This document shows, piece by piece, positions 1-36,926 of a stretch of DNA of 36,926 bases; positions within the stretch are counted from its first letter, which is position 1; the number at the start of each line of letters is the position of its first letter. Both the position numbers and the translations under genes were made by a program. This DNA is from a bacterium. GTDB taxonomy: Bacteria > Patescibacteriota > Minisyncoccia > JAUYLV01. The notes beneath the pieces are model-generated. The model was given only the letters and a program-made list of their open reading frames with translations. It ran no database searches and was not told where the DNA came from. The stretch is taken from NCBI GenBank assembly GCA_030649025.1, contig JAUSGO010000035.1:1-36926 (forward strand), written 5' to 3'.

Positions 1-1
1 G

Positions 2-310
2 GCAAGTCCCAAAGAAGCCTTCAAGAAGCTGCAGGTACACACCAAGAGCTTCATGGACCGCGTGAAGAAAATACACCGCCTGCTCGTAGACATCATCAAC
101 GGCCTTAAAGGCATGTCCCAGAAGCCAAAGCCGTCTCCCAGCATATCTCCCTCTCCTTCGGTGAGCCCCTCTCCAAGCACATCCGTGAGCCCTTCTCCGA
201 GCGTCTCTCCGACGCCTACGCCTACCCCAACTCCCACACCATCAGAAACCCCTACGCCAACTCCTACTCCTTCGGCAACGCCGACACCAACCCCGACGCC
301 ATCATCATAA
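2..310 (+). CDS. C-terminal fragment of a protein with a Ser/Pro/Thr-rich tail
   Basis: The reading frame is open from base 2, so the N-terminus lies outside the window. About 40 residues of charged, helical-looking sequence ([25 protein letters not shown]) are followed by about 60 residues of repeated PSPS, SVSP and PTPT units up to the stop codon. Such tails are flexible, extended linkers or surface stalks, and are common at the ends of secreted or cell-wall proteins of Patescibacteria and other bacteria. No catalytic motif is visible. The first ATG in the window, at 53, is probably internal. The function is unknown. Confidence 0.6.
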
Positions 311-362
311 TTTTTTAAAGGATTCTTCTCTCACTTAATATTATATCCAACCCGTGCTTTTA

Positions 363-469
363 TGAACCCCGTTAGACATCCCCAATTATCTCTAAAAATA
401 TCGGGTATGTTCCATAAGGGTTCAGAAAATTACTATGTTAGAAACACAGCAAAAAATGTCTAACGGGGT
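363..469 (+). promoter_or_regulatory. Candidate structured leader with mutually exclusive pairings around a start codon
   Basis: Three complementary pairings compete for the same bases. TGAACCC at 363-369 pairs with GGGTTCA at 418-424. ACCCCGTTAGACAT at 366-379 is an exact 14-bp complement of 456-469. GTTAGA at 437-442, which starts on the G of the ATG, pairs with TCTAAC at 459-464. In the long pairing the 3' arm is taken by the upstream arm, which frees the start codon; in the short pairing the start codon lies at the stem base. This layout resembles an attenuator or a translational switch. The pairings are read directly from the sequence; the function is inferred. Confidence 0.45.
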
Positions 470-791
470 GAACGATCAAACTTCCCAATTCTCAAAACCA
501 AACCGAAAAGTTCGATGGCCTATTGCCGCGATAATCATTGTCGGTGCAATCGCAGGAGGTCTTGTATACGGTATTTGGCAGGCAGGCGTCAGTCTGCCAA
601 AGTCTGCTCCTGCTGACCTTGGGCAACCAATGGCTTCTCCAACTCTCCTCCCCGAAGCTGATGAGAAAACTGCGGCGCTCTTACAGATCGGCAGTTCAAC
701 AGAGATTTCGGATATCGAAAAAGATCTCCAGAATACCGATCTTACAGGTCTTGACTCAGAAATGAACACAATTGGAAGCGAGATACCATAA
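435..791 (+). CDS. Small single-pass membrane protein of unknown function
   Basis: A 118-residue protein. Residues 1-13 (MLETQQKMSNGVN) are encoded by a start-codon hairpin that recurs at the start of the unrelated epimerase at 11603. A basic stretch (KPNRKVR) is followed by one hydrophobic segment at about residues 30-50 (WPIAAIIIVGAIAGGLVYGIW). After it comes an acidic region rich in Pro, Ser and Asp, which should face outward. This is the form of a signal-anchored envelope protein. A Shine-Dalgarno-like AAGGG lies about 14 bases upstream of the ATG, which is too far to be convincing, so folding of the leader may control initiation. No family is recognised. A strong hairpin terminator follows. 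Confidence 0.6.
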   Translation: MLETQQKMSNGVNDQTSQFSKPNRKVRWPIAAIIIVGAIAGGLVYGIWQAGVSLPKSAPADLGQPMASPTLLPEADEKTAALLQIGSSTEISDIEKDLQNTDLTGLDSEMNTIGSEIP

Positions 792-821
792 AATCATTTT
801 TTTCGAGTCGATGCGAATAAA

Positions 822-847
822 AAAGCCCGCGATATGTCGCGGGCTTT
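822..847. terminator. Bidirectional intrinsic terminator
   Basis: GCCCGCGA at 825-832 and TCGCGGGC at 837-844 form a perfect 8-bp stem with a 4-base loop. The stem is extended by AAA/TTT and flanked by a six-base A run on the left, which is a T run for minus-strand transcripts. It lies between the converging genes ending at 791 (+) and 931 (-). Confidence 0.8.
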
Positions 848-930
848 GTATTCCTGGGGAATATACAGAATACCCATTTTGGGCACTGCACAATCCTTTA
901 AGTTCATAGAACGAAAGGAGGGATTGCTTG

Positions 931-2667
931 TTACGGCACAATAGCGAATGTCAGCTTTCGTATTTCTTTGCTGTTCGTTTCGTCGTCAATAAGTTCAAGA
1001 TACATGAGATAGCTTCCTGGGGCTTCCGCCACAAGGTAGGCATTGCCCCATATCATTGAACTTTCAAGCACCTCTCCGGCGGGCGCTTTGGCTCCAACGG
1101 GTACAATAACGAAAGGCACGGCAAAGAACGCAAGGTGGTGGCGCTGGTAATCTTCCAGGGTGAACGAGTAAAGACGTAGTGCCGAGCCTGCTTCAGGCGT
1201 ATCAAGGTAGGACCTTGTAAGAACACCAAGAGGCTGCTCGGTGGCGACTTCAGTGTCGGGGGGGAGGTTCTTCAATGCCACAATACGCAGAGTCAGGCGA
1301 AGGCGCGGGAGAGATGTTCCTGTAACGAGAAAGAAGGGATAGATCCGCTCACCAACGCGGAAGACCAGTTCTTTGCTTCGTGGCTTATCGGACGTGAGCA
1401 TTTTAATGCGTTCGATGAGGAGATTTTCAAACTCTCCGGCAAGACCCTTCAGAGCCGTTTTGTTGGCTCGGAGTTCGGCAAGGAGCGGGTCATCTTTTTT
1501 CAGCGTGTCCGCAACCGCATCAAAAGCGTCTGCCGCGGCGACATAGTTCATCTTTCCCGCCTTAACGCCTTCCGTCAGTTTTTCCTGAAAGCGTTTTTGC
1601 GCCTCCGGGGGCAGTTTTTTCAAAAGCTCCTCGGTGTGCGTAATAACTTCCGTGCTTTTTGCCGCGAATTGGCGCAATGTGTTGTCGAAAAGTAACGCCT
1701 CAAGGGTAAATAAGGGAGGGGGAGCGGTGGCGTGCGCAATGCGCGTCATTCCCTCCATACCGAACGCACCGACAGGGCGATGGTCGCTCTGATTCTGGAA
1801 GAGCACGCCCAAGAAGTTTTGTTCTTCCATGGGAAACGTTCCCACATAAGCAAGCCGCATGCCGCCCGGTGCCGTAATTTCTCTGCATGATCCGATAAAA
1901 GCCCGGAGAATATCTTCGTGGGTCAATTTATCTCTTGTTATGAGCTCCAAAAGACCTGAAAAACTGTCCACGAAAACATAGTAGATAGGCCCGCTGTGGA
2001 GCGCGTCAGAGTATTTCCAAACCTCTACCTCGGGGGCAAATTTCCATTCGGGTCCACGAGGTCCCAAGCATGTTTCGGGTACCTCCGATGCTCTAAGCGT
2101 ATCAGGATTAAAACTTTTCATCACGGCGGACGTTCGATCTTGCGGCGGAGGCAAGCCGCGCTTTTTGCACACCACGTACCGGTCATCCATTGGCATGAAC
2201 TTTCCGCAACCCGAGCGCTCATCCGCTTCTTTATTCTGGCGCTGAATATCCTTTTTTGTAACGCCTTCCCGCATCGGAGCCTTTTTCAGAGCTTCTTTGG
2301 CGTCGCGCAATATTTTGGTGAGCCTTTCCTTACTGGCTTCCCATGCTTCAATGAGGGCGCCGGCATCGGGTTTCGCGCCTGCCAAGCGCAGGTCGGCGAT
2401 TAACTTCTCGGCCTCTTCAAAAAAAACGAGGAATTTTTCAACGTTCCTTCCGTCCCGTTCCCTCTGAAGCCGTAGATGCTGGAGCTTGAGAAATTCCCCG
2501 CGCTCTATCTGCTCAAGATCCTTCATGATATTCTTTCGCTGTTTTTCGAGCTTCTCGAGAGAGGCACTTTTTACCGTTTCGGGCTGCTCTGATTGGATAC
2601 CCCGAACCTCTTTGGCGTATGAAAAAACGCCGCACAACATCAAAAGCATCAGAAAGTAAGCACGCAT
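931..2667 (-). CDS. Secreted GWxTD-like domain protein
   Basis: A protein of 578 residues from the ATG at 2667, which is preceded by GAGG at good spacing; a GTG at 2673 is less likely. A signal peptide (MRAYFLMLLMLCGVFSYA) is followed by a charged coiled-coil region at about residues 30-130. The segment DDRYVVCKKRGLPPP, followed by VEVWKYSDALHSGPIYYVFVD, resembles the GWxTD domain (pattern of type DRGRVYVRYGxPD ... EVWxY ... FVFVD), a domain best known from Acidobacteria and related phyla. A second helical region and a C-terminal beta-rich segment follow. GWxTD proteins have no established reaction. The location is outside the membrane. The domain assignment rests on pattern memory and is moderate. 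Confidence 0.55.
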   Translation of the reverse strand: MRAYFLMLLMLCGVFSYAKEVRGIQSEQPETVKSASLEKLEKQRKNIMKDLEQIERGEFLKLQHLRLQRERDGRNVEKFLVFFEEAEKLIADLRLAGAKPDAGALIEAWEASKERLTKILRDAKEALKKAPMREGVTKKDIQRQNKEADERSGCGKFMPMDDRYVVCKKRGLPPPQDRTSAVMKSFNPDTLRASEVPETCLGPRGPEWKFAPEVEVWKYSDALHSGPIYYVFVDSFSGLLELITRDKLTHEDILRAFIGSCREITAPGGMRLAYVGTFPMEEQNFLGVLFQNQSDHRPVGAFGMEGMTRIAHATAPPPLFTLEALLFDNTLRQFAAKSTEVITHTEELLKKLPPEAQKRFQEKLTEGVKAGKMNYVAAADAFDAVADTLKKDDPLLAELRANKTALKGLAGEFENLLIERIKMLTSDKPRSKELVFRVGERIYPFFLVTGTSLPRLRLTLRIVALKNLPPDTEVATEQPLGVLTRSYLDTPEAGSALRLYSFTLEDYQRHHLAFFAVPFVIVPVGAKAPAGEVLESSMIWGNAYLVAEAPGSYLMYLELIDDETNSKEIRKLTFAIVP

Positions 2668-2721
2668 ATGCACCTCGTCTTTTCAAAAATTGATAGTGTC
2701 AAAGGACCGTCTATCTAGGTC

Positions 2722-2736
2722 AACCATAGTATGGTT
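2722..2736. promoter_or_regulatory. 15-bp perfect palindrome, possible operator
   Basis: AACCATA-G-TATGGTT lies upstream of the minus-strand GWxTD-like gene and about 75 bp upstream of the RRM gene promoter. It is close to a possible minus-strand -35 element (TTGACC) at about 2717-2722. The regulator is unknown. Confidence 0.3.
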
Positions 2737-2811
2737 TGGTCGGGGTGTCAATGTGCACATGCTTGACCCGATAAAAAGGACGCTCGCGTCCACGCCTTCT
2801 CTCTTGAGGGC

Positions 2812-2839
2812 TTGACAGAAATCCCTCATCGTGTATACT
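2812..2839 (+). promoter_or_regulatory. Sigma70-type promoter for the RRM protein gene
   Basis: TTGACA at 2812-2817, a 16-bp spacer, then TATACT at 2834-2839. Transcription should start near 2846. That leaves a leader of about 150 nt before the ATG at 2996, which contains a CTTCC/GGAAG hairpin at 2890-2906 and a repeated TTCCAATT motif. The stretch 2668-2995 holds no gene other than this leader and the palindrome. Confidence 0.7.
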
Positions 2840-2995
2840 GGTTTGCAGTGTAGGTTTTGCTACGCAACTTCCAATTTCTAATTTCCTAGCTTCCAATTAT
2901 CGGAAGGTTGTCCATCGACCATATTGGTGGTTGGCAGTTGCGAGAGCAAGAGGTCTTCCTACGCAGTGTTATTGGATAATATAAGCAGTGTACAT

Positions 2996-3322
2996 ATGGC
3001 AACCAAGCTTTACGTAGGAAGTCTTTCCTACAGCACAGCGGATGACCGCCTGAAGGAAGTTTTTTCCCAGGCCGGCACCGTCGTATCTGCCATGGTCATC
3101 ACCGACAAGTTCTCGGGCCGTTCCAAGGGGTTCGGATTCGTGGAGATGTCGAGTGACGAGGAAGCCCAGAAGGCCATTGAAATGTTCAATGGCTACGACC
3201 TGGACGGGCGCAAGCTCGTGGTCAATGAGGCGCGTCCTATGACCGAGCGCAAGCCCCGCAGTTTTGGCGGAGGCGGCGGAGGTGGAGGCGGATACGATCG
3301 CAGACCGCGCAACGATTACTAA
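2996..3322 (+). CDS. RRM-type RNA-binding protein
   Basis: A 108-residue protein with one RNA recognition motif. RNP2 is LYVGSL at residues 4-9 and RNP1 is KGFGFVEM at about residues 42-49. A Gly-rich tail (a run of nine Gly, then YDRRPRNDY) follows. This is the layout of the cyanobacterial Rbp and plant glycine-rich RNA-binding proteins, and it is also common in Patescibacteria. Such proteins bind single-stranded RNA and often serve in cold adaptation or mRNA handling. I chose the ATG at 2996 because the RRM begins directly after it; the frame stays open upstream to 2924 but that part has no RRM features. No good ribosome-binding site is visible. The long leader suggests autoregulation, which is an inference. 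Confidence 0.85.
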   Translation: MATKLYVGSLSYSTADDRLKEVFSQAGTVVSAMVITDKFSGRSKGFGFVEMSSDEEAQKAIEMFNGYDLDGRKLVVNEARPMTERKPRSFGGGGGGGGGYDRRPRNDY

Positions 3323-3333
3323 ATCGTGCATCG

Positions 3334-3369
3334 AAAAACAACACCGGGCTTTCGCCCGGTGTTGTTTTT
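3334..3369. terminator. Strong bidirectional terminator
   Basis: A perfect 16-bp stem at 3334-3349 and 3354-3369 (core CAACACCGGGC with loop TTTC) carries five T on the plus side and five A on the other. It serves the RRM gene (+) and the Gld permease gene (-), which converge here. Confidence 0.9.
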
Positions 3370-3384
3370 CATATTTGTCTAGCG

Positions 3385-5604
3385 CTAGAATGCCATTTTT
3401 GTTTTCTGTCTCCGCAAGAATAATCGCGCCGTGCCGAAAAGGACCGCAAGAAGGGGAATGCCTATCATGATGCCATACTGCACCATTGTCTGCTCGTCCG
3501 ATGAAGCAAACGTGAGAGGGCGGGAGCTTGCGGTTTTTGAGCGGATGGAGATCAATCCCTCGTTTTCCGCAAGCCAGTCTATCGCATTCAAGCCGAAGGC
3601 GATGTTTTCCGGTTTGCCGCCGATGACCTGGTCGGAGAGCATTGAGGAGCTGCCAAGCACGATAGCACGTCCCGTGCCGCCAAGAATATTTTTTATAAGT
3701 ACTGCCACGGTACGCTCTCCAAGCGCGCTCCGGTCCACGGCAAACTCTTGGTTCGGTTGGAGCATAAAACTATTACGCTGTTCTCCCGCGAAGGGCGAAG
3801 TTTTCAGCAATGGTGTTGCTTCGGACGAGACAGCCTTATCTTGCGGAATTTCAAGAGACGCACCCCACGAGTACACGATGCTTTTTAAGTCTTTTGTCAC
3901 CGGGGTGTCTGAAGCGGCTCCCACGCGCGCCCAGAAGGGGTAGGGAAGTACGAAGGTAAGCGGCCCCCCGGTATTGAACTGCACATTTTCGTTCGCGCGT
4001 AGGTCGTATACCACGGACGGATTTATTTTCACGCCAAGCGTTTTTTCAATGAACGCAGGAAGACTGGTGTTTGAAGGAGAAGCGGTAAGCGATCGAAAAT
4101 CAAGCTGTACGCCGTCTACAAGAAAAAATGCCCTGCCTCCTCCCTTGAGATATTCCGTGATCAAATTTTCCTCGTTCTGGCTAAGCGCCTGGGTGGGTCC
4201 CGCAACAACCAGTATATCGGAATATGCAAGGGCGGATGACGAAAGAGAAGTTGCGGTCAGAAGCGATACGCTTTCTATGTCGAAAGCATTTGCAAGTTCT
4301 CCCCGTAAGGCGCTGTAGCCGTCCGTGGAAATTTCATTATGTCCTTCCAAAAAGGCAACAGTTTTTTTCGACTCGTCCGCAAACCGATGGATGAGCCGGG
4401 AGAGCTGATATTCGAAATCAGCCGTTTGCGAAATATACGGAATAACTTCGGCGCGCTTGTCTTTTTGGGAGATTGTAAGCCCGAAAAATCCTTCTTTAAC
4501 CTGAAATTCTCCTTTGCGCACCACGTTGAACTGAATTGGCGGAACGCCGGAATTCACAGCTTCCTGTTTTTCTGTGTCGCTCTCCGGATGCGCTTGCTCG
4601 ATAAGAATTTTGCCTTTCGAGACGCTTCTGTAGTCGTTTAGCATGTCGGTAACATCTCTTTGCGCAACGATGAGCTCTGTCGGAAGATTCTGAGAGGCAT
4701 ACAATTTTATCGTTAAGGGTTCCGCAAGACCGGCAACAAGGGTTTTAGTGGCCTGCGAAAGCGTGTAAAGACGACCCGATGTGAGGTCAAACCGGAAAGA
4801 AATAAAGCTAACTGCGCCATTCCACACTACAACAAGAGCAACAAGCGCCAATACCCAGGAGTTTATGCTGCGCCAAGCGGAAGAAAACCGGGTCAGGCGC
4901 TTGCGCATGAATCCAATGTAGGCAAAGCTCCCGAACAGCGTTGTAAGAGAAAGAAAGTACACCACGTCGCGAAGATCAATAACGCCCCGCGTGATATTTG
5001 AAAAATGCCACAGGATGCTCATCTGCTGCATGAACGAAGAAATGCCAGCCGATACACTGCCGATAGCGGCTTCCCATCCGATGACGATAAAGAAAAAAAT
5101 GATCGCGATAGAAAGAATGAAAGCGACTATCTGGTTTTTGGTGAGCCCCGATGCAAAAAATCCTATTGCGCAAAGTCCCGAGACCAAAAACACGGTACCA
5201 AGGTACTGCGCCGCAACAAGCCCCCAATCGAAGCTTCCGAATTTCGCAAGCACCAAAAGTGCGGGCAGTGTTGCGAACACTCCCAACATGATTGTTGCAA
5301 ATGCTCCCAGATACTTGCCCAAAAGATATTGCGCGGGGCTGACGGGTTGGGAAAGAAATACCTCGCTCGTGCCCTCCTTCTCGTCAGCCGCAAGAGACCG
5401 CATGGTGATGGCAGGAACGAGGAATAAAAGCAGCCAGGGAAGGAAATTAAAGAGGGGACGCAGTGAAGCTTCGCTTACCACAAGCGTGGAGCGGAAGTAG
5501 AAGAAAAACACAAGCCCCAAAAATACCACCAGGATAATATATCCCCCCGGATGGTCGAAGTGTGATTTCAGTTCTCTTTTTGCGAATGTGAAAATAGATT
5601 TCAT
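3385..5604 (-). CDS. Fused GldF-GldG-type ABC transporter permease/auxiliary protein
   Basis: A 739-residue protein. Residues 1-240 are an ABC-2 permease with six hydrophobic segments, starting FAKRELKSHFDHPGGYI and containing the family signature SLAADEKEGTSEVFLSQPVSPAQYLLGKY. A further membrane helix at about 255-275 leads into a GldG-like periplasmic region (FDLTSGRLYTLSQATKTL, then LPPIQFNVV and FLEGHNE-type segments) and a C-terminal membrane helix near 705-725. In Bacteroidota GldF and GldG are separate proteins needed, with GldA, for gliding; homologues elsewhere are exporters of unknown cargo. Here both parts are one chain. It starts 4 bases after the ATPase gene, so the two are one operon. 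The ends match the standard ends of both families. Confidence 0.85.
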   Translation of the reverse strand: MKSIFTFAKRELKSHFDHPGGYIILVVFLGLVFFFYFRSTLVVSEASLRPLFNFLPWLLLFLVPAITMRSLAADEKEGTSEVFLSQPVSPAQYLLGKYLGAFATIMLGVFATLPALLVLAKFGSFDWGLVAAQYLGTVFLVSGLCAIGFFASGLTKNQIVAFILSIAIIFFFIVIGWEAAIGSVSAGISSFMQQMSILWHFSNITRGVIDLRDVVYFLSLTTLFGSFAYIGFMRKRLTRFSSAWRSINSWVLALVALVVVWNGAVSFISFRFDLTSGRLYTLSQATKTLVAGLAEPLTIKLYASQNLPTELIVAQRDVTDMLNDYRSVSKGKILIEQAHPESDTEKQEAVNSGVPPIQFNVVRKGEFQVKEGFFGLTISQKDKRAEVIPYISQTADFEYQLSRLIHRFADESKKTVAFLEGHNEISTDGYSALRGELANAFDIESVSLLTATSLSSSALAYSDILVVAGPTQALSQNEENLITEYLKGGGRAFFLVDGVQLDFRSLTASPSNTSLPAFIEKTLGVKINPSVVYDLRANENVQFNTGGPLTFVLPYPFWARVGAASDTPVTKDLKSIVYSWGASLEIPQDKAVSSEATPLLKTSPFAGEQRNSFMLQPNQEFAVDRSALGERTVAVLIKNILGGTGRAIVLGSSSMLSDQVIGGKPENIAFGLNAIDWLAENEGLISIRSKTASSRPLTFASSDEQTMVQYGIMIGIPLLAVLFGTARLFLRRQKTKMAF

Positions 5605-5608
5605 AGGG

Positions 5609-6523
5609 TCATTTGGTCAATTCTCTGAACACATTTTCGAGGCTCACTGTTTCGCGTGCGAGTTCCCAGAGTTCCACATTTTTTTCTTTCGCAAGTGCCA
5701 TAATGTTCGAGCGAATGTCGCCTACGGCTTCAATATAAAAGCGCGTGCGCCCATTTTCGGTTGGCTGGGTCCGAATGACCTTACTTTCCGGGATAGCTTT
5801 CTCAATGATTTGAGCATCCATGTTTCCTGCAAACTCCGCATGAATAACCGTTTTAGTACCGCGATGGGCAAGTTCTTCAACCGAGCTGTCGCTTACCAGG
5901 GAGCCGTGCGAGATGATGATGACGCGGCTTGCCATAGCTTCCACTTCTTGCAGAACGTGGGTTGAGATGATAACGGTGCGTTCTTTGCCAATATCACGGA
6001 TAAGCGCGCGTATCTCGTGTCTCTGATTCGGATCAAGCCCCTCGGTTGGCTCGTCCAAAATAAGCACCTTGGGGTCTGCAAGGATGGCCTGCGCCAAGCC
6101 TACGCGCTGATGATAGCCCTTGGAAAGCTCTCCAATAGGCCGCCAATATACGCTTTCAATTCCTGTCTTTTTCACTGATTCGCGTATTGCTATTTCTTTT
6201 TTTTCACTCTTAAGGCCTCGCAGGTCGGCAATAAGTTCAAGATATTCCGCAACGAGCATGTCTTCATCTAGAGGATTGTTCTCCGGCAGATATCCGATAT
6301 ACGTTTTTGCAGCGATTGGATTTTGATTTATCGGCACGCCATCAAACAATATCTTTCCGCTGTCAGGCTCGAATACCTGGGCGAGCATCCGCATAGTGGT
6401 CGTCTTGCCCGCCCCGTTCGGTCCTAAAAGTGCTACCACAGAGCCGTCACCAATCTCAAAAGAAAGTCCGTTCACGGCCTTCACTTCCCCGAATGATTTT
6501 TTGAGGTATTCAATACTTATCAT
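5609..6523 (-). CDS. gldA: GldA-type ABC transporter ATP-binding protein
   Basis: A 304-residue ATPase of the ABC-2 exporter class. Walker A is GPNGAGKTT near residues 34-42, the ABC signature is LSKGYHQRVGLAQ, and Walker B is VLILDEPTEGLDP; the H-loop lies in VIISTHVLQE. A C-terminal domain of about 85 residues is typical of CcmA/NatA/GldA proteins. It powers the fused permease encoded directly downstream. It is probably the first gene of the operon, since a good promoter lies 30-55 bases upstream. The GldA name is by context; the sequence alone supports an ABC-2 family ATPase. Confidence 0.85.
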   Translation of the reverse strand: MISIEYLKKSFGEVKAVNGLSFEIGDGSVVALLGPNGAGKTTTMRMLAQVFEPDSGKILFDGVPINQNPIAAKTYIGYLPENNPLDEDMLVAEYLELIADLRGLKSEKKEIAIRESVKKTGIESVYWRPIGELSKGYHQRVGLAQAILADPKVLILDEPTEGLDPNQRHEIRALIRDIGKERTVIISTHVLQEVEAMASRVIIISHGSLVSDSSVEELAHRGTKTVIHAEFAGNMDAQIIEKAIPESKVIRTQPTENGRTRFYIEAVGDIRSNIMALAKEKNVELWELARETVSLENVFRELTK

Positions 6524-6549
6524 AAGGAATATGCCCGACTACGGATATC

Positions 6550-6579
6550 ATTATATATGAGAGCCTGGAAAGAATGCAA
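6550..6579 (-). promoter_or_regulatory. Promoter for the Gld-type ABC operon
   Basis: On the minus strand, TTGCAT (6579-6574), an 18-bp spacer, then TATAAT (6555-6550). The ATG of the ATPase gene follows at 6523. Confidence 0.6.
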
Positions 6580-6742
6580 CAAGCCTGCCCTCCTCTTGTT
6601 CTGTGGATAAAGAGGCGGGCGCAGTCCTTGCGTATACCCGCAGGAATAATGCTCCGAAGGTTTGTGGATAGTCATATGAGGGCGGTATTCATCTTGAAAA
6701 TATCCAAGCACCAAGGTGCCATTGGCGCGCGAAACAATAAAA

Positions 6743-6782
6743 AACCGCACAACAGACTCAAGAGGAGTCGGCTATGCGGTTA
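6743..6782 (-). terminator. Intrinsic terminator of the isochorismatase/HD operon
   Basis: On the minus strand AACCGCA ... TGCGGTT, with an inner GACTC/GAGTC stem, is followed by TTTTATTG. It overlaps the end of the hydrolase gene. Confidence 0.75.
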
Positions 6783-7364
6783 GACCGATTGGGCGATGGT
6801 GACCGAAACACGCGCTATATCCATGACGTCTTCCAAGGATTCTTCGATCCATTGCCGTTTCTCATTATCGCTTGAGAAGATTGGATATGTGCAGTGCTCG
6901 AGCAGGGTCACGTCAAAGCCGTTCTCTATCGCACCCTGGGCGGTTTTTAGCATGCATGAGAATGTATTGCATCCGGCCAGGACCACTTCGGTAACGCCTT
7001 CGGAGCGCAGAAAATTGACGAGCTCGGAATTTGTGAAGGCGTTACTGCGATATTTAGTGAAGGCCGGCTCAAAACCAGCCCTATGCCGGTGTTTCAAAAA
7101 CCCGGCAAGGCGCTGATGCGCTGGCAAGTCGCAGATGATGCACCCCGACCTCTTACGGTCCACGGTCACTTGAGCCGGTGTCAGTGGCGGATTTTGCAGG
7201 GCAACCATCACAATGAATACGATCAAGCCATTCGATGCGCGCCACTCCTCCAGCGTTTGCTTTATGGGCAAGGCAACTTGCTTTCTATCCTCATCCAACT
7301 TCTCGATACTGGAATACCATCCGTCGCCATGAGATATATCTATAACCAAAAGCGCTTTTTTCAT
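6780..7364 (-). CDS. Isochorismatase-family cysteine hydrolase
   Basis: A protein of 194 residues from the ATG at 7364, with GAGAGG 5 bases upstream; a GTG at 7370 would add two residues. The Asp-Lys-Cys triad of the family is present: Asp9 in LLVIDIS, Lys104 in FTKYRSNAF and Cys137 in AGCNTFSCMLKTA. The family hydrolyses isochorismate, nicotinamide and related amides in the cytoplasm. The substrate cannot be read from the sequence. Residues 75-85 (CIICDLPAH) and the HRHR stretch differ from the common pattern. It follows the HD-domain gene by 20 bases in the same direction, so the two are probably co-transcribed. Confidence 0.8.
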   Translation of the reverse strand: MKKALLVIDISHGDGWYSSIEKLDEDRKQVALPIKQTLEEWRASNGLIVFIVMVALQNPPLTPAQVTVDRKRSGCIICDLPAHQRLAGFLKHRHRAGFEPAFTKYRSNAFTNSELVNFLRSEGVTEVVLAGCNTFSCMLKTAQGAIENGFDVTLLEHCTYPIFSSDNEKRQWIEESLEDVMDIARVSVTIAQSV

Positions 7365-7384
7365 CTCCACCTCTCTTTATTGTT

Positions 7385-8026
7385 TTATGGGGGACACACA
7401 AAGAATTGGAGTATCCCGGCTCTTTCAAGCTCCAGGATAAGTTCTTTTTGGTCATCGTTGTCCTGCAGGTACAGCGCGCGCTTTTGGGCGGGCGACAGAG
7501 GAACGCTTCCGTGCTTGGCGTTATCCCGATACATCAGGGCATCATAATAGTCCGCAAGCGCCAAGAGACGGGCATATCTATTGAACATGGCATTGGTCTC
7601 TTCGGTATAATTCGGTGACGGTACGGGAAGTACGGCGGGATACGGCCTTTTGCCGAATTGGTGATGCCGCACCATGATCTGCGCCGTCCAGTCGAAGATG
7701 CTCTGTAGCATATTCCAGCCGTTCATGACATGCGGTTCCATTATTTTGTAATCTTCTTCGGTGAATTTTTCCGTTTTGGTAAGCACATCCGGATCTATAG
7801 GACCCTTGCCAATGTCGTGAAGAAGTCCGGGCCAGAGAGCAGCTTTTGCATCAAGGCCGAGAAACTCCGCGATGCGGCTGAATAATACCCCAACGCGTAT
7901 GGAATGACGGGCTGTCGGCTCGTGGTATTCCCAAAGTATCCGCAGTTGCTTCCGAATGAATGCCTGATGCTCTTCTTTAATGCCAGAGCGCCCAAGCGCA
8001 TCGTTAAGCATTTGCTCCTCGTTCAT
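7385..8026 (-). CDS. HD-domain metal-dependent phosphohydrolase
   Basis: A 213-residue protein. The HD signature is visible as TARHSIRVG, LLHDIGKG (His-Asp pair), PHVMNGWNML and VRHHQFG, followed by LALADYYDAL, a segment typical of HDIG and HD-GYP-like domains. Such proteins hydrolyse phosphomonoesters, cyclic dinucleotides or (p)ppGpp. The GYP residues of true cyclic-di-GMP phosphodiesterases are not obvious, so the substrate is open. The start has a strong Shine-Dalgarno sequence (AAGGAG, 6-7 bases before the ATG). It is the first gene of an operon with the isochorismatase-like hydrolase. Confidence 0.8.
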   Translation of the reverse strand: MNEEQMLNDALGRSGIKEEHQAFIRKQLRILWEYHEPTARHSIRVGVLFSRIAEFLGLDAKAALWPGLLHDIGKGPIDPDVLTKTEKFTEEDYKIMEPHVMNGWNMLQSIFDWTAQIMVRHHQFGKRPYPAVLPVPSPNYTEETNAMFNRYARLLALADYYDALMYRDNAKHGSVPLSPAQKRALYLQDNDDQKELILELERAGILQFFVCPP

Positions 8027-8056
8027 ATGGTTCTCCTTTCAAAGGACTGAAGAAAT

Positions 8057-8085
8057 AGTATGCTCCAAAAAATTGCCGGAGTCAA
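8057..8085 (-). promoter_or_regulatory. Promoter for the HD/isochorismatase operon
   Basis: On the minus strand TTGACT (8085-8080), a 17-bp spacer, then CATACT (8062-8057). Confidence 0.65.
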
Positions 8086-8149
8086 CATATACTCTACGAT
8101 CCGGAACTTCAGATATGTAGGAGTTATGATGCCCTTAACTAAAAAATCC

Positions 8150-8174
8150 AATCATGACTAAATTGGTCAAGATT
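8150..8174. promoter_or_regulatory. IscR type-1-like operator, copy 1 (dehydrogenase-like gene)
   Basis: A 25-bp imperfect palindrome with left arm AATCATGACTAA and core GACTAAATTGGTC, one base away from the IscR type-1 core GACTRWWWYAGTC. It lies about 47 bp before a -10 element (TATACT at 8209-8214) of the gene starting at 8241. An ATG inside the site (8154) opens a 12-codon frame (MTKLVKIKIYFL) that stops at 8192. Confidence 0.7.
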
Positions 8175-8240
8175 AAAATCTATTTTCTGTAGAAAAAGAA
8201 AAATATGCTATACTTAAATAATAAATTTATCATAACAAGC

Positions 8241-9221
8241 ATGCACAAGAAAATCGCTTTTTTCGAAGTGACGGCGTGGGAAAAAGAATGGCTGGTGAAG
8301 AATCTGGGCGGATTTGAGCCGAAGTTTTACAACTCGGCACTTAACGAAGAACACATTCCCCCCGAGCGGCACTTTCAGGCCATTTCTGTCGGCGAAGGGT
8401 CGTTTCTCACGAACGCTGTTCTTGAGGCGTTTTCGCATCTTGAACTTATAGTGATTCGTGGGAGGGAATTTGGGAATATTGACCTTGTCTCATGCCGCAA
8501 TAAAAAAATCATGGTTTGCCGTGCTCCGACGTATGCGGTGCATGCAGTGGCGGAATTTACATTTGCCCTCCTGCTTATGTTATCGCGCAGAGTTTGCGAA
8601 GCGGTCTTGCGCCAGAAAACAGGTAGCGATGCTACGCTTGATCGCCTGCGCGGGTTCGATCTTTACGGCAAGACGCTAGGAGTCTTGGGCACAGGCAACA
8701 TTGGAAGCGCGGTTATTCGCATCGCAAAGGGTTTTGGAATGAAGGTAATCGCGTGGAATCCGAAACAGAATTTACAGCTTGCCTCCGAGCTTGGTTTTGC
8801 GTATATGCCGTTTTTATCGGTTCTTGCGCATGCAGATGTCCTGACCATTCATTTGCCGCATGTGCAGGGTGGCGTCGGTCAAACTCACCACCTTCTTAAC
8901 CGGGAAGCTCTCACGCAGATGAAACGCGGGTCTTTGCTGATCAACACCTCCGGTGCCGATATTATTGATAACGATGCACTGGGAAATTTACTACAAGAAG
9001 GGGTTCTTGCGGGCGCTGCTCTTGATGTTGAGCCCGGTACTCTGCGAGAAGATTTTTTGCGGCAGGAGCGCTTTATTATAACTCCGCGTATGGCATTCAA
9101 CACGCAGGAAACCCTGGAGCATCTTCTGCGGGCAACAACGGAGAACATTCACGCGTATTTTCGGGGATTTCCGCAGCATACGGTGGGGCAGAGTGCTCCA
9201 GCGGAGCATTCTGCGGGGTGA
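8241..9221 (+). CDS. D-2-hydroxyacid dehydrogenase-like protein, probable pseudoenzyme
   Basis: A protein of 326 residues from the ATG at 8241; the frame stays open to 8205, but the added 12 residues do not look native. The fold is that of NAD-dependent 2-hydroxyacid dehydrogenases: substrate domain at about 1-100 and 285-310, and Rossmann domain with GVLGTGNIGSA at 147-157. The family's catalytic Arg, normally in an NT(S/A)RG motif, is Gly238 here (INTSGAD). The catalytic His, normally in a TPH motif, is Arg283 (TPRMAF). Only the Glu region (LDVEP) may remain. NAD binding looks intact, dehydrogenase chemistry does not. The gene follows an IscR-type operator, so it may act as a cofactor sensor or binding partner in the Fe-S regulon. 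Confidence 0.8.
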   Translation: MHKKIAFFEVTAWEKEWLVKNLGGFEPKFYNSALNEEHIPPERHFQAISVGEGSFLTNAVLEAFSHLELIVIRGREFGNIDLVSCRNKKIMVCRAPTYAVHAVAEFTFALLLMLSRRVCEAVLRQKTGSDATLDRLRGFDLYGKTLGVLGTGNIGSAVIRIAKGFGMKVIAWNPKQNLQLASELGFAYMPFLSVLAHADVLTIHLPHVQGGVGQTHHLLNREALTQMKRGSLLINTSGADIIDNDALGNLLQEGVLAGAALDVEPGTLREDFLRQERFIITPRMAFNTQETLEHLLRATTENIHAYFRGFPQHTVGQSAPAEHSAG

Positions 9222-9302
9222 AATGTGAAGGTCTTCACATTTCACGGGCATGTTCCATATTTCCAATAAATGAAAACATGCCCAGGAAGCTATTAAGCTT
9301 CC
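9188..9302 (+). other. Four consecutive hairpins across and after a stop codon
   Basis: Stem 1 is 9188-9199/9203-9214 (12 bp with one G-U). Stem 2 is 9218-9229/9234-9245 (12 bp, spanning the TGA). Stem 3 is 9246-9254/9275-9283 (9 bp). Stem 4 is 9285-9290/9297-9302 (6 bp). None is followed by a T run. They may stabilise the mRNA 3' end, act as a terminator without a U tract, or be a small structured RNA. Confidence 0.45.
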
Positions 9303-9416
9303 AATGAATGACCAACTCTTCATGAGAGAGAATGACCTAAAAACGAAAATATCTGTCCACAGCCCCTCTTTTCCGCGCATGTTATACTGAAATCGTTAAC
9401 TTTTAAATAAAAACAT

Positions 9417-9503
9417 ATGACCATTTACGTCTTATGGGGTGCGTTCATAGTGCTGATAGGTTTGTTCATCTGGATGAAAAAATCAAAGAAAGCTGCGTCC
9501 TAA
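9417..9503 (+). CDS. Putative 28-residue membrane peptide
   Basis: An ATG at 9417 opens MTIYVLWGAFIVLIGLFIW followed by MKKSKKAAS and a stop. It has one clear hydrophobic helix of about 19 residues with a basic tail that should stay in the cytoplasm. A TATACT -10 element lies at 9383-9388. No family is known to me and there is no clear ribosome-binding site. A terminator at 9578 follows, so it could be a separate short transcript. Small membrane proteins of this form often modulate larger membrane complexes, but nothing here shows a partner. Confidence 0.45.
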   Translation: MTIYVLWGAFIVLIGLFIWMKKSKKAAS

Positions 9504-9577
9504 GCGGTTTGGGCCTAGCGTGGTCAAGCAAACTCCGGGCCACAGAATGCATGATCCGCATTACATTTTTTCGGCTT

Positions 9578-9606
9578 AAAACTCTTCCCAAGTGGAAGAG
9601 TTTTTG
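9578..9606 (+). terminator. Intrinsic terminator
   Basis: AACTCTTCC (9580-9588) and GGAAGAGTT (9594-9602) with loop CAAGT, followed by TTTTG. It ends the transcript of the small membrane peptide or of the upstream dehydrogenase-like gene. Confidence 0.75.
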
Positions 9607-9650
9607 TTAAAACTTTGGTGAAAATCATATCCATAAGCGATATTTGCCCG

Positions 9651-9679
9651 TTGTCTAAAACGGCAATATGCGATATAGT
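9651..9679 (+). promoter_or_regulatory. Promoter for the glycan genes
   Basis: TTGTCT at 9651-9656, a 17-bp spacer, then TATAGT at 9674-9679. The leader before 9771 holds AGTAG-A-CTACT at about 9731-9742, a small palindrome. Confidence 0.5.
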
Positions 9680-9770
9680 CAATTTCATGCATTTTGCTGG
9701 CGATCGCGGTCTTAAGCGAGGATTACGAAGAAGTAGACTACTCCTACGATAGTGGACGAGAATCTATAGC

Positions 9771-11567
9771 ATGATGTCATTTTTAAAAAAACACGCGGTC
9801 ATTCTCCCCGTTGCGTTCTCCGTGGCTCTTTTTATGCTACTGCCGCAGATTCTCTATACCCGGACGCTCGGGGGCGACTATCGCGGCATTCCCCGGTTCG
9901 TCAATGACGATGCGTGGTACTACCTTACGCGTGCGCGGGATGTTATTGACGGTTACCCGTCGCTTGGGAACCCATATTTTGCAGAGCACAAGACGAAGCC
10001 CAGCGTGCTGGTTTCTTTGCTGGATGTTTTGGAGGCAAAACCGCTTGGGTGGCTTGGCATAGAAGTTCCGGATGGGTTTCTTTTCTGGATCTCCTTTTTT
10101 AATTTTCTCAATGCGGTGCTTATTTACGCCGCAGTGTTTTTGTTAACGCGTTCCCGTCTCGCCGGTATTCTTGCCGCCGCTTTTTTATTTTTGGGAATGT
10201 TCGTTCACTCGTTCAACAGACCGACGTCTAATTCCGCTACAACACCTTTCTGGATCGCGGAATTCATGCTGTTGCTTTTGTTCCTCCGCGCACGGCATCG
10301 TTCTTGGCCGGTCTTTACGGCAAATGTTTTGGGACTGGGTATTCTCTTTTATATTTATCCCTACTTCTGGTCGTTTTATCTGGCTCTCTTTTTAGTTCTT
10401 TCGGCTCTATGGTATTTCCTACATAAGCTTTTCTCAAGACGTACCGAGTGGAGCCTGATAGCCCGACTCCGTTCATGGTTTGGGAGTGCGGGCGATGAAG
10501 ATCCCCCCTCTTCCTATAGTCCGAAGTATCTTTTGGGCGTCATGGGATGCGCGCTTATTGTTGCTATTCCTTATTTTTTGAATCTTCGGGAAGCGTCTCA
10601 ATTGCCGGAGTTTGGCGAGACATTCCGTCGTGATGGGGGGCTTGTGAGCCATTTTCCGGCGGGGATTTTAATTGTGCTTCCTGCGGGAGCACTTCTTGGG
10701 GTCTCATGGCTTCTTCTTCGTCTGCGGATCATTACCTACACCAAGGAAGTCTTGCTTATCGCAAGCGGACTTATTGCGGTCATCGGTGTCACAAATCAGC
10801 ACATTCTCACGGGAAAACACATTGAACCGTCATTGCACTATTTTGACATAGGAATGATGTGGTCAACATTCGCAGCGTCATACCTTGCCTCTTGTATCGC
10901 ACGGCGACTTAGGAGCGGGGCTCAAAAATTCTTTATCATTCTATGCATTGGCATTGTCATGGCTTTTGTAGGGTACTCGCTTCTTGGGCACGCGCGTTCA
11001 TACGGCGTGATATATGAGAGTGAGCGCAATATTCAGCGCTATCGTCCGGCTCTCGATTGGCTTGCAAGTGCTATAGGGCGCGATGATGTGGTGCTGGCAA
11101 ATGAGACGCTGTCGGCTCTCATTCCAATGTACACCGCGGCCAATGTGCTTTTTGATCGGAACGCAAACCATTTTTTCGTATCCGATAAGGAGGTGCGCGA
11201 GCGGTTTTTGCTCAACCACTATTTTGATGCCGTTGATGAAAATTTTCTTCGCGCGCGCGAAAGATCGCTTTGGGGTGTTCAGTATATTGATGCGGGAGGG
11301 CATGCGCGGCAGCAAAATAAATTGAGAAAACTTCTTCGTCTTCCATTAAAATCCGTACCCGTTCTACCCGTAGACGAGATTGAGGGGGCTCTTTCTTCTT
11401 TTCGGGAATTGCAGGAGCGCAGTTTCGAGGCGGAACTCCGTCGTTACAATGTCCGATGGATCGTGTGGGATGTCATGCACGATCCTCACTGGGCCGAGGC
11501 GAACTCCTTATCTTTCCTCGATATGGTCCAGGAGGTAGACGGCGTGGCAATTTTTCGGCTACACTAA
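9771..11567 (+). CDS. GT-C-like multi-pass membrane glycosyltransferase
   Basis: A 598-residue protein. About 10-12 hydrophobic segments fill residues 10-415, and a soluble C-terminal region of about 180 residues ends the chain. The first outer loop holds acidic residues in a catalytic setting (FVNDDAWYYLTRARDVIDG), which fits GT-C enzymes such as the PMT, ArnT and STT3 families that use a lipid-linked sugar donor outside the membrane. The STT3 hallmark WWDYG is not seen, so this is not a standard oligosaccharyltransferase. The start is the first of two adjacent ATGs, without a clear ribosome-binding site. It is followed by an epimerase gene, which supports a role in cell-surface glycans. Confidence 0.7.
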   Translation: MMSFLKKHAVILPVAFSVALFMLLPQILYTRTLGGDYRGIPRFVNDDAWYYLTRARDVIDGYPSLGNPYFAEHKTKPSVLVSLLDVLEAKPLGWLGIEVPDGFLFWISFFNFLNAVLIYAAVFLLTRSRLAGILAAAFLFLGMFVHSFNRPTSNSATTPFWIAEFMLLLLFLRARHRSWPVFTANVLGLGILFYIYPYFWSFYLALFLVLSALWYFLHKLFSRRTEWSLIARLRSWFGSAGDEDPPSSYSPKYLLGVMGCALIVAIPYFLNLREASQLPEFGETFRRDGGLVSHFPAGILIVLPAGALLGVSWLLLRLRIITYTKEVLLIASGLIAVIGVTNQHILTGKHIEPSLHYFDIGMMWSTFAASYLASCIARRLRSGAQKFFIILCIGIVMAFVGYSLLGHARSYGVIYESERNIQRYRPALDWLASAIGRDDVVLANETLSALIPMYTAANVLFDRNANHFFVSDKEVRERFLLNHYFDAVDENFLRARERSLWGVQYIDAGGHARQQNKLRKLLRLPLKSVPVLPVDEIEGALSSFRELQERSFEAELRRYNVRWIVWDVMHDPHWAEANSLSFLDMVQEVDGVAIFRLH

Positions 11568-11602
11568 GTACGAAGGGTCTCCACCGATCTTAAAGATAAT
11601 CT

Positions 11603-12691
11603 ATGTCAGAAACAAAGAAAAAAATATCTGACGGAGTGAGTAAACAGTCAAAGTTGGTCACCGGGGGGTGCGGGTTTGTTGGCCGGCACCTGGTGAAAAA
11701 TTTATTGGCAGAGGGGAGTGATGTATGGGCGCTGGATAATCTGTTGACCGGAAAACATCCGGACACATGGCTTCAAGGATTTGCCAGACGCGAAGAAAAG
11801 GGACTTGTGTTGTACGAGCAGGAAGGACGGCGGCTTGTGTTCATTCAGCAGGATGCTATCGATTTTTTCAGGAATCAGCTGGACGCCGAACCTAAAATAA
11901 CCCTTCCGAATTTTTCCGAAGTGTATCATTTCGCGGCCGTGGTCGGAGGTCGGGCGGTGCTTATTGAAGAGAACCCGATGCTGGTAGCTACGAATCATCT
12001 TATCGACGCCTCGTTTTTCCAGTGGGCGGTGAAAAACCGCGAGCGTATCGGAAACATTTTGTATATGAGTACGTCGGTAAGCTATCCTTTCTCGCTGCAG
12101 GTTCGCGGGAAGCATGTTGCCATGAAAGAGGAGTATCTGAATCTCCGCGGACACGGAAATATCGGGTTACCGGATACGGTATATGGCTGGATCAAGATCG
12201 CCGGTGAATATATGGGGATGTTGGCGCATGAACGATATGGCCTTTCCGTTGTGTGCGCTAGGGGATTTACGGGTTACGGAGGAGATCAGAATCTCGATTA
12301 TCCCATTCCTTCCATTGCGGGCCGGGCTGCACGCAGGGAAGATCCACTCACCATATGGGGTTCCGGCGACCAAGGACGGGATTTTATTTATGTGGATGAT
12401 CTGATTTCTGCTCTACGTGTCGGAATAAAAAATATCCACGATGGCAGTGGATTGAATATCGGCCTGGGGAACATAACGACCTACAAAGAAGTGGCGCGTA
12501 TTATGGCGGAGCTTGAAGGGTATGCGCCCCAGATCAAGGGAGTTCCCGGCAAAGCCGAAGGGCCATTTGCGGTATATGCCGATACTACGCTACTCAAGAG
12601 TTTCGGCTGGCAAGCGCGCTATACGGTACGCGAGGGGTTTGAGAAGGTGCTCGAGAAAGTGAAGGGTCGACGGGATATCAGCCCCATTTGA
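11603..12691 (+). CDS. NAD-dependent sugar epimerase/dehydratase
   Basis: A 362-residue extended short-chain dehydrogenase/reductase. The NAD-binding motif is TGGCGFVGRHL near residues 21-31. The catalytic Ser and Tyr-x-x-x-Lys are seen as STSVSYPF and VYGWIKIAGEY. The Arg-Gly-containing region RGFTGYGG and the C-terminal half fit nucleotide-sugar epimerases and dehydratases (GalE, GME and UXS-like); the exact sugar cannot be told. The first 13 residues (MSETKKKISDGVS) lie upstream of the normal fold and are encoded by a start-codon hairpin also found at 435. The 3' end overlaps the convergent GT2 gene by 14 bases. Confidence 0.85.
   Translation: MSETKKKISDGVSKQSKLVTGGCGFVGRHLVKNLLAEGSDVWALDNLLTGKHPDTWLQGFARREEKGLVLYEQEGRRLVFIQQDAIDFFRNQLDAEPKITLPNFSEVYHFAAVVGGRAVLIEENPMLVATNHLIDASFFQWAVKNRERIGNILYMSTSVSYPFSLQVRGKHVAMKEEYLNLRGHGNIGLPDTVYGWIKIAGEYMGMLAHERYGLSVVCARGFTGYGGDQNLDYPIPSIAGRAARREDPLTIWGSGDQGRDFIYVDDLISALRVGIKNIHDGSGLNIGLGNITTYKEVARIMAELEGYAPQIKGVPGKAEGPFAVYADTTLLKSFGWQARYTVREGFEKVLEKVKGRRDISPI
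11605..11637 (+). promoter_or_regulatory. Start-codon hairpin, copy 2
   Basis: GTCAGA (11605-11610, starting on the G of the ATG) pairs with TCTGAC (11627-11632), followed by GGAGTGA. At 437-464 the same layout has GTTAGA with TCTAAC and then GGGGTGA. The third base pair changes on both sides (T-A to C-G), which preserves the stem. Confidence 0.5.
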
Positions 12692-13394
12692 CCTTGAGAA
12701 TGTTCTTAAAGAAGCGGTAGGCCTCCCGACCGACGCCGAGCTTGCTTTTGCCGAATCTGCGTTCCTCGTAGATGGTAGGAACCTCAACGATACGAAAACC
12801 TTTTTGGTACGCGCGGTAGACGATTTCGGTGAGCATCACATTGCCTTCCGGGTGGAGGCGGTTTTTTATTGTTTCCCAGACTTTTCGATGAAAGATCCGG
12901 TAATTGTTGCTGGTGTCCCTTATGGGGAAGCGCAGGAATATCCTTACCACGAGCTGTCCGACGATGCTTGCAATCTTATTCAGGAAAGGTTTGCCGATGA
13001 ATTTTGCTCCAGGCACATAGCGTGAGCCAATGACAAAATCGGCATTCCCGCTTCGAAGAAGGTTTATCATGGCCGGAAGATATTCCGGGTCGTGCGCCAG
13101 ATCGGCATCGAGAGTTCCCAGGTAGATGCCGCGGCCCTCGTTGTAGCCCCGGACCATGGCTGTTGCCACGCCGCGCTCGTTGTCGCGCTCGATGAGGCGA
13201 ACTTCCGGGATGGTTTTGCTTAATTTCCGAACCTCCTGGCGCGTGCGATCGGCGCTTGCGTCGTCAACGATAATGAACTCATGCGTGATGCCCATACGCT
13301 TGAGCACTTCGTACGTTTGCGGAAGTATCAGGCCGATGTTTTTTTCCTCGTTAAAAGTGAGGAATATGATGGAAAGTTCCGGAGTTGTTTGCAT
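12678..13394 (-). CDS. Polyprenol-phosphate mannosyltransferase-like GT2 glycosyltransferase
   Basis: A 238-residue family 2 glycosyltransferase. It starts ELSIIFLTFNEEKNIG, has the nucleotide-binding Asp pair in FIIVDDASADRT, the DxD motif in LGTLDADLAHDPEYL, and GSRYVPGAKF, the segment typical of dolichol-phosphate mannose synthases. It transfers a sugar, usually mannose, from a nucleotide donor to polyprenyl phosphate on the inner membrane face. The product would be a donor for GT-C enzymes like the one encoded at 9771, which fits the neighbourhood. There is no C-terminal membrane domain, so it is the short form of the enzyme. The gene converges on the epimerase. Confidence 0.85.
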   Translation of the reverse strand: MQTTPELSIIFLTFNEEKNIGLILPQTYEVLKRMGITHEFIIVDDASADRTRQEVRKLSKTIPEVRLIERDNERGVATAMVRGYNEGRGIYLGTLDADLAHDPEYLPAMINLLRSGNADFVIGSRYVPGAKFIGKPFLNKIASIVGQLVVRIFLRFPIRDTSNNYRIFHRKVWETIKNRLHPEGNVMLTEIVYRAYQKGFRIVEVPTIYEERRFGKSKLGVGREAYRFFKNILKVKWG

Positions 13395-13596
13395 GATATA
13401 ATTAAAATATTAGCAAAATTGTTGGATTTGTTTCTTGCTCTCTTAAAATTTTACTTCCAAGGACTTTCTCTGTCAAACGTGTATAAATCTGGATAGATAT
13501 CTCTCAAAAGGCACCCTATTCCATTCTGTCTAGCCGGTAGTCTGGGATGATGTGGGAACTTTTTGGCTCAAGTTTTATGTGCCACAAAATGATGAA

Positions 13597-13626
13597 GCCC
13601 ACGAAGAGCGAGGCTCCATCGTGGGC
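13597..13626 (-). terminator. Terminator-like hairpin of the lipoprotein gene
   Basis: GCCCACGA (13597-13604) and TCGTGGGC (13619-13626) form an 8-bp stem just past the stop codon. The minus-strand sequence after it is moderately T-rich (TTCATCATTTTG). Confidence 0.6.
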
Positions 13627-13628
13627 AA

Positions 13629-13880
13629 TTACTTCACGAGAAGGTCAGCGGGAATTTTCTCGCAGGGAACAGCGGTGTGGCTGACAGACCCCTCAGTCAA
13701 CTGAGTTGCCTTGCCAGCGCTGAGGATACTGTAACAGATGCCCGTACGAGAATCTTGTACATACGTCATCTTTTTTACAATATCCCGCGCAGTGCCAGCA
13801 CTGGGCGCAGTAACCGAGGGTCCACAACTAGCTAGACCAATTGTTCCAAAAAGAGCTAAGGTTAGTGCAAAAGTTCTCAT
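13629..13880 (-). CDS. Small lipoprotein
   Basis: An 83-residue protein with a signal peptide ending in the lipobox LASC at residues 16-19 (MRTFALTLALFGTIGLASCG), so Cys19 should be lipidated. The mature part of about 65 residues includes VQDSRTGICYSIL and AVPCEKIPADLL, whose two Cys might form a disulfide outside the membrane. A G-rich Shine-Dalgarno region (AAAGGGGG) lies just upstream of the ATG. No family is recognised. Confidence 0.65.
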   Translation of the reverse strand: MRTFALTLALFGTIGLASCGPSVTAPSAGTARDIVKKMTYVQDSRTGICYSILSAGKATQLTEGSVSHTAVPCEKIPADLLVK

Positions 13881-14003
13881 TTGGCCCCCTTTCAGTTACA
13901 GAGCATAACGTACTATCCCTGTAGTGTCAAGAGCCGTGGAGTCTGAACGCCATTAGAATTATATGTGCCCAACCGAGATCTAAACAATCGTAATTTGATG
14001 AAT

Positions 14004-14027
14004 AAAAAAACGTAGGTTCGGCCTACG
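14004..14027 (-). terminator. Intrinsic terminator of the DUF218-like gene
   Basis: CGTAGG (14011-14016) and CCTACG (14022-14027) with a TTCGG loop. Seven T follow on the minus strand. Confidence 0.8.
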
Positions 14028-14031
14028 ATTT

Positions 14032-14817
14032 TTAATATTTGCCTTTGCCGGTATACTTTCCTTCGCGGGCGGCCTGCGCCCCTCCTTTTTCCGCTTCATC
14101 GGTTTTTCCGAATGCTTTTGAAGATTTGAACTCGGACAGAATTTTATCGACCAGCTCGGGATGGTTTTTGTAGCGCTCCTTCAAAAAATCTTCTGCGGCA
14201 AGGAATCTCACATCAAGCGAAGCTAGTTCCGGCCTTTCCTTTTTCATTATTTCCCAGAAGACCGAAGCCCTCTCAAGGCGCAATTCCAGAAGAAGGAAGG
14301 CTATTTTGGTAAGTCCTTTTGAAACAGCAAGCTCTATAGATCTTTCAACGTCATCTCGGGTGGTTTTGGTTCCGGAAATAATCACAACCCCATCTTTTCC
14401 TATAAGTTCGGTCGCCGATGTTTCTTTTTCAAAACTTTCCATCATTGGCACGCCCTCACAAAGCAAGGGGTCGTCTGGCGCACTCTTCTCAAGATATCCG
14501 GCGCGACCGGCGGCAAAAATTACCAACCGTGGCAACGAGCCTGATTTTTCCAGGTCTCGGAAATATTGCGCACCGGCCAGTACGACCGCATTACCGCCGC
14601 CCACTATGGCTTTTTCATCGTCCAGGCCAGGGTTTCTTTTTCCGGTTCGCCATCCTTTATCATCGATTCCCTGAACTAAGCGGGTGGGTTTCCATTTTCC
14701 ATTACCTTCCTCTCCGACGAACTCAATGCCATGCCCCGGAATAACCAAACATTCCGTTTTAAAGAGCTCCTTTGATTCGGGAGTGGTCACCGTTTCTTGC
14801 TTCTCAGATTTTCGCAT
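14032..14817 (-). CDS. DUF218 (YdcF/SanA)-like protein, divergent
   Basis: A protein of 261 residues from the ATG at 14817, chosen because GGAAGGAA lies 6-7 bases upstream; ATGs at 14832 and 14862 are in frame but lack such a site. The segments VVLAGAQYFRDLEKSGSLPRLVIFAAGR, EGVPMMESFEKETSATE and VVIISGTKTTRDDVERSIELA recall the DUF218 pattern of a Gly-rich strand, a conserved Glu and an xTxEN-like helix. DUF218 proteins (ElyC, SanA, YdcF) act in envelope integrity or bind nucleotides. This one lacks a membrane anchor, so it should be cytoplasmic. The lysine-rich tail (GKYTGKGKY) is unusual. The assignment is tentative. Confidence 0.5.
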   Translation of the reverse strand: MRKSEKQETVTTPESKELFKTECLVIPGHGIEFVGEEGNGKWKPTRLVQGIDDKGWRTGKRNPGLDDEKAIVGGGNAVVLAGAQYFRDLEKSGSLPRLVIFAAGRAGYLEKSAPDDPLLCEGVPMMESFEKETSATELIGKDGVVIISGTKTTRDDVERSIELAVSKGLTKIAFLLLELRLERASVFWEIMKKERPELASLDVRFLAAEDFLKERYKNHPELVDKILSEFKSSKAFGKTDEAEKGGAQAAREGKYTGKGKY

Positions 14818-14984
14818 TTCTTTTCCTTCCATATGTATTTTATCAAGCAATCTTACGTCCAAATTAATCTTCCGTCAAGCTGTTCTTCGTCATTTTTTGT
14901 CCTTGTGGCGGCACGAGCGAACGTGATTTCTTGGACGAGTAACATCATTCTGGGTGATTTACTTTTTTTTAGATTAAAACAGGA

Positions 14985-15015
14985 GAAAAATAAAACCGCA
15001 CGGGGAACCATGCGG
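14985..15015 (-). terminator. Intrinsic terminator of the DUF1439-like gene
   Basis: CCGCACGG (14996-15003) and CCATGCGG (15008-15015) pair with one wobble. The minus strand then reads TTTTATTTTTC. A further hairpin covers the stop codon itself (15111-15121 with 15125-15135, 11 bp), and GGGCAG/CTGCCC at 15071-15076/15104-15109 lies between. Confidence 0.7.
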
Positions 15016-15130
15016 CACAGACTCTCTAGTTATCGCTCAAGCCGCCGATGATGAGGATTGGCATTCTCCTGGGCAGGCAATCATTTTTCAGAAACACGGA
15101 AAGCTGCCCGCGTAATGCTCTGCCAGAGCA

Positions 15131-15832
15131 TTACGCCCATTCCGGATTCAACAAGAGGCCTATCGCAACTCCGACGGAAAGCGTAAAAATTACAGCATGG
15201 AGCATGACCATTTTCGTGAGCTGCCAGAACGAAAGGTGAAGGGAAAGGCTTTCTTGGTGCACCTCAACAGACTTAAGAAGCATGCGGAAGATGTTTCCTT
15301 TCAGCGTGTTGGGAAGCGTATAGATCGGCAAGTGTTCCAGTGCAAAAATCGTTGTGTGTTCCATGGAGGCGTGCGCCCATTTCTCGATTTCCTCTCCGAT
15401 GACTTCCTTGTTTTTGTCGATCTTTGCAGAGTCCACGTAACGGTCAATGAATTTTTCCACTTTCGCCGAAACCGTCTCGCCCTTGACCCTGATTTCGGTA
15501 ACTTTGACCGCATGCGGCTGGAAGTGGAATGAGCCATCCATACTGTCAAAAACAGGCCTTCCTTCCACGTGTGCAGAAATGGTGAACTCTTGCCCCCATT
15601 TTTTTCCCTCGGCATCGAGCGATATGCCGACAGTGCCGTCTTGCAAATCAATATCTACGCGCCGAACCGCAAGGTCGTTTTTGATAAGCGGCAGGTTCGC
15701 GTTGATTTTTTCTTGAACCTGGGCCTCACGTAACGTGATATCGTGAGTTCCATCCAAGCCCAAGACAATTCCAAGCGCCGCAGTAACTGCAAAAACCATC
15801 ACAAAAATCCACGCAATTTTACGTTTTGTCAT
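15131..15832 (-). CDS. DUF1439-like membrane-anchored protein
   Basis: A 233-residue protein. An N-terminal membrane helix (IAWIFVMVFAVTAALGIVLG) is followed by ITLREAQVQEKINANLPLIKN, which matches the start of DUF1439 (YceB-type) proteins where a helix precedes a lipid-binding-like beta sheet. The middle alternates strands (VDIDLQDGTVGISLDAEG). A second hydrophobic helix near residues 205-228 ends the chain, unlike the lipoprotein YceB. The bulk should sit outside the membrane. A Shine-Dalgarno sequence GAGGTG lies 5 bases before the ATG. It is divergent from the Rrf2 gene, and one operator copy lies between them, about 105 bases upstream. Confidence 0.6.
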   Translation of the reverse strand: MTKRKIAWIFVMVFAVTAALGIVLGLDGTHDITLREAQVQEKINANLPLIKNDLAVRRVDIDLQDGTVGISLDAEGKKWGQEFTISAHVEGRPVFDSMDGSFHFQPHAVKVTEIRVKGETVSAKVEKFIDRYVDSAKIDKNKEVIGEEIEKWAHASMEHTTIFALEHLPIYTLPNTLKGNIFRMLLKSVEVHQESLSLHLSFWQLTKMVMLHAVIFTLSVGVAIGLLLNPEWA

Positions 15833-15935
15833 TTTTCACCTCAAAGAGCTATCTGTAGGATCTGGAGCAATAGTATTCCGGTAGGCCGTTTTGTCAATTG
15901 CTAGCACAGGTTGCAAAACAAACCCTCCACATTTC

Positions 15936-15960
15936 AATGTTGACCAATTTAGTCATGATT
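15936..15960. promoter_or_regulatory. IscR type-1-like operator, copy 2 (regulator gene)
   Basis: The palindrome is here in reverse orientation relative to the other five: core GACCAATTTAGTC. It covers the -35 element TTGACC (15940-15945) of a promoter whose -10 is TATCAT (15963-15968, 17-bp spacer). This is the arrangement expected for autorepression of the rrf2 gene at 16022. Confidence 0.8.
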
Positions 15961-15965
15961 ACTAT

Positions 15966-16001
15966 CATAGTAACGGTAGACGTACATAGTAACGGTAGAC
16001 G
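15966..16001 (+). repeat. Two 17-bp direct repeats in the regulator leader
   Basis: CATAGTAACGGTAGACG occurs at 15966-15982 and again at 15985-16001, 19 bp apart, between the -10 element and the start of rrf2. It may be a local duplication or a second binding site. Confidence 0.6.
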
Positions 16002-16021
16002 CAGTATTTGCCGTACGAGAT

Positions 16022-16414
16022 ATGAAAATCACCACGAGAGGTTTTTATGCGGTAGAGGTTATGCGGGCATTAGCTTCGTGGGATAAGAGCTTGCCTATGT
16101 CCATTGCGGACATCGAGGAGAAAACGGGGATACCACGAGATTATATCGCAAGACTTCTTCTTCGTCTGAAACATGCGGATCTTGCCGAGAGCTTTCGGGG
16201 AAACGCGGGAGGATATCGCATCGCAAAAAAACCAAAAGATATATCTCTTGTTGATGTCTTTACTGCCGTAGGGGAGGATATCGCCCCATGGCCCGCAACC
16301 CCCCGGTCCTACAAGAGACGTCCGCTCATTTGTCCCATACATCCCGTTTGGCAAAGACTGTATACTACGAATAAGTCGTTTCTCGAGAAGACGTCTCTTA
16401 CCGATTTCTTGTAA
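16022..16414 (+). CDS. Rrf2/IscR-family transcriptional regulator lacking two cluster ligands
   Basis: A 130-residue protein that aligns with E. coli IscR without gaps through residue 110. The winged helix-turn-helix (ADIEEKTGIPRDYIARLLLRLK) and wing (FRGNAGGY, residues 58-65) are intact. Of the IscR cluster ligands Cys92, Cys98, Cys104 and His107, only Cys104 and His107 remain; positions 92 and 98 are Ala and Lys. Position 43, Glu in IscR, is Ala. In E. coli, Glu43 keeps the apo-protein off type-1 sites (from memory of structural work). So this protein may bind type-1 operators without a cluster. It ends shortly after the ligand region and lacks the E. coli tail. It sits directly before sufCB and is probably self-regulated. 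Confidence 0.9.
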   Translation: MKITTRGFYAVEVMRALASWDKSLPMSIADIEEKTGIPRDYIARLLLRLKHADLAESFRGNAGGYRIAKKPKDISLVDVFTAVGEDIAPWPATPRSYKRRPLICPIHPVWQRLYTTNKSFLEKTSLTDFL

Positions 16415-16476
16415 TTTTATTCTTGCCCAAAAGATACGCTATTGCCGATATTCTTTCCAAGGCCCTCTCCCAATCC

Positions 16477-16501
16477 AATCATGACTAAATTGGTCAAGAT
16501 T
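16477..16501. promoter_or_regulatory. IscR type-1-like operator, copy 3 (upstream of sufC)
   Basis: Core GACTAAATTGGTC with arms AATCA and AAGATT, identical over all 25 bp to copy 1. Its internal ATG (16481) opens a 23-codon frame starting MTKLVKIKK that stops at 16552, 23 bases before the sufC start. A possible -10 (TATATT) lies at 16542-16547. Confidence 0.75.
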
Positions 16502-16571
16502 AAAAAATTGATAAGCTCGTACTCGAGAGCGATACGTAGGATATATTTTTAAATCCCATCTTTAACGCTTC

Positions 16572-16596
16572 AATCATGACTAAATTAGTCAACATT
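16572..16596. promoter_or_regulatory. IscR type-1-like operator, copy 4 (overlaps the sufC start)
   Basis: Core GACTAAATTAGTC matches GACTRWWWYAGTC exactly. The ATG of sufC (16576-16578) lies inside the left arm, so the operator encodes the first seven residues of SufC (MTKLVNI). Bound regulator here could block elongation. Confidence 0.75.
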
Positions 16597-17370
16597 AAAA
16601 ATTTGCATGTTACGGTGAAAGAGGGCGCAGTGCATAAAACCGTGCTTGAGGGGGTTTCTTTGCAGGTGGGAAGGGGAGAAATCCATGCGCTCATGGGGCC
16701 GAACGGTTCTGGGAAAAGCTCGCTGGCGTACGCAGTGATGGGGCATCCATTGTATCGCGTCACAAAAGGTAGCATCACGTTCCAAGGAAAGAATCTACTT
16801 GTGCTTAAACCCGAACAACGTGCGCGGCTTGGCATATTCCTGTCATTCCAGGAACCGCCGGAGGTTGGAGGAGTGGCGCTAGGCACATTCCTGCGCACTA
16901 TTGCCAAAAAACAGCCGCATCTGCCGAATATTGATCCGCTCAAAGATGCTCCGGGCAGAAGACTTCAAATGAAAGAGGCGGCACTTGCAATGCAACGCGT
17001 GAAGGCTATCGCTCCGGCACTCGGTCTGCAAGAAGGTTTTTTTGATCGGGCGCTCAATGAAGGATTCTCCGGCGGTGAGAAGAAAAAAAGCGAGATTTTG
17101 CAGATGCTCGCGTTAAAGCCCAAGCTTGCCATTATTGACGAGATAGACTCGGGGCTCGACTTCGATTCGCTTAAAACAATAACTGCTTCATTAAAAAAAG
17201 CCGTCAAAGACGGCATGGGACTGGTTCTGATAAGCCACTACACGCGGATTTTTAAGACACTCAAACCCAAATTCGTGCACGTATTGAAAGGAGGAAAAAT
17301 AGCCATTGAAGGAGGTTCGTCAATGCTTAAAAAATTAGATTCCAACGGATACGGCAATTTAGGAACTTAA
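16576..17370 (+). CDS. sufC: Fe-S cluster assembly ATPase SufC
   Basis: A 264-residue ABC-type ATPase. Walker A is GPNGSGKSS at 41-49, the signature is SGGEKKKSE at 165-173, and Walker B is AIIDEIDSGLD at 185-195, with the His of the H-loop in LISHYTRI. The EKKK signature and DEIDSGLD are SufC hallmarks. It works in the cytoplasm in the SufBCD complex, where ATP binding drives the scaffold change needed for cluster assembly. The family usually starts near MLxIKNLHV, which fits the ATG at 16576 within the operator. No Shine-Dalgarno sequence is visible. sufB starts 8 bases after its stop. Confidence 0.95.
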   Translation: MTKLVNIKNLHVTVKEGAVHKTVLEGVSLQVGRGEIHALMGPNGSGKSSLAYAVMGHPLYRVTKGSITFQGKNLLVLKPEQRARLGIFLSFQEPPEVGGVALGTFLRTIAKKQPHLPNIDPLKDAPGRRLQMKEAALAMQRVKAIAPALGLQEGFFDRALNEGFSGGEKKKSEILQMLALKPKLAIIDEIDSGLDFDSLKTITASLKKAVKDGMGLVLISHYTRIFKTLKPKFVHVLKGGKIAIEGGSSMLKKLDSNGYGNLGT

Positions 17371-17378
17371 AACTTGTT

Positions 17379-18773
17379 ATGCAGACAAAGGTTAAAACCG
17401 AGGAATACCGATACGGATTCCACGATACGGAAAAAACGCTCTATCAAACAGCTCCCGGGCTTTCGCGCCGCGTGGTTGAAGAGATATCGCATATTAAAAA
17501 TGAACCTGCGTGGATGCGGGAATTCCGTTTGCGCGCGTATGATGTTTTTCTGGCAAAGCAAATGCCGCAGTGGGGAGGAGAGCTTTCAAACATCGATTTT
17601 AACAATATCGTTTATTACGCAAAGACCGCCGACAAACAATCAAGAAGCTGGGAAGATGTGCCGCCGCAGATAAAAAATACCTTTGAGCGCCTCGGTGTAC
17701 CGGAGGCAGAGCGGAGGCTTTTTGCGGGAGTCGGCGCGCAGTACGATTCGGATGTCATTTATCACAACGTACGGGAGGATCTAGAAAAACAGGGGGTCAT
17801 TTTCGCGGATACGGATACGGCGGTGCAAAAATACCCGGACCTCGTGAAAAAATATTTCGGCTCGATTATTCCTGTCGGAGATAACAAATTCGCCGCACTG
17901 AACTCTGCATGTTGGTCCGGCGGAAGTTTTATTTATGTGCCCAAGGGCGTGAAAGTGGAGATGCCTCTGCAAGCATATTTTCGCATCAACTCCAAAAATT
18001 TTGGCCAGTTCGAGCGGACGCTCATTATTGCCGACGAAGGAAGCGACCTCCATTACATTGAAGGGTGTACTGCGCCCGTGTATTCCACCGATTCATTGCA
18101 TGCGGCCGTGGTTGAGATCATTGCACATAAGAACGCGCATGTGCGTTATACGACAATACAGAACTGGTCTTCGAACGTCTACAATCTTGTCACCAAGCGC
18201 GCCCGGGCCGAAGAAGGCGCGTTCGTGGAATGGATCGACGGAAATCTCGGGTCAAAACTGACCATGAAATATCCAAGCGTATTCATGTTCGGGAGGGGAG
18301 CGCGAGCCGATATACTTTCCATGGCGCTTGCGGGACCCGGACAGCACCAGGATGCGGGAGCTAAAGTGGTACACCTTGCGCCAGATACCACTTCAAGTAT
18401 TATTTCAAAATCGGTTTCATTCGGCGGAGGACGAACAACGTATCGCGGGCTTGCAAAGGTTGTTAAGGGCGCGGAGCGGAGCCGTATTTCGGTTCGTTGC
18501 GACGCGCTCATTCTTGACCCGGAATCGCGCTCGGACACTTATCCCACAATGGCTATTGAGGAAGAGAATGTACGGGTTGAACATGAAGCAACCGTATCTC
18601 GGATTGGTGAGAAGGAATTATTTTATTTAAATGCGCGCGGACTTACGCAAATAGAGGCGACAAGCATGATAGTCGCGGGATTTTTTGAGCCACTTGCGAA
18701 AGTTTTGCCGATCGATTATGCGATTGAGTTGAATAGGTTGATTGAGATGGAAATGGAAGGAAGCGTGGGGTAG
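17379..18773 (+). CDS. sufB: Fe-S cluster assembly scaffold SufB
   Basis: A 464-residue protein of normal length. It has the SufB N-terminus (YRYGFHDTEKTLYQTAPGLS), the beta-helix core with NSACWSGGSFIYVPKGVKVEMPLQAYFRIN, YIEGCTAPVYSTDSLHAAVVEI, and the C-terminal SRSDTYPTMAIEEENVRVEHEATVSRI followed by YLNARGLTQIEA. The Cys in EGCTAP and the one in VRCDALI match conserved SufB cysteines used for sulfur transfer and cluster binding. It forms the scaffold with SufC and SufD. It is co-transcribed with sufC. Its stop codon is the first base triplet of a long imperfect inverted repeat. Confidence 0.95.
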   Translation: MQTKVKTEEYRYGFHDTEKTLYQTAPGLSRRVVEEISHIKNEPAWMREFRLRAYDVFLAKQMPQWGGELSNIDFNNIVYYAKTADKQSRSWEDVPPQIKNTFERLGVPEAERRLFAGVGAQYDSDVIYHNVREDLEKQGVIFADTDTAVQKYPDLVKKYFGSIIPVGDNKFAALNSACWSGGSFIYVPKGVKVEMPLQAYFRINSKNFGQFERTLIIADEGSDLHYIEGCTAPVYSTDSLHAAVVEIIAHKNAHVRYTTIQNWSSNVYNLVTKRARAEEGAFVEWIDGNLGSKLTMKYPSVFMFGRGARADILSMALAGPGQHQDAGAKVVHLAPDTTSSIISKSVSFGGGRTTYRGLAKVVKGAERSRISVRCDALILDPESRSDTYPTMAIEEENVRVEHEATVSRIGEKELFYLNARGLTQIEATSMIVAGFFEPLAKVLPIDYAIELNRLIEMEMEGSVG

Positions 18774-18930
18774 GTTTTATTGTTTGTTGTTCGTCCTTGC
18801 TGCGCATTTGCAATTTTTCTCCACCAAGGGAGGCGCACGTTTCAACCCTCCCAAAGTTAAAGTATTGATCCCTCCCTTGAGTTCCGAAAAATCACAAATA
18901 CGCAGCAAAACTCGCGAGCAACAAAACCTA
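18771..18930 (+). repeat. Long imperfect inverted repeat directly after sufB
   Basis: The left arm (18771-18833) and the reverse complement of the right arm (18871-18930) both begin TAGGTTTT and end CAAGGGAGG, with shared blocks TTGCTGCG, ATTTG and ATTTTTC between. About three quarters of positions match. Inside the loop, CCCTCCC at 18846-18852 can compete with the right arm for GGGAGG (18828-18833). The stop codon of sufB is the first triplet of the left arm. It may be an RNA structure that protects or ends the sufCB transcript, or a remnant of a small mobile element. Confidence 0.6.
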
Positions 18931-18956
18931 ATGGGTGGGAAATGATGTGTAAAGAA

Positions 18957-18981
18957 AATCGGCCGCCGGGGGCGGCCGATG
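18957..18981. terminator. GC-rich terminator hairpin
   Basis: ATCGGCCGCC (18958-18967) and GGCGGCCGAT (18971-18980) with a GGG loop. On the minus strand it is followed by TTTTCTTT, so it best serves the small gene ending at 18997; it may also stop read-through from sufB. Confidence 0.75.
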
Positions 18982-18996
18982 TGAGGGCTTGCTTCC

Positions 18997-19164
18997 TCAT
19001 TGGAAGCTTGTGCTCGAGAGCGACGTCTGGGCTTGTGCCAAGACGACCTGCAGGAACTGAAAGAACTTAAGGAGAGTAGTTTCGAAGCCGGAGAACACGT
19101 CCGACATCAAGACTTTCAGCAAGATGATGAGGATGACAAGCCCTATTGCAGAGAATAGCTTCAT
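18997..19164 (-). CDS. Small hydrophobic membrane protein
   Basis: A protein of 55 residues from the ATG at 19164, chosen because an AGGAT site lies about 8 bases upstream and the frame upstream of it is polar and unlike a signal. It starts MKLFSAIGLVILIILLKVLM, one membrane helix, followed by an amphipathic stretch (FSGFETTLLKFFQFLQVVLAQA) and a polar Ser/Thr tail. It is encoded on the opposite strand inside the suf island, between sufB and the hydrolase gene. No family is recognised. Confidence 0.55.
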   Translation of the reverse strand: MKLFSAIGLVILIILLKVLMSDVFSGFETTLLKFFQFLQVVLAQAQTSLSSTSFQ

Positions 19165-19337
19165 AAGAAGTATCCTGCGGAGAGAGGCTTGGTGCGGCGT
19201 TGACCAAGCGCCGCCTGGTCGACTCATCATCGGCCACTTCCCTCCCGGTAAAAACCCATAAAAGGTTCTGGCCTGGAGAGACGTGGAGGAGTGAAGGAAC
19301 TTTCAGAGCATTCTATTATACAACTAATAGTGCAAAT

Positions 19338-20243
19338 ATGTCAATATCTAAAAAAAATCTATTTAGCATCGAGAGGATATCTACGGAAGATGGTTTGACG
19401 CTTGAGGGCATTGTTGCCAAATCAAAAAACCGCCGGAAAAAAATGGCGGTATTGTTCGTGCATGGTCTGGGGGGTTCGTATGGAAATGCAGTACGCAATA
19501 AGGAGCTGGCAAGGGCGTGCGTGAAGAATGGAATGGCATACGCCATCTTTAATAACCGAGGACACGACGTAGTATCGTCTTTCCGCAAGAAATTTAGCGG
19601 CAAAAACATAAGCTCCAAACACATATACGGCGGTATGGCGTTTGAGAAATTCGAGGAATGTATTTTTGACATTCGTGCGATGCTGAAGTTTCTGGAGAAG
19701 ATCGGGTATCCGAAGGTCGTGCTTCTTGGGCATAGCACCGGTGCCAACAAAGTCCTTTACTATTTTTATAAGACCAAAGATAAAAGAGTGCGCGGGCTTT
19801 GTCTTGCAGGACCTCTTAGCGATATCGTCATTGAAAAGCAGAGCCTTGGAAGGAAATTTTATCAAACGCTCAAGAAAGTTAAGAAATTTGCAAAACGTAA
19901 TCCCGACTCATTACTTCCGCCATCCATCACTTCCCGCATTATGACCGCGCGACGGTATTTGAGCCTGCATACGCCCGGAGGGGCCGAGGATACGTTTCCG
20001 TATGCTTACAAAGGCAGGGGATTCAGAGAATTAAAAACCATACGCATTCCGGTCTCGGTTATTCTTGGGGAAAAAGATTCGTATCTTGACCGGCCCGCGA
20101 AGGATCTTATTAAAGTATTCAAGAAGAATACGCTGCGGGCAAAAACTTTTCACGGCGTCAGCATCAAGGGAGGGGATCACAGTTATTACGGGCGGGAGCG
20201 GGAGTTTGCAAACGCAGTGACCGATTGGGCAAAAAATATTTAA
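19338..20243 (+). CDS. Alpha/beta hydrolase
   Basis: A 301-residue protein from the ATG at 19338; the longer frame from 19200 crosses the promoter region and is unlikely. The serine hydrolase fold is complete: oxyanion motif VHGLGGSYGN, nucleophile elbow GHSTGA, acid in LGEKDSYLD and His in GGDHSYYG. The group resembles serine aminopeptidase S33/UPF0227-like esterases that act on small esters or amides in the cytoplasm. It lies between sufB and sufD, which is unusual for a suf operon. A TATTAT-type -10 element at 19314-19319 suggests its own promoter. The substrate is unknown. Confidence 0.8.
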   Translation: MSISKKNLFSIERISTEDGLTLEGIVAKSKNRRKKMAVLFVHGLGGSYGNAVRNKELARACVKNGMAYAIFNNRGHDVVSSFRKKFSGKNISSKHIYGGMAFEKFEECIFDIRAMLKFLEKIGYPKVVLLGHSTGANKVLYYFYKTKDKRVRGLCLAGPLSDIVIEKQSLGRKFYQTLKKVKKFAKRNPDSLLPPSITSRIMTARRYLSLHTPGGAEDTFPYAYKGRGFRELKTIRIPVSVILGEKDSYLDRPAKDLIKVFKKNTLRAKTFHGVSIKGGDHSYYGREREFANAVTDWAKNI

Positions 20244-20286
20244 GAAATAGGGATGCCGGCGTAGGGGACGAGGATGCTTCTTATTC

Positions 20287-20311
20287 AATCATGACTAAAT
20301 TAGTCAACATT
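20287..20311. promoter_or_regulatory. IscR type-1-like operator, copy 5 (upstream of sufD)
   Basis: Core GACTAAATTAGTC, identical over 25 bp to copies 4 and 6. Its internal ATG (20291) gives MTKLVNIR and a stop at 20317. Confidence 0.75.
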
Positions 20312-20358
20312 AGATAAGCCACCCCTTCTTCTGTCTATTTTTTCTCCCTTTCTTTTTT

Positions 20359-20383
20359 AATCATGACTAAATTAGTCAACATT
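20359..20383. promoter_or_regulatory. IscR type-1-like operator, copy 6 (directly before sufD)
   Basis: The core is the same as in copies 4 and 5, and the site lies 72 bp after copy 5. It ends 14 bases before the sufD start and contains the start codon of the leader frame at 20363. Confidence 0.75.
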
Positions 20384-20401
20384 AAACATAGCTACGCATG
20401 A
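20363..20401 (+). other. Candidate 12-codon leader peptide coupled to sufD
   Basis: The ATG inside operator copy 6 reads MTKLVNIKHSYA and ends in TGA at 20399-20401. That stop shares bases with the sufD ATG (20398-20400) in an ATGA overlap, the usual form of translational coupling. Whether it is translated is not known. It has the same first seven residues as SufC. Confidence 0.4.
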
Positions 20402-21060
20402 GCGCTAAAAGAAAAATCAAAACTGTGGCGGGGAGCGCATTACATACGCCGCACACGGCGCAAACGGAGTGCGTCTTTTCTCAGGATATGACCGACAATT
20501 GGGAACGGGAATTTGTGTTTGACCAAGAGGCCGAGCAGAGAAAGTATGTCTTTATTTTTCAGGGAAAAGTTCCCGAGCGCGTAAACCTGTCTCTGCGGCT
20601 TGCGGCCCGTAATACCCGTGTGGAAGTGGTTTCGGTTTTTTTGGGGAAAGGCAATATGCGCTCAAAAATCAATTTTACGGTGTCTCACGAAGCGCCCGAA
20701 ACGTTCGGCAGGATACTTTTTAAGGCGGCTCTTTTTGATGAATCGCGGGTTGATTTTGCGGGGATGCTTAAAATAGCAAAAGGGGCCGATGGCAGCGATT
20801 CATATCTTCAGGCCCGCGCCCTTTTGGTATCTTCCAAGGCCATGGCTCGGCTTGACCCGGGGCTTGAGATACTGGCCAATAACGTCAAGGCATCGCATGG
20901 AGCGACCGTTGGACGCTTGCGTGAGCAGGATGTATTCTATTTACAGAGTCGCGGACTTTCTAAGGAAGATGCAGGGCGCATGCTGGTCACCGGATTTTTT
21001 TCTGATGCCTTGCGTATGATGCCGGAGGAAGTTAACGAAAAAGTGAGTAAATTTTTGTAG
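20398..21060 (+). CDS. sufD: SufD-like Fe-S assembly protein, short form
   Basis: A 220-residue protein, about half the usual SufD length. It keeps the C-terminal half of the SufB/SufD beta-helix (INFTVSHEAPETFGRILFKAALFDESRVDFAGMLKIAKGADGSDSYLQARALLVS) and the closing helical segment (LEILANNVKASHGATVGRLREQDVFYLQSRGLSKEDAGRMLVTGFF), which contacts SufC and SufB. The N-terminal helical domain is missing. It probably forms the heterodimer with SufB in a reduced complex. The start overlaps the leader stop. Two operator copies precede it, so it is controlled apart from sufCB. Confidence 0.85.
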   Translation: MSAKRKIKTVAGSALHTPHTAQTECVFSQDMTDNWEREFVFDQEAEQRKYVFIFQGKVPERVNLSLRLAARNTRVEVVSVFLGKGNMRSKINFTVSHEAPETFGRILFKAALFDESRVDFAGMLKIAKGADGSDSYLQARALLVSSKAMARLDPGLEILANNVKASHGATVGRLREQDVFYLQSRGLSKEDAGRMLVTGFFSDALRMMPEEVNEKVSKFL

Positions 21061-21070
21061 TCTGTGGTCT

Positions 21071-21793
21071 ATGGCCATGAAATATAATGCCGCAATCGTG
21101 ATCATTGGTCCAACTGGCGTAGGCAAGACGGCGGTTGCGTTCGAGCTTGCAAGACGAGCGGGCAACGGAGAGGTGATAAATTTAGATACGACATTCCTTT
21201 TCAGGCATTTTCCGATCGGCACGGGGCTGGCCGATGCGCTTAAAGAAAAGGGGGTCAAGAAGCATCTCTATGAACTTCTTGAACCGGACGAAGCGGTCAT
21301 CCCGGCTGCAACGTATGCTGGAATGGTGCGCGATACCTGTGCCAAGATACTATTGGGCGAAGGGTTGCCCATCATTGAAGGAGGTTCAACAACATTCTTC
21401 CCGGCTCTTTTTGACCTCAACAGCGAAGCAAAATTCTGCCAATCCCTTATCGGGCTAACTCCTGCTCCCGGCTTCGATCTCAAGGAAAACATCATCCGAA
21501 GGGTCAATGCAATGCTGGAGAAGGGGCTTCTCGATGAAATAAGGGAGGGTCTCAAAAAATATCGGGACAGTTTTATTATGAAAACCGCGTATTGCACCAC
21601 TCCGTTAGTTCCTTATCTTGAAGGGAGCGTCACTCTAGAGCAGGCGAAAGAGAAGATCGTCCAAGGGTGTCTTGTGTACGCAGAGCGCCAACTGAACGTA
21701 TTCAGGCAATATTTTGGGATAACGTGGCTGGAGCACGAACCGGCAAAATTATCTCAAACGGTGAGCAAGATCTTATCCCTAATGAGTACCTGA
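21071..21793 (+). CDS. MiaA-like isopentenyltransferase lacking the central insert
   Basis: A 240-residue protein; MiaA is usually about 300. The P-loop GPTGVGKTAVAFELA (residues 13-27), Asp in VINLDTTFLF, HLYELLEPDEA, LPIIEGGSTTF, and the C-terminal RRVNAMLEKGLLDEI ... YAERQLNVFRQYFGITWLE align with MiaA, which adds dimethylallyl to A37 of tRNA. The roughly 60 residues between the GGxTxF region and the RV-x-x-ML helix, which in MiaA form the tRNA-gripping swivel part, are gone, as is the usual DSxQxY form. The substrate may be a shorter RNA or a nucleotide. It sits between sufD and sufS; i6A is the substrate of the Fe-S enzyme MiaB. Confidence 0.7.
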   Translation: MAMKYNAAIVIIGPTGVGKTAVAFELARRAGNGEVINLDTTFLFRHFPIGTGLADALKEKGVKKHLYELLEPDEAVIPAATYAGMVRDTCAKILLGEGLPIIEGGSTTFFPALFDLNSEAKFCQSLIGLTPAPGFDLKENIIRRVNAMLEKGLLDEIREGLKKYRDSFIMKTAYCTTPLVPYLEGSVTLEQAKEKIVQGCLVYAERQLNVFRQYFGITWLEHEPAKLSQTVSKILSLMST

Positions 21794-21879
21794 TTGTTCT
21801 ACGCTACTTGTATAAGGGGGTATTATGGCCTCCAGAATACAGCATCCTGCCTCGTGCATGATCATAGGATATTAAACAC

Positions 21880-23094
21880 ATGATTCCCCAAACCATCAAA
21901 AACGATTTTCCAATATTTGCCGAGCATCCGGAGCTCGTGTATTTGGACAGCACCGCAACGGCGCAAAAGCCCAAGGCCGTTATTGACGCGATATCGGAGC
22001 ATTACACAAAACGCAATGCCAACGTGCATCGCGGGATATATGGTATTTCGGAGGAAGCGACCGTCGCGTATGAAGCGGCACGGGAGAAAATCGCCAAGTT
22101 CATCAACGCGCCAAGCTCTCGTAATATCATATTCGTGCGTAATGCCACCGAGGGTATAAACTTGCTTGCCCATTCGTGGGGGCAGGACAACTTGAAAGAA
22201 GGGGACGAGGTGCTTACCACGCTCATGGAGCATCATGCCAACATCGTCCCCTGGCACATGCGCGCAAAGTCTCATGGCATAACGGTTGCGTTCATGGGGG
22301 TTACGAAAGACGGGTATTTGGATGAAGCTGGTATTGAAAATAAAGTTTCCGGAAAAACCAAACTTGCCGCCTTCACCCATGCCTCAAATGTGCTGGGTAC
22401 CATAAATCCGGTAAAAAAGCTCACCGAGTATTTTCATAAGCGCGGCATACCCGTTCTGGTTGACGGCGCGCAAGCCGTTCCGCATTTCAAAGTTGATGTG
22501 CAGGATATCGGTTGCGATTTTTACGTATTTTCGGGCCACAAGATGCTGGGCCCTTCGGGTATTGGGGTGTTGTATGTAAGCGATGCCTGGCTTGATAAGT
22601 TACCACCGTTTCTTGGGGGAGGGGAGATGATTATGAGTGTTACGCAAAAGGATTTTACGTATCAGGAGGCTCCACTGCGTTTTGAGGCGGGAACCCCGGC
22701 CATTGAAGCGGCCATTGGCTTGGGGGCTGCGATTGATTATCTTGCGAGCATCGGTATGGACGAGATACGGAAGCACGAAATTGAACTTACTGCATACGCG
22801 CTTGAGGAGCTTGCCAAGATTCCTGGGCTTATCGTTCACGGTCCCAAAAAAGCAGAAGACCGAACAGGAGTTGTGGCATTTACCATGGCCAATATCCATC
22901 CGCACGACCTTGCTTCATTGCTTGATGCGGAACACATTTGCATGCGCGCGGGAAACCACTGCACCATGCCTTTGCATATGGATGTTCTGGGGGTTCCAGC
23001 CACCACCCGTATGAGTTTCTACATTTACAACAGCAAGGAAGATATTGAAAAAGCAGTCTCGGTACTTAAAAATATTTCTGCGGAACTGTGTTAG
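21880..23094 (+). CDS. sufS: Cysteine desulfurase SufS (group II)
   Basis: A 404-residue PLP enzyme of full length. It begins IKNDFPIF ... VYLDSTATAQKP, has NVHRGIYGIS, THASNVLGT, the PLP Lys221 in SGHKMLGPSGIG, and the catalytic Cys361 in RAGNHCTMPLH, which is the SufS pattern. It takes sulfur from cysteine as an enzyme persulfide and passes it to SufU or SufB in the cytoplasm. The SufU-like protein is encoded next. An AGGAT precedes the start by about 10 bases. No operator copy lies in the 86 bases upstream. Confidence 0.95.
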   Translation: MIPQTIKNDFPIFAEHPELVYLDSTATAQKPKAVIDAISEHYTKRNANVHRGIYGISEEATVAYEAAREKIAKFINAPSSRNIIFVRNATEGINLLAHSWGQDNLKEGDEVLTTLMEHHANIVPWHMRAKSHGITVAFMGVTKDGYLDEAGIENKVSGKTKLAAFTHASNVLGTINPVKKLTEYFHKRGIPVLVDGAQAVPHFKVDVQDIGCDFYVFSGHKMLGPSGIGVLYVSDAWLDKLPPFLGGGEMIMSVTQKDFTYQEAPLRFEAGTPAIEAAIGLGAAIDYLASIGMDEIRKHEIELTAYALEELAKIPGLIVHGPKKAEDRTGVVAFTMANIHPHDLASLLDAEHICMRAGNHCTMPLHMDVLGVPATTRMSFYIYNSKEDIEKAVSVLKNISAELC

Positions 23095-23141
23095 TTACCA
23101 CATCTTCCCATTAAATCATCAAGACCTGCCTAAAACCTCCA

Positions 23142-23167
23142 TTTGCTAATTTGCGCAAATTAGCAAA
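23142..23167. repeat. 26-bp perfect palindrome between sufS and sufU
   Basis: TTTGCTAATTTGC is followed at once by its exact reverse complement. There is no T run after it on either strand, so it is not a standard terminator. It lies 37 bp before the sufU start. It may be an operator for a second dimeric regulator or an RNA processing hairpin. Confidence 0.65.
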
Positions 23168-23203
23168 AGGTTGGACGCCAGGGAGTTTTTCCCGGTGAAT
23201 CTT

Positions 23204-23602
23204 ATGTCAACAAACCTTACCGCATTCAAGCGTATATGGGAATTAAGCAAGGATTCGCCGTATATGGCAAAAATAGATAATCCTGATTTTGCCTTCTCCG
23301 GAGATAACGCGGTGTGCGGGGATTGGATGGAGCTTGCGTTTCGGATGCATAAAGATGGTTCGACAAAGCTCACCACGGGCAAAATCGCCGAGGCTCGATT
23401 TTTGCACACGGGGTGCGCCGTAAGCGCGGTTGCCGCCTCCGTTCTTATGGAATACGCGGAAGGAAAAACGCTGGATGAGGTTCGGAAAGTCACGCCAGAG
23501 GAACAGTTAAAGCTTTTTGGTGCTCCCGTAAGTCCCGCCCGCATCAAGTGCGCGCTTTTGCCGCTTGAAGTTCTGAAGATGGATCCGAAGAAAAAAAGGT
23601 AG
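23204..23602 (+). CDS. sufU: SufU/IscU-type sulfur acceptor and scaffold protein
   Basis: A protein of 132 residues from the ATG at 23204, with GGTGA 6 bases upstream; a TTG at 23171 is in frame but unlikely. The three ligand cysteines and the Asp are present: Cys38-Gly-Asp40 (NAVCGDWMEL), Cys71 (HTGCAVSAVAASVL) and Cys116 (RIKCALLPLEVL). In SufU a Zn at these residues lets the protein accept persulfide from SufS; in IscU they hold a nascent cluster. Pairing with SufS next door favours the SufU role, although a NifS/IscS-type enzyme also follows by 8 bases. Confidence 0.9.
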   Translation: MSTNLTAFKRIWELSKDSPYMAKIDNPDFAFSGDNAVCGDWMELAFRMHKDGSTKLTTGKIAEARFLHTGCAVSAVAASVLMEYAEGKTLDEVRKVTPEEQLKLFGAPVSPARIKCALLPLEVLKMDPKKKR

Positions 23603-23610
23603 CGTGCTCT

Positions 23611-24849
23611 ATGCGAAGAATCAAACCAAACAAAAAATTCATATATCTTGACCACGCCGCAACTACTCCGCTCGACCCAAAAGTAGAACAGGAGATGCGG
23701 CTGTTTTGGAGCGAAAAATTCCAAAATCCGTCGAGTATCTATGGAGGAGGACTTGAAACTCGCAAAGCCGTCGAGAATGCCCGGAAACATATCGCCGATA
23801 TTTTGCATTGCTCGTCATCGGAGGTCGTATTTACGCCCGGAGGAACGGCAAGCGACAATCTTGCGGTATTGGGCATTGCGCGGGCATATGCGGGCGGCGG
23901 AAAGAAGCACATCATTGTCTCGTCCATTGAACATGAAGCGGTGCTGGAGCCCGCACGGCAACTTGAGAAAGATGGTTTTTCGGTTACTTTTTTGAAGATT
24001 GATAAAAATGGATTGGTAGACCCGCGGGATGTAAAGAAAGCTCTTCGTCCTGATACAATTTTTGTTTCTGTGATGTATGCGAACAACGAGATAGGCACCA
24101 TTCAGCCGATCCGCGAGATCGCCAAGACTATTCGTGACTTTAGAAAAATTCGCAATCCGCAATCCGCCCGCCTCGCCGAGACGGCGAGTCGAGGCTGGGC
24201 AATTCGCAATCCTGAATTACCCTATTTCCATACCGATGCATGCCAAGCTGCAAACTATCTTAATCTCAATGTACAAAAGCTCGGCGTGGACCTTATGACG
24301 CTCAACGGCTCAAAGATATACGGTCCGAAAATGAGCGGTATGCTGTATGTGAAAAGCGGGGTAAGGCTCAAACCCATTGTTTTTGGCGGCGGGCAGGAAA
24401 AGGGGTTGTGGAGCGGAACTGAAAATGTTCCGGGCATTGTAGGATTTGCGCGTGCGCTGGAGATCGTCGAGAAACTAAAGAGCAAAGAAGTCGCGCGGCT
24501 TACAAAACTTCGGGATTATTTTATTGGGAAACTGCAGAATGAAATAAAGGGCGTAGTGCTCAACGGCGATCCCGCTCGTCGCCTTCCCAATAACATCCAT
24601 ATCTCGGTTAGTGATGTTGAAGGAGAGGTTTTGGTTCTATATCTTGATGGGGTGCGAGTAGAGACGGCTGTGGGTTCCGCATGCACCGCGCAAAGCAGCA
24701 AGCCGTCGCACGTACTGACTGCTCTGGGCCTTTCTCCAAAGAAAGCCCGGGAGAGTCTCCGCATGACGCTCGGCAGAAACACCTCAAAGAAAAATTGTGA
24801 TGATGTCGTCGAAGAGATGAAAAAAGCAATTAAACTGCTCCGTCATTGA
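23611..24849 (+). CDS. NifS/IscS-type cysteine desulfurase (group I) with an in-frame insert
   Basis: A 412-residue PLP enzyme. It begins FIYLDHAATTPLDPKV, has SSIEHEAVL, YANNEIGTIQPI, PLP Lys235 in LNGSKIYGPKMSG and the catalytic Cys358 in VGSACTAQSSKPSHVL on the long mobile loop typical of group I. Residues of about 179-203 (IRNPQSARLAETASRGWAIRNPEL region) interrupt the family between the helix after NNEIG and the FHTDACQA strand. They come from a palindrome-bearing insert with IRNP encoded at both ends. The reading frame is kept, so the protein may stay active. It would supply sulfur for Fe-S clusters or tRNA thiolation. Confidence 0.9.
   Translation: MRRIKPNKKFIYLDHAATTPLDPKVEQEMRLFWSEKFQNPSSIYGGGLETRKAVENARKHIADILHCSSSEVVFTPGGTASDNLAVLGIARAYAGGGKKHIIVSSIEHEAVLEPARQLEKDGFSVTFLKIDKNGLVDPRDVKKALRPDTIFVSVMYANNEIGTIQPIREIAKTIRDFRKIRNPQSARLAETASRGWAIRNPELPYFHTDACQAANYLNLNVQKLGVDLMTLNGSKIYGPKMSGMLYVKSGVRLKPIVFGGGQEKGLWSGTENVPGIVGFARALEIVEKLKSKEVARLTKLRDYFIGKLQNEIKGVVLNGDPARRLPNNIHISVSDVEGEVLVLYLDGVRVETAVGSACTAQSSKPSHVLTALGLSPKKARESLRMTLGRNTSKKNCDDVVEEMKKAIKLLRH
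24147..24212 (+). repeat. Palindromic insert bounded by 12-bp direct repeats within a gene
   Basis: AATTCGCAATCC occurs at 24147-24158 and 24201-24212, exactly 54 bp apart, so the frame is kept. Between them CTCGCCG-AGA-CGGCGAG (24172-24188) and an outer GCCTCG/CGAGGC (24170-24175/24190-24195) form a hairpin. This is the layout of a small palindromic repeat element. Confidence 0.6.
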
Positions 24850-24903
24850 AGCGCTGTGGACAAAGACGCTTCCCATAATCCTGAAAATATGTAATAAAAT
24901 ACT

Positions 24904-24922
24904 AAAGCGTGGGCCCCACGCT
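24904..24922 (+). promoter_or_regulatory. Palindrome in the leader of the FAD dehydrogenase gene
   Basis: AAGCGTGGG-C-CCCACGCTT is a 9-bp perfect inverted repeat with a one-base centre, 29 bp before the chosen start at 24951. It may be an operator or a short hairpin. Confidence 0.4.
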
Positions 24923-24950
24923 TATTGTTGTGCTCGCAGGCACACCGCTT

Positions 24951-26300
24951 ATGTCAAAAGCAAATTACGATGTAGCTATCATAGGGTCCGGTCCTGCCGG
25001 CATGTTTGCTGCGCTTGAACTGACGCGGCGTAAGCCGGGTGTCAGGACCATAGTGTTTGAAAAAGGACCGCTACGGACGTTTGATGAAAAAGCGAATCTC
25101 ACCTGCGGGTGGGGAGGGTCCGGCGCATTTTCCGACGGGAAGCTGAATCACACGGCGCTATCCGGCGGGCAACTGCGCGATTTTATGACCCAGGAAGAAT
25201 TCGAGAGCGTCATGCGCGATGTCGATCGCGCGTATCTTGAGTTCGGCGGAGACAAAAAACTCGTGGATGCGACATCCGACCAAGTAGCAGACCTCCGGCG
25301 TCGGGTCATTGCCGCAGACATGGAACTCGTACACTTTCCTATTCGGCACCTTGGCACAGATAAATCTCGCATCATTGTTGATAACATCAGAAAACATATA
25401 GAAGAGAAGGGCGTAGAGGTTAAGGTGAATAGCGGCGTTTCCCACATTAACCCCGGTATGGGTGTTTTTGAAGTGGTGTGCGAGAACGGAAATCGTTTCA
25501 CGGCCCAGAAGGTTATCATTGCTCCCGGCCGCGGAGGTGCTGAATGGTTCCAGGAAGAGGCCAGGCGACTTGGGCTTGCGATGGAGAACAATGGCGTGGA
25601 TATCGGCGTGCGGGTGGAAGTGCGGGATGAGATCATGAAACCGGTTACGGATCTCGTGTATGAATTGAAAGTGCTTTATTTCTCAAAGACCTATCGGGAC
25701 AAAGTTCGGACGTTTTGCATGTGCCCTTCAGGATTTGTTGCGATGGAAAATTATCGGGGGCTTACGACGGTAAATGGCCACAGCGCCAAAGATATAAAAT
25801 CAGGTAACACAAATTTTGCGGTGCTGGTAACCAAAACCTTCACCGAGCCGTTTAATGACCCTCTGGAATATGCGCGTTCCGTATCAGGCCTTGCAAATCT
25901 TCTTGCCGGAGGAAGCGTTCTGGTCCAGCGTCTCGGAGATCTCAAAGACCACCGCAGAAGCACGACAGAAAAGATCAGAAGTTCCTTCGTTTCCCCGACT
26001 CTTGCGGAGGCTGTGCCGGGGGATTTGAGTCTCGCGCTTCCACACAGGCATCTGGTGTCCATTATCGAGATACTTGAAGCGCTTGATGCTATTGTGCCGG
26101 GCGTTGCGGGCGACTCGACCCTGCTTTACGGTGCGGAAGTGAAGTTCTACTCAAACCGTATCAAGGTGCAACACGGCGGATTTGAAACGATGATCCCGGG
26201 CCTTTTTGTCGCCGGAGATGGTTCCGGATACACGCGCGGCCTCATGCAATCCTCCATGCATGGCGTTGTTGTGGCACGACATATCGCGGAGCGGATTTGA
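24951..26300 (+). CDS. FAD-dependent dehydrogenase (COG2509-like)
   Basis: A 449-residue protein from the ATG at 24951; the frame extends to a GTG at 24909 across a palindrome, which is less likely. It has the Rossmann FAD motif YDVAIIGSGPAGMFAALEL at the N-terminus, CGWGGSGAFSDGKLN as in the COG2509/HI0933-like flavoproteins, and a C-terminal FAD contact LFVAGDGSGYTRGLMQSSMHG. The group is uncharacterised; some members act on isoprenoids or are annotated as NAD(FAD)-utilising dehydrogenases. It should be cytoplasmic. It follows the suf island in the same direction, 101 bases after it, with no operator copy. Confidence 0.75.
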   Translation: MSKANYDVAIIGSGPAGMFAALELTRRKPGVRTIVFEKGPLRTFDEKANLTCGWGGSGAFSDGKLNHTALSGGQLRDFMTQEEFESVMRDVDRAYLEFGGDKKLVDATSDQVADLRRRVIAADMELVHFPIRHLGTDKSRIIVDNIRKHIEEKGVEVKVNSGVSHINPGMGVFEVVCENGNRFTAQKVIIAPGRGGAEWFQEEARRLGLAMENNGVDIGVRVEVRDEIMKPVTDLVYELKVLYFSKTYRDKVRTFCMCPSGFVAMENYRGLTTVNGHSAKDIKSGNTNFAVLVTKTFTEPFNDPLEYARSVSGLANLLAGGSVLVQRLGDLKDHRRSTTEKIRSSFVSPTLAEAVPGDLSLALPHRHLVSIIEILEALDAIVPGVAGDSTLLYGAEVKFYSNRIKVQHGGFETMIPGLFVAGDGSGYTRGLMQSSMHGVVVARHIAERI

Positions 26301-26402
26301 GGTATGATTCGGGAGATTAGCGCTATAAACATCCTTACACACTTGAGAACGTAAGGATATTGAAGAGAATGAAGTATCAAAGAGATTAGGAGGCTTGAAA
26401 GT

Positions 26403-26882
26403 ATGAAAAATACCGAAAAAGCATTCAAATGGATAATAGGAATTTTGAAAAAGCACGAGGTGCCATTTCAAATAACTGGTGGGCTTGCCGCGAAAGTTTA
26501 TGGATCGAATAGACCCCTGGCCGATATTGATATCGATATCCCCGATGACGACTTCCCTAAAATTATGGAAGATGTAAACAAGTTTATTGTTTATGGTCCA
26601 GCGCATTATAATGACGAACGATGGGATTGTAAGTTGATGACATTAAGTTTCGAGGGGCAAGAAATAGATATAAGTGGCGCAGATAGTATGAAAATTTGTG
26701 ACGCAAGAACCGGAGAATGGAAAAGTATGCCCACGGATTTTTTAAAGTCAGTGGAGAAGGAGGTTTTTGGGATAAGTGTTCCAGTAATACCACCTAAGGC
26801 GTTAGTTGATTACAAGCAAATGTTAATAGGAGAGCATCAAAGAGAAGATATTGCTTCGGTGTCCGCGTGGATCAGTCAATAA
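26403..26882 (+). CDS. MNT/AbiEii-like nucleotidyltransferase-fold protein
   Basis: A 159-residue protein. ITGGLAAKVYGSNRPLADIDIDI matches the nucleotidyltransferase motif of a GG pair followed by a DxD-type acid pair, and EIDIS supplies the third acid. PPKALVDYKQMLIGEHQREDI resembles the helical tail of aminoglycoside-adenylyltransferase-like and AbiEii-type proteins. Such proteins transfer NMP to RNA, protein or small molecules, often as toxins. A textbook AGGAGG precedes the start by about 9 bases, unlike most neighbours, and the GC content is visibly lower than the flanking genes, which suggests transfer. No antitoxin gene is evident. Confidence 0.6.
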   Translation: MKNTEKAFKWIIGILKKHEVPFQITGGLAAKVYGSNRPLADIDIDIPDDDFPKIMEDVNKFIVYGPAHYNDERWDCKLMTLSFEGQEIDISGADSMKICDARTGEWKSMPTDFLKSVEKEVFGISVPVIPPKALVDYKQMLIGEHQREDIASVSAWISQ

Positions 26883-26913
26883 ATACCAGAAGTGTCATGG
26901 GAAGTGAGGATAT

Positions 26914-26939
26914 GAAAAATGGCCATCTTGTGATGACCA
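26914..26939 (-). terminator. Intrinsic terminator
   Basis: TGGCCATC (26920-26927) and GATGACCA (26932-26939) with a TTGT loop. Minus-strand reading gives five T after the stem. It serves the gene ending at 26945. Confidence 0.75.
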
Positions 26940-26944
26940 TGTAG

Positions 26945-27250
26945 TTAGACGACTTCCTGCAGGAGCTTCACTTTGTCGGTTTTGATTCTGCAGGAAGTGC
27001 GCGTGAGGATTCTGCCAATTTCACAGGAGAAAACTCGAGCAGTTAGTCCGTATTTCCTCTCGAAGTAACGTTTTAGCGCATTGGCATCGCCACGAGTCGG
27101 AGTGACATATAACCCACCAGATTCACCGTTTTCTGCGATTGGCTCCCTAGGAACTGTCCATTTTCCGACCAAATATTGAATACGGCTATGCCTCGCCGCA
27201 CGAAGTCCGAGTGATGTTAAATCATCTCGTAACACCTTGAATGCAAGCAA
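26945..27250 (-). CDS. Hypothetical protein with probable TTG start
   Basis: A protein of about 101 residues if it starts at the TTG at 27250, which follows a clear GGAGG by 6 bases. The frame stays open to an ATG at 27367, but a good promoter (TTGACA, 18 bp, TAACAT) lies at 27315-27286 inside that extension, so the shorter form is favoured. The protein is basic (LTSLGLRAARHSRIQYLVGKW, LKRYFERKYGL, RTSCRIKTDKVKLLQEVV) with a predicted mixed helix and strand pattern, compatible with nucleic-acid binding, but no family is recognised. It has low GC and a good promoter like the neighbouring nucleotidyltransferase, so both may be recent arrivals. Confidence 0.5.
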   Translation of the reverse strand: MLAFKVLRDDLTSLGLRAARHSRIQYLVGKWTVPREPIAENGESGGLYVTPTRGDANALKRYFERKYGLTARVFSCEIGRILTRTSCRIKTDKVKLLQEVV

Positions 27251-27285
27251 TTCGCGCCTCCAATTTACTGATAAGTTCTGAAAGT

Positions 27286-27315
27286 ATGTTAAATTAAAAA
27301 TACGTACTATGTCAA
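27286..27315 (-). promoter_or_regulatory. Promoter for the TTG-start gene
   Basis: On the minus strand TTGACA (27315-27310), an 18-bp spacer, then TAACAT (27291-27286). Confidence 0.55.
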
Positions 27316-27432
27316 TGAAATAACCCGCATGACATTTTCTATAATCTACCCAATTTAGCAGATGCAAAAATGGAAAAATCGCTTAAAATAAGGAAAATCC
27401 CTGCGGTTGATTATTAAAAAAGCAGATTCGTC

Positions 27433-28347
27433 ATGCCAATATCTAAAATACAAATTCTGGGTGTGCCGATGGACTTAGGTCAAGACCGGCGAGGGGTGGA
27501 TATGGGACCTTCTGCGATTCGTGCGGCAGGCCTTCATGCAAGATTGCGTTCGCTCGGATATGACATTGAAGATGCGGGAAATATCCCAGCGGCGATATTG
27601 GAGACTCGGGCATTTAAAAATCCACGGGCAAAATATCTTGAAGAGATAGCGGAGACCTGCAGGAGGCTTGCAAGGGGCGTGACGGACGCGCTACAAAAAA
27701 AGAGCGCGCCGCTCGTGCTTGGGGGAGATCACTCCATCGCCATAGGAACGGTCACGGGTGTCAGCCGCTATTTTCAAAAGAAAGGAAAGCGCATTGGACT
27801 TATTTGGATAGATGCGCATGCCGACATGAACACTCCCCAGACAAGTCCCAGCGGCAACGTGCACGGAATGCCGCTTGCTTGCTGTGTGGGGCTTGGACCG
27901 AAAGAACTCACGCACCTTGCCGGGTATGCCCCGGTAGTTCGGCCGCAGAACGTGGTACTGGTCGGTGTTCGCGACGTAGATGTGCTAGAAAAACCCCATG
28001 TGCGAAGATCGGGGGTCAAAGCCTTTACTATGCGCGAAATTGACGAGCGGGGGATGCGAGCTGTGATGGAGGATGCTGTTAAAATTGTCTGTAAGGAGAC
28101 GGATGGGTTTCACGTCAGCTTAGATATGGATTTCGTTGATCCCTCGGAGGCCCCCGGGGTCGGCACGCCCATTCGGGGAGGCGGAACATACCGCGAAGCG
28201 CATTTGGCGCTGGAAATGATATCCGATACGGGAGGGATGACGTCTATGGAGATCGTGGAGGTAAATCCTATTCTGGATTCCTCAAACCGCACCGCCAATT
28301 TAGCGGTAGAACTTGCAATGTCCGCCTTTGGAAAACGAATCATGTGA
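27433..28347 (+). CDS. rocF: Arginase
   Basis: A 304-residue binuclear Mn enzyme of the ureohydrolase family. All metal ligands are visible: His100 (GGDHS), Asp127, His129 and Asp131 (WIDAHADMN), and Asp231 and Asp233 (SLDMDFVDP). The segment TPQTSPSGNVHGMP is typical of arginase rather than agmatinase, and EVNPILD contributes the conserved Glu. It converts arginine to ornithine and urea in the cytoplasm. No ornithine pathway gene is nearby, so it may serve nitrogen scavenging or arginine supply control. No Shine-Dalgarno sequence is visible. Confidence 0.9.
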   Translation: MPISKIQILGVPMDLGQDRRGVDMGPSAIRAAGLHARLRSLGYDIEDAGNIPAAILETRAFKNPRAKYLEEIAETCRRLARGVTDALQKKSAPLVLGGDHSIAIGTVTGVSRYFQKKGKRIGLIWIDAHADMNTPQTSPSGNVHGMPLACCVGLGPKELTHLAGYAPVVRPQNVVLVGVRDVDVLEKPHVRRSGVKAFTMREIDERGMRAVMEDAVKIVCKETDGFHVSLDMDFVDPSEAPGVGTPIRGGGTYREAHLALEMISDTGGMTSMEIVEVNPILDSSNRTANLAVELAMSAFGKRIM

Positions 28348-28355
28348 AGGAAGAA

Positions 28356-28384
28356 TTGCGATATGTATGCGAGCATGCTATACT
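28356..28384 (+). promoter_or_regulatory. Promoter for the pilin-like/nfu pair
   Basis: TTGCGA at 28356-28361, a 17-bp spacer, then TATACT at 28379-28384. Confidence 0.6.
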
Positions 28385-28413
28385 GATTTCTTAATATTTG
28401 TCAGGCGAGTGAT

Positions 28414-28737
28414 ATGAGAAAAATTCTTTCCAAAGCCCTTCCTACCACGTTTGTCACCTTCCCGGCATTTTCCTCCGGCAATGCGCCGACGGCGGATGAC
28501 GCGTTCAATTATCTTGCGCTCATGCTTAATAGAGGCATGTACTGGCTTGCGTCGTTCGCATTTCTCATTGCGGGCATCATGATTATTATCTCCGGCATCA
28601 AGTTCATGTTCGCGGGCGGAGACGAAGAAAAGCGCCGGGGCGCAAGGCATACGCTGATTTATTCCATTGTAGGCGTTGTAGTGGTGATTTTGGCGCAAAA
28701 CTTTATTACGGTCATTAAGAACTTTTTTGGCGCATGA
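28414..28737 (+). CDS. VirB2/TrbC pilin-like two-helix membrane protein
   Basis: A 107-residue protein. A possible signal region is followed by two hydrophobic helices at about residues 43-65 (MYWLASFAFLIAGIMIIISGIKFMF) and 80-100 (LIYSIVGVVVVILAQNFITVI), linked by a charged turn (AGGDEEKRRGARHT). This is the build of TrbC/VirB2-type major pilins and of the many small two-helix proteins of Patescibacteria thought to form type IV secretion or DNA-uptake structures. AGGCGAG precedes the start. Its last bases overlap the start of the Nfu gene by 4 nt, an odd pairing that implies coupled translation. Confidence 0.65.
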   Translation: MRKILSKALPTTFVTFPAFSSGNAPTADDAFNYLALMLNRGMYWLASFAFLIAGIMIIISGIKFMFAGGDEEKRRGARHTLIYSIVGVVVVILAQNFITVIKNFFGA

Positions 28738-28985
28738 AGGCAAAAATAGAGACACAAACGCTCAAAGACCGCATTTTCGAGGTGCTGGAAAAAGACGTGA
28801 AGCCTTTTTTGGCACTTCACGGAGGCGATGCGGAGTTGAAAAAAGTTGAAGAGGGGATCGTAACGGTAGCGCTCAAAGGCGCATGCCACGGCTGTTCTAT
28901 GGCGGCCATAACGTTTCAGATGGGCGTTGAGCAGATGCTCATCGATAAATTTCCGGAAGAGATTATTGGGCTGGAATACGAATAA
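28734..28985 (+). CDS. Nfu-type Fe-S cluster carrier (NifU C-terminal domain)
   Basis: An 83-residue single-domain protein. FLALHGGDAELKKVEEGIVTVALKGACHGCSMAAITFQMGVEQML is the NifU C-terminal domain with its CxxC motif (Cys residues in GACHGCSMA) that binds a [4Fe-4S] cluster between two subunits. It carries clusters from the Suf scaffold to target enzymes such as the MutY-like and Nth glycosylases encoded downstream. It overlaps the membrane protein gene by ATGA. No operator copy lies upstream, so it seems to be outside the IscR-like regulon. Confidence 0.9.
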   Translation: MKAKIETQTLKDRIFEVLEKDVKPFLALHGGDAELKKVEEGIVTVALKGACHGCSMAAITFQMGVEQMLIDKFPEEIIGLEYE

Positions 28986-29013
28986 GTTCCTATAAGTGAT
29001 AGAAATTACAGCT

Positions 29014-29036
29014 CGCCTACAAGAGGCGTTTTTTAC
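29014..29036 (+). terminator. Short intrinsic terminator after nfu
   Basis: CGCCT (29014-29018), ACAAG loop, AGGCG (29024-29028), then six T. Confidence 0.65.
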
Positions 29037-29060
29037 TTCGCGCGAAAATGGTAATTAAGG

Positions 29061-29066
29061 TATACT
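29061..29066 (+). promoter_or_regulatory. -10 element implying a leaderless transcript
   Basis: TATACT ends 6 bases before the ATG at 29073, so transcription should begin at or next to the A of the start codon. No convincing -35 is seen. Confidence 0.45.
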
Positions 29067-29072
29067 TACCAA

Positions 29073-29969
29073 ATGCCACTCTGGGCTTTTTTCGCGGTAG
29101 CGGCGTATGCGATAAATGCCGCCGTTGCGGTAAGCGATAAATATTTTCTCACACGGCGCATTCCTAACGCCATATCTTATGGGTTCTGGGTCGGAGTTTT
29201 CGGACTGGTATTTGTTCTTGCCATTCCCTTTGGCTTTTCGCTTCCCTCGCCAATGGTGCTTGTTGCTGCGCTTGCGTCCGGGGCGGCGTTCACCGTTTTC
29301 CTTCTGGTACTTTTTTGGTCCATTGAGCATGGCGACGTATCTCGTGTAGTGCCGACTATGGGCGTGGTATTTCCTCTGGCTACGATGTTTCTTGCCTCCT
29401 TCTTCATCCACGAGAAGTTGGAGAGCACCCAGTTTCTTGCTTTTTGTGTTCTGGTGGCTTCCAGTGTTCTTCTCTCGTTCTATGGGTACCAAAAAGGAGA
29501 CCATCATGTGGCGGTATTTTTTGGAGCGGTGCTTGCAGGATTGCTTTCTGCGCTTTCGAGCGTTCTTGCAAAATATGTTTTTGAGCATCATGAGCCATTC
29601 ATTTCCGGCTTTATCTGGATGCGGCTTGCCGGCGGGGCAATGGCGCTTACATTGCTTCTTGTGCCTCGATGGCGACGGCGGATATTTGGGACAACCCGGG
29701 ACCCACAAAGTCACATTGGGTTTCTTGTGCTTGTCCGCATCGGGGCGGGACTTTCGTTCATTGTTCTAAATTACTCCATAGCTTTGGGCTCGGTTACACT
29801 GGTAAATGCGCTTAAGGGCGCGGAATACGCGGTGATATTCTTAATTATGATAGTACTTAGTAAATTTCTACCCGGAGTCGTGAAAGAGACGTTAAACCCC
29901 AAGATTGTTATTGCAAAATGCATAGCCATCAGCGGAATTATTATAGGTTTATTGCTACTTAGGATGTAG
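29073..29969 (+). CDS. EamA/DMT-family transporter
   Basis: A 298-residue protein with about ten hydrophobic segments arranged as two EamA repeats (about 1-135 and 150-298). The second repeat ends in KGAEYAVIFLIMIVLSKFL ... IAISGIIIGLLLL, typical of drug/metabolite transporter proteins that move amino acids, sugars or nucleotides across the inner membrane. The substrate is unknown. It seems to be translated from a leaderless mRNA, and the next gene starts 2 bases after its stop, which ties it to the glycosidase-like protein. Confidence 0.8.
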   Translation: MPLWAFFAVAAYAINAAVAVSDKYFLTRRIPNAISYGFWVGVFGLVFVLAIPFGFSLPSPMVLVAALASGAAFTVFLLVLFWSIEHGDVSRVVPTMGVVFPLATMFLASFFIHEKLESTQFLAFCVLVASSVLLSFYGYQKGDHHVAVFFGAVLAGLLSALSSVLAKYVFEHHEPFISGFIWMRLAGGAMALTLLLVPRWRRRIFGTTRDPQSHIGFLVLVRIGAGLSFIVLNYSIALGSVTLVNALKGAEYAVIFLIMIVLSKFLPGVVKETLNPKIVIAKCIAISGIIIGLLLLRM

Positions 29970-29971
29970 AT

Positions 29972-31009
29972 ATGAAAAAGTTTATAAAAAGAATTTTAAT
30001 GACGGTACTGGTAGTCATTTCGGGAATTACACTAATACTTACTATTTTTTTAACGTCGGTTCGTAATCCCCAAAAACCCGAACGTTTCACATATGGCATT
30101 ACGTTCTCGAGACCATTTACCGAAAAGCTTGGCCTTGATTGGAAAGAAACCTATATAGCCATACTCGACGAACTTAACATAAAAACAATACGGCTTGTTG
30201 CCTATTGGTCGGAAATTGAACCAAGGGAAGGCAATTTTGACTTTGAGGGTCTCGACTGGCAGATCTCCCAGGCAAAAAAAAGGAACATTGGCGTGATGCT
30301 AGCATTCGGGCAGAAACTTCCGCGATGGCCGGAGTGCCATTACCCAGCATGGCTTCAAAAAGATACGGATGAAAAAATGCGAGAAGGTCTAGACGCTACG
30401 GAACACGAAAAGCTGCTGCGTTATCTGCGCGCCACCATGGAACACTACAAGGACGAGAATGCGATAACCCATTGGCAGATAGAGAACGAACCATTCTTGC
30501 CGTTTGGCATCTGTCCCGTTCTTAATGAAGATTTCTTTGGCCAGGAGGTTGCGCTTGTCCGTTCGATGGAACCCTCGCGGAGCCTGGTTATATCGGAATC
30601 CGGAGAATTCTCCACATGGATTGGCGCCGCAAGGCTCGCCGATGTTATCGGCTCAACGCTCTACCGCGTGGTGTGGTGGCAATCAACCGGTTATGTGCGC
30701 TATCCAATCCCCGAATGGTTCTATTGGAAAAAAACCATTTTGATAAAATGGCTCTATCCCTCGGTGAAAGACATCGTGGTCATTGAGCTTCAGGGAGAGC
30801 CGTGGGCGCATCTGCAGATATACGAGAACACGATCGAAGAGATGATGAAGTCCATGCCTCCCGCGCAGTTCATAGAGAATCTTCGCTACGCGCGCGATTC
30901 GCGCTTTGCGACGCAGTATGTGTGGGGAGCAGAATGGTGGTACTGGATGAAAACGAAACATCAAGTTCCTTTTTATTGGGATTATGCCGGGCAAATATTC
31001 AAAGAGTAG
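29972..31009 (+). CDS. Membrane-anchored glycoside hydrolase of clan GH-A type
   Basis: A 345-residue protein. One N-terminal membrane helix (ILMTVLVVISGITLILTIFL) anchors a TIM-barrel domain. The family pattern is visible: IKTIRLVAYWSEIEPREGNFDFEGLDWQI near the start, the acid/base Glu in HWQIENEP and the probable nucleophile Glu in VVIELQGEPW, the usual positions on strands 4 and 7 of clan GH-A (beta-galactosidase/cellulase-like). It should act outside the membrane on a polysaccharide or glycan. It is co-transcribed with the EamA transporter, which could import a product; that link is inference. Confidence 0.75.
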   Translation: MKKFIKRILMTVLVVISGITLILTIFLTSVRNPQKPERFTYGITFSRPFTEKLGLDWKETYIAILDELNIKTIRLVAYWSEIEPREGNFDFEGLDWQISQAKKRNIGVMLAFGQKLPRWPECHYPAWLQKDTDEKMREGLDATEHEKLLRYLRATMEHYKDENAITHWQIENEPFLPFGICPVLNEDFFGQEVALVRSMEPSRSLVISESGEFSTWIGAARLADVIGSTLYRVVWWQSTGYVRYPIPEWFYWKKTILIKWLYPSVKDIVVIELQGEPWAHLQIYENTIEEMMKSMPPAQFIENLRYARDSRFATQYVWGAEWWYWMKTKHQVPFYWDYAGQIFKE

Positions 31010-31032
31010 GCATATATTATTAACTTCAACTT

Positions 31033-31224
31033 ATGGCTTATCCAGTTCACTATATTTGTACCGGCTCATGCAAGGGTGTTGCGACCAAAGACCAATGGAC
31101 GGCGGGCGCCAGAACTTGCGCTGCCAAGAGTTGCGAGAAATACGGCCAGCCTCTGGAGAGACATCTTTATTGTGAAAAATGCGGCGAACACTTTATCGCA
31201 GAGCCGCATAAATGTGGTTCCTAG
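31033..31224 (+). CDS. Small multi-Cys zinc-ribbon protein
   Basis: A 63-residue protein with seven Cys (9, 13, 29, 34, 47, 50, 61) and several His. The pattern YCEKCGEHF, with a preceding CTGSCKG and a later HKCGS, indicates two zinc sites. Such small ribbons are frequent in Patescibacteria and have no assigned role; binding to RNA or to a ribosomal or transcription partner is a guess. The gene lies 23 bases after the glycosidase gene and 8 bases before the next start, so it belongs to a tight gene chain. Confidence 0.65.
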   Translation: MAYPVHYICTGSCKGVATKDQWTAGARTCAAKSCEKYGQPLERHLYCEKCGEHFIAEPHKCGS

Positions 31225-31232
31225 GTTTTTCC

Positions 31233-32510
31233 ATGTTTCAAAAACTCGGCATAAGCTTCATAGTGCTCTTCATAAGCGCGTGGGCGCCTTTTTATTCTTT
31301 TGCACAGGTGGTCACGCCGGCTCCCAGCACCCAGGTCCAAATACAGACCAAATCTCAGGAGATTGCAGATCTTGAGAAAGAGATCGCCCAGTACGGAAAT
31401 GAGATTGTAGGCCGGCAATCAAAGCAACGAACTCTCAAGAATGACATTGCCACGCTCGATGCAAAAATTAAAAAAAGTTTGCTTGAGATACGCAGGCTCT
31501 CGCTGGTGATTGAGGGACTTTTGACGGACATTAAAGAACACGAAACGGCCATCGCTAGTGCCGAGAAAATCATCGGGGAGAAAAAGAACATCATTGTAAC
31601 GCATCTTGCGGCACTGGATGCGTACGACCGTCTGCCTCGGCTTGCCATTTTTATCGCGAATGCTCGTTTTTCTGATTTTTTGAACGCCCTTCATGCCCTA
31701 GAGCTCGTCGAGGGTAAGATTTATGAGGCGCTCATGGCCGTGAAGGAACAAAAAATAGATCTTGAGGAAGAAAAAATATCGCTTGAGGAAGACAAGGTCG
31801 AACACGAACAGCTGAAAAGCCTTCAAATTGTTCAAAAAGAAACTCTCGCAAAGCAGCAAAATGACAAGCAATATCTCCTTACGGTGACGAAAGGAGAAGA
31901 GAAAAAGTTTCAGGAGATGGTCAAACTCTCCAAGGCAAACGTTGAGAAGCTTAAAAACGAAATTTATTATCTGCAACGCATTGGGGTTACAGCAGAGCAA
32001 GCCGCTACTCTCGGAGTATTGGTTGCGGGTAGAATCGGTATCCGGCCGGCATTTCTTATTGCAATCTTGGAAATAGAATCGCGCATGGGCGCGAATGTGG
32101 GGAAGGGGACGTATTTAGCGGACATGCATCCAAGGGATCATGAAGCGTTTTTGCAGATCTGCCGGGAGCTTGGATTGGATCCGAACACTACCCCTGTTTC
32201 CAAAAAACCCAGCTATGGCTGGGGAGGGGCGATGGGTCCTGCGCAATTCTTGCCCACTACGTGGCTTGGGTATCGCGCTCGCGTAACTTCTTATACGGGG
32301 CGTCCTGCAAATCCATGGAACATTGAGGATGCGTTCTTTGCTGCCGCCATCAAGCTCGGGCAGGATGGCGCATCATCGAAAACCACTTCAGGAGAGCTTG
32401 CGGCCGCAAAGGCCTATATCGGCGGGAGTCCCTATTGCTCAAAATCCATTTGCAACTACTATGCGAATCTGGCCATTGAGAAGGCCGCAGACATTGAAAA
32501 AACTTTGTAA
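31233..32510 (+). CDS. Coiled-coil lytic murein transglycosylase-like protein
   Basis: A protein of 425 residues from the ATG at 31233, with AGG in the preceding stop-codon region; an upstream ATG at 31212 overlaps the zinc-ribbon gene. A signal peptide (LGISFIVLFISAWAPFYSFA) is followed by a long coiled coil at about residues 40-250 (EIADLEKEIAQYGNEI ... LEEEKISLEEDKVEHEQL). The C-terminal domain has the lytic transglycosylase features of an ILEIESRMG helix with the catalytic Glu and YGWGGAMGPAQFLPTTW, as in MltB/Slt enzymes. It should cleave peptidoglycan glycan strands outside the membrane, with the coiled coil as a FtsEX/EnvC-like docking arm. Confidence 0.8.
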   Translation: MFQKLGISFIVLFISAWAPFYSFAQVVTPAPSTQVQIQTKSQEIADLEKEIAQYGNEIVGRQSKQRTLKNDIATLDAKIKKSLLEIRRLSLVIEGLLTDIKEHETAIASAEKIIGEKKNIIVTHLAALDAYDRLPRLAIFIANARFSDFLNALHALELVEGKIYEALMAVKEQKIDLEEEKISLEEDKVEHEQLKSLQIVQKETLAKQQNDKQYLLTVTKGEEKKFQEMVKLSKANVEKLKNEIYYLQRIGVTAEQAATLGVLVAGRIGIRPAFLIAILEIESRMGANVGKGTYLADMHPRDHEAFLQICRELGLDPNTTPVSKKPSYGWGGAMGPAQFLPTTWLGYRARVTSYTGRPANPWNIEDAFFAAAIKLGQDGASSKTTSGELAAAKAYIGGSPYCSKSICNYYANLAIEKAADIEKTL

Positions 32511-32512
32511 TA

Positions 32513-33391
32513 ATGAAAAAACAGGACTTTGTCGGAAAACTGATGGCATGGTATAGAAAAAACGGTCGTCATACGCTACCGTGGCGGCATACGCACGATC
32601 CCTATCATATTCTCGTTTCGGAGATCATGCTGCAGCAGACGCAGGTGGGACGGGTTGTCCCAAAATATCATACGTTTATAAAACAATTTCCGACTCTCAA
32701 AAAACTTGCCCGTGCATCCGGCGCATCGGTGCTCCGTGCGTGGCAGGGGATGGGGTTTAATAGAAGGGCGCTCTTTTTAAAAAAATGTGCTGAGGCGTGT
32801 GTTAAGGAGCATTATGGCAAAATCCCAGACACGTATGAATCCTTGCATAAATTATCGGGAATAGGGGACTACACTGCGCGCGCGGTTCTTTCTTTTGCAT
32901 TCAAGAAACATGTTGCCCTCCAGGATACGAACATCCGGAGAATATTTTCACGGGTATACTTCGGCAAGAATCCATCCGCGGTTGCCGAGGAGCGTATAAG
33001 CAGTTTGATTTCTCGTGATTTGCCACACCATGATACAGCACTGTATCATGGTGCCCTCATGGATTTTGGCAGTATCGTATGCCGTCCAAAACCACTTTGC
33101 TCCGTCTGCCCCATGCAAAAATTCTGCAAGGCCGCTCCAAAGGTTCTTGCTCAAGGATGGCAGGTGCTTGAAGGGAGGGTAGTCCGCCATCCGCAGTCAA
33201 AATTTGAAGGATCTGATAGAAAGATCCGAGGGAGGATTGTTGATCTTTTGAGAGAGAAAGAACGCACGGATATCAATATGCTTATATCAGGCATTCAAGA
33301 GCCAAAGACACGTGTCAAAAAAATTCTGCGAACACTTCTACGTGACGGCCTGATAACAAAAAAGGGAAGCTTTTATCAGCTCCCCGCGTAA
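32513..33391 (+). CDS. MutY-like HhH-GPD DNA glycosylase with winged-helix tail
   Basis: A 292-residue protein. The A/G-specific adenine glycosylase signs are LPWR, Glu37 in SEIMLQQTQVGRVVPKY, the helix-hairpin-helix LSGIGDYTARAVLSFAF and catalytic Asp138 in QDTNIRRIF. The [4Fe-4S] ligands are Cys190, Cys196, Cys199 and Cys205 with spacing x5-x2-x5; MutY and Nth normally have x6-x2-x5. In place of the NUDIX-like domain that recognises 8-oxoguanine there is a C-terminal part of about 65 residues that looks like a winged helix (RGRIVDLLREKER ... VKKILRTLLRDGLITKKGSFYQL). It removes mispaired bases. It is a client of the Fe-S system. Confidence 0.8.
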   Translation: MKKQDFVGKLMAWYRKNGRHTLPWRHTHDPYHILVSEIMLQQTQVGRVVPKYHTFIKQFPTLKKLARASGASVLRAWQGMGFNRRALFLKKCAEACVKEHYGKIPDTYESLHKLSGIGDYTARAVLSFAFKKHVALQDTNIRRIFSRVYFGKNPSAVAEERISSLISRDLPHHDTALYHGALMDFGSIVCRPKPLCSVCPMQKFCKAAPKVLAQGWQVLEGRVVRHPQSKFEGSDRKIRGRIVDLLREKERTDINMLISGIQEPKTRVKKILRTLLRDGLITKKGSFYQLPA

Positions 33392-33612
33392 CTGTCTTCG
33401 ATTGCTCGGCCTGCAATACCGAATTTCCATAAGGCATTCTGGTATTCGCATTTCCGATTTGGGCAAACAACGAACAGCCACTGCCGCTCCGTAAATCCGC
33501 GTACTTCCCAGCCACCACTGTGGTCGTAGTGTTCTACTCTACCAGTCAACGGTTTTCCGCATCCGACGCAGGGTTTTCCCCTCGCCAAAAGGGTATATTT
33601 TTCTAGGGTCAT
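33376..33612 (-). CDS. Small zinc-ribbon protein
   Basis: A 78-residue protein with Cys15, Cys18 (PCVGCGKPL) and Cys50, Cys55 (VVCPNRKCEYQ), a four-Cys zinc ribbon. A strong GGAGGTG site lies before the ATG. The aromatic C-terminal part (QNALWKFGIAGRA) has no known match for me. Its 3' end overlaps the convergent MutY-like gene by 16 bases. It resembles small nucleic-acid-binding ribbons but has no assigned function. Confidence 0.6.
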   Translation of the reverse strand: MTLEKYTLLARGKPCVGCGKPLTGRVEHYDHSGGWEVRGFTERQWLFVVCPNRKCEYQNALWKFGIAGRAIEDSYAGS

Positions 33613-33677
33613 TGCCCACCTCCATACTTTTCTAGTATACCCACTTTTTATAACTATATAATGTCAAAAATACGTTT

Positions 33678-34367
33678 ATGTCAAGAACTTTTCTGTCCGA
33701 ATTGAGCAGGCCTTGGATAAAGAATGAAAAACCGATTAGGAAAAAAACGCGTGCGGCATTGATCGTTCGATATCTGAAGAGCGAATATCCCGAGGCGAAG
33801 ATGTTTTTGAAATACGGCAATGATATTCAGCTGCTTGTTGCGGTGATGCTGTCGGCACAGTGTACCGACAAGAAAGTGAACGAGGTGACGGAGAAGCTTT
33901 TTAAAAAATACAAGACGGCAAAAGATTTTGCGGATGCCGATTCTAGAATACTTGAAAAAGACATACATTCAACCGGTTTTTATCGCGCAAAAGCAAAGAA
34001 TATCAAAGCTGCTTGTCGGATGCTTGTTGAGCAATTTGGCGGCAATCTTCCCAGGTCGATGCAAAAAATGCTCATGCTTCGCGGTGTTGCCCGTAAGACC
34101 GCAAACGTCGTTCTGGGCAACGCTTTCGGCATCGTGGAAGGCATTGCGGTGGATACGCATGTGCGGCGGCTTGCCCAGCGCCTGGGGCTTACCAAGGGAA
34201 ATACCCCAGAAAAGATAGAGCGGGATCTCATGGTGCTGATATCCAAAAAAGATTGGTTTAGGCTCACCTATCTTCTTATTGAACACGGACGAACCATTTG
34301 TATCTCGCAAAAACCCCGATGTACTCACTGTCTCTTGAACAGGATGTGTCCTTCAAGCAGAATGTGA
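33678..34367 (+). CDS. nth: Endonuclease III
   Basis: A 229-residue DNA glycosylase/AP lyase. The helix-hairpin-helix is LMLRGVARKTANVVLGNAFG with catalytic Lys140, Asp159 lies in AVDTHVRRLAQRLGL, and the [4Fe-4S] ligands Cys208, Cys215, Cys218 and Cys224 have the standard x6-x2-x5 spacing. The hairpin reads RGVA where LPGVG is usual. It removes oxidised pyrimidines and cuts the DNA backbone. A TATAAT at 33657-33662 puts the transcript start about 9 bases before the ATG, so the leader is very short. The enzyme is a client of the Fe-S system. Confidence 0.92.
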   Translation: MSRTFLSELSRPWIKNEKPIRKKTRAALIVRYLKSEYPEAKMFLKYGNDIQLLVAVMLSAQCTDKKVNEVTEKLFKKYKTAKDFADADSRILEKDIHSTGFYRAKAKNIKAACRMLVEQFGGNLPRSMQKMLMLRGVARKTANVVLGNAFGIVEGIAVDTHVRRLAQRLGLTKGNTPEKIERDLMVLISKKDWFRLTYLLIEHGRTICISQKPRCTHCLLNRMCPSSRM

Positions 34368-34398
34368 TATACTCGATGTACCAAGCAGAGAGAACTTT

Positions 34399-34740
34399 AT
34401 GGCCATAACATTTAATACCATCACAAAAGAGCAACTTAAAGAAAGGCTTGATCGGGGAGAGCGGATACAGATTGTGGATATCAGGCCTTATAGTGCATAT
34501 TTCAAGGAACATATTCCCAAAGCGCTGCATCTTCCTTATGACCTCGTGGAGGAACGGGCAACGGAAGTTCTGAATTACGAAGAACCCATTGTTCTTTACG
34601 GATCGGACGAAAAAGATGTTTTTACCCAGCGAGCGGCCGAGATACTCGTTTCCCGCAAGTTTGATACCCGCTCTCTTTATCTTCTTGCCGAGGGGTTTAT
34701 CGGCTGGAGGGGCGGAGGCTATTTTACGGCAAGCGAGTGA
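34399..34740 (+). CDS. Rhodanese-like domain protein without the active cysteine
   Basis: A 113-residue single rhodanese domain: IQIVDIRPYSAYFKEHIPKALHLPYDL is the standard first half and LYLLAEGFIGWRGGGY the standard end. The active-site loop, normally starting with Cys after the VVYC-like strand, reads IVLYGSDEKDVFTQRA, so the Cys slot is Gly68. The protein has no Cys at all and cannot transfer sulfur by the usual persulfide route. It may bind a partner or anion. A TATACT at 34368-34373 suggests its own promoter. Confidence 0.8.
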   Translation: MAITFNTITKEQLKERLDRGERIQIVDIRPYSAYFKEHIPKALHLPYDLVEERATEVLNYEEPIVLYGSDEKDVFTQRAAEILVSRKFDTRSLYLLAEGFIGWRGGGYFTASE

Positions 34741-34775
34741 AATTCTTTTTCCCGTACTGTTCCGATATCCCGCAC

Positions 34776-34898
34776 ATGTCTCTATTTAAAAAAACTATAG
34801 CGCGCGATAAACCTTGCCCATGGTGCATGGGGATGCTTACGCTCTTACTCGCCGTTGTTTCGTGTGCCTCACTGATGTTTTTTAAACTTTATTACTAA
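34776..34898 (+). CDS. 40-residue CPWC membrane peptide
   Basis: An open frame from the ATG at 34776 reads MSLFKKTIARDK, then CPWCMGMLTLLLAVVSCASL and MFFKLYY. One membrane helix follows a CPWC motif that faces the cytoplasm by the positive-inside rule. The Cys pair could bind a metal or form a disulfide. The gene lies 35 bases after the rhodanese-like gene and 13 bases before the SIMPL gene, whose N-terminus is also Cys-rich, which suggests a joint role. The family is unknown to me. Confidence 0.5.
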   Translation: MSLFKKTIARDKPCPWCMGMLTLLLAVVSCASLMFFKLYY

Positions 34899-34911
34899 AT
34901 AATTTCATCAT

Positions 34912-35799
34912 ATGGAAGATAAAAAACACGAAGAAGCCGGAACGCACGATTCCTGTTGTGGTTCCGATGGATGCAGGTGCGGCGGTTCTTGTGTAGAAAA
35001 TGGAGAATGCGGCTCCTTTGCAAGCCGAACCTCACGCTGGATGGGACATAATTGCAGAACGTGCCTTTGTATTTTGGGAGCAGTCGCGGGTATATTTTTG
35101 GCGGTCTGGACAGTGGCAAAGAGCCTCGAGGTCAAGCACCTATTGAATTACGGACCGGCCGGCATTGTTCAGCATACCGTAACGTTTTCGGCAACAGGAA
35201 AATCCGCGGTTTCTCCGGATACTGCCGAGATAGAACTTTCTGTGCTTACCGAAGGAAAAACTCCGCAGGATGTGCAGCAGGAAAATGCAAAAAAGATGAA
35301 CGCAATAATTGAATTTGTAAAATCAAGTAAGATAGATGCAAAAGACATCAAAACTGCGGCATACTCGCTATATCCTAAATATGAATACCTGCGGGGTCAA
35401 TCCAATATTTCCGGATATACGCTTACCCAATCTCTGCGGGTGAAGCTGCACGACCTGAAACAAGTGGGTGTTATACTGGAGGGAGCAACGACGCGAGGTG
35501 CCAACCAGGTGGGAGACGTTCGTTTTTTCGTAGATGATCCGGATAAATTTAAAGAAGAGGCCAGCAAGGAAGCCTTTAAGAAAGTGGATCTGAAAGCTCG
35601 GGAACTTTCGCGTCTTGCCGGCGTAAAGCTTGGACGCATCATCTCGTTCTCCGAATCAGGAGGCGATATGCCGCCTCCCGTGTTCTACGGAAAAGCCGAA
35701 GCTATTGGTATGGGAGGTGGAGGCGCAGGCTCTCCACAACTCGAGGAAGGTTTACAGGATATCTCGGTTACCGTCTCGGTTACGTATAGAATCGAATGA
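34912..35799 (+). CDS. SIMPL-domain membrane protein with Cys-rich cytoplasmic tail
   Basis: A 295-residue protein. The first 53 residues hold nine Cys (15, 16, 21, 23, 27, 33, 48, 51, 53) in CCGSDGCRCGGSC-type clusters. A membrane helix at about 53-70 (ILGAVAGIFLAVWTVAKSL) leads to the SIMPL (YggE-like) domain: VTFSATGKSAVSPDTAEIELSVLTEGKTPQDVQQENAKKMNAII ... ISVTVSVTYRIE. SIMPL domains form ring-like oligomers outside the membrane and are tied to stress protection; their reaction is unknown. The Cys-rich tail on the inside suggests metal binding or redox sensing. Confidence 0.8.
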   Translation: MEDKKHEEAGTHDSCCGSDGCRCGGSCVENGECGSFASRTSRWMGHNCRTCLCILGAVAGIFLAVWTVAKSLEVKHLLNYGPAGIVQHTVTFSATGKSAVSPDTAEIELSVLTEGKTPQDVQQENAKKMNAIIEFVKSSKIDAKDIKTAAYSLYPKYEYLRGQSNISGYTLTQSLRVKLHDLKQVGVILEGATTRGANQVGDVRFFVDDPDKFKEEASKEAFKKVDLKARELSRLAGVKLGRIISFSESGGDMPPPVFYGKAEAIGMGGGGAGSPQLEEGLQDISVTVSVTYRIE

Positions 35800-35978
35800 T
35801 TGATCCGTGTCCGCGGCCCAATGGATAAGCGAACCTTCACAGCTCATGCGTGAGCGCGAACAAGTTCGGAATGACACAAAAGCGAAATTGATCATAAGGC
35901 GCCGTCGTTAACGTTGACGGAGAGTCTTAATAGTGGTACGTTTTCGTTGTCTGTACTTTTCAAAATTAAGGAGCTTGT

Positions 35979-36926
35979 ATGAAGCCATGGCAGAGAGTAT
36001 TTTTTGGATTGTTATGCGTGACTGCGACTTTCATCGGACCTGTAAAAAGTCAGGAGAAGGACTCATCGGCAGTAACTACCGTGACGATAAGGCCCCTGCA
36101 GGTTGGATTTTTCGTACTCGATACCGAAAACCACAATGCGTTTGTTGACAATCTCCCGCGCGAGAAATTCAGAGTGTCGGAAAAAGTTCCCGGAAAGGAT
36201 TGGCAGACGCCGGAAGTTAAATCGGTATTCGGCGGCGAACAGCCATTACTGCTCGCTTTCGCTCTGGATACTTCGGACTCCGTTTTTCAGAGCGAGGCAG
36301 GTTCCGTGAAGAAGATTTTGCAGGATTTTGTGCTTACCGCCATGCGTCCCGGGAAAGATGCCGCGCTTCTGATCCCATTCAGAGAATCGGTTGACGGCAG
36401 ACGGGCTTTCACGGATAACGTAGACACTCTCGTTGGCGATATCAAGAAGCTATCGGGTGGCGGCGGAACGGCGCTTTTTGACGCTTTGCTTACTGCGGTG
36501 AAGCGTCTGGAGGAGGAAGAGGAAAAACGCGGAATCGGCGAATACCGGAAAGCCATTATCCTGCTTAGCGACGGGCAGGAGAATGCGAGCGCTATTCAGA
36601 AAGAACGGTTCGGGGGTAACGCCGTAAGGGCGCACGTTGCGAAAAAAGACCTTGTCGAATATGCGTTGCTGGGCTCGGATATCCCCGTCTACGTTCTGTA
36701 TACCAACCATCGGGATTCGGAGCGCACACCGCTTATGATGAGGGGCGTATGGACCTCGCCAGAAACGTCGGGAGAATGGCTCCGCAACATAGCGCGCAAC
36801 AGCGGCGGGACATTCTTTCCATTCATGGGCGGACGAGAACGTCGGATGGCTTTTAAACGCGTCACGGAGGAGCTAACGCATAAGTTTTGGCTCTTGTTCT
36901 ACGCTGCTGATCCGGTGAAAAACGAG
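35979..36926 (+). CDS. Secreted von Willebrand factor A-domain protein (3' end outside window)
   Basis: 316 residues are visible and the frame is open to the last base. An AAGGAG lies 5-6 bases before the ATG. A signal peptide (VFFGLLCVTATFIGPVKS) is followed by TIRPLQVGFFVLDTENHNAFVDNLPREKFRVSE, then the VWA domain. The MIDAS metal site is complete: Asp97, Ser99 and Ser101 (DTSDS), Thr164 (GGTALFDAL) and Asp198 (LLSDGQEN). The pattern resembles the VWFA-related family first defined in Acidobacteria, where the proteins are secreted and of unknown ligand. It is placed outside the membrane. Confidence 0.8.
   Translation, partial: MKPWQRVFFGLLCVTATFIGPVKSQEKDSSAVTTVTIRPLQVGFFVLDTENHNAFVDNLPREKFRVSEKVPGKDWQTPEVKSVFGGEQPLLLAFALDTSDSVFQSEAGSVKKILQDFVLTAMRPGKDAALLIPFRESVDGRRAFTDNVDTLVGDIKKLSGGGGTALFDALLTAVKRLEEEEEKRGIGEYRKAIILLSDGQENASAIQKERFGGNAVRAHVAKKDLVEYALLGSDIPVYVLYTNHRDSERTPLMMRGVWTSPETSGEWLRNIARNSGGTFFPFMGGRERRMAFKRVTEELTHKFWLLFYAADPVKNE

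What the first reader, a model, noticed from the sequence alone, without database searches (positions are those of the whole stretch)
8241..9221. NAD-binding pseudoenzyme inside the Fe-S regulon
The 2-hydroxyacid dehydrogenase fold keeps its GxGxxG motif, but the catalytic Arg is Gly238 and the catalytic His is Arg283. Copy 1 of the operator is upstream. Loss of both residues with an otherwise well-kept frame points to a new role, such as a redox or NAD(H) sensor or a protein partner (compare CtBP-type co-repressors, which use the same fold).
Basis: partly seen in the sequence, partly recalled or inferred. Interest (0 to 1): 0.65.

Follow-up and report, generated by a model that had tools for sequence, protein, structure and literature searches.

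The report
Dead lactate dehydrogenase beside iron-sulfur operator
A small bacterium carries a relative of the fermentation enzyme D-lactate dehydrogenase that has lost the amino acids needed for its reaction but kept its overall shape and most of its cofactor pocket, so it probably now does another job, possibly regulatory.

Summary
Confirmed: 8241-9221 encodes a D-lactate-dehydrogenase-type 2-hydroxyacid dehydrogenase with catalytic Arg→Gly238 and His→Arg283. The substrate-loop Gly, the Gly after the Arg and the NAD-ribose Asp are also lost in both. Frame, predicted fold (pLDDT 94), GxGxxG and other cofactor residues are kept. Between the orthologues the active-site segments drift (38% identity; 0 of 493 matched canonical pairs as low), while lid domain and C-terminal tail are conserved somewhat more than usual. 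It is probably not a working 2-hydroxyacid dehydrogenase.

Only partly supported: "inside the Fe-S regulon". The operator is real but absent upstream of the orthologue, whose genome has the same rrf2-suf cluster and operators; the copy here looks recent. CtBP is a poor comparison, being described as an active dehydrogenase. I favour a dinucleotide-binding regulatory or scaffold protein; an altered enzyme remains possible.

The parts
8241..9221 (+). gene for the catalytically degenerate D-lactate-dehydrogenase-like protein (326 aa)
8154..8170 (+). operator core ATGACTAAATTGGTCAA (extended repeat 8145-8178)
   Evidence: 34/34 identical to 16472-16505
8206..8214 (+). extended -10-like TGCTATACT, inferred promoter; operator centre lies about 59 nt upstream of the inferred transcription start
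   Evidence: read from sequence; not in the consensus scan's list, so inference only
8454..8474 (+). substrate loop, residues 72-78 IRGREFG; the invariant loop Gly position (76) is E, orthologue R
8688..8705 (+). GTGNIG dinucleotide-binding motif, residues 150-155, kept
8757..8759 (+). Asn173 at the NAD-ribose Asp position (orthologue Ser)
8952..8957 (+). Gly238-Ala239 in place of catalytic Arg-Gly (orthologue His-Pro)
9030..9032 (+). Glu264: possible remnant of the catalytic Glu after a 2-3 residue deletion; alignment ambiguous
9087..9089 (+). Arg283 in place of catalytic His (orthologue also Arg)
9102..9194 (+). C-terminal tail, residues 288-318 (contains AYFRGFPQH), unusually conserved between the two orthologues
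7385..8026 (-). divergent HD-domain gene sharing the intergenic region (alternative target of the operator)
3385..6523 (-). GldA-like ATPase and GldF/GldG-like gene, the neighbour shared with the orthologue's contig
16022..16414 (+). Rrf2-family regulator, presumed reader of the operator

Best explanation
A fermentative-type D-lactate dehydrogenase gene lost its chemistry before the two genera of this family split and was kept as a non-catalytic dinucleotide-binding protein. Shown here by sequence: Arg, His, substrate-loop Gly and the Gly after Arg are lost in both orthologues; GxGxxG, the H/P, N-T and Asp cofactor residues and the whole predicted fold are kept; constraint has moved from the active site towards the lid domain and C-terminal tail. 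Inferred: it still binds NAD(H) or NADP(H) (the NAD-selecting Asp is Asn or Ser), opens and closes with the cofactor as a dimer, and uses lid and tail as a docking surface for a partner, giving a regulatory or scaffold function. In the window's species, and not in the sister genus, its upstream region has acquired the Rrf2 operator, perhaps for activation from about -59.
For: Losses in both orthologues against 185 of 185 (Arg) and 184 of 184 (His) relatives. 57 columns are at least 90% conserved in 68 canonical D-LDHs: 48 are kept in at least one orthologue, 36 in both, 9 lost in both; those nine include the substrate-loop Gly, Arg, Gly239, His, an acidic column next to the catalytic Glu, and the NAD Asp. 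G150, G152, G155, H204, P206, N235, T236, D262 and Y98 are kept in both. dN/dS about 0.23 (pN 0.35, pS 0.70; synonymous sites near saturation) with intact frames. Constraint shift against 493 canonical pairs matched on non-catalytic identity: catalytic segments 38% versus 68% (no pair as low), lid domain 49% versus 36% (97.8% of pairs at or below), C-terminus 65% versus 49% (96.1%). AF2 pLDDT 94.1, pTM 0.90; best structural matches are D-LDHs. Clade of the two 100/100.
Against: No binding or activity data. Only two members found, so the constraint shift rests on one pair, and the 493 control pairs share 67 sequences and are not independent. The cofactor core (129-229) is itself a little less conserved than in controls (50% versus 57%; 6% of pairs as low) and the NAD Asp is lost, so cofactor binding may be weakened. 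New shared arginines (R75, R283) could serve a changed reaction. No partner is identified.
Confidence: 0.5

Rival explanations
1. A new enzyme rather than a dead one: the cleft was rebuilt (Arg moved from 238 to 283, new R75, N/S173 possibly accepting NADPH) to act on another, probably anionic, substrate.
For: R283 and R75 are identical in both orthologues and rare in the family; in the orthologue the Arg and His letters are swapped between the two positions (His at 238, Arg at 283). Pseudoenzymes with migrated catalytic residues are described (PMC10211241, abstract and passages).
Against: The two orthologues disagree at 238 (G/H), 239 (A/P), 76 (E/R) and through 256-287 (29% identity versus 65% in matched pairs, 0 of 493 as low), unlike a conserved new active site.
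Confidence: 0.25
2. A decaying leftover of D-LDH under relaxed selection, on its way to loss.
For: It changes faster than most neighbouring enzymes: 50% identity versus 72-88% for SufC, SufB, SufS, the GyaR-type paralogue and the ATPase; pair path 1.41 versus 0.46 for the GyaR-type pair.
Against: Intact frame in two genera with near-saturated synonymous sites and dN/dS about 0.23; identity close to Rrf2 (57%) and SufD (53%) of the same genomes, which are presumably functional; raised conservation in lid and tail.
Confidence: 0.12
3. One reading: a redox or NAD(H) co-sensor that works with the Rrf2 protein, in the way the CysK enzyme works with the Rrf2-family repressor CymR.
For: Operator upstream; both genomes with the protein have an Rrf2 reduced to one of three cluster cysteines while 11 other Rrf2 proteins printed keep three; the CymR-CysK complex is a precedent (PMC2869319 passage).
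Against: The operator is not upstream of the orthologue; an Rrf2 with a single Cys can still ligate a cluster (R. sphaeroides IscR, PMC4618611 abstract and passages); the co-occurrence is one lineage; being a target of Rrf2 does not imply binding it.
Confidence: 0.1

Closest known systems
Fermentative D-lactate dehydrogenase (LDHD subfamily; e.g. P. aeruginosa 6abj/5z20, F. nucleatum 6abi, E. coli 5z1z)
   Same: Full fold, GxGxxG, most cofactor residues, N-terminal sequence similarity
   Different: Catalytic Arg and His, substrate-loop Gly and NAD-ribose Asp lost; 46 residues from the Arg to the His column where most D-LDH-type rows have 62-75
Plant ANGUSTIFOLIA
   Same: 2HADH relative described as lacking the catalytic residues (PMC6303947 passages)
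   Different: Sister of animal CtBP, not of D-LDH; eukaryotic; not compared by sequence here
2HADH subfamilies X4 and X13
   Same: X4: about half of members have catalytic His replaced by Trp with loss of the Glu; X13 lacks the substrate-loop Gly (PMC6303947 passages)
   Different: Here Arg is also lost and His becomes Arg; relation to X4/X13 not tested
CtBP1/CtBP2
   Same: Same fold (VIA Z about 32); NAD-dependent co-repressors
   Different: Described as having intrinsic dehydrogenase activity (PMC6303947)
CymR-CysK
   Same: Rrf2-family regulator acting in complex with a metabolic enzyme (PMC2869319): a possible working analogy
   Different: CysK is an active O-acetylserine thiol-lyase, not a 2HADH; no complex shown here

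Membership tests
D-lactate dehydrogenase (LDHD) as a working enzyme | 2HADH fold with catalytic and NAD-binding domains | tested here: met
   Pfam; AF2; Foldseek/VIA
D-lactate dehydrogenase (LDHD) as a working enzyme | Catalytic Arg | tested here: not met
   G238; orthologue H; 185 of 185 relatives R
D-lactate dehydrogenase (LDHD) as a working enzyme | Catalytic His | tested here: not met
   R283 in both; 184 of 184 relatives with the column H
D-lactate dehydrogenase (LDHD) as a working enzyme | Catalytic Glu | tested here: inconclusive
   Window has P265 or, shifted by one, E264; orthologue keeps an E
D-lactate dehydrogenase (LDHD) as a working enzyme | Substrate-loop Gly that helps place the substrate | tested here: not met
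   E76; orthologue R; 185 of 185 relatives G
D-lactate dehydrogenase (LDHD) as a working enzyme | Conserved Asp in the betaB-alphaD loop (NADH preference) | tested here: not met
   N173; orthologue S; 183 of 185 relatives D
D-lactate dehydrogenase (LDHD) as a working enzyme | Groups with D-LDHs rather than glyoxylate-reductase type | tested here: met
   Tree of 73: on the 70-row D-LDH side, branch 100/100; position inside unresolved
Rrf2-controlled Fe-S regulon | Operator upstream in the window's genome | tested here: met
Rrf2-controlled Fe-S regulon | Operator conserved upstream of the orthologue | tested here: not met
   0 matches with up to 3 mismatches in 20000 bases of L112
Rrf2-controlled Fe-S regulon | Rrf2 binds the site and alters expression | not testable with these tools
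   needs gel shift and transcript data
CtBP/ANGUSTIFOLIA-like non-enzymatic 2HADH | NAD(H)-dependent partner binding | not testable with these tools
   no complex prediction or binding assay available

The most novel reading that the evidence does not exclude
A bacterial counterpart of CtBP/ANGUSTIFOLIA: a dead D-lactate dehydrogenase that reads NAD(P)H redox state and docks through its lid and tail on a single-cysteine Rrf2 regulator, feeding redox state into Fe-S assembly control, with its own gene recently placed under that regulator.
Probability: 0.08. Interest if true: 0.75.

Novelty: new variant of a known kind. Interest (0 to 1): 0.42.

Why it matters
Catalytically degenerate 2-hydroxyacid dehydrogenases are on record for a plant protein and a few uncharacterised clades (PMC6303947 passages). 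A clean bacterial case with an orthologue, lost chemistry and shifted constraint gives a small, testable model of how a fermentation enzyme becomes a non-enzymatic protein. In the window's genome it is the only D-LDH-type protein found and no L-LDH was found, so annotating it as a lactate dehydrogenase would wrongly credit this organism with lactate fermentation.

Tried and rejected
Start at 8205: rejected, since it overlaps a -10-like element and the orthologue starts at the equivalent of 8241.

CtBP as the model: rejected as closest in kind because CtBP is described as active.

Glyoxylate-reductase origin: rejected; the genome's own GyaR-type paralogue (C31) branches apart at 100/100.

Operator serving the divergent HD gene: cannot be excluded. 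A TTGACT-17-CATACT site fires towards HD at 8085-8057 (two promoter-like sites found against 2.1 expected, so weak), with the operator further upstream of it.

More members: 383 genomes of the class gave only the two at E about 1e-201, next 3e-82.

Literature: searches for pseudoenzyme with 2-hydroxyacid dehydrogenase (0 papers), catalytic histidine/ANGUSTIFOLIA/CtBP, imino acid reductase with 2-hydroxyacid dehydrogenase (0), pseudoenzyme/lactate dehydrogenase/NADH sensor and Rrf2/Patescibacteria terms showed nothing on such a bacterial protein in the listings; this is not proof of absence.

Rows dropped: AF2 and tree used 73 rows out of 126 prepared references plus the window (duplicates and close copies left out). 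Constraint controls used 68 of these, leaving out three glyoxylate-reductase types and the pair itself. Of the hits, 30 came as loci and 51 more were fetched; most hits weaker than about 1e-50, apparently of glyoxylate-reductase type, were not fetched. Structure coordinates were not readable, so no active-site distances were measured. The second structure job was not used.

Full report
Observation. The ORF 8241-9221 encodes 326 residues of the D-isomer-specific 2-hydroxyacid dehydrogenase fold (PF02826 6.8e-42, PF00389 5.1e-17). GTGNIG stands at residues 150-155. In the canonical motif N-T-(S/A)-R-G the window reads N-T-S-G238-A239, and in T-P-H it reads T-P-R283. The operator upstream (8154-8170) is one of six copies in the window, far beyond chance (9 both-strand matches versus 0.16 expected); 6 of the 7 exact sites in the 1.23-Mb genome lie in this window.

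Orthologues. A profile of the window protein and its best relative found only those two at E about 1e-201 in 383 genomes of the class; the next hit was 3e-82. The relative (L003 = L112:264-1229:-, genome G001, same family, different genus) is 50% identical and reads His at 238 and Arg at 283. So His to Arg is shared, and the Arg is lost in both with different letters. The aligned set of 188 rows consists of the window protein, its second copy L001, L003 and 185 relatives: Arg in 185 of 185 relatives, His in 184 of 184 that reach the column, substrate-loop Gly in 185 of 185, the Gly after Arg in 185 of 185 and the NAD Asp in 183 of 185; the two orthologues have lost all of these (smaller sets).

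Origin. A 73-row tree puts the pair together at 100/100 within the D-LDH side (70 rows, 100/100), apart from the glyoxylate-reductase type; its exact place among the D-LDHs is unresolved, and the bootstrap had not fully settled. G001 also keeps a canonical D-LDH (C39, L113, with R and H). The window's genome has no such copy: PF02826 rings at this gene, at the GyaR-type gene on C31 and weakly at two places on C21, and the L-LDH family PF02866 gives no match.

Selection. The pair has pN 0.35 and pS 0.70, giving dN/dS about 0.23 with synonymous sites near saturation. Identity of 50% compares with 78 (ATPase), 62 (GldG-like), 36 (membrane protein), 57 (Rrf2), 73 (SufC), 88 (SufB), 53 (SufD), 72 (SufS) and 73 (GyaR-type) for other gene pairs of the two genomes: faster than most enzymes, similar to Rrf2 and SufD. 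Against 493 pairs of canonical D-LDHs matched on identity outside the active site (67 sequences, so not independent), catalytic segments are 38% identical versus 68% (no control pair as low) and 256-287 alone 29% versus 65% (none as low). The lid domain is 49% versus 36% (97.8% of pairs at or below) and the C-terminus 65% versus 49% (96.1%). The NAD core 129-229 is 50% versus 57% (6.1% as low) (an overall-identity match with 1161 pairs is similar). Constraint has left the active site and is somewhat raised in lid and tail; the cofactor core is kept but not privileged. This rests on one pair of sequences.

Structure. AlphaFold2 on a 73-sequence alignment gives pLDDT 94.1 and pTM 0.90. Foldseek's best match is P. 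aeruginosa D-LDH 6abj (E 1.8e-32, TM 0.83); VIA-align gives F. nucleatum D-LDH 6abi Z 35.6, rmsd 3.5 over 312 residues. A shared fold shows no function. Coordinates could not be read, so the geometry of Arg283 and Arg75 is unknown.

Cofactor. G150, G152, G155, H204, P206, N235, T236, D262 and Y98 are kept in both orthologues. The Asp that in LDHD goes with NADH preference (PMC6303947 passages) is Asn or Ser. Binding of NAD(H) or NADP(H) is plausible but not shown. That the kept helix 100-116 builds the dimer in this fold is recalled, not tested.

Regulation. Operators in the sister genus form the palindrome AAAGTTGACTAAATTAGTCAACTTT, with small variations, around rrf2 and before sufC, in the same rrf2-sufC-sufB-sufD-sufS cluster. 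Upstream of the orthologue of this gene there is none (0 matches with up to 3 mismatches in 20,000 bases). The window copy is identical over 34 of 34 bases to the one at 16472-16505, more than the other copies share with it (79-85% for three and 71% for the one on the other strand), so it looks like a recent copy. At rrf2 the site supplies a -35-like hexamer in both genomes (TTGACC or TTGACT, 17 bases, TATCAT or GATAAT; read), which suggests autorepression. At this gene it sits about 59 nt above an inferred start, a position fit for activation; that is inference. The site could instead serve the divergent HD gene. What the two genomes share around the gene is the divergent GldA-like ATPase and GldF/GldG-like gene; in the window an HD and an isochorismatase-type gene lie between.

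Reading. I take the claim 'not a 2-hydroxyacid dehydrogenase by the canonical mechanism' as very likely, a dinucleotide-binding regulatory or scaffold role as the best single explanation (0.5), and an altered enzyme as the main rival (0.25). The Rrf2-partner idea has a precedent in CymR-CysK (PMC2869319 passage), and it is notable that both genomes with this protein have an Rrf2 with one of the three cluster cysteines, whereas 11 other Rrf2 proteins printed keep three. But R. sphaeroides IscR holds a cluster with a single Cys (PMC4618611 abstract and passages), and the missing operator in the sister genus weakens the link.

Novelty. Catalytically degenerate members of this fold are on record: ANGUSTIFOLIA lacks the catalytic residues, about half of subfamily X4 lost His and Glu, and X13 lost the loop Gly (PMC6303947 passages). 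This is a new variant of a known kind.

Noticed in passing
window 16022-16414: The Rrf2 protein keeps one Cys (ICPIHPVW) of the three cluster-ligand cysteines; its G001 orthologue is the same, while 11 other Rrf2 proteins printed (L070, L175-L184) keep three. A single-Cys Rrf2 with a cluster is known from R. sphaeroides.
   Followed up: partly
window 16576-16592: The operator copy at sufC coincides with its first codons (ATG ACT AAA TTA GTC AAC), so operator and start codon overlap; in G001 the site lies upstream of the sufC start.
   Followed up: partly
window 8145-8178 and 16472-16505: 34-base exact duplication of operator plus flanks, longer than the shared core of the other copies.
   Followed up: partly
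L118 1501-1517 (G000:C2:32075-32091): A seventh exact operator copy outside the window, apparently between converging 3' ends beside a PriA-like ORF, with no obvious target (the PriA name is recalled, not searched).
   Followed up: no
L125 about 1501-1517 (G000:C29:38813-38829): A one-mismatch, palindromic operator just downstream of a 173-aa ORF.
   Followed up: no
L112 about 1230-1435: Upstream of the orthologue there are three TACGAAT repeats and ATTCGCGAAT instead of the Rrf2 operator, perhaps another regulator's sites.
   Followed up: no
L114 1-413: A second G001 contig begins with 413 bases 94.7% identical to the 3' part of the orthologue and what follows: an assembly overlap with strain variation or a partial duplicate.
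   Followed up: partly
L131, L132 (G001:C16:14225-14812): Two further operator copies in G001, 573 bases apart, lie beside ORFs of 304 and 125 aa that are not obvious Fe-S genes.
   Followed up: no

Follow-up and report, generated by a model that had tools for sequence, protein, structure and literature searches.

A single-cysteine, IscR-like Rrf2 regulator with type-1-like boxes at the suf locus of a Patescibacteriota genome

The regulator encoded beside the suf genes of this Minisyncoccia genome (phylum Patescibacteriota) is, as far as its sequence tells, real, conserved and functional-looking; the kind of regulator is known, and this variant of it is new. In the window, that is, the whole stretch of 36,926 nucleotides that was analysed, an Rrf2 protein without two of the three cluster cysteines of Escherichia coli IscR is accompanied by palindromes that resemble IscR type-1 sites. 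We give about an even chance to the proposal that it is an IscR-like, autoregulated repressor of SUF, which senses through a reduced site where Cys104, with His107, binds an Fe-S cluster or iron in labile form.

The gene has an ATG start and no stop inside its frame (Table 1), and is the sole Rrf2 gene of a 1.23-Mb genome rated 100% complete. Its product scores 89 bits with the Pfam profile Rrf2 (PF02082, cut-off 30) and 98.4 with the NCBIfam profile rrf2_super (TIGR00738, cut-off 73.3), which places it in the Rrf2 superfamily, whereas it stays below the cut-offs of both the IscR equivalog (TIGR02010; 79.3 vs. 207.55) and the CymR equivalog (NF047409; 56.4 vs. 195). An earlier sequence-only reading had described a gap-free alignment with E. 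coli IscR up to residue 110, with Ala43, Ala92 and Lys98, and with Cys104 and His107 kept. The alignment proved to be gap-free over residues 1–126 and gave the same residues: positions 43, 92, 98, 104 and 107 read A/A/K/C/H, against E/C/C/C/H in E. coli IscR (the sequence used and that of MG1655 agree except near residue 143, beyond the aligned stretch). The protein does not have the full IscR ligand set (Cys92, Cys98, Cys104, His107), and with these residues the usual Cys3His cluster binding cannot be expected of it. The closest PDB folds found with Foldseek were CymR, which was the best match, T. potens IscR and E. coli IscR; RsrR and NsrR were also matched. The AlphaFold2 model has a pLDDT of 89 and is weakest at residues 91–110; since this is the ligand loop, the model cannot choose between the sensing readings discussed below.

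Downstream of rrf2 (3′), the gene order is sufC, sufB, hydrolase, sufD, miaA-like, sufS, sufU, and nifS-like. The sufD-like product has only 220 aa and lacks the N-terminal part of the usual SufD. The start of sufC (ATGACTAAATTGGTCAAGATTAAAAAATTG, MTKLVKIKKL) is present once more upstream of the gene, at 16482–16553, where the frame meets a stop after 23 codons; in sufC itself, box sequence makes up the opening codons. Between the rrf2 promoter and the start codon, a 19-bp tandem repeat, CATAGTAACGGTAGACGYA, is present twice (15966–16003; perfect but one). An Rfam search of the window gave no match. Elsewhere, on contig 29 of genome G000 (L034:3424-4213), repeated pieces that resemble the 5′ part of a tRNA (ATGCCGTTGTAGCTCAGCTGGTAGAGCAACTCCATGG) stand ahead of a stretch similar to a group I intron (AAGATACAGTCTAA), after which comes a 3′ half; the end of this half, CAACGGC, can pair with GCCGTTG at the start. 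The likely explanation is an intron-interrupted tRNA gene whose 5′ half is present in further copies; neither ARAGORN nor Rfam reported it.

Table 1. Features of the window around the rrf2 gene and the suf locus.
Feature	Position	Strand	Remarks
Type-1-like box AATCATGACTAAATTGGTCAAGATT	8150..8174	+	Upstream of D-2-hydroxyacid dehydrogenase gene (8205-9221)
25-bp type-1-like box AATGTTGACCAATTTAGTCATGATT	15936..15960	+	Overlaps rrf2 promoter
Sigma-70-like rrf2 promoter TTGACC-17-TATCAT	15940..15968	+	Consensus match only, 10/12; -35 within box
rrf2/iscR-like gene	16022..16414	+	130 aa; Ala43, Ala92, Lys98, Cys104, His107
Type-1-like box AATCATGACTAAATTGGTCAAGATT	16477..16501	+	Upstream of sufC
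Type-1-like box AATCATGACTAAATTAGTCAACATT	16572..16596	+	sufC start codon lies inside
sufC	16576..17370	+	TIGR01978 273 bits vs. cut-off 212.8
sufB	17379..18773	+	TIGR01980 704.6 bits vs. cut-off 346.4
Type-1-like box, distal	20287..20311	+	Upstream of sufD
Type-1-like box, proximal	20359..20383	+	Upstream of sufD; ends 14 bp before ATG
sufD-like, short SufBD core protein	20398..21060	+	PF01458 144.8 bits; TIGR01981 154, under cut-off 222
sufS cysteine desulfurase	21880..23094	+	TIGR01979 553.8 bits vs. cut-off 475.1
sufU-like, NifU_N domain	23171..23602	+	PF01592 45.7 bits; TIGR01994 51.6, under cut-off
Second cysteine desulfurase, NifS/IscS-like	23611..24849	+	PF00266 215 bits; TIGR03402 402, under cut-off

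Eight exact copies of the core GACYAAWTTRGTC are present in the genome, and six of them fall inside the window (binomial chance about 2e-8), where they start at 8156, 15942, 16483, 16578, 20293 and 20365. With one mismatch allowed, the genome has 11 sites, compared with 1 for a reversed-pattern control. The boxes extend to 25 bp (AATCATGACTAAATTRGTCAASATT), with a half-site of about AAWSWTGACYAA. They are called type-1-like because each of the two boxes of the MG1655 iscR promoter, ATACCCGACTAAATCAGTCAAGTAA and ATAGTTGACCAATTTACTCGGGAAT, is identical to the window core at 12 of 13 positions, which bears out the earlier remark that such sites are present. The promoter-like sequence lies 54 bp before rrf2; as a box overlaps its predicted -35 element, autorepression is the natural reading. 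The window protein thereby resembles IscR in its association with type-1 boxes, both at the promoter of its own gene and at genes for cluster assembly. An exact box at L033:3072-3096 is flanked by the 3′ ends of a hypothetical gene and of priA, so that not every box precedes a gene.

Among the genomes analysed, the family and order of the window genome are represented by two only, the second of which belongs to a sister genus. The sister protein is 60–61% identical to the window protein and has Glu43, Ala92, no Cys98, and Cys104-Pro-Ala-His107; both proteins retain CPxHPVW, and the ligand loop has an indel between the two genera. Because the loss of Cys92 and Cys98 is common to the sister genus, it is real, and together with the intact frame it ruled out a sequencing error or a pseudogene. 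The sister box, AAAGTTGACTAAWTTAGTCAACTTT, has five exact copies, one at rrf2, two in the interval from rrf2 to sufC and two on another contig, and a sixth copy has one mismatch; their outer sequence differs from that of the window boxes. Across the two genera, the protein type, the missing ligands and the boxes are thus conserved together, and residue 43 is not. On sister contig 16 (L039:3220-3250 and 3780-3830), boxes lie inside longer perfect palindromes, TCTCTCCCTCAAAGTTGACTAATTTAGTCAACTTTGAGGGAGAGA, one of them after a gene for an Mrr-type nuclease.

More widely, Rrf2 genes are present in 66 of the 384 genomes of the class, which measure 0.5–1.3 Mb, and in 62 of 380 phylum genomes, and most of these sequences retain all three cysteines. 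When the window protein was searched against the collection of named genomes, a single weak relative came up, L032 (38% over 89 aa). In f35, a densely sampled family of the same class, the gene is present in 26 of 28 genomes, and Cys92 is gone in all aligned proteins but one. The genus g251 of this family (three genomes) is also devoid of Cys98, leaving Cys104 alone, and has His43 and Asn107, whereas Glu43 is found in f35 outside g251. The family is thus like the window pair in its SUF-linked rrf2, its GAC-N7-GTC boxes, its loss of Cys92 and the lone Cys104 of g251, and unlike it in Asn107, in the His43 of the single-cysteine genus and in its place in the tree. In that tree, a short one with many forks open, from which the ligand loop as well as residues 12 and 43 had been left out, the g251 trio (97) stands on another branch than the window pair (99), so that single-cysteine forms would have arisen at least twice. 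L026, which has only Cys92 and a short C-terminus, was excluded from these lineages as probably truncated. Cys104 is invariant in the 53-sequence alignment, including both lineages without Cys92 and Cys98.

Within 130 bp upstream, 43 of 90 rrf2 genes have GAC-N7-GTC, compared with 1.0 in mononucleotide shuffles, and 13 more of the 90 upstream regions have TAC-N7-GTA only. Residue 40 of the recognition helix predicts the first base of the core: Asp40 goes with GAC in 62 of 62 half-sites and Lys40 with TAC in 17 of 18. This covariation, in genomes that are related and not independent, supports a real pairing of protein and box, and the outer core base seems to be decoded by residue 40 across the phylum. 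The Lys40 proteins with TAC-N7-GTA upstream are L012, L018, L021, L029, L071, L074, L085 and L086.

The sequence-only reading had proposed that Ala43 enables type-1 binding without a cluster, on the ground that removal of the Glu43 charge unblocks apo-IscR of E. coli at these sites. This background is correct, as the apo form of the E43A variant binds type-1 sites (PMC5411485). However, Ala43 was rejected as the enabling change, because in the sister genome Glu43 goes together with the same cysteine losses, and the same boxes stand at rrf2 and ahead of sufC, and because many Glu43 proteins have boxes: dozens of Glu43 relatives with two or three cysteines carry GAC-N7-GTC. Neither is Ala43 restricted to proteins with lost cysteines, since L054 and L061 have it together with all three, a finding that the reading itself had named as counting against it; no GAC-N7-GTC box was found before either rrf2 gene. 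Streptomyces coelicolor NsrR, which has all three cysteines, has Ala44 at the equivalent position (PMC5411485). With just two independent single-cysteine lineages, too few to reach significance, the suggested co-occurrence of cysteine loss with a change at residue 43 amounts to a hint, seen in the window protein (Ala43) and in g251 (His43), and fails at the Glu43 of the sister. By these comparisons, Ala43 is a secondary change and not the cause of type-1 recognition. What survives of the "cluster-free type-1 binder" is the incomplete Cys3His site, the type-1-like boxes and a loss shared by the sister.

Among known systems, E. coli IscR is alike in its gap-free alignment, in a repressor gene that heads a cluster-assembly locus, in a type-1 core over its own promoter, and in Cys104 and His107. 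It differs in that the window protein has Ala43, lacks Cys92 and Cys98 and scores far under the IscR equivalog, and in that the window boxes stand at SUF rather than ISC. The single-cysteine IscR of Rhodobacteraceae (Rhodobacter sphaeroides; D. shibae, 7ZPN) also belongs to an isc-suf or suf locus, has one cysteine left where the canonical three are missing, and has boxes at its own promoter. However, its sole cysteine, Cys142, is off the canonical positions, whereas Cys104 of the window protein is at one, which places the latter outside that type; the two arose separately (PMC4618611). CymR of Bacillus subtilis and Staphylococcus aureus likewise has the Rrf2 fold without the three cluster cysteines, but regulates cysteine metabolism with CysK, whereas the window locus is suf and its boxes are type-1. 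Finally, RsrR and NsrR show that Asp, Glu or His of the other subunit can replace Cys as a ligand of an Rrf2 cluster, although cysteines from one subunit remain in both (two in RsrR, three in NsrR) and their operators are different.

In the proposed mechanism, the repressor would bind the 25-bp palindromes at its own gene and at SUF genes, and the palindrome covering the -35 of the rrf2 promoter would bring about autorepression. Of the ancestral cluster site, Cys104 would be left, and in the window protein His107 as well; together with a further non-cysteine ligand, perhaps a carboxylate from the other subunit, these residues would hold a labile [Fe-S] cluster or iron. SUF would then be repressed when the Fe-S supply is sufficient and released upon shortage. 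That the window protein binds DNA and represses is something we infer from sequence; in favour of the mechanism are the position of the only Rrf2 gene beside suf, the concentration of exact boxes in the window, and a sister with the same protein type and boxes. By analogy, a weakly held cluster, iron or redox is probably still sensed through the Cys104 remnant. In R. sphaeroides, the single-cysteine IscR reportedly carries an Fe-S cluster bound through that cysteine, gives the cluster up when iron is limiting or peroxide is present, and represses only in the holo form; the evidence for the cluster comes largely from UV-visible spectra, and the protein bound DNA without it too (PMC4618611). "Cluster-free" therefore holds for the usual Cys3His site and goes too far as a description of the protein.

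It is because of this holo-repressor, and of the other-subunit ligands of RsrR and NsrR, that we favour a labile cluster or iron over constitutive action and over a thiol or metal switch. Against it count the different position of Cys142, the persistence of Cys104 in nearly every relative, which may be structural or ancestral, and the C92A variant of E. coli IscR, described as without any cluster (PMC12594620), so that one lost ligand can suffice to abolish it. Phe8, Glu12 and Trp90, unique to the f1 pair, were tried as substitute ligands and rejected, as they are not enriched in the pocket (p = 0.15; the pocket set was author-chosen). A decayed site that leaves the protein permanently on its type-1 boxes, with the SUF level set only by negative autoregulation, constitutively or buffered by concentration, is rather doubtful. 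Two of four ligands are gone, the ligand loop tolerates an indel, CymR works without a cofactor, and apo-IscR without Glu43 binds type-1 sites (PMC5411485), as the window protein with its Ala43 might; but the sister has the same boxes with Glu43, and CPxHPVW is retained in both genera, though Cys104 by itself is nearly universal.

Direct sensing of oxidants, persulfide, Zn or Fe(II) by Cys104 with His107, and no Fe-S cluster, seems unlikely. A lone conserved cysteine beside a histidine would suit it, as would the best structural match, CymR, which in S. aureus has a recorded oxidation-sensitive cysteine. That switch cysteine is Cys25, however, elsewhere than Cys104, and His107 is Asn in g251, so that the Cys-His pair is not general. 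A broader form, in which a type-1-box SUF repressor gave up its cluster to read a thiol, persulfide or mononuclear metal via Cys104/His107, a state reached independently in two reduced-genome lineages by loss of Cys92 and then Cys98, is offered tentatively, as a possibility on the doubtful side. It is highly improbable that the boxes belong to some palindromic repeat with no relation to the Rrf2 protein, and that the regulator is simply decaying. Copies in the window genome are near-identical even at asymmetric outer bases, and one lies between convergent gene ends; yet the boxes are concentrated at suf, the sister keeps them at rrf2 and sufC despite a different outer sequence, nearly half of the relatives have one upstream of rrf2, residue 40 covaries with them, and they match the E. 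coli iscR promoter.

For E. coli IscR, binding to type-1 boxes requires the cluster, so a regulator that has kept the boxes and lost the ligands directly raises the question of whether a cluster is required at all. The relatives form a natural series (three cysteines with Glu43, two with Glu43, one with His43, one with Glu43, and one with Ala43); every member is linked to SUF, and almost every one has this kind of box, so that what the ligands do can be told apart from what residue 43 does without artificial mutants. More generally, regulation of Fe-S assembly appears to be retained in reduced genomes even where the classical sensor has eroded.
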